Source: Rhodocyclaceae bacterium (GTDB taxonomy: Bacteria; Pseudomonadota; Gammaproteobacteria; Burkholderiales; CAIKXV01). Taken from it: a stretch of DNA of 64,000 nt. Below, in pieces: positions 1-64,000 of the stretch. The stretch is from the NCBI GenBank assembly GCA_020248265.1, contig JADCHX010000002.1, positions 62,001-126,000 on the forward strand, given 5' to 3'. The notes under the pieces are model-generated. The model ran no database searches. It saw only the letters and a list, made by a program, of their open reading frames with translations, and had not been told where the DNA came from. The translations under genes and the position numbers were made by a program. Positions within the stretch are counted from its first letter, which is position 1. Each line of letters opens with the position of its first letter.

Positions 1-18
1 CTCCACGACACCTCTCGC

Positions 19-1038
19 TTGCCCACTCGGGCCGCGGTTAATCCCGAGCGATGCGGCGCAACGCGTGTCCGCGCCCCCCTGGCGCTCGCAGCGATCGCCG
101 CACTCGCGCTGCCCGCCGTTGCCTCCGCCCAGCCCGCCCCAGTCTGGCCGGTGAAGCCGCTGCGGGTGGTAGTGCCGTTCCCGCCCGGCAGCGCGGCCGA
201 TGCGGCAACGCGCGTGATCACCGTCCGGTTGTCCGAGTTCTTCGGCCAGCAGATGATCATCGACAACCGCTCCGGTGCCAGCGGCAACATCGGCGCGGAC
301 ATCGTCGCGCGCGCGGCCCCGGACGGGTACACGACGCTGGTCGGTACCACCAGCACGCATGCGGTGGCGGTGAGCCTCAATGAGAAACTGAGCTACGACC
401 CGATCAAGGACTTCGCTCCGGTGACGCTGCTCGGCAGCTCTCCCTACATCGTGCTGGTGCATCCTTCGGTGCCCGTCACCTCGATGAAGGAGCTGGTCGC
501 CCATGCGAAGGCCCGGCCGGGTCAGGTCAGCTACGCGTCTGCCGGCAATGCGAGCCTCGCCCACCTGGGTACCGAGCTGTTCTCCTCGATGGCAGGCGTG
601 AAGATGAACCATGTGCCATACAAGAGTTCGGCGCTGTCGGTGCTCGACCTGGTTGCCGGCCGCATCGACCTGCTGTTCGGCACGCCGGCGCCGGTGCTGC
701 CGCACCTGCGCGCAGGCAAGCTGCGTGCGCTGGCCTCGACGTCGGCGAAGCGGGCGTCCTTCGTGCCCGACCTGCCGACCGTCGCCGAGTCCGGCTTCCC
801 CGGCTATGAACTCAACCTCTGGTTCGGACTGTTCGCGCCCGCGGCGACCCCGACGGCGGTGCTCGACCGACTCAACGCCGGCACGCTGAAAGTGCTTGCA
901 ATGCCCGACACGCGCGAGGCGCTGGCCCTGCAGGGCCTGGAGCCTGCCCCGACCACGCCCGCCGAATTCGCGGCCATGCTGCGCCGGGAGATCGAGCGCT
1001 GGCGCAAGGCTTCAGCGCTGATGTACCGAGGACACTGA
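19..1038 (+). CDS. Bug-family (TctC-like) periplasmic solute-binding protein
   Basis: Binding protein of the tripartite tricarboxylate transporter type; family members capture carboxylates or other small polar solutes in the periplasm for a TctAB-type membrane pair. The 339-residue product has a hydrophobic signal stretch (about 18-37) ending in ASA-Q, then the family landmarks: PFPPGS loop (53-58), an IIDNRSGASG stretch, AAPDGYT, and HVPYKS. The start shown is a TTG. The frame stays open to the window edge, so the true start may lie further left. It converges on the next Bug gene with only 13 bases between them. The family call is firm; the ligand cannot be inferred. Confidence 0.88.
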   Translation: MPTRAAVNPERCGATRVRAPLALAAIAALALPAVASAQPAPVWPVKPLRVVVPFPPGSAADAATRVITVRLSEFFGQQMIIDNRSGASGNIGADIVARAAPDGYTTLVGTTSTHAVAVSLNEKLSYDPIKDFAPVTLLGSSPYIVLVHPSVPVTSMKELVAHAKARPGQVSYASAGNASLAHLGTELFSSMAGVKMNHVPYKSSALSVLDLVAGRIDLLFGTPAPVLPHLRAGKLRALASTSAKRASFVPDLPTVAESGFPGYELNLWFGLFAPAATPTAVLDRLNAGTLKVLAMPDTREALALQGLEPAPTTPAEFAAMLRREIERWRKASALMYRGH

Positions 1039-1051
1039 ACGGCCGCGGCGG

Positions 1052-2032
1052 TCAGTCGCCTTCCAGCTTCGTCTCACGCACCACCTTCGTCCACTTCGCG
1101 ATCTCCTGCCTGACCATCGCTGCAAATTCCGCGGGCGTGGCCGGCGCGATGTCGATGCCCTGGTCCTCCAGCCGCTTGCGCAGGGCCTGGCCGGTGCCGA
1201 GCATCCGGTTCACGTCGGTGTTGATGCGCGTGATGATCTCGGAAGGTACTTTAGCCTGCGTGCACAGCCCGTACCAACCGGTCACGTCGAAACCCTCGAT
1301 GCCCTGTTCGCGAAAGGTTGGTATGTCGGGCATCTGCGCGCTGCGCACGCCGGAGGTGATACCCAGCGCGCGCAGACGGCCGCTGCGGATCGCGTTCAGC
1401 GGCGCACCCGCGAAGTTGCCCACGGAGGCTTCGAGATTCCCGGAGAGCACGTCGGCCAGCGCCGCCGAGGCACCCTTGTACGGCACGTGCACGATGTCGA
1501 TGCCGGTGATCGACTTCATGAGCTCGATCGACATGTGCGGCGAGGCACCCACCCCGGAGGAGCCGAAGCTGAGCTTGCCCGGATGCTTCTTCGCATAGGC
1601 GACGAAATCGCGCAGGTTCTTCATCGGCACCGACGGATGCACCATCAGCACGTTGGGCACGCCACCGAACCGCGCCGGGAACGAGAAGTCGGCGATCGGA
1701 TCATAGGTCAGCTTCGACCCGAAGCGCGCCGGGGTCACGCCATGCGAACCGATGTTGCACAACACCAGCGTGTAGCCGTCGGGGGCTGCGCGGGCAGTGA
1801 GCTCGGTCGCGATGTTGCCGGCGGCGCCGGGGCGATTCTCGACCATCACCTGGCTGCCCCACGCCTCGGTCATCGATTGCGCGGCGATGCGCGCCGTGGT
1901 GTCGACCCCGCCGCCGGGCGTATAGCCGACCATGATGCGCACCGGCTTCGCCGGATAGCCTTGCGCGAAGGCAACCGGTACGACCATTGCGGGCACCAGC
2001 GCACAGCCGATGCAGACCAGACGTCGATCCAT
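1052..2032 (-). CDS. Bug-family solute-binding protein, downstream of the xsc unit
   Basis: A 326-residue secreted binding protein. The start at 2032 is preferred over an in-frame ATG at 2062 because GGAGGAG lies 6 bases before it and the signal peptide (ending AFA-Q, about residue 23) then starts at the N-terminus. Landmarks are YTPGGGVD in the first ligand loop, AAPDGYTL, and HVPYKGA. It is the last gene of the leftward series xsc, sauS-like, aminotransferase, DUF1330. The 171-base gap before it holds a 12-base tandem repeat, so it may be separately expressed. From context its ligand could be a sulfonate or a related acid; that is inference. Confidence 0.87.
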   Translation of the reverse strand: MDRRLVCIGCALVPAMVVPVAFAQGYPAKPVRIMVGYTPGGGVDTTARIAAQSMTEAWGSQVMVENRPGAAGNIATELTARAAPDGYTLVLCNIGSHGVTPARFGSKLTYDPIADFSFPARFGGVPNVLMVHPSVPMKNLRDFVAYAKKHPGKLSFGSSGVGASPHMSIELMKSITGIDIVHVPYKGASAALADVLSGNLEASVGNFAGAPLNAIRSGRLRALGITSGVRSAQMPDIPTFREQGIEGFDVTGWYGLCTQAKVPSEIITRINTDVNRMLGTGQALRKRLEDQGIDIAPATPAEFAAMVRQEIAKWTKVVRETKLEGD

Positions 2033-2130
2033 GTCCTGCTCCTCCGGGTTCAGGACACGCACCGCCCAGTCTGGCGCCGGAATCGCGTGGTCGCATCCTG
2101 CTTGCGACAGTGTAAACCGAAGCAGGAACA

Positions 2131-2163
2131 GCGTCCGCCGTCGCGTCCGCCGTCGCGTCCGCC
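2131..2163. repeat. 12-bp tandem repeat between two genes
   Basis: The unit GCGTCCGCCGTC occurs twice in full and once partially (2131-2142, 2143-2154, 2155-2163), followed by imperfect GCC-rich triplets up to the DUF1330 stop. It lies in the leader of the Bug gene starting at 2032. No regulatory role can be read from it; replication slippage in GC-rich DNA would explain it. Confidence 0.8.
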
Positions 2164-2203
2164 ACCGCCACCGCTGCCGCAGCCGCAGCAGCGGCGCAGC
2201 GGA

Positions 2204-2497
2204 TCAGGCGAGCGCTTCGATGATCCGGATCTCGCGCTCGACGCCGCCCTTGAGTTCCTTCAGCGCGGCCTGGTATCCCGGGCCGTCGTGGGCGGCGATC
2301 GCCTGTGCGACGCTGTCGAACTCGATCATCACCACGCGCTGGTCCATGCCCATCTCGAACACCGCGGCCGGGTTGCCACGCACCACGAAACGGCCACCCG
2401 CGGCCGTGATCGCCGGCGGCGCGAGCTTCGCATAGGCAGCGAACGCTTCGGGGTTGGTGATCTGTCGATAGAAAGCGATCCAGTATGCCTTGGCCAT
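2204..2497 (-). CDS. DUF1330 family protein
   Basis: A small soluble protein of 97 residues starting MAKAYWIAFY. It has the DUF1330 layout, a ferredoxin-like dimeric alpha-beta barrel: a YW.AFY first strand, an AAYAKLAPPAI helix, AAGGRFVVRG, and VMIEFDS before the last strand. The start at 2497 is supported by GGAG 8 bases upstream; an ATG further up (2530) lacks this. It lies 71 bases after the aminotransferase gene in the same direction. The family's chemistry is poorly defined. Proteins of this fold often accompany catabolic clusters, and an EthD-like relative sits beside the other class V aminotransferase at 56600. Confidence 0.85.
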   Translation of the reverse strand: MAKAYWIAFYRQITNPEAFAAYAKLAPPAITAAGGRFVVRGNPAAVFEMGMDQRVVMIEFDSVAQAIAAHDGPGYQAALKELKGGVEREIRIIEALA

Positions 2498-2568
2498 GCG
2501 GTTTCTCCGTGGTCGATGGGTCGCCGGCACCGGGGCACCGGCTGGGATGGAACGATGTAAACGACTGG

Positions 2569-3723
2569 TCAGCGCGCGGTGGCGCGCAGTTCGGCGAGGG
2601 CGTCCATCAGCACGTCGAGGTCAGCCTCCTCGTTGTAGAAGGACACCGATGCACGCAGCTTGTCGTCCTTGACGTTGACCACGATGTTGCGCCCGCGCAG
2701 CTGCTTCTGCAGGGCGAGCGCATCGGGCACGACGAGGTTGACGATGTGGCAGCGGCTGTTCCAGTCGCGCGAGGTCTGAGTGCGGATGCCGGCGCGTTCG
2801 ATGCGGTCGAGCAGCGAATCGGTGAGGTCGCGCACCCGGCCCTCGATCGCCGGCAGCCCGATCGACAGCAGCCACTCGGCCGAACGTCGAAGCACCCACA
2901 GCCCGAGGAAGTTCGGGTTCCCGGCCTCGAAGCGGTGCTGCTCGACGACATAGTCGAACTGGCCGATGTCGGCACCCTTCACGATCTGCGGCGAACGCAC
3001 GAACTCGGTGCGGATCTCGTTCACCAGCTCGTCGCGGCACCAGACCACGCCGGTGCCGGTGAGACCCTGCAGGCTCTTGTGCGCGCCAATGGCGACGAAG
3101 TCCGCACCGAGCGAATCGATGCGCCGGGCGAGCATGCCCGCGCCCTGCACCCCGTCGAGCACCAGCCGGATATCGCGCTTGCGGCATTCCTCGGCGAGTG
3201 CATCGACATCGATGCGCCAGCCATTCGCATAGGTGACATAGGCGGTCGAGATCAGCCGCGTGCGCGCGTCGATCTTCTCGAGGTAGGCCTCGATCGGCAG
3301 GCGCCCGTCCCGGCTCTCGACCTTGCGAATCTCTACGCCCTTGGCCTCGTAGTGCTTCCAAACCCACAGGTTGACGACATGTTCCATGTCGGTCAGCAGG
3401 ATGTTGTCGCCCGGGCGCAGCTCGAACGCATGGGCGGCAATGGCCAGGCCCTCGGCCGTGTTCTTGGTGAAGGCAAGGGATGTCGGTGTGCAGCCGAGCA
3501 GTTGCGCAAGCAGCGAGCGCGTGCGCCCGACGTTCGCGCTGTTCCAGGCCTCTGCGCCCGCATCCTCGTAGATGTCGCGGGTGAATTCCTGCATCGCGCG
3601 CTCCGCGCAACGGGCGAGCGGCGTCTTGCGCGCTGCGTCGAGGTAGGTCCAGCGCTCGAGGGTCGGGAACTCGCTGCGCAGTGCGGTCCAGTCAGGTACG
3701 AGGGATGGGGCAGGTGCGTTCAC
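2569..3723 (-). CDS. class V aminotransferase (PLP), SufS/isopenicillin-epimerase-like
   Basis: A fold-type I PLP enzyme of 384 residues. Visible active-site features are the Schiff-base lysine in GAHKSLQG (K216), the cofactor aspartate in LVLDGVQGAG (D190), and DMEHVVN (H115), which would stack on PLP. The C-terminal region where cysteine desulfurases carry their active-site Cys reads LRASVSFYN with no Cys, so a persulfide mechanism is unlikely. Lyase, epimerase or transaminase activity fits better. The start is GTG with GGGAAG upstream. It follows the SauS-like gene by 94 bases, so a role in handling an amino-sulfonate or sulfur amino acid is possible but unproven. Confidence 0.8.
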   Translation of the reverse strand: MNAPAPSLVPDWTALRSEFPTLERWTYLDAARKTPLARCAERAMQEFTRDIYEDAGAEAWNSANVGRTRSLLAQLLGCTPTSLAFTKNTAEGLAIAAHAFELRPGDNILLTDMEHVVNLWVWKHYEAKGVEIRKVESRDGRLPIEAYLEKIDARTRLISTAYVTYANGWRIDVDALAEECRKRDIRLVLDGVQGAGMLARRIDSLGADFVAIGAHKSLQGLTGTGVVWCRDELVNEIRTEFVRSPQIVKGADIGQFDYVVEQHRFEAGNPNFLGLWVLRRSAEWLLSIGLPAIEGRVRDLTDSLLDRIERAGIRTQTSRDWNSRCHIVNLVVPDALALQKQLRGRNIVVNVKDDKLRASVSFYNEEADLDVLMDALAELRATAR

Positions 3724-3817
3724 GAGGCGGCTTCCCGGCAGGTTCAGGGGTGATCGGGGCCGAAGTCCCTTATCGGGGCACGACCCGTCGCGTTCGATGA
3801 TGCCACGGATGGCCGAT

Positions 3818-5257
3818 TCAGCCGCGCCCGTGGCGCGCCCAGTGGCCGCCGAAGATCTCCTCCAGCCCGGGCTCGCGCGGCGCGATGGTACGCACCACCC
3901 GCGTGGTGTTCATGAAGTGTCGGTAGTTGAGGTTCTCGGAAAAGCTGTTGCGCCCCCAGGTGCCGCAGCCCATGGTCAGCGAGAACGGCAGGCCGTTGTC
4001 GAAGCTGCCGCCGTTGGCGATGGCATGGGCCTGGTTGACGATGACCCGGCAGACCGTCATCTCGCGGCCGAGGCGGTCGATGTGTGCATCGTCCTTCGAG
4101 TGGATGCCGCACGAATGACCGTTACCCATGTATGCATAGATGTCGCGCAGTATCGAGAACGCATGTTCGAAGTCCGACGCCCGATAGACCGCGAGCACCG
4201 GCGACAGCTTCTCGCCCGAGTAGGGATGGGCCGGGCCGGTGCCGGTCTCCTCGACCATCAGGCAGCGCGCCTTCGACAGCGCCGGGCGCGACAGCCCCGC
4301 CACCGCGCACACCTTCGGTACCGCCTGCGCGGTGACCGCCGACGACAGGTGCTGCCCGTCCGGGAACATCGTGCATCCGAGTGTCGCCTTTTCGTCTGGC
4401 GACAGCATCACCGCGCCCTCGGCGACCAGCGCCGCCACCATCGCGTCGTAGACCGCGTCGACGATGATCACGCTGTTCTCCGAGGAGCAGCTCGTCGCGT
4501 TGTCGAAGGTCTTCGAACGCATGATCTTCGCCGCCGCGTCGGCGAGGTCGGCCGAGGCGTCGACGATCACAGCCACGTTGCCCGCGCCCACGCCCAGCGC
4601 CGGCGTGCCGCTCGAGTAGCCCGCGCGCACGTTGGCCTGCGACCCGGTCACCACCACCAGGTCGCACTGGCGCATCAGTTCGCGCGACAGTTCCTTCGTC
4701 ACCGGTTGCGGCAGCATCTGCACCAGGTCGCGCGGCGCACCGACGGTGTCGAGCGCCGCATGCATGTACTCGAGCAGCAGGCGCGCGGTCGACATGCCCT
4801 TGGGCGAGGGCGACAGGATGATCGCGTTGCCGCACTTGAGGGCATTGATGATGTTGTTGGCCGGCGTCGCGCCCGGGTTGGTCGACGGCACCACCGCGCA
4901 CACCACGCCCACGGGCCGCGCGATCTCGGTCAGCCCCAGTTCCGGGATCTCGGCCAGCACCCCGGTGGACACCGCGCCCTTCAGGTCGCGCAACAGTCCG
5001 AGCGTCTTGCGGTGGTTCTTCGTGACCTTGTCCTCGACGTTGCCCAGGCCGGTGTCGCGTACCGACAGCTCGGCCAGCGTGCGGTTGCGCGTGGGCTCCA
5101 TGATTGCCCAGCCGCAGGCGACCACCATGGCATCGAGCTGCGCCTGGTCGTAGCCCGCCGCCACGGCCTGTGCCGCGCGCGCGCGCTGCACGAGCGCGGC
5201 CACTGTCTGGGCGGCAGCGGCTTCCCGCGCCGACCGGTCTTCCATCGTCGAACCCAT
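3818..5257 (-). CDS. sauS: acylating aldehyde dehydrogenase, SauS-like (sulfoacetaldehyde dehydrogenase)
   Basis: A 479-residue CoA-dependent aldehyde dehydrogenase of the EutE/SauS branch. The probable catalytic Cys is C257 in NATSCSSEN; the cofactor region carries VVPSTNPGATP and VVTGSQANVRAG. In the sulfoacetate pathway SauS interconverts sulfoacetyl-CoA and sulfoacetaldehyde with NAD(P). That assignment rests on its place 74 bases downstream of xsc in the same direction and on a CoA-ligase gene nearby. The sequence alone shows only an acylating dehydrogenase. The start at 5257 has GGAGG 8 bases upstream. Another acylating dehydrogenase (acetaldehyde or succinate-semialdehyde type) is the main alternative. 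Confidence 0.72.
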   Translation of the reverse strand: MGSTMEDRSAREAAAAQTVAALVQRARAAQAVAAGYDQAQLDAMVVACGWAIMEPTRNRTLAELSVRDTGLGNVEDKVTKNHRKTLGLLRDLKGAVSTGVLAEIPELGLTEIARPVGVVCAVVPSTNPGATPANNIINALKCGNAIILSPSPKGMSTARLLLEYMHAALDTVGAPRDLVQMLPQPVTKELSRELMRQCDLVVVTGSQANVRAGYSSGTPALGVGAGNVAVIVDASADLADAAAKIMRSKTFDNATSCSSENSVIIVDAVYDAMVAALVAEGAVMLSPDEKATLGCTMFPDGQHLSSAVTAQAVPKVCAVAGLSRPALSKARCLMVEETGTGPAHPYSGEKLSPVLAVYRASDFEHAFSILRDIYAYMGNGHSCGIHSKDDAHIDRLGREMTVCRVIVNQAHAIANGGSFDNGLPFSLTMGCGTWGRNSFSENLNYRHFMNTTRVVRTIAPREPGLEEIFGGHWARHGRG

Positions 5258-5331
5258 CGCAGGGCCTCCTCGAAAGTGGAAACGCTCCGCGGACTCGCAT
5301 CCGCGGAGCGCCTGCTGCAGGGAAAGCCGGC

Positions 5332-7149
5332 TCAGCGCTTTGCGGCGGTCGACTTGTACTTCGCCAGGTGGCGCACCGGATGCTGCAGCGCGTCGCGGCG
5401 GAACGGGTCGCCGAGTTCACGCGTGACCATCATCTCGAGGATGGTCGTCTTGCCCTCGCGCTGCGCCTTGCAGGCCGCCTCGAGGGCAGCGCCGACCTGG
5501 TCGAGCTTCTCGATGCGATGGCCTTCGGCACCCATCGACTTCGCGATCGCCGCGAAACTCGGGTTGGTCAGGTTCGACCCGACGAAGCGGAAGTCGTAGT
5601 AGTCGACCTGGTTCTTCTTCTCCGCGCCCCACTGCTCGTTGTTGAACACGACTGCGGTGACCGGGATCTGCTCGCGCACCGCGGTGAGGATCTCGCCGAA
5701 GCTCATCGCCCATGCGCCATCACCGACATAGGCGACGCCCGGACGGTCGGGTGCCGCGACCTTGCAGCCGATCATCGTCGGGAACGCATAGCCGCAGTTG
5801 CCGAAGCTCATCGCGGCGAACATGCTGCGCGGCCGCTCGAAGCGCAGGTAGGAGTTGGACACCGAGCAGATGTTGCCGATGTCGGTGGAGACCATCGCGT
5901 CCTTCGGCATCGCGCGCTCGAGTTCACGCAGCATCTGGCGCGGGTGCATGCGGTCGGAACCCTTCATCACCTCGAGGCTCCACTCGTCCTTCTCGTGGTG
6001 CCAGTCGGTGAGCTCCTTCTCCCACTCGGCCTTCTCGGCGGCCACGACCTTCGCGCGGTCGGCCTTGTTGCCGTCGCAGGCGAGCGTGCGCGAGGCGATG
6101 CGCTCGAGCAGCGCGACCGCAGCTTCGCCCGCGTCGCCGCAGATCCCCACGCCGATGCGCTTGACCAGGCCGATCATCTTCGCGTCGGCATCGATCTGGA
6201 TGATCTTCGCGTCCTTCGGCCAGTAGTCCATGCCGTGCTGGGGCAGCGTGCCGAACGGCCCGAGCCGCGTGCCCAGCGCCAGCACCACGTCGGCCTTGCT
6301 GATCAGCTTCATCGCGGCCTTCGCACCCTGGTAGCCGAGCGGGCCGACCCACAGCGGATGGCTCGCAGGGAAGCTGTCGTTGTGCAGGTAGCTGCAGGCG
6401 ACCGGCGCTCCGAGGCGCTCTGCCAGCGCCTTGCAGGCATCGACCCCGTTGCCCATGATCACGCCGCCACCGGACAGGATGACCGGGAACTTCGCGCTCG
6501 CCAGCAGGTCGGCTGCCTCGTCCAGGCTCTTGCGGCCGCCGGGACCGCGCTCGACGACGATCGGCGGATTGATCTCGCACTCGATGTCGCCGTAGAAGTA
6601 GTCGCGCGGGATGTTCAGCTGGGTCGGGCCCATCTCGAGCATCGCGCGGTCGAAAGCGCGCGCCGTGTGTTCGGCCATGCGCTTCGGGTTGTTCACGTGC
6701 GACTGGAACTTGGTGATCTTCGAGAAGATCGGCAACTGGTCGGTTTCCTGGAAGCCGCCGAGCCCCTGCCCCATCGAGCCGGTCTCCGGCGTCACGACCA
6801 CCACGGGCGAATGCGCCCAGTAGGCCGCGGCCACCGCGGTCACGAAGTTGGTGATGCCGGGGCCGTTCTGCGCGATGCACACGCCATGCTGGCCGGACAC
6901 GCGCGCATAGCCGTCGGCCATGTGCGCCGCGCCCTGCTCGTGCACGGTCGGGATGAAGCGGATGCCGGCGCTCGGGAACAGGTCGAGGGCGTCCATGAAC
7001 GCCGATCCGACGATGCCGAACACGTTCTTCACGCCGTTGACGGCCATCGTCTCGACGAAGGCTTCGCTCGGGGTCATCTTCTGCTTGATGCCGGTGGTGA
7101 CGTGCTGGGCGGATGCAGCGACGGCCGACGGCTCTGCGGGCTTGTTCAT
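5332..7149 (-). CDS. xsc: sulfoacetaldehyde acetyltransferase
   Basis: ThDP-dependent enzyme converting sulfoacetaldehyde plus phosphate to acetyl phosphate and sulfite, the C-S cleavage step of taurine, sulfoacetate and related sulfonate catabolism. The 605 residues match the usual length of about 600. The N-terminal PYR domain has the activating glutamate in TVHEQGAAH (E71). The C-terminal ThDP/Mg motif starts at GDGAWAMSFGE (476-478) and continues NNEQWGAEKKNQ, a stretch I know from Xsc rather than acetolactate synthase. AAGGAGG precedes the ATG at 7149. The gene heads a leftward unit and diverges from the IclR gene across 111 bases with a strong promoter. Confidence 0.92.
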   Translation of the reverse strand: MNKPAEPSAVAASAQHVTTGIKQKMTPSEAFVETMAVNGVKNVFGIVGSAFMDALDLFPSAGIRFIPTVHEQGAAHMADGYARVSGQHGVCIAQNGPGITNFVTAVAAAYWAHSPVVVVTPETGSMGQGLGGFQETDQLPIFSKITKFQSHVNNPKRMAEHTARAFDRAMLEMGPTQLNIPRDYFYGDIECEINPPIVVERGPGGRKSLDEAADLLASAKFPVILSGGGVIMGNGVDACKALAERLGAPVACSYLHNDSFPASHPLWVGPLGYQGAKAAMKLISKADVVLALGTRLGPFGTLPQHGMDYWPKDAKIIQIDADAKMIGLVKRIGVGICGDAGEAAVALLERIASRTLACDGNKADRAKVVAAEKAEWEKELTDWHHEKDEWSLEVMKGSDRMHPRQMLRELERAMPKDAMVSTDIGNICSVSNSYLRFERPRSMFAAMSFGNCGYAFPTMIGCKVAAPDRPGVAYVGDGAWAMSFGEILTAVREQIPVTAVVFNNEQWGAEKKNQVDYYDFRFVGSNLTNPSFAAIAKSMGAEGHRIEKLDQVGAALEAACKAQREGKTTILEMMVTRELGDPFRRDALQHPVRHLAKYKSTAAKR

Positions 7150-7182
7150 GGCTCCTCCTTGAGTGCGACGATTCGAGCCCGA

Positions 7183-7211
7183 ACGATAGTGCGCGGGCCT
7201 CGTCACGTCAA
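7183..7211 (-). promoter_or_regulatory. sigma70-type promoter for xsc
   Basis: On the minus strand TTGACG (7211-7206) and TATCGT (7188-7183) are separated by exactly 17 bases. This places the transcript start about 27 bases upstream of the xsc ATG, beyond its AAGGAGG ribosome site. The -35 box directly abuts the large palindrome at 7212-7244. Confidence 0.75.
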
Positions 7212-7244
7212 TCGAAAACCAAGACTTGACGTCTCGTTTTTCGA
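7212..7244. promoter_or_regulatory. 33-bp interrupted palindrome, probable IclR-family operator
   Basis: TCGAAAA (7212-7218) mirrors TTTTCGA (7238-7244), and AGAC (7222-7225) mirrors GTCT (7231-7234) around a centre at 7228; 13 of 16 position pairs match. A second perfect inverted repeat, GTCTCG-TTTTT-CGAGAC, lies at 7231-7247. Together they cover the -35 box and spacer of the iclR promoter and touch the -35 box of the xsc promoter. Position and symmetry fit binding by the adjacent regulator; this is inferred. Confidence 0.65.
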
Positions 7245-7254
7245 GACCTATGCT
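7226..7254 (+). promoter_or_regulatory. sigma70-type promoter for the IclR gene, possibly leaderless
   Basis: TTGACG (7226-7231) and TATGCT (7249-7254) lie 17 bases apart. The usual start, about 7 bases after the -10 box, falls on or next to the A of the ATG at 7261, and no Shine-Dalgarno is present (GGCGCC precedes the ATG). The message may therefore be leaderless. Confidence 0.7.
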
Positions 7255-7260
7255 GGCGCC

Positions 7261-8079
7261 ATGAATGTGAGCCAACTGGCGGTCGATGCGAGGGCAGACG
7301 CTGCCGCGGTGACGGCGGTCGACCCCGATTCGCCGACGCTGCGGGCCTTCGGCGTGGTCGAGGCCATCGGCCGCTCGAGCCGGCCGATGCTGCTGATGGA
7401 CGTCGTGGCGGAGGTTGGCCTGCCCAAGCCGACGGTACACCGCATCCTCACCCAACTGGTCGAGGCCGGCCTGCTGCGGCGGCTTCCCGGTGCGGGCTAT
7501 GGTGTCGGCGCACGCCTGTCCCGGCTCGGCCGCGACCTGATCACGAACGATGCGGCGCGCCCGGCCCGGCGCGCGATCCTGCAGCGGCTGGTCGACACGC
7601 TGGGCGAGACGTGCAACTTCACGATGCTCGATGGTGCCGGCATCATCTACCTCGACCGGGTCGAGACCGCGTCCCCGCTGCGCCTGAACCTTCAGCCCGG
7701 GTCGCGCGTGCCCGCGCATTGCTCTGCCAGCGGCAAGCTCCTGCTCGCGCACCTGCCACCCGCGCAGTGCGCCCGCCTCATCGCCCACCTGCCGCTGACC
7801 CGCTTCACGGCGCGCACGATCACCGACCGCACGGCGCTGGAAGCCGAGCTCGCGCGAATCCGCGCCTGCGGCTACAGCGTCGATGACGAGGAGTACCTGG
7901 AAGGCCTCGTCTGCGTCGCCGTACCGGTCACCGACGAACAGCAGCGGGTATGGGCAACGGTAGCGGTGCACGGCCCGGCCGCGCGCATGCCGATCGAGGC
8001 TGCACTGGCGCGGCTTCCAGAACTCGAGGCTGCGGCGGCAGCGCTCGGCGAGACCTACCGGAGCGGTGCCGCGCCCTGA
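7261..8079 (+). CDS. IclR-family transcriptional regulator
   Basis: A 272-residue regulator with an N-terminal winged helix-turn-helix (about 25-85; LMDVVAEVGLPKPTVHRIL is the recognition region) and a C-terminal IclR effector domain (about 95-265). In the latter GSRVPAHCSASGKLLLAHL and YSVDDEEYLEGLVCVAVPV are typical family blocks. It diverges from xsc and shares a promoter region with a large palindrome overlapping its own -35 box, suggesting autoregulation and control of the sulfonate genes. The effector is unknown; sulfoacetate, sulfoacetaldehyde or a CoA ester are candidates by context. Confidence 0.9.
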   Translation: MNVSQLAVDARADAAAVTAVDPDSPTLRAFGVVEAIGRSSRPMLLMDVVAEVGLPKPTVHRILTQLVEAGLLRRLPGAGYGVGARLSRLGRDLITNDAARPARRAILQRLVDTLGETCNFTMLDGAGIIYLDRVETASPLRLNLQPGSRVPAHCSASGKLLLAHLPPAQCARLIAHLPLTRFTARTITDRTALEAELARIRACGYSVDDEEYLEGLVCVAVPVTDEQQRVWATVAVHGPAARMPIEAALARLPELEAAAAALGETYRSGAAP

Positions 8080-8151
8080 CCCACGAAAGGAGTGTCGACC
8101 CATAGCGCAGCAGCCCGGGCCACATGAAGGCAGTGCAGTTCAGGCAAGTCG

Positions 8152-8178
8152 GAAGCATCAGAAGCATCAGAAGCATCT
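8152..8178. repeat. 9-bp tandem repeat in the leader of a Bug gene
   Basis: GAAGCATCA is repeated at 8152-8160 and 8161-8169, then GAAGCATCT at 8170-8178. It lies in the 186-base gap between the IclR gene and the next Bug gene. Three helically spaced half-sites could bind a regulator, but slippage is equally possible. Confidence 0.75.
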
Positions 8179-8212
8179 TCGAGCGGACCACAGAGTCGGC
8201 CGAAGGCTGAAC

Positions 8213-8240
8213 GGCCAGCCGGGTCCAACCCGGGGTGGCC
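8213..8240 (+). promoter_or_regulatory. stem-loop in the leader of the Bug/CoA-ligase operon
   Basis: GGCCA-g-CCGGGT pairs with ACCCGG-gg-TGGCC around the loop CCA, 25 bases before the ATG at 8266. No T-run follows, so it is not a classical terminator of the IclR gene. It could affect translation or mRNA stability; function is unproven. Confidence 0.5.
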
Positions 8241-8265
8241 ATGCAATCCAACCGAGGAGGATGCA

Positions 8266-9285
8266 ATGCACTACCAGCTCCGTCAGCCGGCCAGCGCCGG
8301 TCGTGGTCTCACACTGTCGACGCTCGCCCTGGCGGCAGCCGCGGTCATCGCCAGCGTCGCTCCGGTGCTCTCGTCGTCGGCGCAGGCCCAGGCGTATCCG
8401 GTCAAGCCGATCCGTCTGATCGTGAACTTCCCGCCCGGTGGTGGCACCGATGTCACCGCGCGCCTGATCCAGCCCTGGCTCTCCAAGGAGCTTGGCCAGC
8501 CGATCGTGATCGACAACCGGGGCGGTGCCGCCGGCGCGGTCGGGGCCGAGATCGCCGCGCGTGCCGCACCCGACGGCTACAATCTGCTGTGGACGCTGTC
8601 GTCCCACACGATCAATCCCTCGCTTTACGGGAAGCTCTCGTTCGACACCGAGCGCGACTTCGTCGCGATCACCCTCGGGGCCAACGCGCCGCAGATCGTC
8701 GTGTCCAGCCTGACGCTGCCGGTAAAGGACATCAAGGAACTGATCGCCTATGCGAAGGCCAACCCGGGCAAGCTGTCGTATGCATCGCCCGGTGTGGGTT
8801 CGCCGGGCCACCTCGCCGGCGAGCTGTTCAAGCAACGTGCCGGCATCAACATGCTGCACGTGCCCTACAAGGGTGCAGGGCCGGCAATCCCCGACGTGAT
8901 CTCCGGCAACGTGCAGCTGATGTTCGCAACGATGTCCTCCTCGATGTCGCATGTACGCGCCGGCAAGATGCGCGCGCTCGGCGTCACCAGCCTGAAGCGC
9001 TCGGCTGGCGGTCCGGACATTCCGGCCATCGCGGAAGGCCTGGCCGGGTTCGAGATGCCGTCATGGTTCGGGCTGCTGGCACCGGCCGGCACGCCACGAC
9101 CGATCATCGACCGGCTGCACCAGGCCATGGTCCGGGTTCTCGCGATACCTGAGCTGCGCGAACAGCTGGTCGCGCAGGGCGCCGATCCGGTGGCCAACAC
9201 CCCCGACCAGTTCGGCGAACAGATCCGCGAGGAGTTGAAGCTTTGGGCACAGTTCATCAAGCAGACGGGTATCAAGCCGGAATGA
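8266..9285 (+). CDS. Bug-family solute-binding protein, coupled to a CoA ligase
   Basis: A 339-residue secreted binding protein with a long signal region (about 17-43) ending AQA-Q. Ligand-loop landmarks are NFPPGGGTD, IVIDNRGGAAG, AAPDGYN and HVPYKGAG. GAGGAGG precedes the ATG at 8266. Its TGA overlaps the ATG of the CoA-ligase gene (ATGA), so binding protein and ligase are translationally coupled. That is good evidence that the solute it binds is the acid the ligase activates. If the ligase is SauT-like, this protein would bind sulfoacetate, in place of the SauU permease of Cupriavidus. That link is inference. Confidence 0.87.
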   Translation: MHYQLRQPASAGRGLTLSTLALAAAAVIASVAPVLSSSAQAQAYPVKPIRLIVNFPPGGGTDVTARLIQPWLSKELGQPIVIDNRGGAAGAVGAEIAARAAPDGYNLLWTLSSHTINPSLYGKLSFDTERDFVAITLGANAPQIVVSSLTLPVKDIKELIAYAKANPGKLSYASPGVGSPGHLAGELFKQRAGINMLHVPYKGAGPAIPDVISGNVQLMFATMSSSMSHVRAGKMRALGVTSLKRSAGGPDIPAIAEGLAGFEMPSWFGLLAPAGTPRPIIDRLHQAMVRVLAIPELREQLVAQGADPVANTPDQFGEQIREELKLWAQFIKQTGIKPE

Positions 9286-10820
9286 CCGACGGTGCGCGCA
9301 CCATCCGGCGTCTCGTCGACCGCTGGGCCGACGAGACGCCGCAGGCCCCCTGGCTGATCGCACCCGAGACCGGTGCGGTGATGACCTACGCGAAGCTGCA
9401 GGAGCATTGCCGCGAGCTTGCGCGCGTGCTGCTGATGAACGGGCTGTCCCCAGGCGACACCGTGTCGCTGATGATGCACAACGGCTACCAGACCGCGCGC
9501 CTGCTGATCGGCATCATGTATGCCGGCCTGCGGGTGCAGCCGGTCAACCTGCTGTCGCAGCCCTCGCAGCTGAAATACGTGCTCGAGCACTCGGACACGC
9601 GGCTGGTGTTCTGCGCCCACGAGTTCGTCGATCGGCTGCGTGCGCCACTGGAGGCGATCACCGCCTCGGGCGAGCGAGACATCGCACTGTTCCCGCTCAA
9701 TCCCGACCAGATCGACATCTTCGACGATCCGTACATCGCGCATGTGCCGCTGCCGCCGGTGGCCGAGGCCGACGAGGCGCTGCTCATGTACACCTCGGGC
9801 ACAACCGGGGTGCCCAAGGGCGTGGTCCAGACGCACCGTGCCGTCGTGTCGGGCGGCCTGTTCACCTCGCAGGCCCATGCGCTCGGACCGGCCGATCGCG
9901 TACTGTGCGCCCTGCCGCTCTACCACATCAATGGCCAGATCGTGACCACCGTCGCGCCGCTGTCGCACGGCGGTTCCGTCGTCATGCCGCACCGGTTCTC
10001 GGCGTCGAACTTCTGGCAATTGGCGGCCGAACACCACTGCACCTGGATCAACGTGGTGCCGACAATCATCGCCTACCTGCTCAATGGCCCCGAGCCGGCC
10101 GCGCTCGGGCTCGATGTGTCGCGCGTGCGTTTCTGCCGCTCCGCCTCGGCTCCGCTCGCGCCGGAGCAGCACCGCGCCTTCGAAGCGAAGTTCGGCATCG
10201 GCGTGATCGAGACCATGGGCCTGACCGAGACCAACGCACCGGCGTTTACCAATCCGCTCGATCCGGCCCTGCGCAGGATCGGCAGTCCGGGCCAGGCCTT
10301 CGGCAACGAAGCGAAGGTCGTCGATGCCGCCGGCCACGCGCTCCGTCCGGGCGAGCCGGGCGAGATCATGATCCGCGGCGACAACGTGATGAAGGGCTAC
10401 TACAAGTCGCCGCAGCAGACCGCCGAGGCCTTCGATGCCGACGGCTGGCTGCACACCGGCGACATCGGCTACCTCGATGCGGACGGCTTCGTGTTCGTCA
10501 CCGGCCGCATCAAGGAGCTGATCATAAAGGGCGGCGAAAACATCGCCCCGCGCGAGATCGACGAGGCATTGCTCAAGCACCCCTGCGTGCTGGAGGCCGC
10601 CGCCGTCGGCATCCCCGATACGAACTACGGCCAGGAGATCTTCGCGTGTGTCGTGGCCAAGCCGGGCCTGTCGGTGACCGAGGCAGCGCTGCTCGACTTC
10701 TGCCGCGCTGAACTCGGGCCGTACAAGATGCCGAAACGGGTACTGCTGGTCGATGACCTGCCGAAGGGGCCCTCGGGCAAGGTACAGCGCCTGAAGCTGG
10801 CCGAACTGCACCAGGGCTGA
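9282..10820 (+). CDS. AMP-forming acyl-CoA ligase, candidate sulfoacetate-CoA ligase (SauT-like)
   Basis: A 512-residue ANL-superfamily ligase that adenylates a carboxylic acid and transfers it to CoA. The phosphate loop is MYTSGTTGVPKG (169-180). GLTETNAP follows, then GWLHTGDIG and GRIKELIIKGGENI around the hinge, and the catalytic lysine in GPSGKVQR (K500). The start at 9282 overlaps the preceding stop as ATGA. Sulfoacetate is suggested because xsc and a sauS-like gene lie 2-5 kb away around a shared divergent promoter, completing the ligase, dehydrogenase, acetyltransferase sequence. Oxalate-, malonate- or fatty-acid-type ligases look similar, so substrate confidence is moderate. Confidence 0.85.
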   Translation: MTDGARTIRRLVDRWADETPQAPWLIAPETGAVMTYAKLQEHCRELARVLLMNGLSPGDTVSLMMHNGYQTARLLIGIMYAGLRVQPVNLLSQPSQLKYVLEHSDTRLVFCAHEFVDRLRAPLEAITASGERDIALFPLNPDQIDIFDDPYIAHVPLPPVAEADEALLMYTSGTTGVPKGVVQTHRAVVSGGLFTSQAHALGPADRVLCALPLYHINGQIVTTVAPLSHGGSVVMPHRFSASNFWQLAAEHHCTWINVVPTIIAYLLNGPEPAALGLDVSRVRFCRSASAPLAPEQHRAFEAKFGIGVIETMGLTETNAPAFTNPLDPALRRIGSPGQAFGNEAKVVDAAGHALRPGEPGEIMIRGDNVMKGYYKSPQQTAEAFDADGWLHTGDIGYLDADGFVFVTGRIKELIIKGGENIAPREIDEALLKHPCVLEAAAVGIPDTNYGQEIFACVVAKPGLSVTEAALLDFCRAELGPYKMPKRVLLVDDLPKGPSGKVQRLKLAELHQG

Positions 10821-10846
10821 CACCGCGCAGGCCCGAGGCCGGGCAA

Positions 10847-11851
10847 TCACTCCAGCCGGATATTCGCCCGCTGCACGACGGTCTGCCAGCGCCGCAGTTC
10901 ATCGGCGATGTAGGTCGCAAAATCACGTGGACCGCGATAGTCGACTTCCATCCCGTTGTTGGTGAAATGCGACTTCACTTCATCGGCGGCGAGGATCGCG
11001 CGCACCTCGCCGGTCAGCCGCTGGACGATCGGCGCTGGCAGGCCGGCCGGCCCGACGAGCCCGCGCCAGCCCGTGGTGAGATAGCCGGGAAGCCCCGCCT
11101 CATCGACCGTCGGCACCTCCGGCATCAACGGACTGCGCGCGGCACCGCCCACGCCCAGGCCCCTCAGACGACCCGCCTTAGCATGCGGGATCACAGCCTG
11201 TATCGTGATGCTCGACATGTGGATCTGCCCGCCGAGCAGGTCCGATGTCGCCGCCCCGCCCCCCTTGTAGTGCGCGACGACGATGTCGATCTTCGACATC
11301 ACCTTGAACAGCTCGACCCCCATGTGCCCGCTGCTGCCCAGCCCGGCGGTGCCGGCGACCAGCGTGCCGGGCTTCTGGCGCGCGAGTGCGATGAAGTCCT
11401 GCAACGTGTTCGCCGGCAGGCTCGCCGGCACGGTGAGCACCGTGTCGCCCTTCACCAGAGAGGCTATCAGCGAGAAGGACTTCACCGGGTCGTAGTCGAG
11501 CTTCTGCAGCACCGGCTGGATCGTGTGGGCGGTATCGACTACCAGCAACGTGTAGCCATCGGGTATCGCCCGTGCCACCAGCGTGGTTCCGATCACCGCG
11601 CCGGCACCGCCCCGGTTCTCGACCAGCACCGGACGACCCAGGCGCTCGGCGAGCCTGGGTGCCATCACCCGGCCGACCATGTCGGTGCCGCCACCGGCGG
11701 CAAAGGGCACGATGAGGCGGATCGGCTTCGACGGGTAGCTCTCCGCCGCCTGCGCGAAGGCGGCCGCCGGTGCCAGCGCTGCGGCGGCCAGCAGGGTGAT
11801 GTCGCGCAGCACGGCAGCGAGCGACGGGCGTGCAGATGAAGACTGGGTCAT
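10847..11851 (-). CDS. Bug-family solute-binding protein, downstream of an enolase-superfamily gene
   Basis: A 334-residue secreted binding protein whose start at 11851 is set by GGAGGAG 7 bases upstream, not the in-frame ATG at 11920. The signal peptide runs to about residue 33 (AAAFAQ). First-loop sequence PFAAGGGTD, ENRGGAGAVIG and IPDGYTL identify the family. The usual HVPYKG reads AHYKGGG here, a small departure. It is the third gene of a leftward unit after the S15 hydrolase and the enolase-superfamily enzyme (84-base gap). It ends 26 bases from the convergent CoA-ligase gene. Confidence 0.86.
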   Translation of the reverse strand: MTQSSSARPSLAAVLRDITLLAAAALAPAAAFAQAAESYPSKPIRLIVPFAAGGGTDMVGRVMAPRLAERLGRPVLVENRGGAGAVIGTTLVARAIPDGYTLLVVDTAHTIQPVLQKLDYDPVKSFSLIASLVKGDTVLTVPASLPANTLQDFIALARQKPGTLVAGTAGLGSSGHMGVELFKVMSKIDIVVAHYKGGGAATSDLLGGQIHMSSITIQAVIPHAKAGRLRGLGVGGAARSPLMPEVPTVDEAGLPGYLTTGWRGLVGPAGLPAPIVQRLTGEVRAILAADEVKSHFTNNGMEVDYRGPRDFATYIADELRRWQTVVQRANIRLE

Positions 11852-11935
11852 GGTGCTGCTCCTCCGGTGCGACGCAGCCCGGCGTCTGCGGCCGGTGCTG
11901 CGCTGATGCAATGCCGCCACGCGGCGGCGACGGTC

Positions 11936-13030
11936 CTAGCCGGCGCAGCGCGCCAGCACATCGTCGTCGAACTCCAGCCCGAGCCCGACCTTCTGCGGTA
12001 CGGCAAGCATGCCGTCCTTCATCGTCGGCACTTCGCGGAACAGCGGGCACGACCACGGCATGTACTCGACGGTCAATCCATTCGGGATCGCCGACACCAG
12101 ATGCACGTGCACCTCGGGCAGCAGGTGGCTCACCACCGGCAGGTTGAACGCCTGTGCCATGCCGGCGATCTTCAGCCAGGTGGTGATGCCACCGGCACGC
12201 AGCACGTCGATCATCACGATGTCGACCGAGCGCGCCTCGAGCATGTGCCGGAACGGCACCGAACCGTACACGTACTCCCCGGCCGCGAGCGGTGTGTTCA
12301 GCGTGCGCGCGACCTCGGCCATGCCGGGATAGTCGTCATGGGCCACGACGTCTTCCAGCCAGTAAAGCCCGTACTGCTCGACGCGCTGGCCGATGGAGAT
12401 CGCCTGGCGCACGTCCCAGCGCTGGTTGATGTCGCACATCAGGTCGACATCCGCACCGATCGCTTCGCGGATCAGCCGGATACGCGCCTCCTCCAGCGAC
12501 GGCGTGGTGGTTCCGGGCAGCGCGAGTTGCGTCTTCATCTGGCGCCAGCCCTGCTCAACCAGCGAGCGCGATGCGGTGACGCATTGCTCCAGCGTGAAAT
12601 GACGCATCAGCGCGCCGCTCGCATACGTGGGCACCGAGGTCCGGTGGCCGCCGGCCAGGGTCGACACCGGCAGGCCGAGCGCCTTGCCCTTGATGTCCCA
12701 GAGCGCGATGTCGATCGCAGCCAGCGCAAGCGTGAACAGGCCTCCGGGCCCGGCCGATGCCCCGGCCGCGGTACGCAGCCGGTCGCCGATCGCCTCGATG
12801 CGTATCGGGTCCTCGCCGACGATCATGCCGGCCAGGATATCGACCGTCTGCTTCAGGGCTGGCGTCAACGGCCCGCCGAAATGGGTGAGCCCGATGCCGT
12901 TGAGGCCGGGCTGGTCGGTGTGCAGGGTCAGGGTGACGAAGTTGCGCGTGCCGGCGACCGTAGGGCCCCCGGCCAGCGGCTCGTCGGCCGGGAGCTTCAC
13001 GATCGTCGACTGATGGCCGGTGATCTTCAT
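11936..13030 (-). CDS. mandelate racemase/muconate-lactonizing (enolase superfamily) enzyme
   Basis: A 364-residue enzyme of the mandelate racemase subgroup, which abstracts the alpha proton of a carboxylate held on Mg2+. The barrel catalytic set is visible: general base K166 (QMKTQ), metal ligands D200 (MCDIN), E226 (WLEDV) and E252 (AAGEY), and the D275/H302 dyad (MIDVLRAGG; VVSHLLPE). The first lysine of the usual KxK pair is Q164. The complete Lys and His/Asp set suggests racemase or acid-sugar dehydratase chemistry; the substrate is unknown. Its ATG overlaps the stop of the S15 hydrolase (ATGA), so the two are coupled. Confidence 0.88.
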   Translation of the reverse strand: MKITGHQSTIVKLPADEPLAGGPTVAGTRNFVTLTLHTDQPGLNGIGLTHFGGPLTPALKQTVDILAGMIVGEDPIRIEAIGDRLRTAAGASAGPGGLFTLALAAIDIALWDIKGKALGLPVSTLAGGHRTSVPTYASGALMRHFTLEQCVTASRSLVEQGWRQMKTQLALPGTTTPSLEEARIRLIREAIGADVDLMCDINQRWDVRQAISIGQRVEQYGLYWLEDVVAHDDYPGMAEVARTLNTPLAAGEYVYGSVPFRHMLEARSVDIVMIDVLRAGGITTWLKIAGMAQAFNLPVVSHLLPEVHVHLVSAIPNGLTVEYMPWSCPLFREVPTMKDGMLAVPQKVGLGLEFDDDVLARCAG

Positions 13031-14790
13031 CGTGCGGTTGCCTCTGGGTTGGCCGGTATCACCGGCAGCAGGAGATAGGGGGATCGACCGGGCCCGCCAT
13101 GCAGGGTCACCCGGCCGCCGAACACTTCGGGCGGACGATCGGTCGGGTCATCGTGCACGAACGGCCCGCAGCCGCGCATCGGATGCTTCATGTTGGACAG
13201 CGTCGCGGCCTCGCCTTCGTATTCGTAGTCGCGGCCGCGGATCGACAGGGCGATCCGGTAGCCTGCAGGCACGACGATCGAGGTCGGGATGATCTCGATG
13301 TCGAGTTCCACCACCTCGCCCGGCACCAGCGGCTGGCGCTCGTCGTGCGCATGGTACGGCCGCCACGGCATGGACAGCACCGGATCGAGCTTGCGGTGGG
13401 ACGCCCGCAGCCAGCCCTGGCCGACCGGCGTATGCGGGTCGAGCGCGCCCTGGAACACCACCTCCGCCCCGCCCGGTGCGAACACGCGCAGTACCGCGAA
13501 GATATCCGCATCGGTGGTCGACGACGACACGAAGAGCTTCAGCGCGACCGGACCGGTGATCTCGGTCGGCGCCTCGAGCGGCGGCGTGATGAAGGTCAGC
13601 CCATCGCCCATCGCCGCATACTCGACCGACTCGGTGGTCGCGGCCGGCTCGGTGTCGAGGCGCCGCGCCGACAGTGCGAGGTGCAGCGGCGTCCACTGCG
13701 TGCGCGCAAGCGGCCATTCGTTCTCGTACCGGCGGACGAAGCGTTCGCCGGGGTGGCGCACGTTCAGCTGGACTGTCGGCTGCCGCTGCCAGCCGTTGTC
13801 CTCACCCTTCAGGAAGTGGTCGAAGAAGCGCTTCTGAAGTCCGACCCCGTAGTCGGTGTAGAACGGTGCCCAGTGCGAGCCGCCGTGTACTTCCAGCCAC
13901 TTGTCGGCCGAGGCAGCGCGCATGAAGCCCTCGAAGTTGCCGCGCGGATGCAGCCCCTGCCCGCCCCAGTTCGCGCACGACAGCAGGGGAACCCGCACCT
14001 TCGACAGGTCGGCGGAGCGCTCCTTGTACCAGTCATCGCACAGTGGCCGCCTGAGATACTCGCCCCACATGTCCTCGCGGTTGCGCACGAGTTCTTCTTC
14101 CGACAGCGTGACCGGGCCGCAAACCAGTTCCCCGGTCACGCGCGAGCGCGCACCGCGTTCGCCCACGCCGTGCTGGACCGTCTTCACCTGCATGTCCTGC
14201 CAGTTCTTGCGGAACGTGCAGGCGATGCCGCCGTGGCGCGCGCCGTCACGGTAATTGTCGGCCCAGCCTTCCCACACGCAGATCGCGGCCAGGTGTGGCG
14301 GCTGCATCGCCGCCGCGCGCCACTGGTTCGCCCCGTAGTACGAGATGCCGTTCAGCCCGACCTTGCCGCTGCACCACGGCTGGCTCGCGATCCATTCGAT
14401 GCAGTCGTGGAAATCCTTCTGCTCGCGCGCGTTGTTGTGCGCAAGGTAGCCCGGCGACCGTCCGGCGCCGCGCGAATCGAATCGTACGACTGCATAACCA
14501 TCGACCACCCACTTCTCGGGATCGACCACTTCCCAGTTCTGGTAGCGATTGCTGGTCCCCGAAACGGCATCGGGATGCTCGCGCGCCATGATCTCCCAGG
14601 CGGTCTTGTAGCCGTCCTGGAACGCAAGGCCCTTGCCGTACGGACCGTAGCTCGCCAGCGCCGGCCATCGACCCTCCGGCACCGGCCGGAAGATGTCCGC
14701 GCGCAGCACCACGCCATCGTCCATCGTGACAGGGACATCCCAGTCCACGCGCATGCCGTCGCGGATCTCGCCGCGATGCTCAGTGACCAT
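13027..14790 (-). CDS. CocE/NonD-type serine hydrolase (peptidase S15 family)
   Basis: A 587-residue hydrolase with an N-terminal alpha/beta-hydrolase domain and a C-terminal jelly-roll (galactose-binding-like) domain from about residue 355, the CocE layout. The nucleophile is S150 in LNGISYYGA; H306 in EVHGGSHW is the likely catalytic histidine. Family members cleave esters, beta-lactam-type amides or X-Pro peptides. No signal peptide is apparent, so it is probably cytoplasmic. GGAGG lies 7 bases before the ATG at 14790. The coupled enolase-superfamily gene suggests the hydrolase releases the acid that the next enzyme processes; that is inference. Confidence 0.85.
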   Translation of the reverse strand: MVTEHRGEIRDGMRVDWDVPVTMDDGVVLRADIFRPVPEGRWPALASYGPYGKGLAFQDGYKTAWEIMAREHPDAVSGTSNRYQNWEVVDPEKWVVDGYAVVRFDSRGAGRSPGYLAHNNAREQKDFHDCIEWIASQPWCSGKVGLNGISYYGANQWRAAAMQPPHLAAICVWEGWADNYRDGARHGGIACTFRKNWQDMQVKTVQHGVGERGARSRVTGELVCGPVTLSEEELVRNREDMWGEYLRRPLCDDWYKERSADLSKVRVPLLSCANWGGQGLHPRGNFEGFMRAASADKWLEVHGGSHWAPFYTDYGVGLQKRFFDHFLKGEDNGWQRQPTVQLNVRHPGERFVRRYENEWPLARTQWTPLHLALSARRLDTEPAATTESVEYAAMGDGLTFITPPLEAPTEITGPVALKLFVSSSTTDADIFAVLRVFAPGGAEVVFQGALDPHTPVGQGWLRASHRKLDPVLSMPWRPYHAHDERQPLVPGEVVELDIEIIPTSIVVPAGYRIALSIRGRDYEYEGEAATLSNMKHPMRGCGPFVHDDPTDRPPEVFGGRVTLHGGPGRSPYLLLPVIPANPEATAR

Positions 14791-14826
14791 CGATTGCCTC
14801 CGGATAACCTGTACGGGGACGGCGCA

Positions 14827-15834
14827 TCAATCGATGCGCGCCCCGGACTGCCTGACCACTGTCGCGTACTTCGAAAACTCGTCGCGCAGATAACGCCCGA
14901 ACGCCTCGGGCGTACCGCCTGCGGGGTCGTGTCCTTGCGCCTCGAACTGGCCGCGCAGCTCGGCCGACTGTACGACAGCCACCAGTACCTCGTTCAACCG
15001 GTCGACGATCGCCCGCGGCGTCTTCGTCGGCGCCAGCAGGCCGAACCAGGTCGTCGATGCGTAGCCGGGCACGCCGGACTCGGCGATCGTCGGCACCTCG
15101 GGCAACTGCGGAGAACGCGCGGCACTGGAGATGCCGAGCACTCGCAGGCGGCCGGCCTTGATGAACGGCGCGACCGGGGCGATCGAGTTGAACATCATCG
15201 GCACCTGCCCCGCGAGGAGATCGGCAACCGCCTGCGGCGCGCCCTTGTACGGCACGTGCGAGAGGTCCACGCGCGCCATCGACTTGAACAGTTCCATCGC
15301 CAGGTGGTTCGCCGCGCCGTTTCCGGCAGAGGCATAGTCGAGCCGACCCGGCTGGGCACGCGCCAGCGCGAGCAGTTCACCGATGCCCCGGGCCTGCAGC
15401 GAGGGATGCGCGATCAGCAGGAAGGGGCCGCTGGAGATCAGTCCGATCGGGGTGAAGTCGTTGATCGGGTCATAGGACGCCTTCTTCTGCAGGTGGGGCA
15501 GTATCGCCAGCGGGCCGGGGCTGCTCAGGAACAGCGTGTAGCCGTCGGGCAGCGCCTTGGCCGCGACCTCTGCGCCGATCAGGCCACCGGCCCCGCCCCG
15601 GTTGTCGACGATCATCGGCTGTCCGAGCCGGGTCGCCATCGGCGTGACCACCAGCCGCGCCACGATATCCGGCGTGCCGCCCGGCGGCACCGGAACGATC
15701 ACCCGGATCGGGCGGTCGGGCCAGGCGGATTGCGCCGGCGCCAGCGGGCACGCCAGCACGACAGCGGCCAGCGCTGCAGCGGCCCTGCGCACAGACCTGC
15801 CTGCTGCGGCGGCCGTGCCAAGGGGTTCGACCAT
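14827..15834 (-). CDS. Bug-family solute-binding protein, divergent from an SDR gene
   Basis: A 335-residue secreted binding protein. GGAGGAG 5 bases upstream fixes the start at 15834, although the frame is open to 15951. The signal sequence is RRAAAALAAVVLACPLAPAQS (about 16-35). Landmarks are PVPPGGTPD, IVDNRGGAGG, ALPDGYTL and HVPYKGA. It lies 36 bases upstream of the S15 hydrolase in the same direction, so it probably heads a four-gene unit that contains a Bug gene at each end. The divergent SDR gene is 152 bases away. Confidence 0.87.
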   Translation of the reverse strand: MVEPLGTAAAAGRSVRRAAAALAAVVLACPLAPAQSAWPDRPIRVIVPVPPGGTPDIVARLVVTPMATRLGQPMIVDNRGGAGGLIGAEVAAKALPDGYTLFLSSPGPLAILPHLQKKASYDPINDFTPIGLISSGPFLLIAHPSLQARGIGELLALARAQPGRLDYASAGNGAANHLAMELFKSMARVDLSHVPYKGAPQAVADLLAGQVPMMFNSIAPVAPFIKAGRLRVLGISSAARSPQLPEVPTIAESGVPGYASTTWFGLLAPTKTPRAIVDRLNEVLVAVVQSAELRGQFEAQGHDPAGGTPEAFGRYLRDEFSKYATVVRQSGARID

Positions 15835-15986
15835 CGTTCTCCTCCGATCTCTGCGGGGCGGCCGTTGCATGGAGCCGGACGCTGGCATGATGCTACCCGA
15901 TCGCAGCCACGGTACGCTGCCTGCACCGGTACCCTGCCCCGCCGATCCCACACCACAGATTCCCCGATTGCCATGGAGCCGTCCCG

Positions 15987-16781
15987 ATGAGCCAGCCCGC
16001 CGCCGAACCCGCCACCGTCCCCGCCAGTGAAACCCCCGGAACCGAACTGGCAGGCAAGGTCGCGTTGGTCACCGGCGGCGCCCGCAACATCGGTGCATGT
16101 GTCTCCCTCGCGCTGGCGGCCGGCGGCGCAACGGTGGCGATCAATACCCGCGCATCGCGCGCCGAGGCCGATGCGCTCGCCGGCCGCATCGAGGCGGGCG
16201 GCGGGCGAGCCGCTGCATGGCTGGCCGACATCGGCGAGCGCGATGCGGTACGCGCGATGGTCGATGACGTCCTCGCGCGTTTCGGGCGCATCGATATCCT
16301 GGTGCTGAACGCTTCGGTGCGCAACGAATGCGCATTCCTCGACCTGCCCTACGACGACTGGCGCCGGGTCATGACGACCACGCTCGACGGCGCGTTCCAC
16401 TGCAGCCAGGCCTGCCTGCCGTCGATGATCGCCGGCGGCTCGGGCAGCATGGTCACGCTTGGTGGCCTGAATGCACTGTCGGGCGCCAGGCGCCGGATCC
16501 ACGGGTCGGTCGCGAAGGGCGGCCTGGTCGCGTTCACGCGCGGCATCGCGCGCGAGTTCGCGGAACAGGGCGTACGCGCGAACTGCGTGGTACCCGGGCA
16601 GGTGCTGACCGAGCGTGCATCCCATCGCTCACCGCGGGCCGATCCGAAGGGACTGATCCCCCTGGGCCGCGGCGGGCAGCCGGAGGAGATTGCAGCCACC
16701 GTGCGCTTCCTGTGCGGACCGGGCGCGAGTTTCATCACAGGCCAGACCATCCATGTGAATGGCGGGCAACTGATGACCTGA
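15987..16781 (+). CDS. short-chain dehydrogenase/reductase-like protein lacking the catalytic Tyr
   Basis: A 264-residue Rossmann-fold protein with the nucleotide loop TGGARNIG (29-36), LVLNAS in place of the usual NNAG, and the family's C-terminal GQTIHVNGGQ. Where YxxxK should stand the sequence is GSVAK (173-177): Gly replaces Tyr while K177 remains. The Ser expected 13 residues earlier is G160. It may be a binding or structural SDR, or use another base. GGAG lies 8 bases before the ATG. It runs alone between a divergent Bug gene and the convergent FKBP gene. Confidence 0.83.
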   Translation: MSQPAAEPATVPASETPGTELAGKVALVTGGARNIGACVSLALAAGGATVAINTRASRAEADALAGRIEAGGGRAAAWLADIGERDAVRAMVDDVLARFGRIDILVLNASVRNECAFLDLPYDDWRRVMTTTLDGAFHCSQACLPSMIAGGSGSMVTLGGLNALSGARRRIHGSVAKGGLVAFTRGIAREFAEQGVRANCVVPGQVLTERASHRSPRADPKGLIPLGRGGQPEEIAATVRFLCGPGASFITGQTIHVNGGQLMT

Positions 16782-16851
16782 AACGCACCCCCGGGCCGCC
16801 CGGCCACGGCCGGAACAGGCCCGGTCGTGGCAGGCGGCGGCGTACGCCGTG

Positions 16852-17307
16852 CTATTTGACGCCGAGCAGTTCCACGTCGAATATCAGCGTCGCATTCGGC
16901 GGGATCACGCCACCGGCACCACGCGCGCCGTAGCCCATCTCGGGCGAGATCACCAGCGTGCGCTGGCCGCCGACCTTCATCCCGGCCACGCCCTGGTCCC
17001 AGCCGCGGATGACCTGCCCGGCGCCGAGGCCGAACGCGAACGGCGACTTGCGATCGACCGAGCTGTCGAACTTGCGGCCCTTGTTGTCGATGGCTGCCGG
17101 ATCGAACAGCCAGCCGGTGTAGTGGACCGTCACCTGCTTGCCGGGCACTGCCTCGGCGCCGGTGCCCACCTTGCGGTCGGTGATCTTCAGGCCGGAGGCC
17201 GGGTTGGTCTGTGCTTCGCTCATCGGAATCATCATCCAGGGTGTGGTCAGGGCGACAACCGCCGCCAGGAGGGCTGCGCGGGGAATCCGCAGGATCGATC
17301 GTTTCAA
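16852..17307 (-). CDS. exported FKBP-type peptidyl-prolyl cis-trans isomerase
   Basis: A 151-residue protein: an N-terminal signal or anchor stretch (about 8-32, ending SEAQ) followed by one complete FKBP domain. The domain shows [33 protein letters not shown] and [12 protein letters not shown], which include the conserved Tyr, Asp and Trp that line the FKBP pocket. It should catalyse prolyl isomerisation in the periplasm. The start is TTG at 17307, supported by GGAGC 8 bases upstream; no better ATG is in frame at the N-terminus. It stands alone and converges on the SDR gene. Confidence 0.9.
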
Positions 17308-17428
17308 GGGGTCTGCTCCGTCGACTGGGTAAGGTGTACCGCGAAGCCGATGCTAACCGAAGCCCCGGCGTGCTGCGTTGCCGCGCCGCGCGTCCGGAGG
17401 TGCCGCACGCACCTGCCCGCCCGTTCGT

Positions 17429-18475
17429 TCAGTCAACCACCAGCGCCACGCGGCCGACCAGCCGGTTGTCGCGGATCAGCTGGTGCACCGCCTCGGCCTG
17501 CTCCAGGGGGAAGGTACGCTCGACGATCGCACGCACCTTCTTCTGACGCAGCAGTTCAAGCGTCTGGGCGATCTCGGTCGCGGTCACGTAGCGCGAGCCG
17601 CGCACCTCGATGCCCTTGCGCACCACCACCGTCGCATCGAGCGTGAACTTGCTCGAATCGCCGAACACGGCTGGCGGCCTCACGCCGACAATCACCAGGC
17701 GGCCCCCTGGTGCCAGCGCGGTGACCGACGCCTCCAGCGTCTCTTTCGCGCCCACCACGTCGATCACCGAATCGACCCCGCGCCCTCCGGTCAGTGCCGC
17801 AACCTGTTTCGCGATGTCGCCGCGCGAACCGTCGATCAGGTCGTCGGCACCGGCGGCCTGCGCGCCGGCCAGCTTCGTCTCGCCGATCTCGACGGCGATC
17901 ACCCGGGCACCCGATGCCTTCGCCACCTGCACCACGTGGATGCCGACACCGCCACCGGCACCGAACACCAGCACGCTGTCGCCGGGCTGCACCTGCGCCT
18001 CCTTCGTGCAGGCATGGAAGGGGGTGGCGATCGCATCGGCCGCCACCGCCGCATCGACGTCGCTGACGCCATCGGGGATCGGCACGAAGTTGCGTGCCGG
18101 CAGCACCATGTACTCGGCATAGCCGCCATCGCAGGCCATGCCGACATAGCCCTTGAACGCGGTGCACAGGGTCTCGCGGCCGGCACGGCAGTACCGGCAC
18201 TGGCCGCAGGTCAGGTAGAAATGATTGGTCACCCGCTGGCCGATCGTGAAACCGGTTACCTCGGAGCCGAGCGCGACGATCTCGCCGGCGACTTCATGCC
18301 CGGGAATGCGCGGGTAGGCCGTGACCTGGCCGGGGTTTGCGATCATGTGGACCACCGTCAGGCCGACCCCGATCGCCTTCACCCGGATCTTCACGTCATT
18401 GGGCCCGACCACGGGCTCCGGGACATCCTCGAGCACGAGCGGTCGCCCGATCGCGTGCAGCACCATCGCTTTCAT
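17429..18475 (-). CDS. zinc-type alcohol dehydrogenase family (MDR) protein
   Basis: A 348-residue medium-chain dehydrogenase. The structural zinc site is complete (C90, C93, C96, C104 in CGQCRYCRAGRETLC), as are GHE (59-61) and the Rossmann loop VFGAGGGVG. The first catalytic-zinc ligand is missing: the usual GVCxTD reads GVGLT (36-40), with Gly in place of Cys. The active-site metal may be absent or bound differently. GGAG precedes the ATG at 18475. The cupin gene lies 39 bases upstream in the same direction, so the two probably form an operon. The substrate is unknown. Confidence 0.86.
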   Translation of the reverse strand: MKAMVLHAIGRPLVLEDVPEPVVGPNDVKIRVKAIGVGLTVVHMIANPGQVTAYPRIPGHEVAGEIVALGSEVTGFTIGQRVTNHFYLTCGQCRYCRAGRETLCTAFKGYVGMACDGGYAEYMVLPARNFVPIPDGVSDVDAAVAADAIATPFHACTKEAQVQPGDSVLVFGAGGGVGIHVVQVAKASGARVIAVEIGETKLAGAQAAGADDLIDGSRGDIAKQVAALTGGRGVDSVIDVVGAKETLEASVTALAPGGRLVIVGVRPPAVFGDSSKFTLDATVVVRKGIEVRGSRYVTATEIAQTLELLRQKKVRAIVERTFPLEQAEAVHQLIRDNRLVGRVALVVD

Positions 18476-18514
18476 TCATTCACTCCATCGGCATTGCGGC
18501 CCGGGCAACGGGCC

Positions 18515-19366
18515 TCAGACATCGACCTGGCTTTCGTGGTCGGCGGAACTGTGGGAACGGATCTCGCGCACCGGCGACTGGCCGCCGATGTCGCGGCCGG
18601 TGGCGATCCAGGTGCAGACGCTCGCGCCCGGTGCCCATACGGTCTTGTAGGCGCCAGGCGCGAAGAACTCGACGAACACCATGTCCTCGTCGCCGTCGCT
18701 GATGAAGAAGTGGCGCTCGTGGTCGGCGAACCACACCACGTCGCCGGCCCGTACCGGAAACGGCTCTTCGTTCGCATGCGCGACGCCGTGCCCCTTCAGC
18801 ATGTACATGAAGTGCTCGGCGCCCTCGTGGTGGTGGTTGGCCGCGCTGGTACCGGGCGGGTAGATGATCATCTCGCCCTTGATCGCGGTGGTGCCGAACA
18901 GCTTGGGCGTGACGAGGTAGATACGCTTGCGCGCATCGTGCTCGGAATCGAGCACCGGCTCGCGCTTCCAGTCGATCACGCGCAGCGGCGGTGGCGCGCT
19001 CGACAGCTTCGGATCGAGATCGGCCGCGCTCGGTACCTCGGCGAACAGCACCTGCGCGCCGGCGCTGCTGGCCAGCGTGCCGCGGAAGCCCGGCGGCAGG
19101 AAGGCCACGTGCGAGTCGCCGAGGGCCGTGCTCGCCGTGCCGCCGCCGACGGCATCGGTCAGCGTTGCAGTGCCGCCGAGCATCTGGAACCAGCCCAGGC
19201 TGCGCGGTCCGATCTCGACCGAAGCGACCGAGTTTGCGCCCAGCACCAGACGATCGAGCAGTATGCGCGTGCCTTCGACGCGCGCGCCGGTGAGCAGGCG
19301 CTGCCGCTGCACGCCGGCGCCAAAGGGCTCGCCGGCGACGCTGGATTCATTGAACGTGATGGCCAT
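18515..19366 (-). CDS. bicupin-type protein
   Basis: A 283-residue protein with two cupin-like halves (about 40-110 and 150-235). The C-terminal half has the metal-binding pattern: H178-H180, E184 and G192 in motif 1 (HHHEGAEHFMYMLKG) and ERHFF near H219 in motif 2. The N-terminal half has no such His set. It resembles glyoxylate/ureidoglycine aminohydrolase and oxalate decarboxylase relatives, but I cannot name the reaction. AGGAGG 6 bases upstream fixes the start at 19366 rather than 19435. It is followed at 39 bases by the dehydrogenase gene. Confidence 0.8.
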   Translation of the reverse strand: MAITFNESSVAGEPFGAGVQRQRLLTGARVEGTRILLDRLVLGANSVASVEIGPRSLGWFQMLGGTATLTDAVGGGTASTALGDSHVAFLPPGFRGTLASSAGAQVLFAEVPSAADLDPKLSSAPPPLRVIDWKREPVLDSEHDARKRIYLVTPKLFGTTAIKGEMIIYPPGTSAANHHHEGAEHFMYMLKGHGVAHANEEPFPVRAGDVVWFADHERHFFISDGDEDMVFVEFFAPGAYKTVWAPGASVCTWIATGRDIGGQSPVREIRSHSSADHESQVDV

Positions 19367-19607
19367 CGTCTTCCTCCTCCTGGCGCGCCATTGCGCCGCT
19401 GCGTGCACTCTATTCGCGGTCCGGCACGGATGCAAATCGCCGCGCGGCCGCGCCCGGCGAAAGGTCCGCGCAAGGTAGCGGCAATCCCACTAAACTTCAC
19501 ACCTGTGCCCGGACAATGGCAATCCGCCCCCGGGCAGACATTTCCCGGCACTGCCGCCACTGCGCCATTCCGGCCGCGCGGCGGAAGCCAGGCTCACGGA
19601 GGATCGA

Positions 19608-20612
19608 TTGAACTACCCCATGCAGAAATCGCTTCGCGCAGCGCTCGGCTGCGCCGTGCTCGCCGGTGCAGTGTTCCCGGTCGCCGCCCTTGCCCAGCCA
19701 GCCGAGGGCGGTGCATACCCGACGCGACCAGTCCGCCTGGTCGTCCCCTTTCCGCCCGGCAGCGCCAGCGATTTCCTGGGGCGCCAGCTGGGTGCGCTCC
19801 TCGGCGAAGGCTACAAGCAGCAGGTCGTGATCGACAACCGCCCGGGTGCCGGCGGGCTGATCGGCAGCCAGCTGATCGTCGCCGGTGCGCCGGACGGACA
19901 CACGCTCGGCCTGGTCGGTGCACCGCACTTCGTCGGCGTACTGATGCAGCCGAAGCCGTCCTATCGCCCGATCGAAGACGTGGCGATGATCTCGCAGGTC
20001 GCGACCATCCCGAACCTGCTCAGCGTCGCGCCGAACCTGCCGGTCAAATCCGTGCAGGAACTGATCACCTATGCGCGCGCCCGGCCAGGCGAGCTGAACT
20101 ATGCATCGCTCGGCGTCGGCTCGTTCGCCCACACCGCAGGCGAGATCTTCCGCAGCGCGGCCGGCATCAAGGTCGTGCACGTACCATTCAAGTCGATCGC
20201 CGACGTCAACGCCGAACTGCAGGCCGGGCGCATCCACTTCCTGATCTTCACTGCGCCATCGAGTCAGGCGCTGATCGGCGAAGGCCGCGGCCGCCCGCTG
20301 GCGGTGACCACCGCCAAGCGCAACCCGGCCTTCCCCGACCTGCCGACCCTGGCCGAGGCCGGCCTGCCGGCGGCGACCAACGACGCATGGTTCGGCGTGA
20401 TCGCTCCGGCCGCGCTGCCGCGCCCGCTCGCCGCACGCATCTATGCCGACATCAACCGCGTGCTGCGCTCGCCCGAGGCGAAGGAACGCTTCGCGCGCCA
20501 GGGCGCCGATCCGACGTTCGAATCGACGCAGCAGAGCTTCCTCGCGATGATGAAATCCGAATATGCGCGCTATGCGAAGCTGGTGAAGGAGTTCGGGGTG
20601 CAGCCGCAGTAG
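19608..20612 (+). CDS. Bug-family solute-binding protein
   Basis: A 334-residue secreted binding protein with signal peptide to about residue 30 (VAALAQ). Landmarks are PFPPGSASD, VIDNRPGAGG, GAPDGHTL (His for the usual Tyr) and HVPFKS. GGAGG lies 5 bases before a TTG at 19608. The ATG at 19620 is the alternative start, with a 17-base spacing that is too long, so TTG is preferred. It diverges from the cupin/dehydrogenase unit across 241 bases and ends at a strong bidirectional terminator. Confidence 0.86.
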   Translation: MNYPMQKSLRAALGCAVLAGAVFPVAALAQPAEGGAYPTRPVRLVVPFPPGSASDFLGRQLGALLGEGYKQQVVIDNRPGAGGLIGSQLIVAGAPDGHTLGLVGAPHFVGVLMQPKPSYRPIEDVAMISQVATIPNLLSVAPNLPVKSVQELITYARARPGELNYASLGVGSFAHTAGEIFRSAAGIKVVHVPFKSIADVNAELQAGRIHFLIFTAPSSQALIGEGRGRPLAVTTAKRNPAFPDLPTLAEAGLPAATNDAWFGVIAPAALPRPLAARIYADINRVLRSPEAKERFARQGADPTFESTQQSFLAMMKSEYARYAKLVKEFGVQPQ

Positions 20613-20643
20613 CGTTAGCCGCAGCCTCGGCACCGACGAAAAA

Positions 20644-20669
20644 GGCCCGGCAATGCCGGGCCTTTCTTC
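20644..20669. terminator. bidirectional rho-independent terminator
   Basis: GGCCCGGC (20644-20651), loop AAT, GCCGGGCC (20655-20662), then TTTCTTC on the plus strand. The plus-strand AAAAA before the stem gives TTTTT on the minus strand. It serves both the Bug gene ending at 20612 and the convergent aldehyde dehydrogenase gene ending at 20703. Confidence 0.92.
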
Positions 20670-20702
20670 ATCCGCGCAGGCGCCAGCGCCTGCAGCGGCG
20701 GG

Positions 20703-22157
20703 TCAGATGCCGCCGAACAGCATGTACTTCACTTCCATGAACTCGTCGAGGCCGTACTTCGAACCTTCGCGGCCCAGGCCGGACTGCTTGACGCCACCGA
20801 ACGGCGCGATCTCGTTCGAGATGATGCCGGCGTTGATGCCGACCATGCCCGACTCGATCGCCTCGCCGACGCGGAAGCAACGGCCGACATCACGGCTGTA
20901 GAAATAGGCAGCCAGCCCGAACTCGGTCGCATTGGCGAGGCGGACGGCTTCTTCCTCGGTCTTGAACTTGAACAGCGGCGCGACCGGCCCGAAGGTCTCC
21001 TCGATGGTGACCTTCATGTCGGTGGTCACGTCGGTGAGGATGGTCGGCTCGTAGAAGGTGCCACCGAGCGCATGGCGCTTGCCGCCGGTGAGGACCTTCG
21101 CGCCCTTTGCGACCGCATCGGCGACATGCTCCTCGACCTTCTCGAGGCCAGCCTTGTCGATCAGCGGCCCCTGGGTGATGTCGCCGCCCAGGCCGTTGCC
21201 GACCTTCAGGGTGTCGACCTTCGCCTTCAGCTTCTGCGCGAACGCCTCGTACACGCCTTCCTGCACGAGGATGCGGTTGGCGCAGACGCAGGTCTGGCCG
21301 GTGTTGCGGTACTTCGACGCCAGCGCGCCCTCGGCCGCAGCGTCGAGGTCGGCATCGTCGAACACCAGGAACGGCGCGTTGCCACCGAGTTCGAGCGAGA
21401 GCTTCTTGATCGTCGGCGCACACTGCTCCATCAGCACCCGGCCGATCTCGGTCGACCCGGTGAAGGTCACCTTGCGCACGATCGGGTTGGCGCACATTTC
21501 GCCGCCGATGGCGGCAGCCGAGCCGGTGATCACGCTGAAGATGCCCTTCGGGACACCGGCGCGCTCGGCCAGCACGGCCAGCGCAAGCGCCGAGAACGGG
21601 GTCTGGCTGGCGGGCTTGAGCACCATCGGGCAGCCGGCAGCGAACGCCGGGCCCGCCTTGCGGGTGATCATGGCATTGGGGAAGTTCCACGGGGTGATCG
21701 CCGCGCAGACACCGATGGGCTGCTTGGTGACGACGATGCGCTTGTCGGCCTGGTGCTGAGGGATCACGTCGCCGTACGCACGCTTGGCTTCCTCGGCGAA
21801 CCATTCGATGAAGGAGGCCCCGTACATCACTTCGGTGCGCGACTCGGTGATCGGCTTGCCCTGCTCCGACGTCATCAGCACCGCGAGGTCTTCCTGGTTG
21901 GCGACGATCAGGTCGAACCACTTGCGCAGGATCGCGGAGCGCTCCTTGGCGAGCTTCGAACGCCAGGCCGGCCAGGCGGCATCGGCCGCCTCGATAGCCA
22001 TGCGCGTCTCTTCGGCTCCCATCTTCGGCACCGTGCCGAGCACCGAGCCGTCGGCCGGATTGCGCACGGTGATCGTTTCGCCGGACCGTGCATCGACCCA
22101 TTCGCCATTGAGGAAGCACTGCTGGCGGAACAGGCCGGGATCTTTCAACTCGAGCAT
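20703..22157 (-). CDS. NAD(P)-dependent aldehyde dehydrogenase, succinate-semialdehyde type
   Basis: A 484-residue non-acylating aldehyde dehydrogenase. The active site has C290 (NTGQTCVCANR) and the general base E256 (LSLELGGN), with ITPWNFP and TGSTEIGR forming the cofactor site. The length and the C-terminal GGVKQSGLGREGSKYGLDE are typical of GabD-type enzymes, which oxidise succinate semialdehyde to succinate. A related semialdehyde substrate is possible. AAGGAG fixes the ATG at 22157, although the frame is open much further upstream. It follows the SDR gene by 38 bases in the same direction. Confidence 0.85.
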   Translation of the reverse strand: MLELKDPGLFRQQCFLNGEWVDARSGETITVRNPADGSVLGTVPKMGAEETRMAIEAADAAWPAWRSKLAKERSAILRKWFDLIVANQEDLAVLMTSEQGKPITESRTEVMYGASFIEWFAEEAKRAYGDVIPQHQADKRIVVTKQPIGVCAAITPWNFPNAMITRKAGPAFAAGCPMVLKPASQTPFSALALAVLAERAGVPKGIFSVITGSAAAIGGEMCANPIVRKVTFTGSTEIGRVLMEQCAPTIKKLSLELGGNAPFLVFDDADLDAAAEGALASKYRNTGQTCVCANRILVQEGVYEAFAQKLKAKVDTLKVGNGLGGDITQGPLIDKAGLEKVEEHVADAVAKGAKVLTGGKRHALGGTFYEPTILTDVTTDMKVTIEETFGPVAPLFKFKTEEEAVRLANATEFGLAAYFYSRDVGRCFRVGEAIESGMVGINAGIISNEIAPFGGVKQSGLGREGSKYGLDEFMEVKYMLFGGI

Positions 22158-22195
22158 GTCGCTCTCCTTCGTGTTGCGTAGTTGGGGGACGCGGC

Positions 22196-22975
22196 TCAGT
22201 AGGTGCCCGGGTAGGCCCCACCGTCCATGAGGAAATTCTGCCCGGTCACGTAGCCCATCTGGGCGGAGCACAGGAACGCGCAGGCATCGCCGAATTCGGC
22301 TGGATCGCCCAGCCTTCCCGACGGGTTTTCCTTGCGCCGCAGTTCCCGAGCCTGGTCGGTGGTGATGCCCTTGACGTTGGCGATATGGAACAGGTTGTTG
22401 CGCATGCGCTCGGTCTCGAACGGGCCGGGCAACAGGTTGTTGATGGTGACGTTGAACTGGACCGTCTTGCGCGACAGGCCGGCGATGAAACCGTGCAGGC
22501 CGGAGCGCGCGCCGTTCGACAGGCCGAGCACCTCGATCGGCGCCTTCACCGAACTGGAGGTGATGTTGATCACGCGGCCGAAACCCCGTTTCATCATCGG
22601 GTCGACGGTTGCCTTGATCATCTCGATCGGCGTCAGCATGTTCGCGTCGACGGCCTTGATCCAGTGCTCGCGTGTCCATTCGCGGAAGTCGCCGGGCGGC
22701 GGGCCACCGGCGTTGTTGACCAGGATGTCCGGTTCCGGGCATGCGGCGAGCACTGCGGCACGGCCGGCTTCGGTGGTGATGTCGGAGGCCACGGTGATCA
22801 CGCGCACACCCGTGGCCGAGCGTATCTCGTCGGCAGTCTCCTCGAGCGGCCCGGGGGTGCGTGCCGTGATCACCACGTCGACGCCCTCGCGCGCGAGCGA
22901 CATCGCACATGCGCGGCCAAGCCCCTTGCTGGCCGCACAGACAATGGCCTTGCGGCCGGCGATTCCGAGATCCAT
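22196..22975 (-). CDS. SDR-family oxidoreductase of the Tyr-lacking LSNGAR subgroup
   Basis: A 259-residue SDR with nucleotide loop AASKGLG (14-20), ILVNNAGG (84-91), and NITSSSV (138-143) supplying the usual Ser. Where YxxxK should stand the sequence is LSNGARSGL (152-160), without Tyr or Lys. I recognise this from a group annotated as 3-oxoacyl-reductase-like, whose chemistry is unclear to me. AAAGGA lies upstream of the ATG at 22975. It appears to be first in a two-gene unit with the GabD-like dehydrogenase, so it may act on an aldehyde precursor or product. Confidence 0.84.
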   Translation of the reverse strand: MDLGIAGRKAIVCAASKGLGRACAMSLAREGVDVVITARTPGPLEETADEIRSATGVRVITVASDITTEAGRAAVLAACPEPDILVNNAGGPPPGDFREWTREHWIKAVDANMLTPIEMIKATVDPMMKRGFGRVINITSSSVKAPIEVLGLSNGARSGLHGFIAGLSRKTVQFNVTINNLLPGPFETERMRNNLFHIANVKGITTDQARELRRKENPSGRLGDPAEFGDACAFLCSAQMGYVTGQNFLMDGGAYPGTY

Positions 22976-23129
22976 GGATGTTTCCTTTAGTCGACAGGGT
23001 CGAAAGCCAGCCGAAGATGATACCCGAGGCCAGCGTGCCCACGGATGCCCATCCTGCCGGTGACGGCTGGCCGGCCACGCTCGGCACTTCAGCATTGCCC
23101 CAAACCCAACTACTTCAAATGCCGATAGC

Positions 23130-23135
23130 TATAAT
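23130..23135 (+). promoter_or_regulatory. consensus -10 box (TATAAT) upstream of mlaA
   Basis: An exact TATAAT lies 28 bases before the mlaA ATG, which would start transcription near 23142. The -35 region at the expected spacing (CAACTA) is poor, so activation or a weak promoter is likely. It is the only plus-strand promoter I can see in the 188-base gap after the SDR gene. Confidence 0.55.
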
Positions 23136-23163
23136 CGGCTCGTCAATCCAGTCAGAGGCCGTC

Positions 23164-24105
23164 ATGAGATCGAATCCCGTCCCCTCCCGCCGTCGCGCAC
23201 CTGCAGGCCTGGCGGTACTCGTAGCGCTGGCACTCAGCGGCTGTGCAACGCCCGGGACCGGCGATCCGCGCGATCCGCTCGAACCGCTGAACCGCGGCAT
23301 CTACGAGGTCAACGAGGCCCTCGACCGTGCGGTGATCCAGCCGGTGGCCAAGGCATACACGGCGGTGCTGCCCGATACGGCGCGCACCGGCGTCTCGAAC
23401 TTCTTCGGCAACCTCTACGATTACTGGAATGCAATCAACAACTTGCTCCAGGGCAAGGTGGGGGCGGCAGTGTCCGACGTCGGCCGCATCGCGCTGAACA
23501 CGACCGTCGGCCTGCTCGGCTTCGTCGACGTCGCATCGCGCGTCGGGCTCGAGAAGAGCGACGAAGACCTCGGCCAGACGCTCGGCTGGTGGGGCATCGG
23601 CCACGGTCCCTACCTGGTGATTCCACTGCTCGGACCGAGCAGCCTGCGCGATGGCGCCGGGACGGTCGCACAGGTAGTGCTGGATCCACAGACCCGCCTG
23701 ATCGACGACGAAGCGACCATGTGGGCCCTGTGGGGCCTGCGCCTCGTCAATCTCCGGGCGAACCTGCTCGGGGCTGGCCGGGTGCTCGACCAGGCGGCCA
23801 GCGATCGCTACGCCTTCCTCCGCGACGCCTACTTCCAGCGCAGGCGCAGCCAGCTCTGGGATGGCAACCCGCCACGGGAGAAAGAGTGGGCCGCAGCGCG
23901 CCCAAGCGTGGTCGAACTGGCGCCGCTCTGGCAGCGCCCGACGTCTGCTGCGGACGAAGCCGTCGCTCCCTCGCCGGCAGCGTCGCTGCCGGTCGATGAA
24001 GCGGCCAAGCCGCTCGAGGCCGACTGGCCGGTCACCAGCAAGGTCTCTGCGACAGGTGGCGCTCCGATGGGTGCCATCCTGGTGGGCCATATCCAGCAGG
24101 ACTGA
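23164..24105 (+). CDS. mlaA: MlaA (VacJ) outer-membrane lipoprotein, phospholipid retrograde transport
   Basis: Outer-membrane lipoprotein that removes misplaced phospholipids from the outer leaflet and passes them to MlaC. The 313-residue protein has a lipobox LSGC (C27). The family core follows: DPLEPLNRGIYEVNEALD, VSNFFGNLYDYWNAINNLLQGK, a GLLGFVDVAS helix, and DLGQTLGWWGIGHGPYLVIPLLGPS. The C-terminal 70 or so residues are Ala/Pro-rich and variable. The start at 23164 has AGAGG upstream; longer in-frame starts lack one. The mlaBCDEF genes are not in the window. The gene ends at a strong terminator. Confidence 0.93.
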   Translation: MRSNPVPSRRRAPAGLAVLVALALSGCATPGTGDPRDPLEPLNRGIYEVNEALDRAVIQPVAKAYTAVLPDTARTGVSNFFGNLYDYWNAINNLLQGKVGAAVSDVGRIALNTTVGLLGFVDVASRVGLEKSDEDLGQTLGWWGIGHGPYLVIPLLGPSSLRDGAGTVAQVVLDPQTRLIDDEATMWALWGLRLVNLRANLLGAGRVLDQAASDRYAFLRDAYFQRRRSQLWDGNPPREKEWAAARPSVVELAPLWQRPTSAADEAVAPSPAASLPVDEAAKPLEADWPVTSKVSATGGAPMGAILVGHIQQD

Positions 24106-24144
24106 GAACCCGGGCGCCAGTGCGGGGGCTGCGTCTGAATGACA

Positions 24145-24176
24145 GAAGGCCAGGCGTATTGCCTGGCCTTCTTCGT
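24145..24176. terminator. rho-independent terminator after mlaA
   Basis: An 11-bp perfect stem, GAAGGCCAGGC (24145-24155) with GCCTGGCCTTC (24161-24171), loop GTATT, followed by TTCGTT. It lies between convergent mlaA and htpX. The minus-strand tail is less T-rich, so it acts mainly on mlaA. Confidence 0.85.
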
Positions 24177-24189
24177 TGCTGCAACTCGG

Positions 24190-25059
24190 TCAGAGGCCGG
24201 CGCGCAGCACTTCGATCCGCTCCTCGAGCGGCGGATGCGTCATGAACAGCCGCTTGAGGCCGGCTCCCACGCCGCCGTTGATGCCCATCGCCGCGACCTG
24301 GCTCGGCAGGGCGGCCGGCTCGTGAGCACGCCGCAGCGCCTCGAGCGCCGCGATCATCTTGCCGCGCGAGGCGAGGCTGGCTGCGCCGGCATCCGCGCGG
24401 AACTCGCGCTGCCGGCTGAACCACATCACGACGATGCTGGCCAGGACGCCGAGAACCATCTCGGCAACGAACACCGTCACGTAGTAGCCGACGCCCTGCC
24501 CGGATTCACTCTTGAACACGACCCGATCGATCAGCTGTCCGATGACCCGGGCCAGGAAGAACACGAAGGTGTTCACCACGCCCTGGATCAAGGTCAGCGT
24601 GACCATGTCACCGTTTGCAATGTGGCTGACTTCATGCGCGAGCACCGCCTCGATCTCGTCGTCGCGCATCCCGTTCAGCAGCCCGGTGCTGACCGCCACC
24701 AGCGCGCTGTTGCGCGTCATGCCGGTGGCGAACGCGTTGACGTCCGGCGAGTCGTAGATGGCGACTTCGGGCATGCCGATGCCGGCCTTCTCGGCCTGCT
24801 TGCGCACCGTCTCGACCAGCCAGAACTCGCGCGAGCTGCTGGGCGAATCGATCACCACGGCACCGGTCATCCGCTTCGCGGACCATTTGGAGATCGCAAG
24901 CGAGATGAATGCGCCGCCGAAACCCATGAACGCACAGAACAGGAGCAGGCCACCCATGCCGCCGCCGAGCATCCGGTCGAGCCCGAGCAGCCGCGCGGTG
25001 ATGCTCAGGACCAGCAGCACACCGACATTGGTGATCAGGAACAGCACGATACGTTTCAT
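24190..25059 (-). CDS. htpX: membrane zinc metalloprotease HtpX (M48)
   Basis: Inner-membrane protease for quality control of membrane proteins. The 289 residues include two N-terminal membrane segments (about 4-24 and 33-56), the zinc-binding HEVSH (142-146) with E219 in SRQREFRAD as third ligand, and two further hydrophobic stretches (about 153-180 and 192-214). PDVNAFATG is typical of the family. CGGAG precedes the ATG. The SPFH gene lies 91 bases upstream in the same direction; SPFH proteins commonly modulate membrane proteases, so the neighbourhood is functionally sensible. Confidence 0.95.
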
Positions 25060-25150
25060 CGATTCACTCCGTAGAAGGTACGCCGACGCAGGCGTGGAAG
25101 GTTGAAGACGCCTCGATACAGGTGCTTAGATGCGGATCGCAGGCGCAAGT

Positions 25151-26158
25151 TCAAGTCTGCGGGGTGGCTTTCGCCATCTGGATGCCCTTGACGTTGTCCA
25201 GCACCGTCGTCGCCGAGCCGATCAGCGTCGCGATGTCGGCGAGGTTGGCCGGCACGATCAACGTATTGCCGGTCTTGGCCAGGTTGCCGAACGCACCGAC
25301 GTAGAGTTCCGCAACCTTCAGGTTGGCCGCGTTCAGGCCGTTCGGCATGCCGATCGCCTCGGCCACGGCGCGCGTCGCCTGGGCGGTGGCATCGGCGACC
25401 GCAATCAGCGCCTGCGCCTCGCCCTCTGCGTTGTTGATCGCCGCCGCCTTCTCGCCCTCGGAGCGCAGGATCGCCGCCTGCTTCGCGCCCTCGGCCAGGT
25501 TGATCTCTTCCTGCTTCTGGCCTTCGGACTTCGCGATCAGCGCGCGCTTCTCGCGTTCGGCCGTGATCTGTGCCTGCATCGCGCGCAGGATGGTGTCCGG
25601 CGGGGTCAGGTTCTTGATCTCGTAGCGCAGCACCTTGACGCCCCAGGTCCGCCCCGCCTCGTCGAGCACCGCCACGATCTGCCGGTTGATCTCGTCGCGC
25701 GACTCGAAGGTGCGATCGAGCTCCATCTTGCCGATCTCGGAACGCAGGGTTGTCTGCGCGAGCTGGGTGATCGCCGTGATGTAGTCGGACGACCCGTACG
25801 AAGCAAGCCGCGGATCGGTCACCTGATAATAGATGATGCCGTCCACCGACAGCTGGGTATTGTCGCGCGTGATGCAGGTCTGCTCGGGCACGTCGAGCGG
25901 CACTTCCTTGAGCGAGTGCTTGTACTGGATACGGTCGACGAACGGCACGATGATGCGCAGCCCCGGCTCCAGCACGTCGTGGAACTTGCCCAGCCGCTCG
26001 ACCACCCAGGCCTGCTGCTGCGGAATCACGCGCACCGATTCGATCACCACGACAATGGCGAACGCGACGAAGAAGAACCAGGGCGCGAACGGCGCGAGTT
26101 CGCGGATGGTCGACATCACAGCCGCGATCACGGTGACGACTATCAGTTTGGGCAACAT
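25151..26158 (-). CDS. SPFH/stomatin-family membrane protein (slipin/QmcA-like)
   Basis: A 335-residue band-7 protein that forms membrane-associated oligomers. It has an N-terminal membrane segment (about 20-42), the SPFH domain (WVVERLGKFHDVLEPGLRIIVPF through the LRSEIGKMELDRTFESRDEIN region), and an Ala/Glu-rich coiled coil (about 185-265; EGQKQEEINLAEGAKQAAIL). AGGAGG 7 bases upstream supports the ATG at 26158. However, the frame continues without a stop to an ATG at 26350 that overlaps the NfeD stop as ATGA. A 399-residue form with a repeat-rich extension is therefore possible. Pairing with NfeD is classic for this family. Confidence 0.9.
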   Translation of the reverse strand: MLPKLIVVTVIAAVMSTIRELAPFAPWFFFVAFAIVVVIESVRVIPQQQAWVVERLGKFHDVLEPGLRIIVPFVDRIQYKHSLKEVPLDVPEQTCITRDNTQLSVDGIIYYQVTDPRLASYGSSDYITAITQLAQTTLRSEIGKMELDRTFESRDEINRQIVAVLDEAGRTWGVKVLRYEIKNLTPPDTILRAMQAQITAEREKRALIAKSEGQKQEEINLAEGAKQAAILRSEGEKAAAINNAEGEAQALIAVADATAQATRAVAEAIGMPNGLNAANLKVAELYVGAFGNLAKTGNTLIVPANLADIATLIGSATTVLDNVKGIQMAKATPQT

Positions 26159-26254
26159 GGTGGGGCCTCCTCGGCTCGCGAGCGGGTCATGGATGGGTTT
26201 GGCCGGCGCTTCCGGCTGCCCCGGCCGAAGCAGCCCGGAACGGCCGAGCAGGAG

Positions 26255-26329
26255 CTTCGCCAGGTCTATCTTCGTGAGGTCGATATTCGCCAGGTCGATC
26301 TTCCTGAGGTCGAAATCCTTCGGGTCGAA
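26255..26329 (-). repeat. five 15-bp tandem repeats, pentapeptide-like, in frame with the SPFH gene
   Basis: Five consecutive 15-base units (26255-26269, -26284, -26299, -26314, -26329) lie in the 192 bases between the ATG at 26350 and the accepted SPFH start. Read leftward in the SPFH frame they encode FDPKD, FDLRK, IDLAN, IDLTK and IDLAK, close to the pentapeptide-repeat pattern with D at i-1 and L at i. If translated they form a short N-terminal extension; if not, the region is a leader. Confidence 0.75.
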
Positions 26330-26346
26330 GCGCCGCGGATCGCGCC

Positions 26347-26778
26347 TCATCGTCCCGCAGATACCTCGAGCAGGCTGCCGGCAAGATTCCGGATGTAGAG
26401 CGTGGCGCCCGGCTCGGGCACCTGCTGGCCGGGCTCGTGCGCAACCCGGGCCTCCCACAGGGCATCGCGGTAGCGCACCTTTGCCAGGCCTGCACCGCGG
26501 TCGACCCAGCTCTCGAGCGTGACCATTCCGCCGACGTCGAGGACGTTGCCGGAAACCGCCGGGGTATCACCGGCGCGCATCTTCCAGACCACAACCACTC
26601 CGGCCAGCGCGACGACACCCGCAATACCGGCCTGCGCGCCGAAGGTCGCGCCGGACCAGGCAGCCAGGGCGGCTGCGAATGCCGCCAGACCGAGTACCAG
26701 CAGATAGAACGTACCGCTCGTCATCTCGACGATGAGCAGCAGGAAACCGGCCAGGATCCAGTAAAGATAGGGGCTCAT
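26347..26778 (-). CDS. NfeD family membrane protein
   Basis: A 143-residue short-form NfeD. It has hydrophobic segments at about 4-23, 25-42 and 47-66 and a C-terminal OB-fold domain (about 78-143; GGMVTLESWVDRGAGLAKVRYRDALWEARV). Short NfeD proteins act as partners of SPFH proteins in membrane microdomains. Its stop overlaps an in-frame ATG of the SPFH reading frame (ATGA at 26347-26350), so the pair is co-transcribed. No clear Shine-Dalgarno precedes the ATG at 26778, but no other start gives a better N-terminus. Confidence 0.88.
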   Translation of the reverse strand: MSPYLYWILAGFLLLIVEMTSGTFYLLVLGLAAFAAALAAWSGATFGAQAGIAGVVALAGVVVVWKMRAGDTPAVSGNVLDVGGMVTLESWVDRGAGLAKVRYRDALWEARVAHEPGQQVPEPGATLYIRNLAGSLLEVSAGR

Positions 26779-26887
26779 CGGTATGACGGCAGCACAGGAG
26801 GAACGACGAGGGGACCCGGCATGAAGCGCAACAGGGCTCAGCCGGCCAGCACCGGCACATCCAAGATCATACCGCGTGCCGGCCCGC

Positions 26888-27754
26888 TCAGTTGACCCGG
26901 GCCGCGAGGACTTCCAGTTCGATGATCCGCCCGCGTACCTCGTCGGCATCGGCGGCCAATGGTGCGAGTTCGAGATAGCGGCGATAGTCCGCCAGCGCCG
27001 CGCGGAAACAGTCGAGGCGGTGGTACAGCCAGCCCCGATCGCGCACCTCCGGGGCCGCGGTCGGCGTCAGCATCAGAAGGCGGTCGGACGCAACCAGGGC
27101 GTCGCCGTACTGCTCCGCTCCGAGATAGACCGCCTTGAGGTTGCGCAGCACCCGGGCCAGGATCTCGCGACGCGACGCCCCGACCAGCAGGGCGGACACT
27201 TCGGCCCTGGATGGCCGGTGCCCCGACCGCAGCGCACCCAGCCGGCGCTGCAGCGCTTCGATCGACAGCGACACGCCCCCCAGGAACGGATCGAGCACGG
27301 CCGCGCCGTCAGGCAACGCGCACTTGACGAGGAAATGCTGCGGGAAAGACAGCCCGTCCAGCGCAAGGCCGATCCGGCGCCCGACTTCGATGTACACGAT
27401 GGACAGCGTGATCGGGATGCCCACGCGCCGTTCGAGCACCTCGTTCAGGAAGCTGTTGCGCGGATCGGCGAAATCGTCCTGGTTCGGCCCGAAACCCTGC
27501 TCTTCGAACAGGAACCGGTTGAGGACGAGGATACGCTCGACGTCGTCTGCGTCATCGGGCACCTGGGCCTTGAGCATCGCGCCGAGCGTATCGAGCCGCG
27601 CGAGATAGTGGTCGATGTCGAGGTCCGGGTAGTGCTCCCTCGCGATCAGCAGCGCGCCCTCGGCCAGGCTGCCGGCCCCGGCGTTTCGCTCGACCAGGCG
27701 GCGCAGCCGTTGCGCCGCTTCCGCATCGCGCACAGCCGTCGACGGCGGGATCAT
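26888..27754 (-). CDS. SirB1-like transglutaminase-fold protein with C-terminal TPR-like region
   Basis: A 288-residue protein of the SirB1 type. An N-terminal helical region (LARLDTLGAMLKAQ) leads to the transglutaminase-like core (NSFLNEVLERRVGIPITLSIVYIEVGRRIGL, then SFPQHFLVK). In this core family the catalytic Cys is replaced by Ser/Thr, here TLSIVY, so it is probably not an active transglutaminase. The C-terminus (about 205-280) is TPR-like (NLKAVYLGAEQYGDALVASDR). The start at 27754 is 13 bases after the spoVR stop; an upstream ATG at 27811 would overlap it. Its placement makes it a fourth member of the prkA-yeaH-spoVR unit. Confidence 0.82.
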   Translation of the reverse strand: MIPPSTAVRDAEAAQRLRRLVERNAGAGSLAEGALLIAREHYPDLDIDHYLARLDTLGAMLKAQVPDDADDVERILVLNRFLFEEQGFGPNQDDFADPRNSFLNEVLERRVGIPITLSIVYIEVGRRIGLALDGLSFPQHFLVKCALPDGAAVLDPFLGGVSLSIEALQRRLGALRSGHRPSRAEVSALLVGASRREILARVLRNLKAVYLGAEQYGDALVASDRLLMLTPTAAPEVRDRGWLYHRLDCFRAALADYRRYLELAPLAADADEVRGRIIELEVLAARVN

Positions 27755-27767
27755 CGGGACCGCCGAT

Positions 27768-29285
27768 TCATGCCGTGCACTCGCGGTAATGGTCGAGCCG
27801 GCCGTCGGCATCGATCGCTTCGAGGCGCACGGTAAAGCCCCAAAGCCGTACCAGGTGCTTCAGCACCGCCGTGGCATCGGTCGAAACCAGTGGCCGATTC
27901 CGGTGGATCCGGTGCCGCAGCACCAGCGACCGATCGGTATCCCGCTCATAGCGCACGACCTGCACGTCTGGCATCGACACGTCGCGGTTGTAGTGCTGCG
28001 AGAGCAGCCGGCGCACCCGCCGGTAGCCTTCCTCGTTGTGGATGCTGTCGATCTCCAGGTACGACTTCGATTCATGGTCGGCGACGGTGAACAGGCGGAA
28101 ATCGCGGATCAGCTTCGGCGACAGGTATTGCGCGATGAACGACTCGTCCTTGAAGTTGCGCATGGCGAAGTCGAGCACCTTGAGCCAGTCGCCACCGGCG
28201 ATCTCGGGAAACCAGTGCCGGTCCTCGTCGGTCGGCGTCTCGCAGATGCGGCGTATGTCGCGCATCATCGCGAAGCCCAGTGCATACGGATTGATCCCGC
28301 CGTAGCCGCGCTCGTCGAAGCCGCGCTGGGTGACCACGTTCGTGTGCACCTGGAGGAACTCGATCATGAACCCGTCCTCGAGTTGCCCCTTGTCGTACAT
28401 GCGGTTGAGCAGCGTGTAGTGCCAGAAGGTAGCCCAGCCCTCGTTCATCACCCTGGTGAGGCCCTGCGGATAGAAATACTGCGAGACCTTGCGCACGATG
28501 CGCACGATCTCGCGCTGCCACGGCGCGAGCTTCGGCGAGTGCTTCTCGATGAAGTAGAGGATGTTCTCCTCCGGCTCTGCCGGGAACACGCTGCGCCTGG
28601 CATCCCCGGACTTTCCGGAGCCTGGCGCAGGCACCGTCCGCCAGAGGTCGTTGAACTGGCGCTGGATGTAGTCGTTGCGCTCGGACATGCGCGCCTCTTC
28701 TTCGCGCGCCGACAGCGGTTGCGGCCGCCGGTAGCGATCGACGCCGTAGCTCATCAGGGCATGGCAGGAGTCGAGGATTTCCTCGACCGCGCCGATACCG
28801 TATCGCTCCTCGCACTCCATCACGTAGCGGCGGGCGAACACGAGGTAGTCGAGGATCGCATCGGCCGCAGTCCACTGCCGGAACAGGTAGTTGCCCTTGA
28901 AGAAAGAGTTGTGTCCATAGCTCGCATGCGCGACCACCAGCGCCTGCATCATCATGGAATTCTCTTCCATGAGGTAGGCGATGCACGGATTCGAGTTGAT
29001 CACGATCTCGTAGGCGAGCCCCTGAGCGCCGGTGCGATAGGCCTGCTCGTTCCGGATGAACTCCTTGCCGAACGACCAGTGCGGATAGCCGATCGGCAGG
29101 CCGACGCTCGCATAGGCGTCGAGCATCTGCTCGGAGGTGATCACCTCGATCTGGTTCGGGTAGGTATCGAGCCCGAATTCGGCCGCGGTCCTGCGGATCT
29201 CGCGTTCGTACTCGTCGATCAGTTCGAACGTCCAGTCGGGTCCCTGCGACAGCCGCCTCTCGCGCACCTGTACCCCGCCGTTCAT
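27768..29285 (-). CDS. spoVR: SpoVR family protein (YcgB-like)
   Basis: A 505-residue cytoplasmic protein of the SpoVR/YcgB family. Diagnostic stretches are GMPIGYPHWSFGK-type sequence at about 64-74, YEIVINSNPCIAYLMEEN, ALVVAHASYGHNSFFKGNYLF, and MNEGWATFWHYTLLN. Several His and Glu residues in these blocks look like a metal site. Biochemistry is unknown; the gene co-occurs with prkA and yeaH in proteobacteria and responds to stationary phase or starvation. Here it starts one base after the yeaH stop. The length is usual. Confidence 0.94.
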   Translation of the reverse strand: MNGGVQVRERRLSQGPDWTFELIDEYEREIRRTAAEFGLDTYPNQIEVITSEQMLDAYASVGLPIGYPHWSFGKEFIRNEQAYRTGAQGLAYEIVINSNPCIAYLMEENSMMMQALVVAHASYGHNSFFKGNYLFRQWTAADAILDYLVFARRYVMECEERYGIGAVEEILDSCHALMSYGVDRYRRPQPLSAREEEARMSERNDYIQRQFNDLWRTVPAPGSGKSGDARRSVFPAEPEENILYFIEKHSPKLAPWQREIVRIVRKVSQYFYPQGLTRVMNEGWATFWHYTLLNRMYDKGQLEDGFMIEFLQVHTNVVTQRGFDERGYGGINPYALGFAMMRDIRRICETPTDEDRHWFPEIAGGDWLKVLDFAMRNFKDESFIAQYLSPKLIRDFRLFTVADHESKSYLEIDSIHNEEGYRRVRRLLSQHYNRDVSMPDVQVVRYERDTDRSLVLRHRIHRNRPLVSTDATAVLKHLVRLWGFTVRLEAIDADGRLDHYRECTA

Positions 29286-29286
29286 C

Positions 29287-30561
29287 TCAGGCCGTCTCTT
29301 TCTTGAACAGCTCGTGGAAAACCGGATAGATCTCGTCGCGCCCGCAGACCCTGCGCATCGCGAAGTTGGGCGCGGTTGCGGTCAGCATGTCGTACTCGAC
29401 CCAGAGGCTGCTCTGGCGGGCGTCCTGGCCGTCGGGTATCTCGACGTAGGCGAAGTGGCGGCACACCGGGACGATCTTCTCGCCCAGGAAGCGCGCGCTC
29501 TTGGCGGCATCGCTGCCGAATGCATCACCGTCGGATGCCTGCGCCGCGTAGACGTTCCACTGCCCGGCCGGGAAACGTTCGACCTGGATGTCGTGCATCA
29601 GCTCCAGGGCCGACAGCACCACGGTACCGCCGGACTTCGGATCGTGGAAGAACGCGTTCTCGTCGACTTCCTCGGCATTGTCGGTATGCCGGACGAACAC
29701 GATCTCGACCTTCTCGTACTTGCGCGACAGGAACAGGTAGAGCAGCGTGAAGAACCGTTTCGCGACATCCTTCTTGCGCTCGTCCATGGATGCCGAGACG
29801 TCCATCAGGCAGAACATCACCGCTCGCGCCACCGGTTGCGGCATGAATACCCTGTGCCGATAGCGCAGGTCCAGGTCGTCCAGGAACGGCACTCGCTTGA
29901 GCCGTGCCTCGATCTCCGCGACCTGCGCTTCCAGGCGCTCGATCTCGGCCGCGTCGGCCGGCCGCGCGCGGGCCTGGCCAAGCGCTGCCGTGGCTGCCTC
30001 GAGTTCGCGCCGGATGGGCGCAGACAGCGCGACCCGCCGCCCGAGGGAACTCTTCATCGTGCGCGGGACGGAAAGATTGGTCGGCGAACCCTCGACGACA
30101 TAGCCGGCGCGCACCATCTTCTTCTGCTGCACGGCCCCGAGGTAGTTGCGCACCAGGTGCGGCAGTTCCAGGTCATCGAAGAAGATGTTCAGGAACTCTT
30201 CGCGCGACAGCGTGAAGACGAAAGCGTCGGTCGACTCGCCCTCGCCTGCCTCGCCGCCGGCCCCGCCGCCGCCGCCCTGCGGCCGCCGGATCGTGTCCCC
30301 TGGCGAGAATTCGCGATTGCCCGGGTGCACCGTCTCTCGGTTGCCGCCAGGACCGTGCCGGAAGCTCGGCTCGGAGATGTCCCGGCCGGGCAGGTTCACT
30401 TCGCCGCCACCGTCGATGTCGGTGATCGACCGCTTGTCGACCATGTCACCGACGGCGCGCTTCAACTGCTCCTTGTAGCGGCGGATGAACCGCTGGCGAT
30501 TCGTGGCGCTCTTGTTGCCGCCATTCAGGCGACGATCGATCAGATGGGCACTGCCGGCCAT
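29287..30561 (-). CDS. yeaH: YeaH/YhbH family protein (DUF444) with VWA-like domain
   Basis: A 424-residue soluble protein. The N-terminal part (IDRRLNGGNKSATNRQRFIRRYK) is the family signature. A Gly-rich linker lies at about 95-108, and a VWA-like domain follows with MIDAS motif DVSAS (254-258). It is the middle gene of the PrkA kinase operon, 9 bases after prkA and 1 base before spoVR. The partners are believed to act together in nutrient-stress adaptation, but YeaH's own role is undefined. A charged Ala/Glu coiled-coil-like stretch sits at about 186-222. Confidence 0.95.
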   Translation of the reverse strand: MAGSAHLIDRRLNGGNKSATNRQRFIRRYKEQLKRAVGDMVDKRSITDIDGGGEVNLPGRDISEPSFRHGPGGNRETVHPGNREFSPGDTIRRPQGGGGGAGGEAGEGESTDAFVFTLSREEFLNIFFDDLELPHLVRNYLGAVQQKKMVRAGYVVEGSPTNLSVPRTMKSSLGRRVALSAPIRRELEAATAALGQARARPADAAEIERLEAQVAEIEARLKRVPFLDDLDLRYRHRVFMPQPVARAVMFCLMDVSASMDERKKDVAKRFFTLLYLFLSRKYEKVEIVFVRHTDNAEEVDENAFFHDPKSGGTVVLSALELMHDIQVERFPAGQWNVYAAQASDGDAFGSDAAKSARFLGEKIVPVCRHFAYVEIPDGQDARQSSLWVEYDMLTATAPNFAMRRVCGRDEIYPVFHELFKKETA

Positions 30562-30570
30562 TGGACCCGC

Positions 30571-32496
30571 CTACTGTGACTTGCGAACCCGGAGGTACCA
30601 CTCGCAGAGCAGCCGCACCTGCTTCTCGGTGTAGCCCTTGGCGACCATGCGCTCGAGGAAGCTCTGGTGCTTCTGCTTCTCGTCGGCCGATGCCTTCGCA
30701 TTGAACGAAATCACCGGCAGCAGGTCTTCGGTATTCGAGAACATCTTCTTCTCGATCACCTCGCGCATCTTCTCGAAACTGTTCCAGGCCGGATTGCGGC
30801 CGGCGTTTCCGGCACGTGCGCGCAGCACGAAATTCACGATCTCGTTCCGGAAGTCTTTCGGGTTGGCGATACCGGCCGGCTTCTCGATCTTCTCGAGCTC
30901 GCCGTTGAGGGATGCGCGGTCGAAGATCTCGCCGGTCTCCGGGTCACGGAACTCCTCGTCCTGGATCCAGCAATCGGCATAGGTGACGTACCGATCGAAG
31001 ATGTTCTGCCCGTACTCGGAGTACGACTCGAGGTAGGCGGTCTGGATCTCCTTGCCGATGAACTCGGCGTAGCGCGGCGACAGGTAGCCCTTGATGAAGT
31101 CGAGGTAGCGGCGCTTGGTGTCCTCGGGCAGATCCTCTCGCGACAGCTTCTGCTCGAGCACATACATGAGGTGCACCGGGTTGGCGGCGACCTCGACCTG
31201 GTCGTAGTTGAACACCGAGGACAGGATCTTGTAGGAGAAACGCGTCGACACCCCGTTCATGCCCTCGTCCAGGCCGGCGTAGTCGCGGTACTCCTGGTAG
31301 GACTTCGCCTTGGGGTCGATGTCCTTCAGGCTTTCGCCGTCGTACACGCGCATCTTGGAGAAGATGCTCGAGTTCTCCGGCTCCTTGAGCCGAGACAGCA
31401 CCGCGAACTGCGCCATCATGTCGAGCGTGCCCGGCGCACAGGGCGCGGCCGACAGCGAACTGTGGGTGAGCAGCTTCTGGTAGATCTTCACCTCCTCCGA
31501 CACACGCAGGCAGTAAGGCACCTTGACGATGTACACCCGGTCGAGGAAAGCCTCGTTGTGCCGGTTGTTGCGGAAAGTCTGCCATTCGGCCTCGTTCGAA
31601 TGCGCGAGGATCACGCCATTGAACGGGATGGCCGAGAACCCCTCCGTACCCTTGTAATTGCCTTCCTGGGTCGCGGTCAGCAACGGGTGGAGCATCTTGA
31701 TCGGGGCCTTGAACATCTCGACGAACTCGAGCAAACCCTGGTTGGCGAGGCAGAGCCCACCGGAGTAGCTGTAGGCATCGGGGTCGTTCTGCGAGAAGCG
31801 GTCGAGCATGCGGATGTCGACCTTGCCTACCAGGGTCGAGATGTCCTGGTTGTTCTCGTCGCCCGGCTCGGTCTTGGAGATCGCGATCTGCCTGAGCACG
31901 GAAGGCTGCAGGCGCACCACCCTGAAGCGCGTGATGTCGCCCTCGAACTCCTGCAACCGCTTCACTGCCCATGGACTCATGATGCCGGACAGGTAGCGCG
32001 CGGAGATCCCGTATTCCTTCTCGAGGATCGGTCCGTCGCGATCGACGTTGAACAGGCCCAGCGGCGACTCGTTCACCGGCGAGTCCTGCAGCGCGTAGAT
32101 CGGCCGGGCTTCCATGAGCAGTTTCAGGCGCTCGGCGATCGAGGACTTGCCACCACCCACCGGACCCAGCAGGTAGAGAACCTGCTTTCGCTCTTCCAGA
32201 CCCTGCGCCGCATGGCGGAAGAAGGCAACGATCTGCTCGATCACCTCCTCCATGCCGTAGAACTCATCGAACGCCGGGTAGCGCCGGATGACCCGGTTCG
32301 AGAACAGGCGCGACAGGCGCAGGTCGTTGCGCGTGTCGACGACATCGGGCTCCCCGATCGCCGCGAGCATTCGCTCGGCCGGACTGGCATACGTCAGGGG
32401 ATCTGCGCGACAGAGATCGAGGTATTCGGGCAGGGACATTTCGTCTGCCTGCGCTGCCTCGTAACGCTCACGATACTGGCTGAACAAGTCCGTCAT
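30571..32496 (-). CDS. prkA: PrkA serine protein kinase (YeaG)
   Basis: A 641-residue PrkA: an AAA-like ATPase domain with Walker A GPVGGGKSS (111-119), an SPWAVKRLQEFEGDI central segment, and a C-terminal kinase-like domain. First gene of the prkA-yeaH-spoVR operon, known in E. coli (yeaGH, ycgB) for roles in stationary-phase and nitrogen-starvation responses. GGAGGT lies 5 bases before the ATG at 32496. The upstream region is a 635-base gap in which I could not identify a clear promoter for it. Full length and no defects are seen. Confidence 0.96.
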   Translation of the reverse strand: MTDLFSQYRERYEAAQADEMSLPEYLDLCRADPLTYASPAERMLAAIGEPDVVDTRNDLRLSRLFSNRVIRRYPAFDEFYGMEEVIEQIVAFFRHAAQGLEERKQVLYLLGPVGGGKSSIAERLKLLMEARPIYALQDSPVNESPLGLFNVDRDGPILEKEYGISARYLSGIMSPWAVKRLQEFEGDITRFRVVRLQPSVLRQIAISKTEPGDENNQDISTLVGKVDIRMLDRFSQNDPDAYSYSGGLCLANQGLLEFVEMFKAPIKMLHPLLTATQEGNYKGTEGFSAIPFNGVILAHSNEAEWQTFRNNRHNEAFLDRVYIVKVPYCLRVSEEVKIYQKLLTHSSLSAAPCAPGTLDMMAQFAVLSRLKEPENSSIFSKMRVYDGESLKDIDPKAKSYQEYRDYAGLDEGMNGVSTRFSYKILSSVFNYDQVEVAANPVHLMYVLEQKLSREDLPEDTKRRYLDFIKGYLSPRYAEFIGKEIQTAYLESYSEYGQNIFDRYVTYADCWIQDEEFRDPETGEIFDRASLNGELEKIEKPAGIANPKDFRNEIVNFVLRARAGNAGRNPAWNSFEKMREVIEKKMFSNTEDLLPVISFNAKASADEKQKHQSFLERMVAKGYTEKQVRLLCEWYLRVRKSQ

Positions 32497-33131
32497 GCTG
32501 CACCTCCGTCGAATCGGGATTCACGAGTAACAGGCCTGCCGACTTCCTGACCACGACGATACGTTGCAGTGGGCCCACCGATCGGTCGATCGACGCTGTC
32601 CACCGATCGCGCCCGTGCAGCGGGCGCTCCGGTCCGACCCGCACGACCCCGATGCCCTGTCCTGGCGCATTCCATCCACGGCAGGCGGGCCGCCGGGGTT
32701 ACCCATGCAACACCGCCATGGCCGGAAAGGGGCCATGCCAGCGCATCGGTGCCGGCCGCTGCCGACGCTGCCGCCCCCAGGACACTGGCTCGCAGGGGTC
32801 GTGCGTGCAGTCTTGGAGCAGGCGGTCGTGGAACGTTCACTGGTCGGGATGCCTCGGGTGCAGTCCTGCCGTGGGAACCAGCATACACACGGGGGCCGAC
32901 GCCATCAACAACGGGACGGACGATTCCCCATGCGACATGTCTTGCCGCGCGCCGGCCCCAGTGCGGATCGGGCGGCCGCCAGGAATTTGTCCGGCACGCG
33001 GCGGATCATTCGGCTATAGTTTTGGGTGAAGCGGCCTTGATCCTGAGGCCGACCGGGAAGCCTCGAGCCAGCCCGTTTGTTGCTTCATCGAGGATCGGCG
33101 ACAACACACAGCACAGGCGAGTCGGCAGTCG
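32497..33131. other. 635-bp intergenic region between prkA and the TolC gene
   Basis: Divergent promoters for prkA (leftward) and the efflux operon (rightward) must lie here. I see a 10-bp direct repeat CCACCGATCG at 32575-32584 and 32600-32609, and a TATAGT -10-like hexamer at 33015-33020 with no good -35 box. The open frames in it show no recognisable protein and have shadow-like composition. No RNA gene is evident. Confidence 0.6.
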
Positions 33132-34697
33132 ATGCACTCCAAGAACATGCAGCAGCGGGCGCTCCGGCGCCAGGGCCCCACAGTGCACTCGGCATCCGGC
33201 ACCTCGATGTTTGTCACCGTCTGCCTCGGGTTGTCATCGGCGACAGCCCTGTCCGGCAGCGCCCTTGCCGCAGAGGGCTGGTGGCGCGACCCGCGCAACC
33301 TCGAGAGTCTGATCACCCAGCATCCGAACACGCCCTGGGTCGGCGACCGGCTGCCAGCCAGTGCGAAACCGGCCATCGAGATCCCGAACGCAGAGCGTCC
33401 GCTGACGCTGGCCGAACTGAGCGACCTCGCCCTGCGCAACAATCCCCAGACCCGCTCGGCCTGGGCGGCGGCGCGCGCAGCGGCCTCGCAGGTCGGCATC
33501 GAACTCGCCGACTATTCCGTGCAGGCCTCCGGTGCGCTCAGCTACCTGCGCGCACGGCAGATCAGCCAGACCGGCGTGCGCCAGCCGATCATCGAGCGCT
33601 ATACGCCGAGCGTAACGCTGTCATATGCGCTGTTCGATTTCGGTAGCCGGGCGAGCCAGGTAGAAGCGGCCCGCTTCAACCTGCTCGCCGCCAACCTGTC
33701 TCAGAACAGGACGCTGCAGGCAGTGATCTTCGCCGTCGAGCAGGCCTACTACGCCCTGCTCGGTTCCGAACAGCTGGTACGTTCAGGCCAGATCTCGCTG
33801 CGCAACGCGCAGACCACGTTCGAGGCCACCGAGCGCCGCCGCCAGAGTGGCCTGGCGACCATCGGCGACGTGTTCCGCGCCGAGACCGCTGTCGCGCAGG
33901 CCCGCCTCGCGCTCCAGCAGGCCGAAGGTCTGGTCGCGCAGGCGCGCGGACGGCTTGCCTTCAGCGCCGGGCTTCCGGTCACCACCCGCTACACGCTGGC
34001 GCCGGTGCCTGCGAAGCTAGAGGCCACGAAGCTCGCAGAGTCGGTTACCGAACTCGTAGAGCGGGCGAAGACCGGGCGACCCGACCTGGTCGCGGCCGAA
34101 GCCACGGCCCGGTCCCTGTCGGCTACCGCGCGCGCGGCCGCCGCCGCCGGGCTGCCGAGCATCACCACCACGGCCACCTTCGCCGATAACTACTTCGTCA
34201 GCCGTCCCGACGGCACGAACTGGACGGTCGGGGTCGCGGTCAACATCCCGCTGTTCACCGGCTACCGCGACACCTACACGCGCCGGCTGGCGGAGGCCAA
34301 CACCGAACGCCAGATCGCGGTTCGCGACCAGCTCTCCAACCAGGTCGAACTGGACGTCTGGCAGGGCTACTTCAACGTGCAGACGGCCAACACCGCCCTG
34401 ACCACCGCGCAGTCGCTGGTACGCACCGCGGCGCAGTCGCTGGAGGTCGCCGAGGCCCGCTACAAGGGTGGCGTCGGCAGCCTGCTGGAAGTGATCACCG
34501 CGCAGGCCGACGACGTCAATGCCCGGGTGCAGCAGATCACCGCCCAGGTCAACTGGTACACCGCCTTCTCCCAGCTCAACTTCGCCCTCGGCTCACTGCC
34601 CCTCGTGCCCGGTGCCGCTACCGTGCCGCAGGGCAATGCGCCGGTCACTTCGGCACCGGGCGCGCCCTACTCCCCGTCACTTCCGGTGCAGAAATAG
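33132..34697 (+). CDS. TolC-family outer-membrane efflux protein
   Basis: A 521-residue outer-membrane channel of the TolC type. It has a signal region (about 26-46, ending ALA-A) and two OEP repeats rich in Ala/Gln coiled-coil helices: LTLAELSDLALRNNPQTRSAW for the first, and LVERAKTGRPDLVAAEATARS for the second. LEVAEARYKGGVGSLLEVITAQ is near the end. It is the first gene of a three-gene efflux operon; the adaptor starts 2 bases after its stop. No ribosome site is visible before the ATG at 33132; the ATG at 33147 is an alternative. Confidence 0.92.
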   Translation: MHSKNMQQRALRRQGPTVHSASGTSMFVTVCLGLSSATALSGSALAAEGWWRDPRNLESLITQHPNTPWVGDRLPASAKPAIEIPNAERPLTLAELSDLALRNNPQTRSAWAAARAAASQVGIELADYSVQASGALSYLRARQISQTGVRQPIIERYTPSVTLSYALFDFGSRASQVEAARFNLLAANLSQNRTLQAVIFAVEQAYYALLGSEQLVRSGQISLRNAQTTFEATERRRQSGLATIGDVFRAETAVAQARLALQQAEGLVAQARGRLAFSAGLPVTTRYTLAPVPAKLEATKLAESVTELVERAKTGRPDLVAAEATARSLSATARAAAAAGLPSITTTATFADNYFVSRPDGTNWTVGVAVNIPLFTGYRDTYTRRLAEANTERQIAVRDQLSNQVELDVWQGYFNVQTANTALTTAQSLVRTAAQSLEVAEARYKGGVGSLLEVITAQADDVNARVQQITAQVNWYTAFSQLNFALGSLPLVPGAATVPQGNAPVTSAPGAPYSPSLPVQK

Positions 34698-34699
34698 AC

Positions 34700-36088
34700 A
34701 TGAAGCGATTCGTCATCTTTCTCGTGGGTCTGCTGATCATCGGCGTGGCGCTCGGCCTCGGGGCCTGGCAGACCGGACGCTGGACCCCCTTCGGCGATAC
34801 GGCCTCTGCCGGCAAGGACGGCAAGAAGGTCGCGTCAAAAGACGGCAAGGACGGCAAGGCCGGCAAGGGCAGCCGTCCTGCCGCAGTGGTACGAACCACC
34901 CGGGTCGAGGTCACGCCGATGCCGGTGGTGCTCGACGTGGTCGGCACGATCGAATCCGAACACGTGGTCGCGGTGCGGCCGCAGGTGTCGGGGCTGCTCA
35001 CCCAGGTGATGGTCAAGGAGGGCGACCGGGTACGTGCCGGACAGGTGCTGTTCCGCATCGACTCCCGCTCGTTCGATGCCTCCGTCAACCAGGCCAAGGC
35101 AGCCGTCGCGCGCGACCAGGCGAACCTGGAGCTCGCCCGCGCGAACGAGCGTCGCCTCAAGCCGCTTCTCGAGCGCGATTTCATCACCCGTGCCGAGTAC
35201 GAGACGGTGGTGGCCAACGTCGCGGCCCTCGAGGCCCAGGTCGCCGCGAACAAGGCGCAGCTCGAGCAGGTGCAGGTGCAGCTCGACTACACGTTCATCC
35301 GCGCGACCATCGACGGCCGGCTGGGTGCCCTGTCGGTCCGGGCCGGCAACCTGGTCTCGGCGTCGACCGGGTCGACCAGCGTGCCACTGGTGACCATCAA
35401 CCGCACCAACCCGGTGCTGGTCAGCTTCAACGTCGCCCAGGAGTTCCTGCCCACGGTGCGCCGCTTCCAGTCCAGCGGCGAACTGAACGTGCAGGTACTG
35501 CGCGAACAGGGCCAGGACGTCCTCGCCGAGGGCAAGCTGGTGTTCGTCGACAACACGGTGAACGCCCAGACCGGCACCATCATCATGAAGGCCCGGCTCT
35601 CGAACGACAAGGAGACGCTCTGGCCCGGCCAGTTCGTCGCCGTACGCATGGTGCTGACCACCGAACCCGAAGCGGTGGTGATCCCCGAGGCAGCGGTTCA
35701 GCCCGGCCAGAAGGGGCCGTTCGTGTACGTGTTCCAGCCGGGCGAGAACGACGCGGCCGGGCGGGCTCGGGTACAGCCGATCAAGATAGACCGCCAGCTC
35801 GGCGACCGGGTGGTGATCGCCTCCGGGCTCAAGGGTGGCGAACTGGTGATCACCGAGGTGCCGCCCGGGCTGTCGCCAGGCGCGCCGGTGCGCCTGCCTT
35901 CCAAGGGCGACGGCAAGGGCGCCGGCAAGAAGGGTGGCGAGGCCAAAGGTGGCGAAGCCAAGGGTGGCGAAGCCAGTGGTGAAGCGGCGAAAGGCGCCGC
36001 AGCGGGCGACGCACCGGCACCGGTCGGCGGCGCCGGCAAGGCAGCCGACAGCGCCACCGCGCCCCGCAAGGGCGAGCCGCAGAAGTAG
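34700..36088 (+). CDS. RND efflux periplasmic adaptor (HlyD/MdtA-like)
   Basis: A 462-residue membrane-fusion protein. It has an N-terminal anchor (about 4-24), a Lys/Gly-rich linker, the lipoyl halves (VVAVRPQVSGLLTQVMVKEGDRVRAGQ and TFIRATIDGRLG), and a coiled-coil hairpin (about 125-185). Beta-barrel and membrane-proximal domains follow. The last 60 or so residues are low-complexity Lys/Gly/Ala, including GGEAK repeats, and are probably disordered. It should link the RND pump to the TolC channel. It begins 2 bases after the channel gene, which makes coupling likely as no ribosome site is seen. Confidence 0.93.
   Translation: MKRFVIFLVGLLIIGVALGLGAWQTGRWTPFGDTASAGKDGKKVASKDGKDGKAGKGSRPAAVVRTTRVEVTPMPVVLDVVGTIESEHVVAVRPQVSGLLTQVMVKEGDRVRAGQVLFRIDSRSFDASVNQAKAAVARDQANLELARANERRLKPLLERDFITRAEYETVVANVAALEAQVAANKAQLEQVQVQLDYTFIRATIDGRLGALSVRAGNLVSASTGSTSVPLVTINRTNPVLVSFNVAQEFLPTVRRFQSSGELNVQVLREQGQDVLAEGKLVFVDNTVNAQTGTIIMKARLSNDKETLWPGQFVAVRMVLTTEPEAVVIPEAAVQPGQKGPFVYVFQPGENDAAGRARVQPIKIDRQLGDRVVIASGLKGGELVITEVPPGLSPGAPVRLPSKGDGKGAGKKGGEAKGGEAKGGEASGEAAKGAAAGDAPAPVGGAGKAADSATAPRKGEPQK
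35933..35977 (+). repeat. three 15-bp tandem repeats in the adaptor C-terminus
   Basis: Units at 35933-35947, 35948-35962 and 35963-35977 are near-identical (GGTGGCGAAGCCAAG type) and encode GGEAK, GGEAK, GGEAS. They lie inside a disordered Lys/Gly-rich tail, so length variation would be tolerated. Confidence 0.85.
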
Positions 36089-36159
36089 GATCCCGCCCAG
36101 GACGCGGCGGCGATCGCGCCGCGACGCACCCGGCGCAGGCGAACACACAGAGGTCGGCC

Positions 36160-39100
36160 ATGAGCAACAGTTCAATTTCCAGCCTGTTCATCCAGCGTCC
36201 GGTGGCGACCGCCACCCTGATGGTCGCGCTGGTTTTCTTCGGCTTCATCGGTTTCCAGAAGTTGCCGGTGAACGAACTGCCGAACGTCGACTTCCCGAAC
36301 ATCCTGGTCACCGCCGACCTGCCCGGCGCCAACCCCGAGATCATGGCGACCACCGTGGCCACCGTGCTGGAGCGGCAGTTCAGCACCATCGCCGGCGTCG
36401 ACTCGATGAACTCCGTGTCGCGCGACGGAAATACCCGGATCACCCTGCAGTTCAGCATCGACCGCGACATCGATGCCGCCGCCCAGGATGTGCAGTCGGC
36501 GATCGCCGCGGTGCAGCGGCGGCTGCCCGACGGCATGGAACCGCCGGTGATGCGAAAGCTGAATCCGGCAGATTCACCGATCCTGTTCCTCGGCTTCACC
36601 GGCGAGAACCTGACCCTGTCCAAGCTGAACGAGTTCGCGGACACCCGCATCGCGCAGCGCCTTTCGATGATCGAGGGCGTCGCCCAGGTGCAGATCTTCG
36701 GCGCACAGAAGTACGCGCTGCGCCTGTACGTCGATCCGTCCAAGCTCGCCAAGCGCAACCTGGGCATGGAGCAGGTAATCTCGGCGGTGCAGCAGGGCAA
36801 CAGCAACCTGCCCTCCGGCTCGATCGACGGCGGCGCCCGCAACTATTCGGTCAAGGTGGATGGCTCCATCGACACCGCACGCGAGTTCCGCAACGTGGTC
36901 GTCGCCTACCGCGACGGCGCGCCAGTGCGCTTCGGCGACATCGGCCGGGTGGTCGAGAGCGTCCAGAACGAACGTTCATGGACGTGGTTCAACAAGGACC
37001 GCGCGATCGTGCTCGCGATCCAGCGCCAGCCGGGGTCGAACACGGTCGAGGTGGTGCGCCGGATCAACGAGATCCTGCCCGAATTGACCACGGCCCTGCC
37101 CGCCGGCGCGAAGATGGACGTGATCTTCGACCGCTCGGTGTTCATCAAGGCGTCGATCAACGAGGTCTACAAGAAGCTGTTCATCGCCACCACCTTCGTG
37201 GTGCTGGTGATCCTGTTCTTCCTGCGCAACCTGCGCGCGACGGTGATCACCGCGACGGTGCTGCCGACCGCGATGATGGGTACCTTCGGCATCATGTACC
37301 TGCTCGGGTTCTCGATCAACAACCTGTCGCTGATCGCGATCATCCTGGCGGTCGGCTTCGTGGTCGATGATGCGATCGTGGTGCTCGAGAACATCGCCCG
37401 GCACATGGAGATGGGCAAGACGCGCATGCAGGCGGCCTTCGACGGCGCCAAGGAGATCGGCTTCACCGTCCTGTCGATGACGGTGTCGCTGTGCGCAGTG
37501 TTCCTTCCGATCCTGTTCATGGGCGGCCTGCTCGGCCGGCTTTTCACCGAGTTCGCGGTGACCGTCGGCATCGCAGTCGCGCTGTCGGGCATCATCTCGC
37601 TGTCGCTGACGCCGATGCTGTGCAGCCGCTACCTGACCACCTCGCACAGCCACCTGTTCATCTTCGAATGGTTCGAGGCCGCCTTCGAACTGAGCAAGCG
37701 CGGCTACGAGCGTTCGCTGCGCTGGGCGATGCGCCACCGAGGCCTGATGCTGCTGGTGTCCGCGCTGGTGATGTACGGCACCTACATGCTGCTGGTGGCC
37801 ATCCCGAAGGGCTTCATCCCGCGCCAGGATACCGGCGTGATCAACGTCACCACGCGCGGCCCTGAAGGCCTGACCTTCGAAGAGATGGCGCGCCGGCAGG
37901 CGCTGGTCACCGAGACCGTGCTGAAGAACCCGAACGTGGCCGGTATCCGCTCGAGCGCGGGACAGGGCTTCGGCGGCGTGCAGCAGCCGAACGTCGGTTC
38001 GATGACGGTGCGGCTGATCCCGATGAACGAGCGCGAACTGCGGGTCGACGGCGTGATCGAGCAGCTGCGTGAAGCCTTCCGTGGCCCGGCGAGCCAGGGC
38101 CTGCGGCTCTTCTTCTCCAATCCGCCGGCGATCAACCTGGGCGGCGGGGTTACCAATGCCGACTACCAGCTGGTGCTCGCCGGCTCCGACCTGCAGGCGT
38201 TGTATGGCCCGGCCGAGGCGCTCGAGGCGAAACTGCGCGAGCTGAACTCCCTGCGCGACGTGAATACCTCGATGGAGCTGCGCAACCCCCAGCTGCAGGT
38301 GCAGATCCAGCGTGACCGGGCGGCCGCGCTCGGCATCACTCCGCAGCAGATCGAGGCGGCGATGTACAACGCCTTCGGCGGGCGCCAGATCAGCACGCTT
38401 TATGGCGACACCGACCAGTACGACGTGATGCTGCAGGTAGACAAGGCGTTCCAGCAGAACATCAATGCACTGTCGATGATCTACGTGCAGAGCCCGGGTG
38501 GCGTCACCGTGCCGCTGTCGAGCGTGGCGACGATCAAGCGCGGCGTCGGGCCGATGACGGTGCAGCACTTCGGCCAGCTCGCCTCGGTCACCCTGTCGTT
38601 CAACGCAAACGCCGGCGTGTCGGTGGGCCAGGCGGTCGACGATGCGCTGCGCGTGGCCTACGAGACGGTACCGGCCGACGTCTCGGTCAACCTCGCCGGC
38701 AGCGCCAAGTTCTTCCAGGATTCGACCAAGGCCCTGCCGATCCTGCTGCTGATCACCATCCTGGTGATCTACGGCGTGCTCGCCATTCTCTACGAGCATT
38801 TCGGCCATCCGATCACCATCCTGACCGCGCTGCCGCTCGCGGGCTTCGGCGCGCTGCTCACGCTGATACTGTTCGGCTACGAGCTCAACGTGTTCAGCTT
38901 CGTCGGCATCATCCTGCTGGTGGGCCTGGTCAAGAAGAACGGCATCATGATGGTCGATTTCGCGCTGCAGCTGCAGCGCGAGCGCGGCCTCACGCCGGTG
39001 GATGCGATCGTCGAGGCCTGCGTGGTGCGCTTCCGGCCGATCATGATGACCAGCTTCGCGGCGGTGTTCGCCACGCTGCCGATCGCCATGGCGAGCGGCG

Positions 39101-39321
39101 AAGGTGCCGAGTCGCGTGCGCCGATCGGCCTGGCGGTGGTCGGCGGCCTGCTCTTCTCGCAGTTGCTGACGCTGTACGTGACACCGACCTTCTTCGTCAG
39201 CCTGGACCGCGCCACCCGGTACCTGCGCGGCGACCGGCGCAGGCCGGAAGAGGCGCACTACGTCGAGCCCGAGTCGAGAAAGAGTGCGCCATCGGTGGCG
39301 ACCGAGGGCGCGGCGAGCTGA
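36160..39321 (+). CDS. RND multidrug efflux permease (HAE1/MdtB-like)
   Basis: A 1053-residue inner-membrane proton antiporter with the 12-helix RND layout. TM1 follows FIQRPVATATLMVALVFFG. TM4 carries the paired aspartates (VGFVVDDAIVVLENI) and TM10 the lysine (LVGLVKKNGIMMVDF) of the proton relay. Two large periplasmic loops form the drug pathway. GLSLTPMLCSR-type sequence occurs here as SLSLTPMLCSRYL. AGAGG precedes the ATG. With the TolC and adaptor genes it makes a complete tripartite pump; substrates cannot be predicted. No regulator gene is adjacent. Confidence 0.95.
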   Translation: MSNSSISSLFIQRPVATATLMVALVFFGFIGFQKLPVNELPNVDFPNILVTADLPGANPEIMATTVATVLERQFSTIAGVDSMNSVSRDGNTRITLQFSIDRDIDAAAQDVQSAIAAVQRRLPDGMEPPVMRKLNPADSPILFLGFTGENLTLSKLNEFADTRIAQRLSMIEGVAQVQIFGAQKYALRLYVDPSKLAKRNLGMEQVISAVQQGNSNLPSGSIDGGARNYSVKVDGSIDTAREFRNVVVAYRDGAPVRFGDIGRVVESVQNERSWTWFNKDRAIVLAIQRQPGSNTVEVVRRINEILPELTTALPAGAKMDVIFDRSVFIKASINEVYKKLFIATTFVVLVILFFLRNLRATVITATVLPTAMMGTFGIMYLLGFSINNLSLIAIILAVGFVVDDAIVVLENIARHMEMGKTRMQAAFDGAKEIGFTVLSMTVSLCAVFLPILFMGGLLGRLFTEFAVTVGIAVALSGIISLSLTPMLCSRYLTTSHSHLFIFEWFEAAFELSKRGYERSLRWAMRHRGLMLLVSALVMYGTYMLLVAIPKGFIPRQDTGVINVTTRGPEGLTFEEMARRQALVTETVLKNPNVAGIRSSAGQGFGGVQQPNVGSMTVRLIPMNERELRVDGVIEQLREAFRGPASQGLRLFFSNPPAINLGGGVTNADYQLVLAGSDLQALYGPAEALEAKLRELNSLRDVNTSMELRNPQLQVQIQRDRAAALGITPQQIEAAMYNAFGGRQISTLYGDTDQYDVMLQVDKAFQQNINALSMIYVQSPGGVTVPLSSVATIKRGVGPMTVQHFGQLASVTLSFNANAGVSVGQAVDDALRVAYETVPADVSVNLAGSAKFFQDSTKALPILLLITILVIYGVLAILYEHFGHPITILTALPLAGFGALLTLILFGYELNVFSFVGIILLVGLVKKNGIMMVDFALQLQRERGLTPVDAIVEACVVRFRPIMMTSFAAVFATLPIAMASGEGAESRAPIGLAVVGGLLFSQLLTLYVTPTFFVSLDRATRYLRGDRRRPEEAHYVEPESRKSAPSVATEGAAS

Positions 39322-39453
39322 TCGTCGGCATCGGCCGGCGGCCGGCCGTCGTCGGCCGATCGCAGCTGTAAGGGGGCACGCGCCGGCCTAAAGGTCCGCA
39401 GCGCACGGCCGTTATACGGGAGTCACCGTTCGGTTCCTGGAGCCGCCCCGCCA

Positions 39454-40422
39454 ATGGCCGCCGCCGTCATATCCGCCCCCACCGCAGTACCGCAGGACCG
39501 CCTGGGCGACACCACGATCGAAGGTCAGCTGCTGGAAACCCTTCAGCACCAGGCCGAGTCGTTCGATCCGGCGCGATTGCCGCGTCTGTCGCCGCTCGCT
39601 GCCCGACTGTCCGGGATGGACGTGAACGACATCGGTTCGGCACGCGAGTTCTGCCGGCTGATCGAGCATGAGCCAGCGCTGGTCGCACGGCTCATCGGCC
39701 TCGCCAACTCGGTGGCCTTCGGCGTGCCCGGGCGGAGCTTCAACACGCTGGAGCAGGCCCTGACGCGGATCGGCCTGCACCAGTCGGCGCAGATCTGCTT
39801 CGCGCTGCTGTGCAACCAGGCGATGGGGACCGCTCTGGCGCCACGCTGGCGCAGCGTGCTTTGGGTGCATGCGCTGTGCACCGCCGCCACCGCGAACAAG
39901 CTGGCGCGCGAAATCGAGATCTGCGACGCGAACGACGCCTACCTGGGCGGCCTGATCTACGACATCGGGTTGATGGCGCTGGAAACGGTGCGACCGGGAA
40001 CGCTGGACGCGATCGCCGCGACGGCCGAGGCCGAGGAACGCCCGATGCGCGACGTCGAGGACGAGCGCGTCGGGGCGGCGCGCGACCATCTTTCCCGCAC
40101 GCTGCTGTCGAACTGGTCGATGCCGGCACGGATCATCGACGCGGTCAGCTGCCGCACGCTGTCCGTGATGGCCCAGGACTCGATGCCGGCCATACTCTGG
40201 TGCGCAGACCAGATGGCGCGCTCGCGCAATCTGGTCGAAGGGATATACCTCGACGAGGCGCCACCGCTGCCGCTGCACATCTGCACGCAGGCGGCACTGC
40301 CGGATGCCTTCTACGTTGTCTGCTCGCTCGCGCCGGCCGAAGCCATCAAGATCGAGGCACGCGTGGCCAGCCAGGTACAGGCGCTGCGGGCCATGGCCTC
40401 CTTGATTGCCCAGATTCGCTGA
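39454..40422 (+). CDS. HDOD-domain protein, first of two tandem paralogues
   Basis: A 322-residue protein made largely of one HDOD domain (about 45-240). Typical stretches are LPRLSPLAARLSGM, FCRLIEHEPALVARLIGLANSVAFG, TLEQALTRIGLHQSAQICFALLC, and NDAYLGGLIYDIGLMALE. HDOD proteins lack full HD phosphohydrolase residues and act as signalling scaffolds, often in c-di-GMP or chemotaxis networks. No extra output domain is present. It lies 132 bases after the efflux pump and 26 bases before its paralogue. GGAG lies 11 bases upstream, a loose spacing. Confidence 0.88.
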   Translation: MAAAVISAPTAVPQDRLGDTTIEGQLLETLQHQAESFDPARLPRLSPLAARLSGMDVNDIGSAREFCRLIEHEPALVARLIGLANSVAFGVPGRSFNTLEQALTRIGLHQSAQICFALLCNQAMGTALAPRWRSVLWVHALCTAATANKLAREIEICDANDAYLGGLIYDIGLMALETVRPGTLDAIAATAEAEERPMRDVEDERVGAARDHLSRTLLSNWSMPARIIDAVSCRTLSVMAQDSMPAILWCADQMARSRNLVEGIYLDEAPPLPLHICTQAALPDAFYVVCSLAPAEAIKIEARVASQVQALRAMASLIAQIR

Positions 40423-40448
40423 ACCCACCGAAGGACCACTGCAGTCCC

Positions 40449-41423
40449 ATGGAAGATTCGCTCGATTTCACCGTTAAGCCGCAGGCGGCGCCACCGCCTC
40501 CACCACCGCCGCCGGCTGCAGCCGGCGGCACGATGAGCAAGTTGTCCGAGCGCCTGGACTCCCTCGACCTGACTGCCCTGCCCCGGATCTCACCGGTGGC
40601 GAGCAAGCTCGCCGCGCTCAAACCGTCCGAACTGGAATCCACCAAGGTCTTCTGCGCGATCATCGAACAGGAGCCGATCTGCGTCGCCCGCCTGATCGGC
40701 CTCGCGAATTCCGTCGCGTTCGGCATCCCTGGAAAGAAGTTCAACGCCCTCGACCAGGCCGTGAACCGGATCGGGCTGGAGCGGGCTGCGCAGACGGCAT
40801 TCGGCATGCTGTGCGGGCAGGCCCTGAACAAGGGGCTGTCGCCGCAGTGGCGCGATTTCCTGTGGATGCACGCGATGGCCGTGGCCTATGGTGCGAGCAT
40901 GCTCGCGACCAAGGTCGCACCGGCCGAGCGCGCCAACGCCTACCTGGCCGGGATGATCTACGACATCGGCACGCTGGTGATCGAATGCCTGCGCCCCGGT
41001 ACGCTCGACCTGCTGCTCGAGACGGCGGTCGCACGCGAAATGAAGCTCGGGCAGGTCGAACAGGTAATGCTCGGCAAGGCCCGGCGCGCCGTGTCCACGG
41101 CACTGCTGCGCAAGTGGAGCCTGCCCGACGAGATCACTGGCGCGGTGGCCGAGCGCGAGGTCGATGTGATCGAGCCGGACTCCCTGTCGGCGATCCTCGC
41201 CGTCGCCGATGAACTCGCGCGGTCCGAGGTCGTGATGAGTGCGGTCTACGCCGACACTGCCGCGCCATTCCCGCTCGAAGCCGTCATGCTCGACTGCGTA
41301 TCCGAGCGGACGGCATCGCTGCTGTCGATCGACGCCGACGTGATCGAGACGATCGGCGAGCGGTTGTCCAACCAGGTGGTCGCGCTGCGCGCAACGGCGG
41401 AATCGTTCTCCAGCGCCGGGTAA
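40449..41423 (+). CDS. HDOD-domain protein, second tandem paralogue, with polyproline leader
   Basis: A 324-residue paralogue of the preceding gene, aligned through LPRISPVASKL, FCAIIEQEPICVARLIGLANSVAFG and NAYLAGMIYDIGTLVIE. A unique N-terminal segment contains eight consecutive prolines (about 15-22), a strong ribosome-stalling site that would depend on EF-P. The start shown is the ATG at 40449 with AAGGA 13 bases upstream. M28 (40530) after the proline run is the alternative and would remove the stall. Duplication with divergence is clear; the function is probably related to the neighbour's. Confidence 0.88.
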   Translation: MEDSLDFTVKPQAAPPPPPPPPAAAGGTMSKLSERLDSLDLTALPRISPVASKLAALKPSELESTKVFCAIIEQEPICVARLIGLANSVAFGIPGKKFNALDQAVNRIGLERAAQTAFGMLCGQALNKGLSPQWRDFLWMHAMAVAYGASMLATKVAPAERANAYLAGMIYDIGTLVIECLRPGTLDLLLETAVAREMKLGQVEQVMLGKARRAVSTALLRKWSLPDEITGAVAEREVDVIEPDSLSAILAVADELARSEVVMSAVYADTAAPFPLEAVMLDCVSERTASLLSIDADVIETIGERLSNQVVALRATAESFSSAG

Positions 41424-41454
41424 GGCCCGGCTGGCGGCGGTCCTCGCCGCACGA

Positions 41455-42759
41455 ATGAACACGGCCGATGGGCGGACTGCAGCGGGACGGGTGCGCTACG
41501 CTATCCGGATGCTGTCGCGCCCTGTCCTGCTCGCGTTCCTGCTGCCGGTGTCGGCCGCCATGGCGCTGGCGCTGTCGATCGCCACCGGTATTTCCGGTGC
41601 ACAACCGCTGCAGCCCGCCGAGACCGATCGCTGCCCCCAGCCGGGCAGCTGGCTGGCCACCACGACTTCCCCGGGCAGCAGCCGGGATGCGGCCCTGCAA
41701 CCGAGGCCAGGACCCGAACTGATTGCCGAAGCGGCACGGCGGCAGGTCGTGCTCCTCGGCGAACACCACGACAACGCCGACCACCACCGCTGGCAGTTGC
41801 AGGTACTGGCCGCCCTGCATGCGCGCCGCCCCGACATGGCGATCGGCTTCGAGATGTTCCCGCGGCGGGTGCAGCCGGCCCTCGACCGCTGGGTAGCCGG
41901 CGAACTGTCCGAAGCGGAGTTCCTGCGCCTGTCGGACTGGAACCGGGTGTGGGGCTTCGACCCGCGGCTCTACCTGCCGCTGTTCCACTTCGCCCGCCTT
42001 AACCGCATACCCATGATTGCGCTGAACGTGGAACGCACGCTGGTGCGCCAGGTCGGGGCGAGCGGCTGGGACAGCGTACCCGAGGCACAGCGCGAGGGGG
42101 TCACCCGCGCCACGCCCGCGCCAGAGGCCTACGCCGCGCAGCTGCGCAAGACCTTCGAGATGCACCTGCCGCCGCGCGCGCCGGGTGCCGCCGCGCCAGC
42201 CGACAGCGACATCCGGTTCACCCGCTTCCTAGAAGCCCAGCTCACCTGGGACCGCGCGATGGCGGAAGCCCTTGCCCACCGGGCTCGTGCATCCCCGGCA
42301 CCGCTCGTGGTTGGCGTGATGGGCAGCGGCCACCTGCAGTTCGGCCACGGCGTCCCGCACCAGTTGCGAGCCCTGGGCATCGCGGATCCTTACACGATGC
42401 TGCCGTTCGACGCAGCGCCAGGCCCGGAATGCGCAAGGCCGCCGCAGGCGTTGGCCAACGCGGTGTTCATCGTGCCCCCCGGCGCTGCGCCTGTGCCCGG
42501 TCAGCGCCTGGGCATCGCACTCTCGGGCGGCGAAGGATCACCCCGGATAGAGAAGGTCGCGCCAGACAGCCTTGCGGCGCGCAGCGGCCTGCGCGCCGGC
42601 GATCGCATCGAGCGCGTCGCCGGTGCCACTGTGCGCGCCGCGGATGACGTCACCGCTGCGGTCCGCGACCAGCCGCCCGGCACGATCCTGCCGGTCGTGG
42701 TCCAGCGCGACGGCCGCGAGATCGAGGTGATGGTGCGCTTCCCGCCACGGGCGCCATGA
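41455..42759 (+). CDS. ChaN-like haem/iron-regulated protein fused to a PDZ domain
   Basis: A 434-residue exported protein. The ChaN/Tiki-like domain (about 90-325) shows VVLLGEHHDNADHHRWQ, GFEMFPRRVQPALDRW, and VGVMGSGHLQFGHGVPHQL, with the conserved Glu/His residues of the family. A C-terminal PDZ domain (about 345-430) includes GLRAGDRIERVAGATVRAADDV. ChaN proteins bind haem, and the PDZ would mediate peptide or partner binding. The hydrophobic signal starts at M19 (41509), which may be the true start since no ribosome site is seen for either. The stop overlaps the peptidase ATG. Confidence 0.87.
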   Translation: MNTADGRTAAGRVRYAIRMLSRPVLLAFLLPVSAAMALALSIATGISGAQPLQPAETDRCPQPGSWLATTTSPGSSRDAALQPRPGPELIAEAARRQVVLLGEHHDNADHHRWQLQVLAALHARRPDMAIGFEMFPRRVQPALDRWVAGELSEAEFLRLSDWNRVWGFDPRLYLPLFHFARLNRIPMIALNVERTLVRQVGASGWDSVPEAQREGVTRATPAPEAYAAQLRKTFEMHLPPRAPGAAAPADSDIRFTRFLEAQLTWDRAMAEALAHRARASPAPLVVGVMGSGHLQFGHGVPHQLRALGIADPYTMLPFDAAPGPECARPPQALANAVFIVPPGAAPVPGQRLGIALSGGEGSPRIEKVAPDSLAARSGLRAGDRIERVAGATVRAADDVTAAVRDQPPGTILPVVVQRDGREIEVMVRFPPRAP

Positions 42760-44876
42760 GCAGACAGCGGCACGGCGTACAGCAGGGTACGTCCGCCGCA
42801 GCCGCGCGGTCGATCGGCGTCGTCGTGCTGGCTGCGCTGGTGATGGCGGGCACGATGCCGACAGTGTGGGCTGCAGCGGCTGCGGCGGTACCGCTGGCGC
42901 GGCCTGCGCATACAGCGGCCTTGCCGCAGGTAACGATGTCGATCCGGTTCGATCCCGAGAGCCGGCTGCTGCACGGAGAAGCCACCTGGACAATCCCGGC
43001 GGGCGTCGCACTCGAGCTGTCGCTCGACCGACGCTTCACCCTGGAAGCCGTGTCGGTCGAGGGCCGGCCACAGCCACTGCCTGCGGGCACCTCGGGGGCC
43101 GGCAGGCAGACACGCCAGGTCCTCGCGGTCGCAGCAGTGGCCAGCGGCACACGCCAGTGGCAGTTCCGCTGGCAGGGAGAACTCGCCCCCCTCGACCCAA
43201 AGATCGACCACCGCGGCGTGATCGCCGCACTGCCGCCGATGGCCTCCCCCCGCGGCAGCTACCTGCCGGCCGGGTCCGGCTGGTACCCCGAGACAACCTC
43301 CCCGATCCACTACCGCGTGCGCATCGACCTGCCGGCGAACCAGCGTGCCGTCGTGCCCGGGAGGCTCGTCTCGGAATCGACCGACGCCACCGGCTCGCGC
43401 ACCGTGTTCGAATCGCAGCTGCCCACCGAAGGCATCACGCTGATGGCCGGCCCGTATCGGGTGGACGAGCGGATGCTGGCCTTGCCGGGCGGACGCAGCG
43501 TGCGGCTTCGCACCTACTTCGTCGAGAGCGTGCACGCGCTGGCTCAGGACTACCTCGCCGCCGCCGCCGCGCCGATCGAGCGCCATGACCGCGAGATCGG
43601 CCCCTATCCGTTCGACGGCTTCAGCATCGTGTCCTCGCCGCTGCCGACCGGGTTCGGCCTGCCCGGTGCCACCTACATCGGCGAGGCCGTGCTCGGCCTG
43701 CCCTTCATGCGTGGCCAATCGCTCGCCCATGAAGTGCTGCACAACTGGTGGGGCAATGGCGTGCGTGCCGACTGGCGCAGCGGCAACTGGAGCGAGGGAC
43801 TGACCACGCTGATGGCCGACCATGCCCTGCGCGCGGCACAGTCGCCGGAGGCGGCCCGCCTGATGCGCTGGAGCTGGCTGCGCGATTTCGCCGCGGTCGC
43901 ACCGGGCAGCGATACGCCGCTGGACCGTTTCACCGCGCGCACGCACGGCGCCGCCTCGGCCGTCGGCTACGGCAAGTCGGCGATGCTGTTCCACATGGTC
44001 CGCGCCGAGATCGGCGAGGCCGCGTTCGACCAGGCGCTGCGCGACCTCTGGCGCAGCCATGCCGGACGTACCGCCTCGTGGCAGGACCTGCAGCTGGCCT
44101 TCGAACGCCGCGCCGGGCGCTCGCTGGGCGGACTGTTCACACCGATGGTCACCGGCACCGGCGCACCGTCGCTGGTTGCACAGTCGATCCGCGCGCATGC
44201 AGCGGGCGGCGCGCTGCAGGTCACGTTCGCCGAGCCGATGCCGTATTCGTTTTCACTGCCCGTGGTCGCCTGGACCGGCACGCGCACCGAACCCGGCACG
44301 CTGGAACTGCGGCGCGGCGAGCGCACCGCCATCTACACGGTGCCGGGCGGACGCATGCCCGAGGCGCTGCAGCTCGACCCGGGTTTCGCAGCGTGGCGCC
44401 GGCTCGGACCCGACGAATCGCCGCCGCTGCTGCGCGATGCCATGCTGGCGGCCGACATCCGCGTGATCGTCGCCAGCGACGGTGACGACGGCTGGAAGGC
44501 GGCCGCCAGCGAGCTCGCGTCCAGGATGCGCGAGGCAGCGCGCCCCCCCGCCGCCCGGCCATCAGACCTGGACGCACCCGGCCCGCTGCTGGTGATCGGG
44601 CGCCACGAAGACATCGAGCGCCTGGTGCGCCGCGACCCGCGCCTGGCACGTCCGGCCGCACTCGCACGCATGCCCGACGCCGCGCTGTGGGCTGCCCGCG
44701 CCGCGAACGGCGCCCCCCGCCTGCTGGTCTCGGTCGAAGACACCGCCTCACTGATCGACCTGCACCGGCGGGCACCGCATTACGGCGCCCAGGGACATGT
44801 CGGCTTCCGCAACGGACGGGCGATCGTGTCGGGCGTGGGGAGCATCGAGACACCGAGGATTCCGGTTTCGCCCTGA
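42756..44876 (+). CDS. exported M1-type (gluzincin) metallopeptidase
   Basis: A 706-residue protein with a signal region (about 20-40), a beta-rich N-terminal domain, and the gluzincin core HEVLHNWWGN (H325, E326, H329) with E348 in NWSEG completing the HExxH-18-E zinc site. The C-terminal part (from about 470) is less conserved. GAMEN is not seen; the corresponding stretch is LPTGFGLPGATY, so exopeptidase specificity is uncertain. Translation is coupled to the ChaN-PDZ gene by ATGA, which suggests that the two exported proteins work together in the periplasm. Confidence 0.85.
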   Translation: MSRQRHGVQQGTSAAAARSIGVVVLAALVMAGTMPTVWAAAAAAVPLARPAHTAALPQVTMSIRFDPESRLLHGEATWTIPAGVALELSLDRRFTLEAVSVEGRPQPLPAGTSGAGRQTRQVLAVAAVASGTRQWQFRWQGELAPLDPKIDHRGVIAALPPMASPRGSYLPAGSGWYPETTSPIHYRVRIDLPANQRAVVPGRLVSESTDATGSRTVFESQLPTEGITLMAGPYRVDERMLALPGGRSVRLRTYFVESVHALAQDYLAAAAAPIERHDREIGPYPFDGFSIVSSPLPTGFGLPGATYIGEAVLGLPFMRGQSLAHEVLHNWWGNGVRADWRSGNWSEGLTTLMADHALRAAQSPEAARLMRWSWLRDFAAVAPGSDTPLDRFTARTHGAASAVGYGKSAMLFHMVRAEIGEAAFDQALRDLWRSHAGRTASWQDLQLAFERRAGRSLGGLFTPMVTGTGAPSLVAQSIRAHAAGGALQVTFAEPMPYSFSLPVVAWTGTRTEPGTLELRRGERTAIYTVPGGRMPEALQLDPGFAAWRRLGPDESPPLLRDAMLAADIRVIVASDGDDGWKAAASELASRMREAARPPAARPSDLDAPGPLLVIGRHEDIERLVRRDPRLARPAALARMPDAALWAARAANGAPRLLVSVEDTASLIDLHRRAPHYGAQGHVGFRNGRAIVSGVGSIETPRIPVSP

Positions 44877-45017
44877 GGCCGCCCGAGTCGCCCTGGCGCC
44901 GACGCAGCCTTCCCGGCAGCCATAGTTGTTCGCCGCATATCCATCGAAACAGATATACGTTCTTGTTCTGTCTGCCCCGCGTTACCCTTGCGGCCCTTGT
45001 ACGACGGATGACGCTCG

Positions 45018-46022
45018 ATGCACGACAGACAGCCCCACACGCGACGTGTTCCCAACTCGCTCGCCACCCTGCTGATCGGCATCTGTTTCGCGCTTCTTCC
45101 CTGGGGTGCCTCGGCCACCGATGTGCGCTTCCCGAACCGGCCGGTACGCTTCATCGTCGGCAACACCGCTGGCAGCGGCGCAGACCTGGCAGCCCGCATC
45201 GTCGCGCGCGGCCTCACGGACGCATGGAAGGAGACGGTGATCGTCGACAACCGTGGCGGCGTCGGCGGGCTGCTCGCGGCCGAGATCGTCGCCAAGGCGG
45301 AGCCCGACGGCCAGACGCTGATGCTGGCCCAGGAGGGTGCCATCGTCATCGCCCCGGCCATCCAGCGCAACCTGAGCTTCGATCCGCAGAAGGCGCTGGC
45401 ACCGGTGGTCAATCTCGCCGATACCGATTACGTGCTGATCGCGTCGGCGAAGTCCGGCATCAAGACCCTCGACGACCTTCGTACACTGGCCCTGAAGCAG
45501 CCCGGGCAGCGCACCTTTGCCTCGGCCGGCGTAGGCACCGTTCACCACCTCGGCTTCGAGCAGCTGAACCAGTTGCTGGGCATCTCGATGGTGCACGTGC
45601 CGTTCAAGGGCGGACCGCCCGGCGCAGCCGAGGTCGCGGCCGGCAACGTCGACGTGATGTTCGTCTCGCCCGCCGCCGCCATGGGCTTCGCCACCAGCGG
45701 CCGCGTGTTCCCGGTGGCAACCGGCGGCGTCAAGCGCAATCCTCAGTTCCCGGCGGCGCCCGCGGTCGGCGAAACCTACAAGGGCTTCCGCGTGGTGAGC
45801 TGGTTCGCGCTGTATGCGCCGGCGAGCGCGCCACCACGCCTGCTCGAAAAGATCGCGCGCGATGCCACGGATGTCGTGCGCTCGCCCGACATCCGCAGCC
45901 AGCTCACCGCGCAGGGCATCAACCCGGTGGGCGGCACGCCCAAGCAGATGGCCGACCTGGTGCGCTCGGACGCGCGTACGTACGGGGAGACGATCAAGCG
46001 GCTGAAGATCACGGCGGACTGA
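45018..46022 (+). CDS. Bug-family solute-binding protein, atypical first ligand loop
   Basis: A 334-residue secreted protein with signal segment about 15-33 (ending ASA-T). The first loop is GNTAGSGAD rather than the usual PxPPGG, and the second is AEPDGQTL with Gln in place of Tyr. HVPFKGGPPG is retained. It is one of the more diverged members in the window, so a different ligand class is likely. No good ribosome site precedes the ATG. It stands alone between the peptidase gene and the tRNA. Confidence 0.84.
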   Translation: MHDRQPHTRRVPNSLATLLIGICFALLPWGASATDVRFPNRPVRFIVGNTAGSGADLAARIVARGLTDAWKETVIVDNRGGVGGLLAAEIVAKAEPDGQTLMLAQEGAIVIAPAIQRNLSFDPQKALAPVVNLADTDYVLIASAKSGIKTLDDLRTLALKQPGQRTFASAGVGTVHHLGFEQLNQLLGISMVHVPFKGGPPGAAEVAAGNVDVMFVSPAAAMGFATSGRVFPVATGGVKRNPQFPAAPAVGETYKGFRVVSWFALYAPASAPPRLLEKIARDATDVVRSPDIRSQLTAQGINPVGGTPKQMADLVRSDARTYGETIKRLKITAD

Positions 46023-46119
46023 CCCGCGCCTTGCCCGCTGCCGCAGCCAGTCGCGCATGCCGGCTGCGGGTGCCGCGGTCGCGGTAGAATCGCCACGTGG
46101 GTACCGCTCGCCGGTGCAC

Positions 46120-46195
46120 GCCCCGGTAGCTCAGTGGATAGAGCAGCCCCCTCCTAAGGGGCAGGTCGGACGTTCGATTCGTCTTCGGGGCGCCA
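46120..46195 (+). tRNA. tRNA-Arg (anticodon CCT)
   Basis: A complete 76-base cloverleaf with encoded CCA (46193-46195). The acceptor stem GCCCCGG pairs with TCGGGGC, the D arm is GCTC/GAGC, the anticodon stem GCCCC/GGGGC has loop CTCCTAA (anticodon CCT, reading AGG), and the T arm GGACG/CGTCT has loop TTCGATT. AGG is a rare codon in such GC-rich genomes. No integrase or attachment-site repeat is seen next to it. Confidence 0.97.
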
Positions 46196-46368
46196 GTACG
46201 ATCCCCTCCCAAGTGCACGAGAAACGCACCGGAGTGCGGCAATCCTCCGACGTCGATGATGCTTTCAAACGCCCCTGCCAGCCCCACGCACTGCCGCCTT
46301 CCGGCCGCAAGCCTCGCGCCGATGCGCTGCACCGGCACGCATCGCCCCCGCATCACCCGCAGGTGCTT

Positions 46369-47061
46369 CTACCTAGCGCCCGCGCCCGGGCTCGCTTTCG
46401 TCGCTTTCGTCGAAGGCGAATCGGCAGACCCCGCGCTACGCTGCGCGAGGTAATGCGCGATCGCGGCAATATCCGAGTCGACGGCCTTGTACATCACCGC
46501 ATTCATGCTGGTATCCGTGCCGCTGCGCCGGTCGTCCCGGTAGGCGCGCAGCGCGGCTGCCAGGTAGTCTTCACGCTGGTTGACCAGACGCGGCACCTGG
46601 CGCTGCCCGCTGTAGTCGCCCATGTGGCAGCTGTTGCAACCCATCGCCCCGGACAGCGCTTCGCCGCGGGCGTACAACGCCGGATCGCGCGCAGGCGGGC
46701 TGCTGAACGGCCGGGCTGCTCCGTAGTAGGTGGCGATATCCACCAGATCGCGGTCGTTGAGCCCCTTCAGTGTCCCGGTCATCGCCGGCACGTCGCGCAA
46801 CCCTTCGCGCATCAGCACCAGTTGCAGCATCAGGAACTCCGGCTGCTGGCTGGCCAGCGCCGGGGTGCCTGGAATCGGCGCCGCACCGTGTTCGCCGTGA
46901 CAGCCGGCGCAGGCAGCGGCGAGCGCTGCCCCCCTGGCAGGATCGCCGGCACGCCAGACCTGCTGGGCGGACGCCACGCTGGCTGCGAGCGTCGCGGCCA
47001 GCGCAACCGACGCGAACACGCGCCGCAACGGCTGCGGCGCGCGATCGACGTTGCCTGTCAC
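46369..47061 (-). CDS. dihaem cytochrome c (c4/c553-like)
   Basis: A 230-residue periplasmic cytochrome with signal peptide to about residue 32 and two class I haem sites: CAGCH (51-55) and CNSCH (142-146). Each half has a downstream Met that could be the axial ligand (for example VPAMTG at about 92). The C-terminal 25 residues are Ser/Lys/Ala-rich and probably flexible. Its ATG overlaps the stop of the PQQ-type dehydrogenase gene (ATGA), so it is the natural electron acceptor for that enzyme. Confidence 0.9.
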   Translation of the reverse strand: MTGNVDRAPQPLRRVFASVALAATLAASVASAQQVWRAGDPARGAALAAACAGCHGEHGAAPIPGTPALASQQPEFLMLQLVLMREGLRDVPAMTGTLKGLNDRDLVDIATYYGAARPFSSPPARDPALYARGEALSGAMGCNSCHMGDYSGQRQVPRLVNQREDYLAAALRAYRDDRRSGTDTSMNAVMYKAVDSDIAAIAHYLAQRSAGSADSPSTKATKASPGAGAR

Positions 47062-48332
47062 CGCGAGTAGCTCACGCGGTAGATCGCGCCATTCTGCTCG
47101 TCGGCGACCAGCATCGATCCGTCGGGCAACTGCAGCACATCGACCGGCCGGCCGTAGTAGGCGTTCTTCGCGGTATCCAGGAAGCCGGTCATGAACGGGG
47201 TGACCCGCGCATTGCGGCCATCCGGCGTCGTCGTCACGCGCACCACGTCATAGCCTGCGCGTTCGGTGCGGTTCCACGAACCGCGACGCGCGATCATGAT
47301 CGAGTTCTGGTAGTCGGCCGGGAACATCTTGCCGGTGTAGAAGCGCATGCCCAGTGCGGCCGTGTGCGCCCCAAGCAACGTCACCGGAAGAATGGTGTTG
47401 GCGCAGGGATTGGGCACGCGGACATCCGGGTCGGGCTGTCCGTTGGCGTGGCAGTACGGGAAGCCGAAGTTCGCGCCGATCATGTTGGCAGGCAGGCGGT
47501 TGAGTTCGTCCTCGAAGCCGTTCTCGCCAGCCCAGTCACGTCCGTTGTCGGTGAACCAGAGCTCGCCGGTCTTCGGATGGAAGTCGAAGCCCACGGTGTT
47601 GCGTACACCGCGCGCGACGATCTCCATGCCCGAGCCATCGAGGTTGTAGCGACGGATCTGACCATGCACGCCGGGGTTGATCTCGCAGGCATTGCAGGGC
47701 GCGCCGACCTGGAAATAGATCTTCCCGTCGGGGCCGAAGGCAAGGAACTTCCAGTTGTGGTGCACCTCGGGCGGCAACTTGAACGCCTCGGTCATGTCAA
47801 CCGGCGTCGGGATGTTCTCGAGGTTGGCCTCGATGTTGTCGTAGCGGAACACGCGGTTGATCGCAGCGATGTACAGCGAGCCGTTCTGCACCAGCACGCC
47901 GTTGGGCTGCACGAGCTTCTCTGCAACCACCTTGTTGACGCGCTGGCCGTTCTGCTCGTAGACCGCGTAGACGCGGCCGATCGTGCGGGTGCCGACGAAC
48001 ACCGTGCCCCCCGGGGCACGTGCCATCATGCGTCCACCGGGAATGCCGTGCGCCCAGACTTCCACCTTGAAGCCCTCGGGCACGCGGATGCGGTCGAGCG
48101 GGATCTGGTCGAGCGGTGTCGCGATGAGGTGCGGCGGGTTGGCCGTGAGGTTGGGATTGGTCATCCGCTCGGGGAAATACCCGCCCATGGCGCGGCGCGC
48201 CTCGATCTCCTGGGGCGTCGGCGGTTTGGTCGGCGTCTGTGCACCAGCCGCTCCGGCAAGGATCCCGAACGCGCCGGCCAGCGCGGCAGGCAGTACGCTG
48301 CGCGCGAGCGCAGCCATCCATTTTCTGCTCAT
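47058..48332 (-). CDS. PQQ-type soluble sugar/sorbosone dehydrogenase-like beta-propeller
   Basis: A 424-residue secreted protein with signal region about 8-30 and a six-bladed propeller of the soluble glucose/L-sorbosone dehydrogenase family. Typical stretches are VPEGFKVEVWAHGIPGGRMMA, LVQPNGVLVQNGSLYIA, HHNWKFLAFGPDGKIYFQVG, ARGVRNTVGFDFHPKTGELWFTDNGRD, and PVDVLQLPDGSMLVADEQNGAIYRVSY. The NTVGFDFHP and TDNGRD blocks hold the PQQ/Ca-site residues of the family. The start at 48332 has GGGGGAG upstream; the longer GTG start at 48407 lacks a leader. It is coupled to the dihaem cytochrome. Substrate unknown. Confidence 0.87.
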   Translation of the reverse strand: MSRKWMAALARSVLPAALAGAFGILAGAAGAQTPTKPPTPQEIEARRAMGGYFPERMTNPNLTANPPHLIATPLDQIPLDRIRVPEGFKVEVWAHGIPGGRMMARAPGGTVFVGTRTIGRVYAVYEQNGQRVNKVVAEKLVQPNGVLVQNGSLYIAAINRVFRYDNIEANLENIPTPVDMTEAFKLPPEVHHNWKFLAFGPDGKIYFQVGAPCNACEINPGVHGQIRRYNLDGSGMEIVARGVRNTVGFDFHPKTGELWFTDNGRDWAGENGFEDELNRLPANMIGANFGFPYCHANGQPDPDVRVPNPCANTILPVTLLGAHTAALGMRFYTGKMFPADYQNSIMIARRGSWNRTERAGYDVVRVTTTPDGRNARVTPFMTGFLDTAKNAYYGRPVDVLQLPDGSMLVADEQNGAIYRVSYSR

Positions 48333-48502
48333 CGATTGACTCCCCCTGGTCTGGGCGCGCGTGCAGCCGGAGCATGTCCCCGGCGATACCGCGCGTCCCG
48401 CCACCACATTGTGGCCGGAAAAGCATACCGTAGATGGCAGATGCCTGTGAAGCCAGCCTGTGCAACCCTGGCGCGGTGCGGCGCAGGCCGTGGCCGGTTC
48501 CG

Positions 48503-49021
48503 CTACGCGCGCTTGCGGCCGGCACTGCGCTTCGCGCCGCCGGCCCGCTTCGCTGGCGCCGCCTTCGGCCCCCCGCCCTCAGGGCTGCGCACGAGCAGCA
48601 CCGGGATCGGTGAGAGGCGCACGACGCTCTCGGCGTCGCTGCCCATCAGCAGGTGGCTGAACCCGCGTCGGCCGTGGGTGCCGAGCACGATCACCTCGGC
48701 CTTCCAGGCTCCCGCATACTCGACGATCAGCTCCGCGATCGGAAAGCCACGGTTGTCGATCAGCGCCGTGCGCGCCTTCACCCCACGCCGGGCAGCCTTG
48801 GCGGCCGCCTTCTGCAGCACCTGCTTGCCCGACTCGCGCAACAATTGGAACAGGTCATCCGCATAGGCTGCGGCTTCCGGGTACATCGCGAGCGCAGTCG
48901 GTTCGATCGCATGCAGGATGCACAACTGGGCCGACTCGCCCCTGGCCAGCTTGATGGCCTCGTCGAGGCCGCGTGCGGATGTGTCGCTGTCGTCGATCGC
49001 TACCAGTATCTTGCGGTACAT
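48503..49021 (-). CDS. universal stress protein (UspA family), FNR/Anr-box controlled
   Basis: A 172-residue single-domain Usp. It starts MYRKILVAIDDSDTS, has the helix following LARGESAQLCILHAIE, and the ATP-binding motif GTHGRRGFSHLLMGS near residues 125-139. A Lys/Arg/Ala-rich tail of about 20 residues extends past the usual end. CAGGAG fixes the start at 49021. A perfect FNR/Anr palindrome lies 76 bases upstream of the ATG, at the class II activation distance from a plausible -10 box. Induction under low oxygen is therefore likely. Confidence 0.93.
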   Translation of the reverse strand: MYRKILVAIDDSDTSARGLDEAIKLARGESAQLCILHAIEPTALAMYPEAAAYADDLFQLLRESGKQVLQKAAAKAARRGVKARTALIDNRGFPIAELIVEYAGAWKAEVIVLGTHGRRGFSHLLMGSDAESVVRLSPIPVLLVRSPEGGGPKAAPAKRAGGAKRSAGRKRA

Positions 49022-49063
49022 GTGGGGTCTCCTGTGCGGGCCGGGCGAGGGCCCGGTAGCGCC

Positions 49064-49069
49064 AGTGTA
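49064..49069 (-). promoter_or_regulatory. candidate -10 box (TACACT) of the usp promoter
   Basis: TACACT read leftward (49069-49064) would start transcription near 49057, which puts the FNR/Anr box centre at about -41. No -35 box is needed for class II FNR activation. The hexamer matches consensus at four of six positions, so the call leans on spacing. Confidence 0.5.
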
Positions 49070-49090
49070 GGCCTGCTTGCCATCGCTTCC

Positions 49091-49104
49091 TTGATGAAAA
49101 TCAA
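49091..49104. promoter_or_regulatory. perfect FNR/Anr binding site TTGAT-GAAA-ATCAA
   Basis: The 14-base sequence matches the FNR/Anr consensus TTGAT-N4-ATCAA at every defined position. It lies between the divergent usp gene (leftward, ATG 49021) and the methyltransferase-like gene (rightward, ATG 49195). Spacing favours control of usp. Confidence 0.85.
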
Positions 49105-49194
49105 GGGACGGCATCGATGCGCCGCTGCCGATGCCGGCGCAGGCAGACGGGAATTGCTACGATGACGGACGATTTCGACCCGAAGGAGTCCCGC

Positions 49195-49950
49195 ATGGCC
49201 CAGCTACCGAATCGCACCCGTCGGGGCTTCACCGTCAGCCTCGCCCTGCTCGGCACCTCCGTCGCGCTGACGTCGATGCTGCCCGGCTGCGCAGCCACGC
49301 CGGCCATCGACCATGACGCGGTGCTGGCCAGCCCGCTGCGGCCGGACGATGACCGCAAGGCCGATGCGCGGCGGCTGCCGGCCGACCTGCTGCGCCTGTC
49401 GATGGTGCGCCCGGGCATGAGCGTGCTCGACATCTCCGCCGGCGGTGGTTACACCACGCAGGTGTTCTCGGTCGCGGTGGGGGCGACCGGCAAGGTCTGG
49501 GCGCAGGCACCTAAACCGGGGCCTGCCCTCCTCGCGCGCGCGAAGGCCACGCCGTCCGCCATCGAAGTTCTGACGCGCCCGTTCGACGATCCGTTCCCGG
49601 CCGACGCGCCGCGCGTCGATCTGGTCACGCTGGTCCTGTCCTACCACGACATCGTGAACACGCCGACCGACCGCATGAAGATGAACCGGGCGATGTTCGA
49701 TGCACTCAAACCCGGCGGCCGGCTGGTGATCATGGACCACTCCGGGCGGCCCGGCACCGGCCTCACCGAAACGCAGACCCTGCACCGCATCGAAGAGGCG
49801 GCGCTGCGCCGCGAGATCGAGGCGGCAGGCTTCGTGTTCGAGGCTGACGGCGCGGCGTGGCGCAACCCTGCCGACGCGCGCGCGTCCCACTACAGAGAAG
49901 CGAAACCGTCGAGCGACAAGTTCGCGCTGCGCTTCGCGCGACCGCGCTAG
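49195..49950 (+). CDS. exported lipoprotein with SAM-methyltransferase domain (COG4798-like)
   Basis: A 251-residue protein with a methyltransferase fold: motif I LDISAGGGYTTQVFS (about 80-94), VTLVLSYHDIV, and LKPGGRLVIMDH. The N-terminus is an export signal: RRGF twin-arginine-like start, a hydrophobic stretch, then a lipobox LPGC (about C32). It would be anchored outside the cytoplasm, where SAM is not normally available. The family of predicted methyltransferases often has such signals and may have another function. AAGGAG 6 bases before the ATG at 49195 decides the start over ATGs at 49117 and 49162. Confidence 0.85.
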   Translation: MAQLPNRTRRGFTVSLALLGTSVALTSMLPGCAATPAIDHDAVLASPLRPDDDRKADARRLPADLLRLSMVRPGMSVLDISAGGGYTTQVFSVAVGATGKVWAQAPKPGPALLARAKATPSAIEVLTRPFDDPFPADAPRVDLVTLVLSYHDIVNTPTDRMKMNRAMFDALKPGGRLVIMDHSGRPGTGLTETQTLHRIEEAALRREIEAAGFVFEADGAAWRNPADARASHYREAKPSSDKFALRFARPR

Positions 49951-49990
49951 CGGCCTGCGGCAGGCGAACCGCCGGCCAGCGGGCAGCGAA

Positions 49991-50518
49991 TCAGGCCACC
50001 AGCTGCTTCACCAGCGCATCCACTTCCCGGAGCGTAGCTGCGCGCATCTCGTCCTCGGTCATGTTGCTGATCGGATGCGGCAGCTCGATGTACGGATGGC
50101 CGGCCATGCCCTTTGACCGGAACTGGAAGATGCAGGCATTGCGGAACGCCTGCGTGATGATCACGGTCGCGGGGATGCCTCGTTTCTCGAACTCCACGGT
50201 GTCGTGCACACTGCACAACGTGCAGGACCCTCACCCACCCACGGCAGCGACGGCCAGGTGGGCCTCCTGCGCGAGTTCGTCGATCAGCTGGTCGGTGGCC
50301 GGCTTCGAGTAATGCTCCTTGCGCCGGATGATCACCTTCGCCACGCCGTGGCGCTCACGCAGCACCTGCGCGACGGTCTCGAGGATCAGGCTGCCCTGCT
50401 CCTTGGTGTTGTCGATCATCGCGACCACCTTGCCGGCGAGGTCCATCGGCCGCGGTGCGAGGGCGACCGGCGGCCGGTTGCCACCGGCGGTCGGATCGAT
50501 GAAGGGCAGTTCGTTCAT
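49991..50518 (-). CDS. UGSC-family selenoprotein with in-frame TGA (Sec96)
   Basis: Read through a TGA at 50233-50231, the frame gives a 175-residue protein: MNELPFIDPTAGG..., a VVAMIDNTKEQGSL strand-loop, IIRRKEHYSKPA, then AVAAVGG-U-GSC-TLCSVHDTVEF. Translation continues to a TAA-free end at 49991. The U-G-S-C motif is the hallmark of the UGSC selenoprotein family, and both halves join in frame with family sequence on each side. A hairpin with SECIS geometry follows the TGA. GGAG lies 12 bases before the ATG. The role is unknown, presumably redox catalysis using Sec96 and Cys99. It ends the leftward eight-gene cluster, 28 bases after its neighbour. The stop at 49991-49993 is a TGA. Confidence 0.87.
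50198..50230 (-). promoter_or_regulatory. candidate bacterial SECIS element
   Basis: Directly 3' of the TGA, GTTGTGCA (50219-50212) pairs with TGCACGAC (50208-50201), eight pairs with one G-U, around the loop GTG. The loop starts 19 bases after the TGA and with a G, as the bacterial SECIS model requires (loop 16-37 bases after UGA, G in the first two loop positions). A shorter competing hairpin CTGCAC-GTT-GTGCAG also exists. Confidence 0.7.
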
Positions 50519-50546
50519 GTCGTGTGTGCTCCCAGGTGTGTTCGTT

Positions 50547-51581
50547 TCATTGGCCGTGGACGCCGTGAACGTCGTATGCGCCGTGCACCGCCCGGCTGCC
50601 GCCGCTCCAGCCATGGCAGATCGCGGTGCACGGTCCCCAGCCACCGGCGACGATCAATTGCAGGTCGACCGGATCCTTCAGCGTAGGGATGAAGCAGGCA
50701 TCGTCGTCGGGGTCGACCTTGATCGGGAACTGCAGCGCCCGCTCGCGGCGCCAGTTGCCGCCGCGCTTCAGGTCACCGACCGTGCGCCCGGCGCGCTCGA
50801 CCAGCCAACGGTGCACGTCTTCGCGGCTCATGCCGGCCTGCGCGCAGATCGTCGCATGCTGCGGGCCCATCGCTACCACCATGTCCGAGCGCGCATGCAT
50901 GTTCCACGAACCGAGCGCGGTCATGCCGTCGGCGATGCCGGTCAGCAGGCGCTCGGGCTCCTGACTCACGTCGTCGAAGTGCAGGCGCGGGCTCTCGACC
51001 ATCGCGCAGGTGATGACGTCCTGCGTGGCACCATAGCCCTTGGACACGGCCAGGCTGTCCCACGGGCTCCGTGCGGTGTTCTCGGTGATGCAGGCGGTGT
51101 AGCGCATCGGCGTGGCGAAGATGGTTGCCGAGGCGATGCCGGCCATGCCGCCGCCGAGGTTGAGCAGCATCAGGCGGATCGCACGCCCGATGGTCGCGTT
51201 GGCGCGAAAGCCCGGTCCGAAGCAGCCGTTGCTGCCGTTCAGGCCAATGGCCGCCGCATGCGGGCCGTTGACGATCATCAGGGGTGCCACGCCGTGCATC
51301 GTGCCCTGCACGCCGTTCAGGTTGAACGCGTCGCGCAGGATCAGCGGCAGTGCGCCAAGCACGACTGGTACGTATTCGGGACGGCAGCCAGCCATCAGCG
51401 CGTGGATGGCCGCGATGCGCACCGTCACCGGCTCCATCGCCGGCGGCACGCGCCCGATCAGCTCGTCCGGTTCGCGCCCGGCCGCGGCCAGGAACGGTGC
51501 CAGGCGTGCCTCGGTCGGCGTCACCACCGGCAGGCCGTCCGACCACGGCTTTTCGAGGAAGAATTCGAATTCGTCGATCAC
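50547..51581 (-). CDS. conserved protein of unrecognised family, paralogue B of the UGSC cluster
   Basis: A 344-residue protein without signal peptide or membrane segment. I do not recognise the family. It is clearly paralogous to its upstream neighbour over the full length: shared blocks include SDGLPVVTPT, GCRPEY, NGVQGTMHGVAPLMIVNGP, FRANATIGRAIRL and MVESPRL. Five cysteines are common to both. The C-terminus has GGWGPCTAICHGW, with two extra cysteines where the other copy has none. The start is probably GTG at 51581 (AAAGGA 4 bases upstream); GTG at 51599 is the alternative. It is followed at 28 bases by the UGSC gene. Confidence 0.75.
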   Translation of the reverse strand: MIDEFEFFLEKPWSDGLPVVTPTEARLAPFLAAAGREPDELIGRVPPAMEPVTVRIAAIHALMAGCRPEYVPVVLGALPLILRDAFNLNGVQGTMHGVAPLMIVNGPHAAAIGLNGSNGCFGPGFRANATIGRAIRLMLLNLGGGMAGIASATIFATPMRYTACITENTARSPWDSLAVSKGYGATQDVITCAMVESPRLHFDDVSQEPERLLTGIADGMTALGSWNMHARSDMVVAMGPQHATICAQAGMSREDVHRWLVERAGRTVGDLKRGGNWRRERALQFPIKVDPDDDACFIPTLKDPVDLQLIVAGGWGPCTAICHGWSGGSRAVHGAYDVHGVHGQ

Positions 51582-51612
51582 TGCATCCTTTCCCTGCACA
51601 TGTCCTTCGTCA

Positions 51613-52641
51613 TCAGTCGGTGCGGTAGGTGCCATGCACCGCACGGCTGCCGCCGCCCCAGCCATGCGCAACCGCGCTGACCGGCCCCCAGCCGCCGGCG
51701 ACCATCAGGTGCAGGTCGCGCGGGTCCTTGATCACCGGCACGAAGGCGGCATCGTCGGACGGGTCCACGCCGATCTTCCGAGCCCGTTCGTCACGCCAGT
51801 TGCCCCCCCGGCGCATCTGCGCCACCTGCATGCCGGCATTGGCCACCAGCCACTCGTGCACGCGCGCCCGCGGCCAGCCAGAACGCTCGCAGAGCGTCGC
51901 CTGCTCGGGGCCGATCACCACGACCATGTCCGAGCGCACATGCATGTTCCAGCTGCTCATCGCGGCCATGGTGTCGGCGATGCCGGTGAGCAGCCGTACC
52001 GGCTCCTGGCTCACGTCGTCGTAGCACAGGCGCGGACTCTCGACCATCGCGCAGGTGATCACGTCTTCGTCCGGCCGGTAGCCGCGCGAGACCGCCAGCG
52101 TCTCCCAAGGGCTGCGCTCGCTGTTTTCGGTCCAGCAGGCGGTGTAGCGCTGCGGCGTCGACAGCACGGTGGCCGAAGCCAGCCCGGGGATGCCGCCGCC
52201 CAGGTTGAGCAGGATCAGCCGGATTGCCCGGCCGATGGTGGCGTTGGCACGGAAACCCGGCCCGAGGCAGCCGTTGCCGCCGTGCAGGCCGATCTTCGCC
52301 GCATACGGGCCGTTGACGATCATCAGCGGTGCGACGCCGTGCATCGTGCCCTGCACGCCGTTCATGTTGAACGGCTCCTGCAGGATCAGCGACAGACCGC
52401 CCAGCACCACCGGCAGGTACTCGGGACGGCAGCCGGCCATCACCGCATGCAGCGCGACATCGCGCACGGTCGCGACATTCATCGCCGGCGGCACTGGCCC
52501 GACCACCTCGGCTGCATCGCGCCGCGTGCCGGCGAGCATCCAGTCGAGCCGTGCCTGCGTCGGCGTCACCACCGGCAGGCCGTCGCTCCACGGCTTGTCG
52601 AAGAAGAACTCGAAAGGATCGAGATCCGTCGCTGCGCTCAT
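51613..52641 (-). CDS. conserved protein of unrecognised family, paralogue A of the UGSC cluster
   Basis: A 342-residue soluble protein and paralogue of the next gene. Conserved cysteines occur in AGCRPEY, GGNGCLGPGF, RYTACWTEN, VITCAMVESP and ATLCER. The Gly-rich NLGGGIPGLASAT and the SWNMHVRSDMVVVIGP block suggest an enzyme-like fold with a substrate or metal site, but I see no known motif. Its ATG overlaps the stop of the Bug-protein gene (ATGA), so the binding protein and this protein are coupled. This copy ends GGWGPVSAVAHGW, lacking the two C-terminal cysteines of paralogue B. Confidence 0.77.
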   Translation of the reverse strand: MSAATDLDPFEFFFDKPWSDGLPVVTPTQARLDWMLAGTRRDAAEVVGPVPPAMNVATVRDVALHAVMAGCRPEYLPVVLGGLSLILQEPFNMNGVQGTMHGVAPLMIVNGPYAAKIGLHGGNGCLGPGFRANATIGRAIRLILLNLGGGIPGLASATVLSTPQRYTACWTENSERSPWETLAVSRGYRPDEDVITCAMVESPRLCYDDVSQEPVRLLTGIADTMAAMSSWNMHVRSDMVVVIGPEQATLCERSGWPRARVHEWLVANAGMQVAQMRRGGNWRDERARKIGVDPSDDAAFVPVIKDPRDLHLMVAGGWGPVSAVAHGWGGGSRAVHGTYRTD

Positions 52642-53654
52642 TGGGCGGTAAGTTTCGCCGCCTTCACCACCTTCGTGTAGCGGGCGATCTCGCCTTCGAT
52701 GAAGCGGCGGAAGTCTGCCGGGCTGTTCGACATCGGGTCGGCCCCGAGCTTGACCAGCGCGGCGGCGTTCTTCGGGTCGGCTACCGCGCGCGCGGTCTCT
52801 TTCGCCAGCCGGTCGATGATCTCGCGCGGTGTTCCGGCGGGCGCAAGCAGTCCGTACCACTGGGTGACCTGGAAATCGTTGATCTGCTCGGCGATCGCCG
52901 GCACGTCCTTGATCGTGCGCTTGAGGCCGGTGGTCGCGATGATGCGCATCTTTCCCTGCTGGGCGAACGGCACCACGGCCGGCCCGGTGCCGTAGAGCAT
53001 CGTCGCCTCGCCCGAGAGCACGGCGACCACGGCCGGACCGTTGCCCTTGTACGGCACGTGAAGCATGTTCACGCCCCCGAGCAGGTTCAGCAGCTCACCG
53101 GCGAGGTGCGGACCACCCAGTGCACCGCTGGAGGCGAAGCTGAGTTCGCCCGGGCGCTTCTTCGCGAGCGCGAGCAGGTCGCCGAGGTTCCTCACCGGCA
53201 GCGACGGATGCACGGTCAGGATGTAGTCGGAGGTCGCGATCAGGCTGATCGGCGCCAGGTCGCGCAGCGGGTCGTAGGGCAGCTTCGGGTTGGACGCCGG
53301 CAGGATCGCCATCGGTGCGACGTTGCCGAGCACGAGCGTGTAGCCATCGGCAGGCGACTTGCTGGCCACCTCGGTGCCGATCTGCCCGCTGGCACCCGGA
53401 CGGGTATCGACGACGAACGTCTGGCCGAGTTGCTCGGTCAGCGCATTGGTCGCGATGCGGCCCACCGCGTCGGTGCCACCGCCGGGCGGATACGGGAAGA
53501 TCACGCGCACCGGCTTGGCCGGCCAGGCCGGTGCCTGCGCGGCCGCGATCGCTGGCAGCCCCGCCGCGACGGTCAGTGCCGCCAGCATGAGAGCCCGCGT
53601 GGGTGTGGCGGGCAAGCGCGGCGCGTGCCGCGAGACAGTAACGAATCGGTCCAT
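52638..53654 (-). CDS. Bug-family solute-binding protein of the UGSC cluster
   Basis: A 338-residue secreted binding protein with signal peptide to about residue 39 (AIAAAQ). Landmarks are PYPPGGGTD, VDTRPGASG (Thr-Arg for the usual Asn-Arg), SPADGYTL and HVPYKGNG. GGAGGAG 3-4 bases before the ATG is strong. Its TGA overlaps the ATG of paralogue A, so the transported solute is probably the substrate of the paralogue/UGSC enzymes. The 115-base gap upstream contains a GCCGGC/GCCGGC hairpin without a T-run. Confidence 0.87.
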   Translation of the reverse strand: MDRFVTVSRHAPRLPATPTRALMLAALTVAAGLPAIAAAQAPAWPAKPVRVIFPYPPGGGTDAVGRIATNALTEQLGQTFVVDTRPGASGQIGTEVASKSPADGYTLVLGNVAPMAILPASNPKLPYDPLRDLAPISLIATSDYILTVHPSLPVRNLGDLLALAKKRPGELSFASSGALGGPHLAGELLNLLGGVNMLHVPYKGNGPAVVAVLSGEATMLYGTGPAVVPFAQQGKMRIIATTGLKRTIKDVPAIAEQINDFQVTQWYGLLAPAGTPREIIDRLAKETARAVADPKNAAALVKLGADPMSNSPADFRRFIEGEIARYTKVVKAAKLTAQ

Positions 53655-53769
53655 GATCTCCTCCAGGGCTGGTGCGCCGGCTTCAGCCGGCGGCTACGTG
53701 GCGCGCGAAGTGTACCCATTGCCGCGCGCAGCCGGGGAACAGCCGCGCGCCTGGCCCGCTCACGCCCGG

Positions 53770-54441
53770 TCAGCCCTCGACATGGTTGGCCGGGTCGGCG
53801 GTGAAACGCTGGAACGCCGGCCGCTCTACCAGCCCGGCATACCAGCGCTCGATGTTCGGGAAGCGCGGGCGCTCGGCTTCCAGCAGCACCCAGCGATGGA
53901 CGCGGATGCCGATCGGGATGTCGCCGAAGGTGAAGCGGTCGCCGACCATGAAGCGGCTCTGCCCGAGCTGGGCCTCGATGATCTCCAGCCGCTTGTTGAA
54001 TGCGGCGCGCGCCTTCGCCAGATTGTCCGCGCTGCGCTGCTCCGGAGGCAGCCGCACCAGTTCCATCACGAGTTCGTGCTGCGGCGGCAGCAGTTCGTTG
54101 TTCTCGAAATCCTGCCAGCGGGTCGCCGACGCAAAGGTGCGCACGTCGTTGCCGTACATCGCCTCGGGCGCGTACTGCATCACCAGGTAGCGGCAGATCG
54201 CGTTCGACTCCCACAGCACGTAGCCGTCGTCGTCGATCGTCGGGATGCGTCCGTTGGGATTGAGCGCACGATACTGAGGCGTGTCGACCACGCCGAAGGG
54301 CGTATTGCCCTTCGCGACATGGCCGCCCGGCCCCATCACGCCGCTGGCCAGGATGAAATCGAAGTCGATTCCGATCTCGGCGAGCGTCCAGAGCACCTTC
54401 TGCGTGCGATTGGATGTCAGCCTGCCCCAGAGCTTCAGCAT
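53770..54441 (-). CDS. glutathione S-transferase family protein
   Basis: A 223-residue cytosolic GST. The N-terminal thioredoxin-fold domain (about 1-90) has LTSNRTQKVLWTLAE with Ser/Thr residues at the active-site position, the cis-Pro in NPNGRIPTI, and the glutathione gamma-glutamyl contact in LWESNAICRYL. The C-terminal helical domain ends with FGDIPIGIRVHRW and the RFPNIERWYAGLVERPAFQ block. The start at 54441 (AAGGAG upstream) overlaps the flavoprotein stop by 7 bases. In this cluster it may open or conjugate a sulfur or selenium compound with glutathione; that is inference. Confidence 0.92.
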   Translation of the reverse strand: MLKLWGRLTSNRTQKVLWTLAEIGIDFDFILASGVMGPGGHVAKGNTPFGVVDTPQYRALNPNGRIPTIDDDGYVLWESNAICRYLVMQYAPEAMYGNDVRTFASATRWQDFENNELLPPQHELVMELVRLPPEQRSADNLAKARAAFNKRLEIIEAQLGQSRFMVGDRFTFGDIPIGIRVHRWVLLEAERPRFPNIERWYAGLVERPAFQRFTADPANHVEG

Positions 54442-55352
54442 TGCAGCAACTCCTTCACGGACCGTGCAGCCAGCGCCGCATCGGCCACTGCATCGACCAG
54501 CCGCCCGCCGTATCCGGCACGCACGGCCCCGACCGCGTAGACGCCCGGCAGCGACGCGGCGAGCCGCGCATCGGTCTCGATCGCGCCATGCGCGTCGATG
54601 GCCAGCGCGGTCCATCCACTGTTGGGCACCAGGCCGACGCACGGGTATACCGCGCGCACCGGCAGCCGGGACGTTCCCGAGGGCCCGGCGACGGTCACCG
54701 CGTCAATGCCGTCGGTGCCTTCGATCGAGGCCAGCGTCGACTGCCAGTGGATGCGCAGCGCCTCGCCGCGCCCCGCGAAGGCCTGCTCGAATGCAGCGCG
54801 CACCGCCGGCCGCGCGCGGAACGCGCTGCCCCGATGGACGACATGTACCGTGCGCGCGTAGTGCGCCAGCACTGCGGCCTCCTGCAGCGCGCTGTCGCCA
54901 CCACCGACCACCACCACATCGGCGCCCTTGACCAGGGGCCCGTCACAGTCGGCACAGTGCGACAGGCCGCGGTCGACATAGTCCGCCTCGGCCGGGATGC
55001 CGAGTGGCCGCCGCGAGGCGCCGGTAGCGACCACCACGCAGCGCGCTTCATGCGTGCCCCCATCGGTGTGCAGCCGCAGGCCGCTGCCCGATGCCTCGAG
55101 TCCGGTCGCGCAACCGCCCAGGCTCTCGACGCCGGCGTCGGCTGCCTCGGTGATCCAGTTCGCGGCCAGGTCGCTGCCGGAGCAGGGTTCGCCTCCGCCG
55201 TCCGGCCAGTCGATCAGCTCGTTGATGCTCGTCACCAGACCGCCGAACATCATCTGCTCGACGGTACCGGTGCGCAGCCCGGCGCGCGCGCAGTCGCGCG
55301 CCGTCGCCAGCCCGGCGATGCCCTCGCCCACCACGATCACGTCGAAGCTCAT
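54435..55352 (-). CDS. thioredoxin-reductase-like flavoprotein
   Basis: A 305-residue two-dinucleotide-binding-domain flavoprotein. FAD loop VVGEGIAG (7-14), redox pair C133/C136 in HCADCDGPL, NADPH loop VVVVGGGDSAL (about 145-155), and the C-terminal FAD contact GVYAVGAVRAGYGGR. Length and order match thioredoxin reductase, but FMFGGL-type and GEPCSGSD stretches diverge from TrxB, so it may reduce a dedicated partner. The start at 55352 overlaps the aminotransferase stop (ATGA) and its own stop overlaps the GST start. Its place in the selenoprotein cluster makes it a candidate electron donor. Confidence 0.88.
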   Translation of the reverse strand: MSFDVIVVGEGIAGLATARDCARAGLRTGTVEQMMFGGLVTSINELIDWPDGGGEPCSGSDLAANWITEAADAGVESLGGCATGLEASGSGLRLHTDGGTHEARCVVVATGASRRPLGIPAEADYVDRGLSHCADCDGPLVKGADVVVVGGGDSALQEAAVLAHYARTVHVVHRGSAFRARPAVRAAFEQAFAGRGEALRIHWQSTLASIEGTDGIDAVTVAGPSGTSRLPVRAVYPCVGLVPNSGWTALAIDAHGAIETDARLAASLPGVYAVGAVRAGYGGRLVDAVADAALAARSVKELLQC

Positions 55353-56581
55353 CGTGCGCCCTTGCCCACCGTGCCGACCCACGCCCTGCAGAGCGACAGC
55401 ACTCGCTCGATGTCGGATGCGTCGTTGTAGACATGGATGGAGAAGCGCAGCGCGCCGCGCCGCACCGACAGCTTCACGCCATGGGCGCTCAGGTGCTCGT
55501 AGAGCGACTGCATGCGGCCGTCGTCGGCCACGTCGTGGCCATCGCCCATCGCACCGATCATCACGATCTGGCTGCGCTGCGCGCCGCGCGGCGCGCCGAT
55601 CAGCGGCAGGCCGAGCGCCTGCAGGCCTTCCGCCAGCTGCACGGCCAGCGCGGTATTGTGCGCCTCGATGTTCGCGATGCCGACGCGGTGGATCAGGTCC
55701 ATCGACGCATCGGCCGCGGCAGCGCCGATGAAGTTGTAGTTGCCCAGGTCGAAGCGCCGCGCGCCCGGCATCAGCTTGAAGTCGAAGTCGCCCAGCGCCG
55801 CCTCGCCCTTCTCGCCCAGGTCGACGCCGAAGCGCGCGAGAAACATCGGCGCGAGGCGCTCGGCCCAGCGCCGGCGCACGTACAGGAAGCCCATGCCGTA
55901 GAGCGCGAGCAGGCCCTTCTGCGTCGATACCGCGAGCGCATCGATGCCGAAGCGCTCGACATCGCTGTCGATCATGCCGGCCGACTGCGCGCCGTCGACC
56001 ATGAACAGCGCGTCGTGGCGGCGGCAGGCGTCCGACAGGGGCGCGAGGTCGGTACGGAAGCCGGGCGCGAAACTCACCGCGCACAGCGTGACCAGCCGGG
56101 TCTTCGCGTCCACCGCCGCGGCCATCTCCTCCACCGGGTACATGCCGCCGCTCATCGGGATCGCGCGCACCTCGACGCCGAACCGTCGCGCCAGGTTGAG
56201 CCAGACGTACACGTTGTTCGCGTGCTCCAGGTCGGCGCAGAGCACCACGTTCTCGCCCGGCTTCCAGTCGATCGCGGTGGCGACGATGTTGAGTCCCTCG
56301 GAGATGTTCTTGGTGTAGGCGATCTCGTCCGGGTGGGCGTTCACGAGCCGCGCGAAGCTGGCGCGGGTACGCTCGACCAGCGCGAACATCGCAGCCTTGT
56401 CGCCGCCGAGCATCCGCATGTCGAGGTGGCGCTCGATCGCCTCGCGCACCGGGGTGCCGATCAAGCAGCGGCCGGCCACGTCGAGGTAGGTCTGCGACAG
56501 CGCGCCGGGGTACATCGCGCGGACCTGGGCCGGTGTCAGTGGTGCCTGGCTGACGGCAGCCGGTGCCTTCATGTCATTCAT
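55349..56581 (-). CDS. class V aminotransferase (PLP) of the UGSC cluster
   Basis: A 410-residue fold-type I PLP enzyme. Schiff-base lysine K222 (VSTQKGLLAL), cofactor aspartate D196 (FMVDGAQSAG) and the stacking histidine H120 (ADLEHANNVYVW). The C-terminal loop reads SVRRGALRFSIHVYN, lacking the Cys of SufS/IscS. It belongs to the broad selenocysteine lyase/cysteine desulfurase/isopenicillin-epimerase group, but sequence alone does not fix the reaction. GGAG lies 6 bases before the ATG. It is related to, but not a recent copy of, the enzyme at 2569. Coupling to the flavoprotein gene (ATGA) suggests a joint pathway. Confidence 0.82.
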   Translation of the reverse strand: MNDMKAPAAVSQAPLTPAQVRAMYPGALSQTYLDVAGRCLIGTPVREAIERHLDMRMLGGDKAAMFALVERTRASFARLVNAHPDEIAYTKNISEGLNIVATAIDWKPGENVVLCADLEHANNVYVWLNLARRFGVEVRAIPMSGGMYPVEEMAAAVDAKTRLVTLCAVSFAPGFRTDLAPLSDACRRHDALFMVDGAQSAGMIDSDVERFGIDALAVSTQKGLLALYGMGFLYVRRRWAERLAPMFLARFGVDLGEKGEAALGDFDFKLMPGARRFDLGNYNFIGAAAADASMDLIHRVGIANIEAHNTALAVQLAEGLQALGLPLIGAPRGAQRSQIVMIGAMGDGHDVADDGRMQSLYEHLSAHGVKLSVRRGALRFSIHVYNDASDIERVLSLCRAWVGTVGKGAR

Positions 56582-56599
56582 GGTGGTCTCCGTGGGCTT

Positions 56600-57313
56600 T
56601 CAGCCGCCGCGCACGTAGCGGCGGCAGCGGGTGAACTGAAGGTCAGTGGCGGCAGGCTGGTCGAGCCAGGGCTGCACCACCGTGGCCTGCAAAGAACCGT
56701 CGAGCAGCAGGCGCTCATGGTCGAGATGATAGGTGACCACGTGCCGGTGCGTGCCGGCGGCTGCGATGAAGGTGCGCACGCAGCGCAATCCCGCGATCCC
56801 ATCGCGCCCGACACCTTGCGTCGGCGCGACGTCGGTCGCAACCCTGGCCGCAAGCGCGGCGGCGGTGGTGTCGACCCAGGCGGCCAGTTCGGCCTCGCGT
56901 TCGGCGCGCGGGTTCGCCGCAACCACCAGCAGCGCCTGCGCGTCCTGGGGAGCCAGTCCACAGCCCGGCCAGGCCTGCGCGGCCTCGGCGCGCAGGCGCT
57001 TGATACAGCGCCAGCCGACGCGCCGCGTCCAGGGCGAATTGTTCTCGTAGCCGACCGCCAGGTAGCCCGCACTGCGAAGCACCTCGGGCGCGGACAGGTC
57101 ATAGGTGGTCATCGACACCTTCGGATCGTCGATGCTGGACCAGCGCCGGATGTCGAGGAACCCGGGGATGCGCAGCCGTTCCGGGATGTGCTCGGTGTCG
57201 TACCAGTCGTGGAACTCGTCTTCCGCCACCGGCGAGAAGTCGAAGGACGAGATGAGGAGGCCGAAGGCAGCGCTGCCGGGGACGCTCGATCCGGGATCGC
57301 TCACGCGCGGCAT
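56600..57313 (-). CDS. EthD-like dimeric alpha-beta barrel protein
   Basis: A 237-residue soluble protein. The signature EDEFHDWYDTEHIPERLRIPGFL (about 32-54) is typical of EthD-type ferredoxin-like proteins, and a second half (FIAAAGTHRHVVTYHLDHERLL) suggests two barrel modules. Such proteins act as small decarboxylases, monooxygenase partners or unknown accessory proteins of catabolic clusters. It is probably the first gene of the leftward cluster, 18 bases before the aminotransferase. The start at 57313 is the ATG used here; no strong ribosome site is visible. Confidence 0.78.
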   Translation of the reverse strand: MPRVSDPGSSVPGSAAFGLLISSFDFSPVAEDEFHDWYDTEHIPERLRIPGFLDIRRWSSIDDPKVSMTTYDLSAPEVLRSAGYLAVGYENNSPWTRRVGWRCIKRLRAEAAQAWPGCGLAPQDAQALLVVAANPRAEREAELAAWVDTTAAALAARVATDVAPTQGVGRDGIAGLRCVRTFIAAAGTHRHVVTYHLDHERLLLDGSLQATVVQPWLDQPAATDLQFTRCRRYVRGG

Positions 57314-57375
57314 GTGGCCTCCGTGCGTGCATGCGCCGCGCTATCCTCGTGCCTCCACCCTGCCCGCTGATCGAC

Positions 57376-58581
57376 ATGCCGAAGCACACGGACCCGCTGC
57401 AACCTGCATCCACGCTGGCCTTCGTCCATGCCTTCCCGCGCCAGCGCCTGGTCCAGGGCGCCGGTGCGATCGACCGAGTCGCCGCCGAAGCCCTGGCCGA
57501 AGGCATGCACCGCCCGTTCGTCGTCTGCAGCGCCCGCGGCCGGCGCAGCCCGCTGTTCGCGCGCGCGATCGCCGGCTTCGAGGGTGGCTCCGATGCCGGC
57601 CGGCCGGTCATCTGGGACGACGTACCACTGCATGCGCCGCTGTCGACCACGCTCGAGGCATCGGCCCTCGCACGGCGCGAAGGCTGCGACGGCATCGTCG
57701 CCTTCGGCGGCGGCAGCGTGTCCGACATGGCCAAGGGCGTAGCGCTCGCGCTGGCCGAAGGCGACGGCATCGAGCGCTTTGCGCTGCGCCACGAGCACGG
57801 CCGCATCGTCGGCACCCCGAGCACGACACCGAAGGTGCCGCTGGTCGCGATACCGACCACGCTGTCCGGTGCCGAGGTCACGCCCGGCTTCAGCCTGACG
57901 CGCGAGGATGCCTACAAGGTACTGTTCCGAGACCAGCAGCTGGCCGCACGGGTACTGGTGTTCGACCCGCAGGTGCTCGACGGCATGCCGCACGCACTGC
58001 TGGCTGGCACGCTCGCCAATGCGCTCGCCCATGGCTGCGAAGCGCTGTACTCCTCGGCGCGCACGCCGGTGTCGGACCTGTTCGCGCGCGAGGGGCTCGC
58101 CCGGCTGGTCGCCGGCGCGGACGCCGCATTCGCCGAGAACGGCGTGCGCGCCGGAACCGGCGCAGACGATCTCCTGCTCGGCAGCTACCTGGTCGCCGCA
58201 GCGATCATCAATGCACGTACCGCCCTGCACCACGCCACCTGCCACAAGCTGGCGCCGGTGCTCGGCGCGTCGCACGGCGAGGTGAATGCGCTGGTGCTGC
58301 CGCATGCACTGGCCTTCAACCTGCCGGCCTGCCCCGGAGTCGCCGCCGACCTCGCCCGGGCGATCGGTGCCACGGATGCTTCGACCGCCGCGCTGGTCGA
58401 GCGGCTCGAACGCTACGCCCGCGCGGCGGGACTGCGCCGCACGCTGCGCGAATTCGGCATCGCCCGCAGCGCGCTGGCCGAGGTCGCGCGGCGTATCCAT
58501 GCCGAGCCGGGACTGACGTTCAATCCGCGACCGATCGAATCGGCGGCGCAGATCGAGGCGATGCTGCAGCAGGCCTGGTGA
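57376..58581 (+). CDS. iron-containing-ADH family protein, maleylacetate-reductase-like
   Basis: A 401-residue dehydrogenase-like protein. The dinucleotide site is FGGGSVSDMAKG (110-121), followed by IPTTLSGAEVTPG, the motif shared by maleylacetate reductases. Metal or active-site histidines occur in ANALAHGCEALY (H219), HHATCHKLA and GASHGEVNALVLPH. The first Fe-ADH aspartate ligand is replaced by Asn (N215), as in the metal-independent branch. It probably reduces a keto acid or maleylacetate-like intermediate. M1 could also be the ATG at 57331. Neither start has a clear ribosome site. It diverges from the EthD-like gene. Confidence 0.83.
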   Translation: MPKHTDPLQPASTLAFVHAFPRQRLVQGAGAIDRVAAEALAEGMHRPFVVCSARGRRSPLFARAIAGFEGGSDAGRPVIWDDVPLHAPLSTTLEASALARREGCDGIVAFGGGSVSDMAKGVALALAEGDGIERFALRHEHGRIVGTPSTTPKVPLVAIPTTLSGAEVTPGFSLTREDAYKVLFRDQQLAARVLVFDPQVLDGMPHALLAGTLANALAHGCEALYSSARTPVSDLFAREGLARLVAGADAAFAENGVRAGTGADDLLLGSYLVAAAIINARTALHHATCHKLAPVLGASHGEVNALVLPHALAFNLPACPGVAADLARAIGATDASTAALVERLERYARAAGLRRTLREFGIARSALAEVARRIHAEPGLTFNPRPIESAAQIEAMLQQAW

Positions 58582-58586
58582 GTGCA

Positions 58587-59873
58587 TCAGGCGCGCCATC
58601 CGACCAGGCGTTCGATGAAGGCCGCGGTGGCCAGCAGCCGCGCCTCGTCATGCCAGCGGCCGACCAGTTGCACCCCCACTGGCAGGCTGCGCGGGCCACG
58701 CATCACCGGCAGCGTCAGGCAGGGTAGCCCGAGCAGGCTCCAGCGGCGGTTGAAGGTTGCACTGCCGGTGGTGGCCAGGCCCTCGGGCGCCTCGCCCGGC
58801 GCGCTCGGGGTCAGCAGCACGTCGTGCCCATCGAACCAGCGCGCGACCGATTCGCGGCACGCCTGCGCCAGCGCATGCGCCTGCCGATACTCGGCGGCCG
58901 GCTGCGCCAGCCCGTGGTCGAGGCGATCGCGCAGCTTCGCACTGAGCCGGTCGGCATGCCGGGTATGCTCGTGCGCCAGCGCGCGCGCAGCCTCGAAGTG
59001 CTCGATCAACGGATGGATGCGCGGCAGTTCGCCGCACGGCGCCGGCAGCTCCGAGGCATCGACCACCACGCCTGCACGGGACAGCGCCTGCACGACTGCC
59101 TCTAGCGCGGCCCAGGCCTCGGGCCCGCCCTCGTGTGCCGCCTCCGTGCGCACGACCGTCACCGACGGCGGCGCCACCGGATCGGCCAGCGCGAGGCCCG
59201 GCTGCCGGGCCATCGCCGCGGCCATCAGTGCGGCATCGGCGACGCTGCGGCCGAAGGTGCCCAGGGTGTCGAGCGATTCCGATACCTGCTTCACGCCCTG
59301 CCGGCTGAGCCAGCCGTAGGTCGGCTTGTAGCCGACGATGCCGCAGAAGGCCGCCGGCCTGAGCACCGACCCTGAAGTCTGCGTGCCGCAGGCCAGCGGC
59401 ACCATGTGATCGGCCACGGCTGCCGCAGAGCCGCTCGAGGAACCGCCCGGCGTGTGCGCCGGATTCCACGGGTTGCGGGTCGCGCCCGGCGTGGTGGTGG
59501 CGAACTCGGCGGTGACCGTCTTGCCGAGCACGATGCCACCCTCGGCCCGGAGCAGCGCGATGCAGGCGGCGTCGGCCTTCGGCCGATGGCCGGCATAGAT
59601 CGGCGATCCGCAGGCAGTCGGCAGCCCGGCTGTCTCGATCACGTCCTTCACGCCGACCGGAATGCCCGGCAGCAGCCCGCGCCGGTCACCGGCCGCGTCG
59701 ATCGCGCGTGCGCGGGCCAGCGCACCGTCGGCATCGATGGCCACCCAGGCCTGCACCTGCGCCTCGCGCAGCGCGATGCGCTCGAGGCAGGCCTCGACCA
59801 GGCGCGTCGCGCTAAGGCGGCCGGCGCGCATCTGCGCCAGCGCCTCGACCGCGCCCAGTTCATCGGGCTGCAT
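58587..59873 (-). CDS. amidase-signature family enzyme
   Basis: A 428-residue amidase with the Ser-cisSer-Lys triad: catalytic K76 (IPVGVKDVIET), the GGSSSGSAAAVA loop (143-154), and the nucleophile Ser in TQTSGSVLRPA (about S169). Members hydrolyse amides, ureas or carbamates, or act as GatA. No gatB/gatC is adjacent, so a catabolic amidase is likelier. An AGGGGGG stretch lies 6 bases before the ATG. It converges on the dehydrogenase gene with 5 bases between them, and a Bug gene lies 46 bases upstream, suggesting an amide or acid uptake-and-hydrolysis unit. Confidence 0.9.
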   Translation of the reverse strand: MQPDELGAVEALAQMRAGRLSATRLVEACLERIALREAQVQAWVAIDADGALARARAIDAAGDRRGLLPGIPVGVKDVIETAGLPTACGSPIYAGHRPKADAACIALLRAEGGIVLGKTVTAEFATTTPGATRNPWNPAHTPGGSSSGSAAAVADHMVPLACGTQTSGSVLRPAAFCGIVGYKPTYGWLSRQGVKQVSESLDTLGTFGRSVADAALMAAAMARQPGLALADPVAPPSVTVVRTEAAHEGGPEAWAALEAVVQALSRAGVVVDASELPAPCGELPRIHPLIEHFEAARALAHEHTRHADRLSAKLRDRLDHGLAQPAAEYRQAHALAQACRESVARWFDGHDVLLTPSAPGEAPEGLATTGSATFNRRWSLLGLPCLTLPVMRGPRSLPVGVQLVGRWHDEARLLATAAFIERLVGWRA

Positions 59874-59919
59874 CGCGCCCCCCCTGCAATGGGCCGTTGG
59901 ATTGCCGGACGGACATCGC

Positions 59920-60924
59920 TCAGTCGATCTTCACGTCGGCCGACTTGATCACGGCACCCCAGCGTCGGATCTCGCTCGCGATGTAGGTACCGAACTGCTC
60001 CGGCGTGCCCTCGACCGGCTCGATGCCGAGTTCGCGGTAGCGGTCGCGGATGTCCTGCAGGCGCAGCACCTTCACCACTTCGGCGTTGAACCGGTTGATG
60101 ATCTCGCGCGACGTGCCAGCCGGTGCCATGAAGCCGTACCAGGAGGTCGCTTCGTAGCCGGGCACCGTCTCGGCGATCGGCGGCAGTTCCGGCAGCACCG
60201 ACGAGCGCTTCGCGGTGGTCACCGCCAGCGCGCGCAGCTTGCCTGCCTTCACGTAGGGCGCGAACAGCGGCATGTCGGAGAACATGAACTGCGTCTGCCC
60301 CGACAGCAGGTCCGGCATCGCCGCGGACGCGCCCTTGTACGGCACGTGGACCATGCGGGTGCCGCTCATCGACTTCAGCAGTTCGGCGGTCAGGTGCAGC
60401 GCGGTGCCGTTGCCCGACGAGCCGAAGTTGAGCTGGCCGGGACGCGCCCGCGCCAGTGCGATCAGCTGTCCGACGTCCTTGGCCGGCAGCGCCGGATGCA
60501 CCGCCAGCACGTAGGGGCCGGTGGCCACCTGCATGATCGGCGCGAGGTCCTTCAGCGGGTCGTAGGGCATCCTGGGGTACAGGCCGACGTTGACCGCGGT
60601 CGAGCTGGTGGAACCGAGCACCACGGTGTAGCCGTCGGGCGCAGCCTTGGCCACGATGTCCATGCCGAGCACCCCGCCGACCCCGGCCCGGTTGTCGACG
60701 ATGAACTGCTGCCCCATTGCCTCGGACAGCCGCGCGCTGACCAGCCTCGCGATGATGTCGGTGGTGCCGCCTGCGGTGAACGGCACCACGATGCGTACCG
60801 TGCGCGCCGGCCAGGCCTGCGCCGATGCGCCGTCGGCCAGCGGCAGCAGGAGCAGCAGTGCCGGAAGCAGCCACGGACGCGGCTGCGGCAAGGTCAGCAA
60901 CGGAAGGCTCGGTGAGGATCGCAT
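59920..60924 (-). CDS. Bug-family solute-binding protein, upstream of the amidase
   Basis: A 334-residue secreted binding protein. CAGGAG 7 bases upstream sets the start at 60924, though the frame is open to 61170. The signal peptide contains LLPALLLLLPLADGASAQ (to about 36). Landmarks are PFTAGGTTD, FIVDNRAGVGG, AAPDGYTV and HVPYKGA. It lies between a PrpD-like gene (73 bases upstream) and the amidase gene (46 bases downstream), all leftward, so co-expression is likely. Confidence 0.87.
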   Translation of the reverse strand: MRSSPSLPLLTLPQPRPWLLPALLLLLPLADGASAQAWPARTVRIVVPFTAGGTTDIIARLVSARLSEAMGQQFIVDNRAGVGGVLGMDIVAKAAPDGYTVVLGSTSSTAVNVGLYPRMPYDPLKDLAPIMQVATGPYVLAVHPALPAKDVGQLIALARARPGQLNFGSSGNGTALHLTAELLKSMSGTRMVHVPYKGASAAMPDLLSGQTQFMFSDMPLFAPYVKAGKLRALAVTTAKRSSVLPELPPIAETVPGYEATSWYGFMAPAGTSREIINRFNAEVVKVLRLQDIRDRYRELGIEPVEGTPEQFGTYIASEIRRWGAVIKSADVKID

Positions 60925-60997
60925 CGACGGACTCCTGTGGTTTCGGCGGGCTGCCGGCACGGACCAAAGCAAGACATGGGCCGATCGCACCATGCGC

Positions 60998-62443
60998 TCA
61001 GCGCGCGAGTGCGGCGGACATCCATGCGGACCACGGCTGCGCCAGCGTCGCCGGCTGCAGCCGCTCCAGCGCCTCGACCGCAGCGACGAAGCCCGGATGC
61101 CGGGTGCCGGTGATGCCCTGCGCCTTGGCACGGATCTGCGCGTCGTCGAACGGCCGGTCGGGCCCGCCACGTGCGCTCAGGCATTCGCCGGTGACGCGGG
61201 TGCCATCGGACAGCGTCAGCGTGACCCGGGCTGGTCGGTCGAGCGGCCGCGGGCGCACCGGCGCATAGGGTTCCAGCCGGATGCGCTCGCGCAGGCGCAC
61301 GATCGCCGGGTCGTCCAGGGTGGCGGCGGCGAACGCATCCGCACCGGCGTGGCCATGTACCTGCACGGTCGCAAGCACATGCTCGAAGGAGAAGCGCGCC
61401 GCGAGCGTGGTGCCCGGCCGCGGATTGCTCATCTGCGGACGGTGCGTCTCGAGCAGCACCGACTCGACATCGGCGTGCGTGCGTCCCGGCGGCAGGCTGG
61501 CCATCGCCGCCTGCGTCGCCTCGACCGCCGAATGCGTCGACTGGCAGCATGCGTGCACCTTGTGGTAACCGGACTCGATCGCCCAGGTCTCGCCGAGGCC
61601 GTCGGCCAGTGCAGCCGGATCGGCCGCCTGGCCGAGCAGCGTGGTGAACACGTCGTAGGCGCCATCCGGCAGGCCGCCCAGCCCGCACTCGGCCCAGTCG
61701 GCCGCACGCATGCCGTTGGCAGTACCGACCGCCGCCCATACGTTTCGCACGAGTGCACCGTGCAGTGCGTGTTCGTAGCCACCCACGGTCACCAGGGTGG
61801 CTGCTGCAGTGACTGCCCGGTGGGTGAGCGCGGCATCGGCGCGCCGCGCCAGCGTGGTGGCGATCGCACCGCCGATCGCTGCGGTCTGCGGATGCGGATG
61901 CAGCGTCATCTGCGGGAAGATCCAGCACCGCGCAAAGCGCCCGGTCACCTCGTAGGCCAGCACTGCGCAGGCGAGCACCTCCGCCACGCTGAGCCCACCC
62001 GCCTCAGCTTCCGCCCACAGCGCCGGCAGCGTGTACAGCCCGGCATGGCATGGCGCCAGGCGATACCCCTCGTCGAGTTCGCACCAGCTGGCGGCAATCC
62101 CGTTGCCCAGCGCGGCGGAGAACCGGTCGGTGCGCGATGGCGGGTCGGACAGCAGCGTGCATTCGGCGGCGCCCCCGCGCCGCACCAGTTGGCGATGCAC
62201 CCGACCGACTTCCGGCTCGGGCGAGGCCGCCAGCGCGGCGGCGAGATCGTCGCCGATCACCCGGGCGGCGCGAAACGCGATCGCCGCGGGAAACGCCGCG
62301 AGCGGATCGCCGCCATCGCGGCCGGGCAGGCGATGGCCCGATGCCCAGTCCGTCAACCGCAGGATGCCGGAGCCGACCGCTGCACGGACCGCGGCCTCGT
62401 CGGCCGGGCGCAGGGCAGGATCGTCGGCGATCGGTTCATTCAT
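60998..62443 (-). CDS. MmgE/PrpD family protein, diverged copy
   Basis: A 481-residue protein of the MmgE/PrpD (2-methylcitrate dehydratase-like) family. The middle carries family-like sequence (CAVLAYEVTGRFAR, SGYHKVHACCQSTHSAVEAT, and a C-terminal LTLSDGTRVTGE with PGF before the end). The canonical LDYDD segment near the N-terminus is not obvious; the corresponding region reads LDEGYRLAPCHAG, so activity may differ. GAGGAG precedes the ATG at 62443. It follows the second PrpD gene by 65 bases and is followed by the Bug gene. The substrate is unknown. Confidence 0.8.
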   Translation of the reverse strand: MNEPIADDPALRPADEAAVRAAVGSGILRLTDWASGHRLPGRDGGDPLAAFPAAIAFRAARVIGDDLAAALAASPEPEVGRVHRQLVRRGGAAECTLLSDPPSRTDRFSAALGNGIAASWCELDEGYRLAPCHAGLYTLPALWAEAEAGGLSVAEVLACAVLAYEVTGRFARCWIFPQMTLHPHPQTAAIGGAIATTLARRADAALTHRAVTAAATLVTVGGYEHALHGALVRNVWAAVGTANGMRAADWAECGLGGLPDGAYDVFTTLLGQAADPAALADGLGETWAIESGYHKVHACCQSTHSAVEATQAAMASLPPGRTHADVESVLLETHRPQMSNPRPGTTLAARFSFEHVLATVQVHGHAGADAFAAATLDDPAIVRLRERIRLEPYAPVRPRPLDRPARVTLTLSDGTRVTGECLSARGGPDRPFDDAQIRAKAQGITGTRHPGFVAAVEALERLQPATLAQPWSAWMSAALAR

Positions 62444-62508
62444 GGAGGGCTCCTCGGGTGCGCCGGTCTGTGCCGACTGCAGGGTCTTCGATGGGTCGGT
62501 CGTCCGGG

Positions 62509-63861
62509 TCAGTCTGCCACGGCGCACAAGGCGACCAGGTCGCGCACACGGACTTCCTCGATCGACCGGATGGCGGACGACAGCTCGGCCGCGCGCCGGC
62601 TGCCCAGCACGCGACCGGCCAGGGACGCGAACTTGGCATCGAGCTTGCGGCCCTGCAGATCGAGGTCGGACAACGGCACGCCGGAATCGTGCTCGGTCGA
62701 CACCTCGCCGGTGGCCGTGGCCACGGATACACGGGTGAACATGGTCGGACAACCATCGACCAACTCCACCTCGGTGCGCTCGATCAGCCGGCGCATCGTC
62801 GGGTCGGCCAGTTGCAGCGCGCCATAGCTGTCCAGCGCGCCGGTGTCGCCCCCGCACAGCGCGAGCGCAGCGGTGAACCGCAGGCTGAACTTCGCCTCGT
62901 GGCTGGATTGCGGCCGCGCGATGTTGCAGGTGCTGTCGTTCACCTTCTCGACCCGGATCACGATGCGTTCGATCGCCTGCGGATCGATCGCATGCTCGGC
63001 GCGCAGACGCGCAGCGCATTCGATCGTGGAATGCGTGCCATAGCAGGCCGCGTGGTACTTGAACAGGTTGTCGCGGATGAACCAGCGGTCCTCGACCAGC
63101 GCGCGCTCGGGGAAGAAGTCGGTGCTCAGCGCAGCCGCGAAGCCCTGCCGGCATTCGAGCACGTCGGGGCGGCTCGACATCCCCTGCCGGGCCAGCAGCG
63201 CGGCACGCACGCCGTCCTCCGCGGCGAGACCTGCGTGGTAGGCCTTGCAGTCGGTGCCGAACATCGCCTTGAGCCCTGATGCACGCGTGCCGGCGATGCC
63301 CAGCGCATGCCCGCAACGGCCGGCATCCAGCCCGAGCAGGCGTGCGCAGGCCATCGCCGCACCGAATGCACCGACGGTGGCGGTCGAGTGGAAACCGCGC
63401 GCATAGTGGTCGGGCTGCACCAGCGACCCGGCACGGCAGGCCAGCTCGTAGCCGGCGACGAACGCGACCAGCAGGTCCTCGCCGGAGGCATCGACCGCTT
63501 CGCCCAGCGCCAGCAGTGCCGGCAGGAACACCGCTGACGGATGGCCGTTGATGTTGAGGTTCACGTCGTCGTAGTCGAGCGCATGCGCGAGCGTGCCGTT
63601 GCACAGCGCAGCCTGCGCCGCGGAGGCGCGCAGCCCGTTGCTCAGCACGGTCGACTGCTGCCGCCCGCCCTCCTCCTCCACCGACCGTGCGAGCAGGCGT
63701 ACCAGCGGCTCGTCGCGCGCGACCAGCATCACGCCCAGGGTATCGAGGATGCATTGCAACGCGAGCGTGCGAACGTCGGCCGGCAGCGAGGCCAGCGTCA
63801 GCGCATGCGCCCGTTCGACCAGCGCCCGGGTGACCGGCTCGGCTCCCATGCCCGGCTTCAT
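62509..63861 (-). CDS. MmgE/PrpD family protein, canonical copy
   Basis: A 450-residue cytoplasmic protein with the family core: NGTLAHALDYDDVN (about 89-102), GHPSAVFLPALLALGE, AGYELACRAG, GFHSTATVGAFGAA, and FKYHAACYGTHSTIECA. PrpD dehydrates 2-methylcitrate; most relatives in such clusters act on other hydroxy-acids or itaconate-like compounds. No prpB/prpC genes are near, so propionate catabolism is not indicated. Its ATG overlaps the stop of the Bug gene at the window edge (ATGA), a direct link between uptake of an acid and this enzyme. Confidence 0.9.
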   Translation of the reverse strand: MKPGMGAEPVTRALVERAHALTLASLPADVRTLALQCILDTLGVMLVARDEPLVRLLARSVEEEGGRQQSTVLSNGLRASAAQAALCNGTLAHALDYDDVNLNINGHPSAVFLPALLALGEAVDASGEDLLVAFVAGYELACRAGSLVQPDHYARGFHSTATVGAFGAAMACARLLGLDAGRCGHALGIAGTRASGLKAMFGTDCKAYHAGLAAEDGVRAALLARQGMSSRPDVLECRQGFAAALSTDFFPERALVEDRWFIRDNLFKYHAACYGTHSTIECAARLRAEHAIDPQAIERIVIRVEKVNDSTCNIARPQSSHEAKFSLRFTAALALCGGDTGALDSYGALQLADPTMRRLIERTEVELVDGCPTMFTRVSVATATGEVSTEHDSGVPLSDLDLQGRKLDAKFASLAGRVLGSRRAAELSSAIRSIEEVRVRDLVALCAVAD

Positions 63862-64000
63862 TCGACCTTCGCCCCGGATTCCTTCACCACCCGCGCCCAG
63901 CGTGCGATGTCCGCCTTCAGCACCGCGGCGAACTCGGCCGGCCGGCTGGCGACCACGTCGGCACCCAGGCCGGCGAACCTCTCGCGAGCGTCCGGACGTT
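63858..64000 (-). CDS. Bug-family solute-binding protein, C-terminal fragment cut by window edge
   Basis: Only the last 47 codons are inside the window. Translated leftward they read RPDARERFAGLGADVV..., then RPAEFAAVLKADIARW and VKESGAKVE before TGA. This matches the C-terminal helix of Bug proteins in the window (for example TPAEFAAMLRREIERW at the end of the first gene). The TGA overlaps the ATG of the PrpD-like gene as ATGA. The rest of the gene lies outside. Confidence 0.82.
   Translation of the reverse strand, partial: RPDARERFAGLGADVVASRPAEFAAVLKADIARWARVVKESGAKVE

Follow-up and report, generated by a model that had tools for sequence, protein, structure and literature searches.

Proteins of the UGSC family are among the commonest selenoproteins of aquatic metagenomes, and are still listed as uncharacterised in a 2026 review. 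They were suggested in 2008 to have a Trx-like fold and to act in redox chemistry, and one fusion of UGSC with a domain termed Unknown_1 was described in the same account (PMC2398784, Figure S1A). The closest systems of described chemistry are the glycine and D-proline reductases, with the Sec-containing proteins GrdB and PrdB (PF07355). In glycine reductase, NADPH electrons pass to thioredoxin reductase and then to thioredoxin; in proline reductase, the Sec of PrdB is proposed to attack a substrate carbon, and a Cys of PrdB resolves the selenoether (PMC3091704). A UxxCxxC motif is reported for GrdB (PMC13188914).

A UGSC gene is present in a 64,000-nucleotide stretch of a Rhodocyclaceae genome, termed here the window (contig C2, positions 62001-126000), the genome being 4.55 Mb in 33 contigs and 98% complete. 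It occupies one minus-strand frame from an ATG at 50518-50516 to a TGA at 49993-49991, and its sole internal TGA is at 50233-50231. Translation table 11 yields two ORFs, one that ends at 50231 and another that starts at a TTG at 50218; with the internal TGA read as Sec, the junction is VAAVGG-U-GSC-TLC-SVHD, i.e. the U or C followed by GSC that marks the family active site. The original prediction described 50518-50231 and 50218-49991 as one frame interrupted by a single TGA, with AAVGG-U-GSC-TLC at the join, and re-reading of the frame confirms this. The features of the locus are as follows.

49991..50518, minus strand: gene for a UGSC-family selenoprotein of 175 residues, Sec96 included (PF24696, NF041046; AF2 model, pLDDT 92.8)
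50231..50233, minus strand: in-frame TGA, the Sec codon for residue 96; the column is also TGA in relatives
50201..50219, minus strand: SECIS-like hairpin, GUUGUGCA-GUG-UGCACGAC, 8 bp, with pairing conserved in relatives
50547..51635, minus strand: partner subunit A, 362 aa, outside all Pfam and NCBIfam families; 28 nt separate its stop from the start of UGSC
51613..52641, minus strand: partner subunit B, 342 aa, sharing 69% identity with A; its 3′ end runs into the start of the partner A gene
52638..53654, minus strand: TctC-type periplasmic carboxylate-binding protein (PF03401, E 7e-61); overlaps the start of partner B by 4 nt (ATGA)
53770..54441, minus strand: glutathione S-transferase (GST)-like protein (PF13409/PF02798)
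54435..55352, minus strand: thioredoxin-reductase-like flavoprotein with a CADC motif (PF07992, E 3e-32); shares 7 nt with the start of the GST-like gene
55349..56581, minus strand: class-V aminotransferase (PF00266, E 4e-47), which heads the overlapping run; shares 4 nt with the start of the reductase-like gene

Identification of the product as a UGSC selenoprotein, also part of the original prediction, is borne out by both curated models. The joined protein matches PF24696 over residues 7-174 (profile positions 3-171 of 172, E 2.1e-47, 161.9 bits against a cut-off of 25), and passes the cut-off of NF041046, the NCBIfam "UGSC family (seleno)protein", with 133 bits against 125. As had been anticipated, homologues carry U or C at residue 96; they align through the TGA position and do not stop there. 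Five other UGSC domains are found in the genome (on contigs C11, C10 and C4, and two on C2), and in each the homologous codon is the only in-frame TGA. In a sample of 369 genomes of the class, UGSC occurs in six, with 20 matches in all; 19 of these contain exactly one TGA, and the other, in genome G337, is a CGLC form. Among the UGSC domains at 80 loci of relatives, the TGA is present in 74, Cys replaces it in one and a contig end truncates another. The window copy agrees with the known family, which has both Sec and Cys forms, in its full-length match and its Sec motif; a distinguishing feature is its UxxCxxC (UGSCTLC). Variants with UGTS or UGSS (L138:265-1800, L140:4415-5950 and L128:2185-2643) keep Sec and have lost the resolving Cys. 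A fused UGSC-partner gene on a Vibrio europaeus plasmid (L149:6389-8074), which adjoins aconitase X and DUF126 genes, has Met-Gly-Thr-Ser at the Sec position, and its UGSC domain is apparently catalytically altered.

The hairpin spans bases 15-33, numbered from the U of the UGA, and has a GUG loop in the window copy. All eight pairs form in 56 of 73 distinct Sec-type sequences, and 89% of the paired cells in these 73 are complementary, versus at most 66% when the pairing partners are slid. Stems of at least 8 bp are found in 85% of Sec-type sequences versus 7% of codon-shuffled controls. More distant members of the family keep a hairpin with a loop of GGUC or GGUU. A hairpin with a conserved 8-bp stem and a GUG or GGUC loop is predicted shortly 3′ of the UGA, as for a SECIS. 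A change of Cys TGC to Trp TGG is accompanied by one of Val GTG to GTC, which retains the pair, although this covariation may represent only one or a few evolutionary events. It should be pointed out that the minimum free energy of the window hairpin, taken alone, is no better than that of shuffled sequences (z 0.18). The Cys-form genes, with 63% pairing, were considered as proof that the hairpin is specific to Sec; this holds in part, as some haloarchaeal Cys genes retain seven or eight of the eight pairs.

The original prediction held that the host must have selAB and selC, and these genes are present. selA, selB and selC are clustered on contig C12 (31502-28078, minus strand) and selD is on C2 (222109-223050), all above curated cut-offs. 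The host selD contains one in-frame TGA, and SelD is itself probably a selenoprotein. In view of the family matches, the sel genes, the TGA column in the other copies and the conserved SECIS-like hairpin, the window gene is, as far as sequence can tell, a real selenoprotein gene of the UGSC family. The gene itself is not new, as the family has been known since 2008 and has curated models. Among 17 UGSC-bearing genomes tested for selA, 14 have it above the cut-off. None was found in the Cys-form genome G337, which is 75% complete, and two genomes with TGA-type UGSC, G135 (rated 97% complete) and G376 (2.1 Mb), have sub-threshold selA matches only. The mismatch in G135, where the UGSC gene is at C55:599-1075, could reflect contamination, the absence of a contig or divergence of selA. 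In another genome (G332, which has nine UGSC matches), selA is flanked by two UGSC genes inside 7 kb (C2:144797-151577).

A further finding is a partner family, which the original prediction omitted, as it did the thioredoxin-reductase-like gene. The partner has ~340 residues and is next to or fused with UGSC at all five UGSC loci of the host genome. In the class sample, the two families occur in the identical six of 369 genomes. Of 80 loci retrieved with the partner, 69 have UGSC, in 60 cases within 300 nt; the other 11 comprise six that stop at a contig end just past the partner and five that do not. An eighth partner copy in the host genome, on C4, has no UGSC inside the 1.5-kb flanks examined. 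The order partner-partner-UGSC is frequent in Betaproteobacteria, and UGSC-partner and other orders are found in Chloroflexi and Nitrospinota. A tandem locus ~12 kb outside the window (L029, C2:138107-142296) has a partner, UGSC and a UGSC-partner fusion, followed by thioredoxin-reductase-like and TctC genes. Since Unknown_1 was likewise fused to UGSC (PMC2398784), it is probably this same family. The present picture differs from the 2008 account, with its Trx-like fold and single fusion, in having a Rossmann-like model and a partner at every UGSC locus of the host.

The partner has no match in Pfam or NCBIfam at 1e-3 and only chance matches at E up to 10, and a sequence search of the PDB gives nothing convincing. 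In an alignment of 146 rows, some of them redundant, D32, R150, N158 and E184 are invariant, with no Cys among the invariant positions. The partner model has a pLDDT of 87.6, and Foldseek returns only weak matches, to class I fumarases (TM ~0.25). Two possible relationships were considered. At the sequence level, the partner is not recognizable as GrdE, given an hhalign value of 0.4% against GrdE-like proteins and the lack of an invariant Cys for pyruvoyl formation; UGSC and the partner were also compared as possible paralogues, and this was rejected. A search of viral contigs found no relative.

The AF2 model of UGSC is a five-stranded alpha/beta domain in which Sec96 starts the helix after the third strand. 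The fold of this confident model is Rossmann-like, contrary to the Trx-like suggestion of 2008; its matches among solved structures are generic Rossmann-like folds, and a sequence search of the PDB gives chance matches only. An NCBIfam search shows weak matches of UGSC to the GrdF and GrdB models, and for this reason UGSC was compared by profile with Chloroflexi GrdB/PrdB domains. hhalign aligns UGSC with the GrdB/PrdB Sec domain at 95.5% (E 1.6e-8 over 54 columns, in a single comparison), with Sec on Sec. An example is VDAVILTAT-U-GTCTRCGATMAKEIERAGIPTALIS of a Chloroflexi GrdB/PrdB aligned with HLAVAAVGG-U-GSCTLCSVHDTVEFEKRGIPATVII of UGSC. This profile comparison identifies UGSC as a homologue of the GrdB/PrdB Sec domain; the two share the arrangement beta strand-U-x-x-C-x-x-C-helix-GIP, with the UxxCxxC motif, to which UGSCTLC conforms, and a linkage to the thioredoxin system.

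There are also differences. The window protein has no match to PF07355 (GRDB), nor does any protein of the whole genome, matches among relatives being found in Chloroflexi; when the partner was compared with GrdE-like proteins no GrdE was detected, its profile being unrelated to theirs. In addition, UGSC is not confined to Chloroflexi but extends to groups such as Betaproteobacteria, haloarchaea and Actinomycetota. With no PF07355 match and a partner that is not GrdE-like, UGSC is not classifiable from its sequence as a GrdB/PrdB enzyme, but it may work like one. In the Chloroflexi loci read (L152-L171), PF07355 matches stop right before the Sec codon, which suggests that this model was built from truncated proteins.

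The genes from the aminotransferase (at 56581) through the thioredoxin-reductase-like, GST, TctC, partner B, partner A and UGSC genes form a run on one strand in which most junctions overlap, and they are presumably co-transcribed. It is uncertain whether the aminotransferase is tied to UGSC function. A 237-aa ORF with no Pfam match lies just upstream of it on the same strand (56603-57313) and is a possible further member of the cluster. The thioredoxin-reductase-like protein matches TIGR01292 with E 3e-57 in the genome search, below the model's cut-off. Two of the four strong thioredoxin-reductase-like genes in the genome are beside UGSC loci (the window copy and one at C2:141409). Annotated plasmids show the orders partner-UGSC-trxB (Roseovarius) and trxB-trxA-partner-UGSC (Arthrobacter), and two Variovorax and one Neorhizobium have similar thioredoxin-reductase-like genes close to UGSC. 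Over all loci the frequency is 19 of 98. Other neighbours of UGSC are TctC or TRAP binding proteins, MmgE/PrpD, CoA-transferases and phosphosulfolactate synthase, and these suggest organic acids as the substrate class. The TctC neighbours are weak evidence, as such genes may be numerous in this bacterial group. Another ORF in the window (45018-46022) resembles a TctC-type binding protein, and suggests that the family is expanded in the host genome.

The sequences show that this is a selenoprotein gene, that the host has the sel machinery, that UGSC and the partner are linked and that UGSC is homologous to GrdB/PrdB. UGSC may be the catalytic Sec subunit of a two-part reductase of small carboxylates that is fed by the thioredoxin system and has the partner as its substrate-binding part. 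We give this proposal an even chance of being correct. As for the electron route, the substrate class and the chemistry, we infer the following. SelB and the hairpin 15-33 nt from the UGA would put Sec at the TGA, and the Sec at the N-terminal end of a helix in the Rossmann-like domain would be the catalytic centre. The partner, through D32, R150, N158 and E184, would hold a small carboxylate-bearing substrate beside the Sec, and attack by the selenolate would lead to cleavage or reduction. An Se-S bond would then form with Cys99 (the Cys of UGSC) or Cys102, and would be reset by NADPH electrons delivered by the thioredoxin-reductase-like protein of the gene run, either directly or through thioredoxin. 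That the chemistry is the same is proposed on the basis of the homology to GrdB/PrdB, with the partner in place of their substrate-binding subunit.

Several findings count against the two-part reductase: the partner has neither detectable GrdE homology nor the Cys for a pyruvoyl group, thioredoxin-reductase-like genes are at just the 19 of 98 loci, some relatives have Ser for the second Cys (UGTS, UGSS) and the Vibrio fusion has Met for Sec, and G135 has a TGA-type UGSC with no selA above the cut-off. More tentative, and a little short of even in our estimate, is the wider idea that UGSC and the partner form a separate, pyruvoyl-free class of Sec-dependent reductases, kin to those of glycine and proline. 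Its substrates would be small organic acids, its hosts bacteria and archaea beyond the anaerobic amino-acid fermenters, and in the present genome it would have expanded to five loci. Taken together, the partner, the homology to GrdB/PrdB and the link to thioredoxin reductase offer a concrete complex and electron route that are open to experiment.

UGSC might instead be a peroxidase or a general thiol-disulfide oxidoreductase in defence or protein redox, with the partner as a redox client or regulator. A redox role was suggested, with the Trx-like fold, in 2008 (PMC2398784); thioredoxin-reductase-like and GST genes are close by, and the title of a reference cited in PMC3091704 speaks of a peroxidase activity of GrdB. 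We consider it unlikely, in that the five-stranded model is Rossmann-like and not Trx-like, some members do without the +3 Cys, the invariant charged residues of the partner fit a metabolic enzyme, and the neighbours include carboxylate transporters, MmgE/PrpD and CoA-transferases.

More doubtful still is that UGSC is no more than a redox or electron-transfer subunit, with the partner as the catalytic enzyme, e.g. a hydratase or lyase dependent on a helper thiol or selenol. The partner is the larger protein and is strongly conserved (R150, N158 and E184 are invariant), some loci have it without a nearby UGSC, and it has its weak Foldseek likeness to class I fumarase. However, a TM of ~0.25 and no invariant partner Cys for a cluster argue against such an enzyme, and Sec is kept in nearly all members from Sec-using genomes, suggesting a demanding chemical role.

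A reading of the TGA as a genuine stop, an error of assembly or the mark of a pseudogene, with the second ORF a remnant, agrees with the two ORFs of table 11 but is already contradicted, and hardly credible: the codon is TGA in 19 of the 20 matches of the class sample and in 74 domains from relatives, the protein 3′ of it and the hairpin are conserved, and the sel set is complete.

The expectation that gene finders split such genes is seen to be correct in public annotations, and the hairpin and neighbour genes can aid in recognizing UGSC genes that were divided in this way. In Acidovorax sp. T1, the annotated CDS terminates exactly at the UGSC TGA. In Paracoccus ferrooxidans, one UGSC gene is annotated as two ‘hypothetical proteins’, with selB annotated ~4 kb away.
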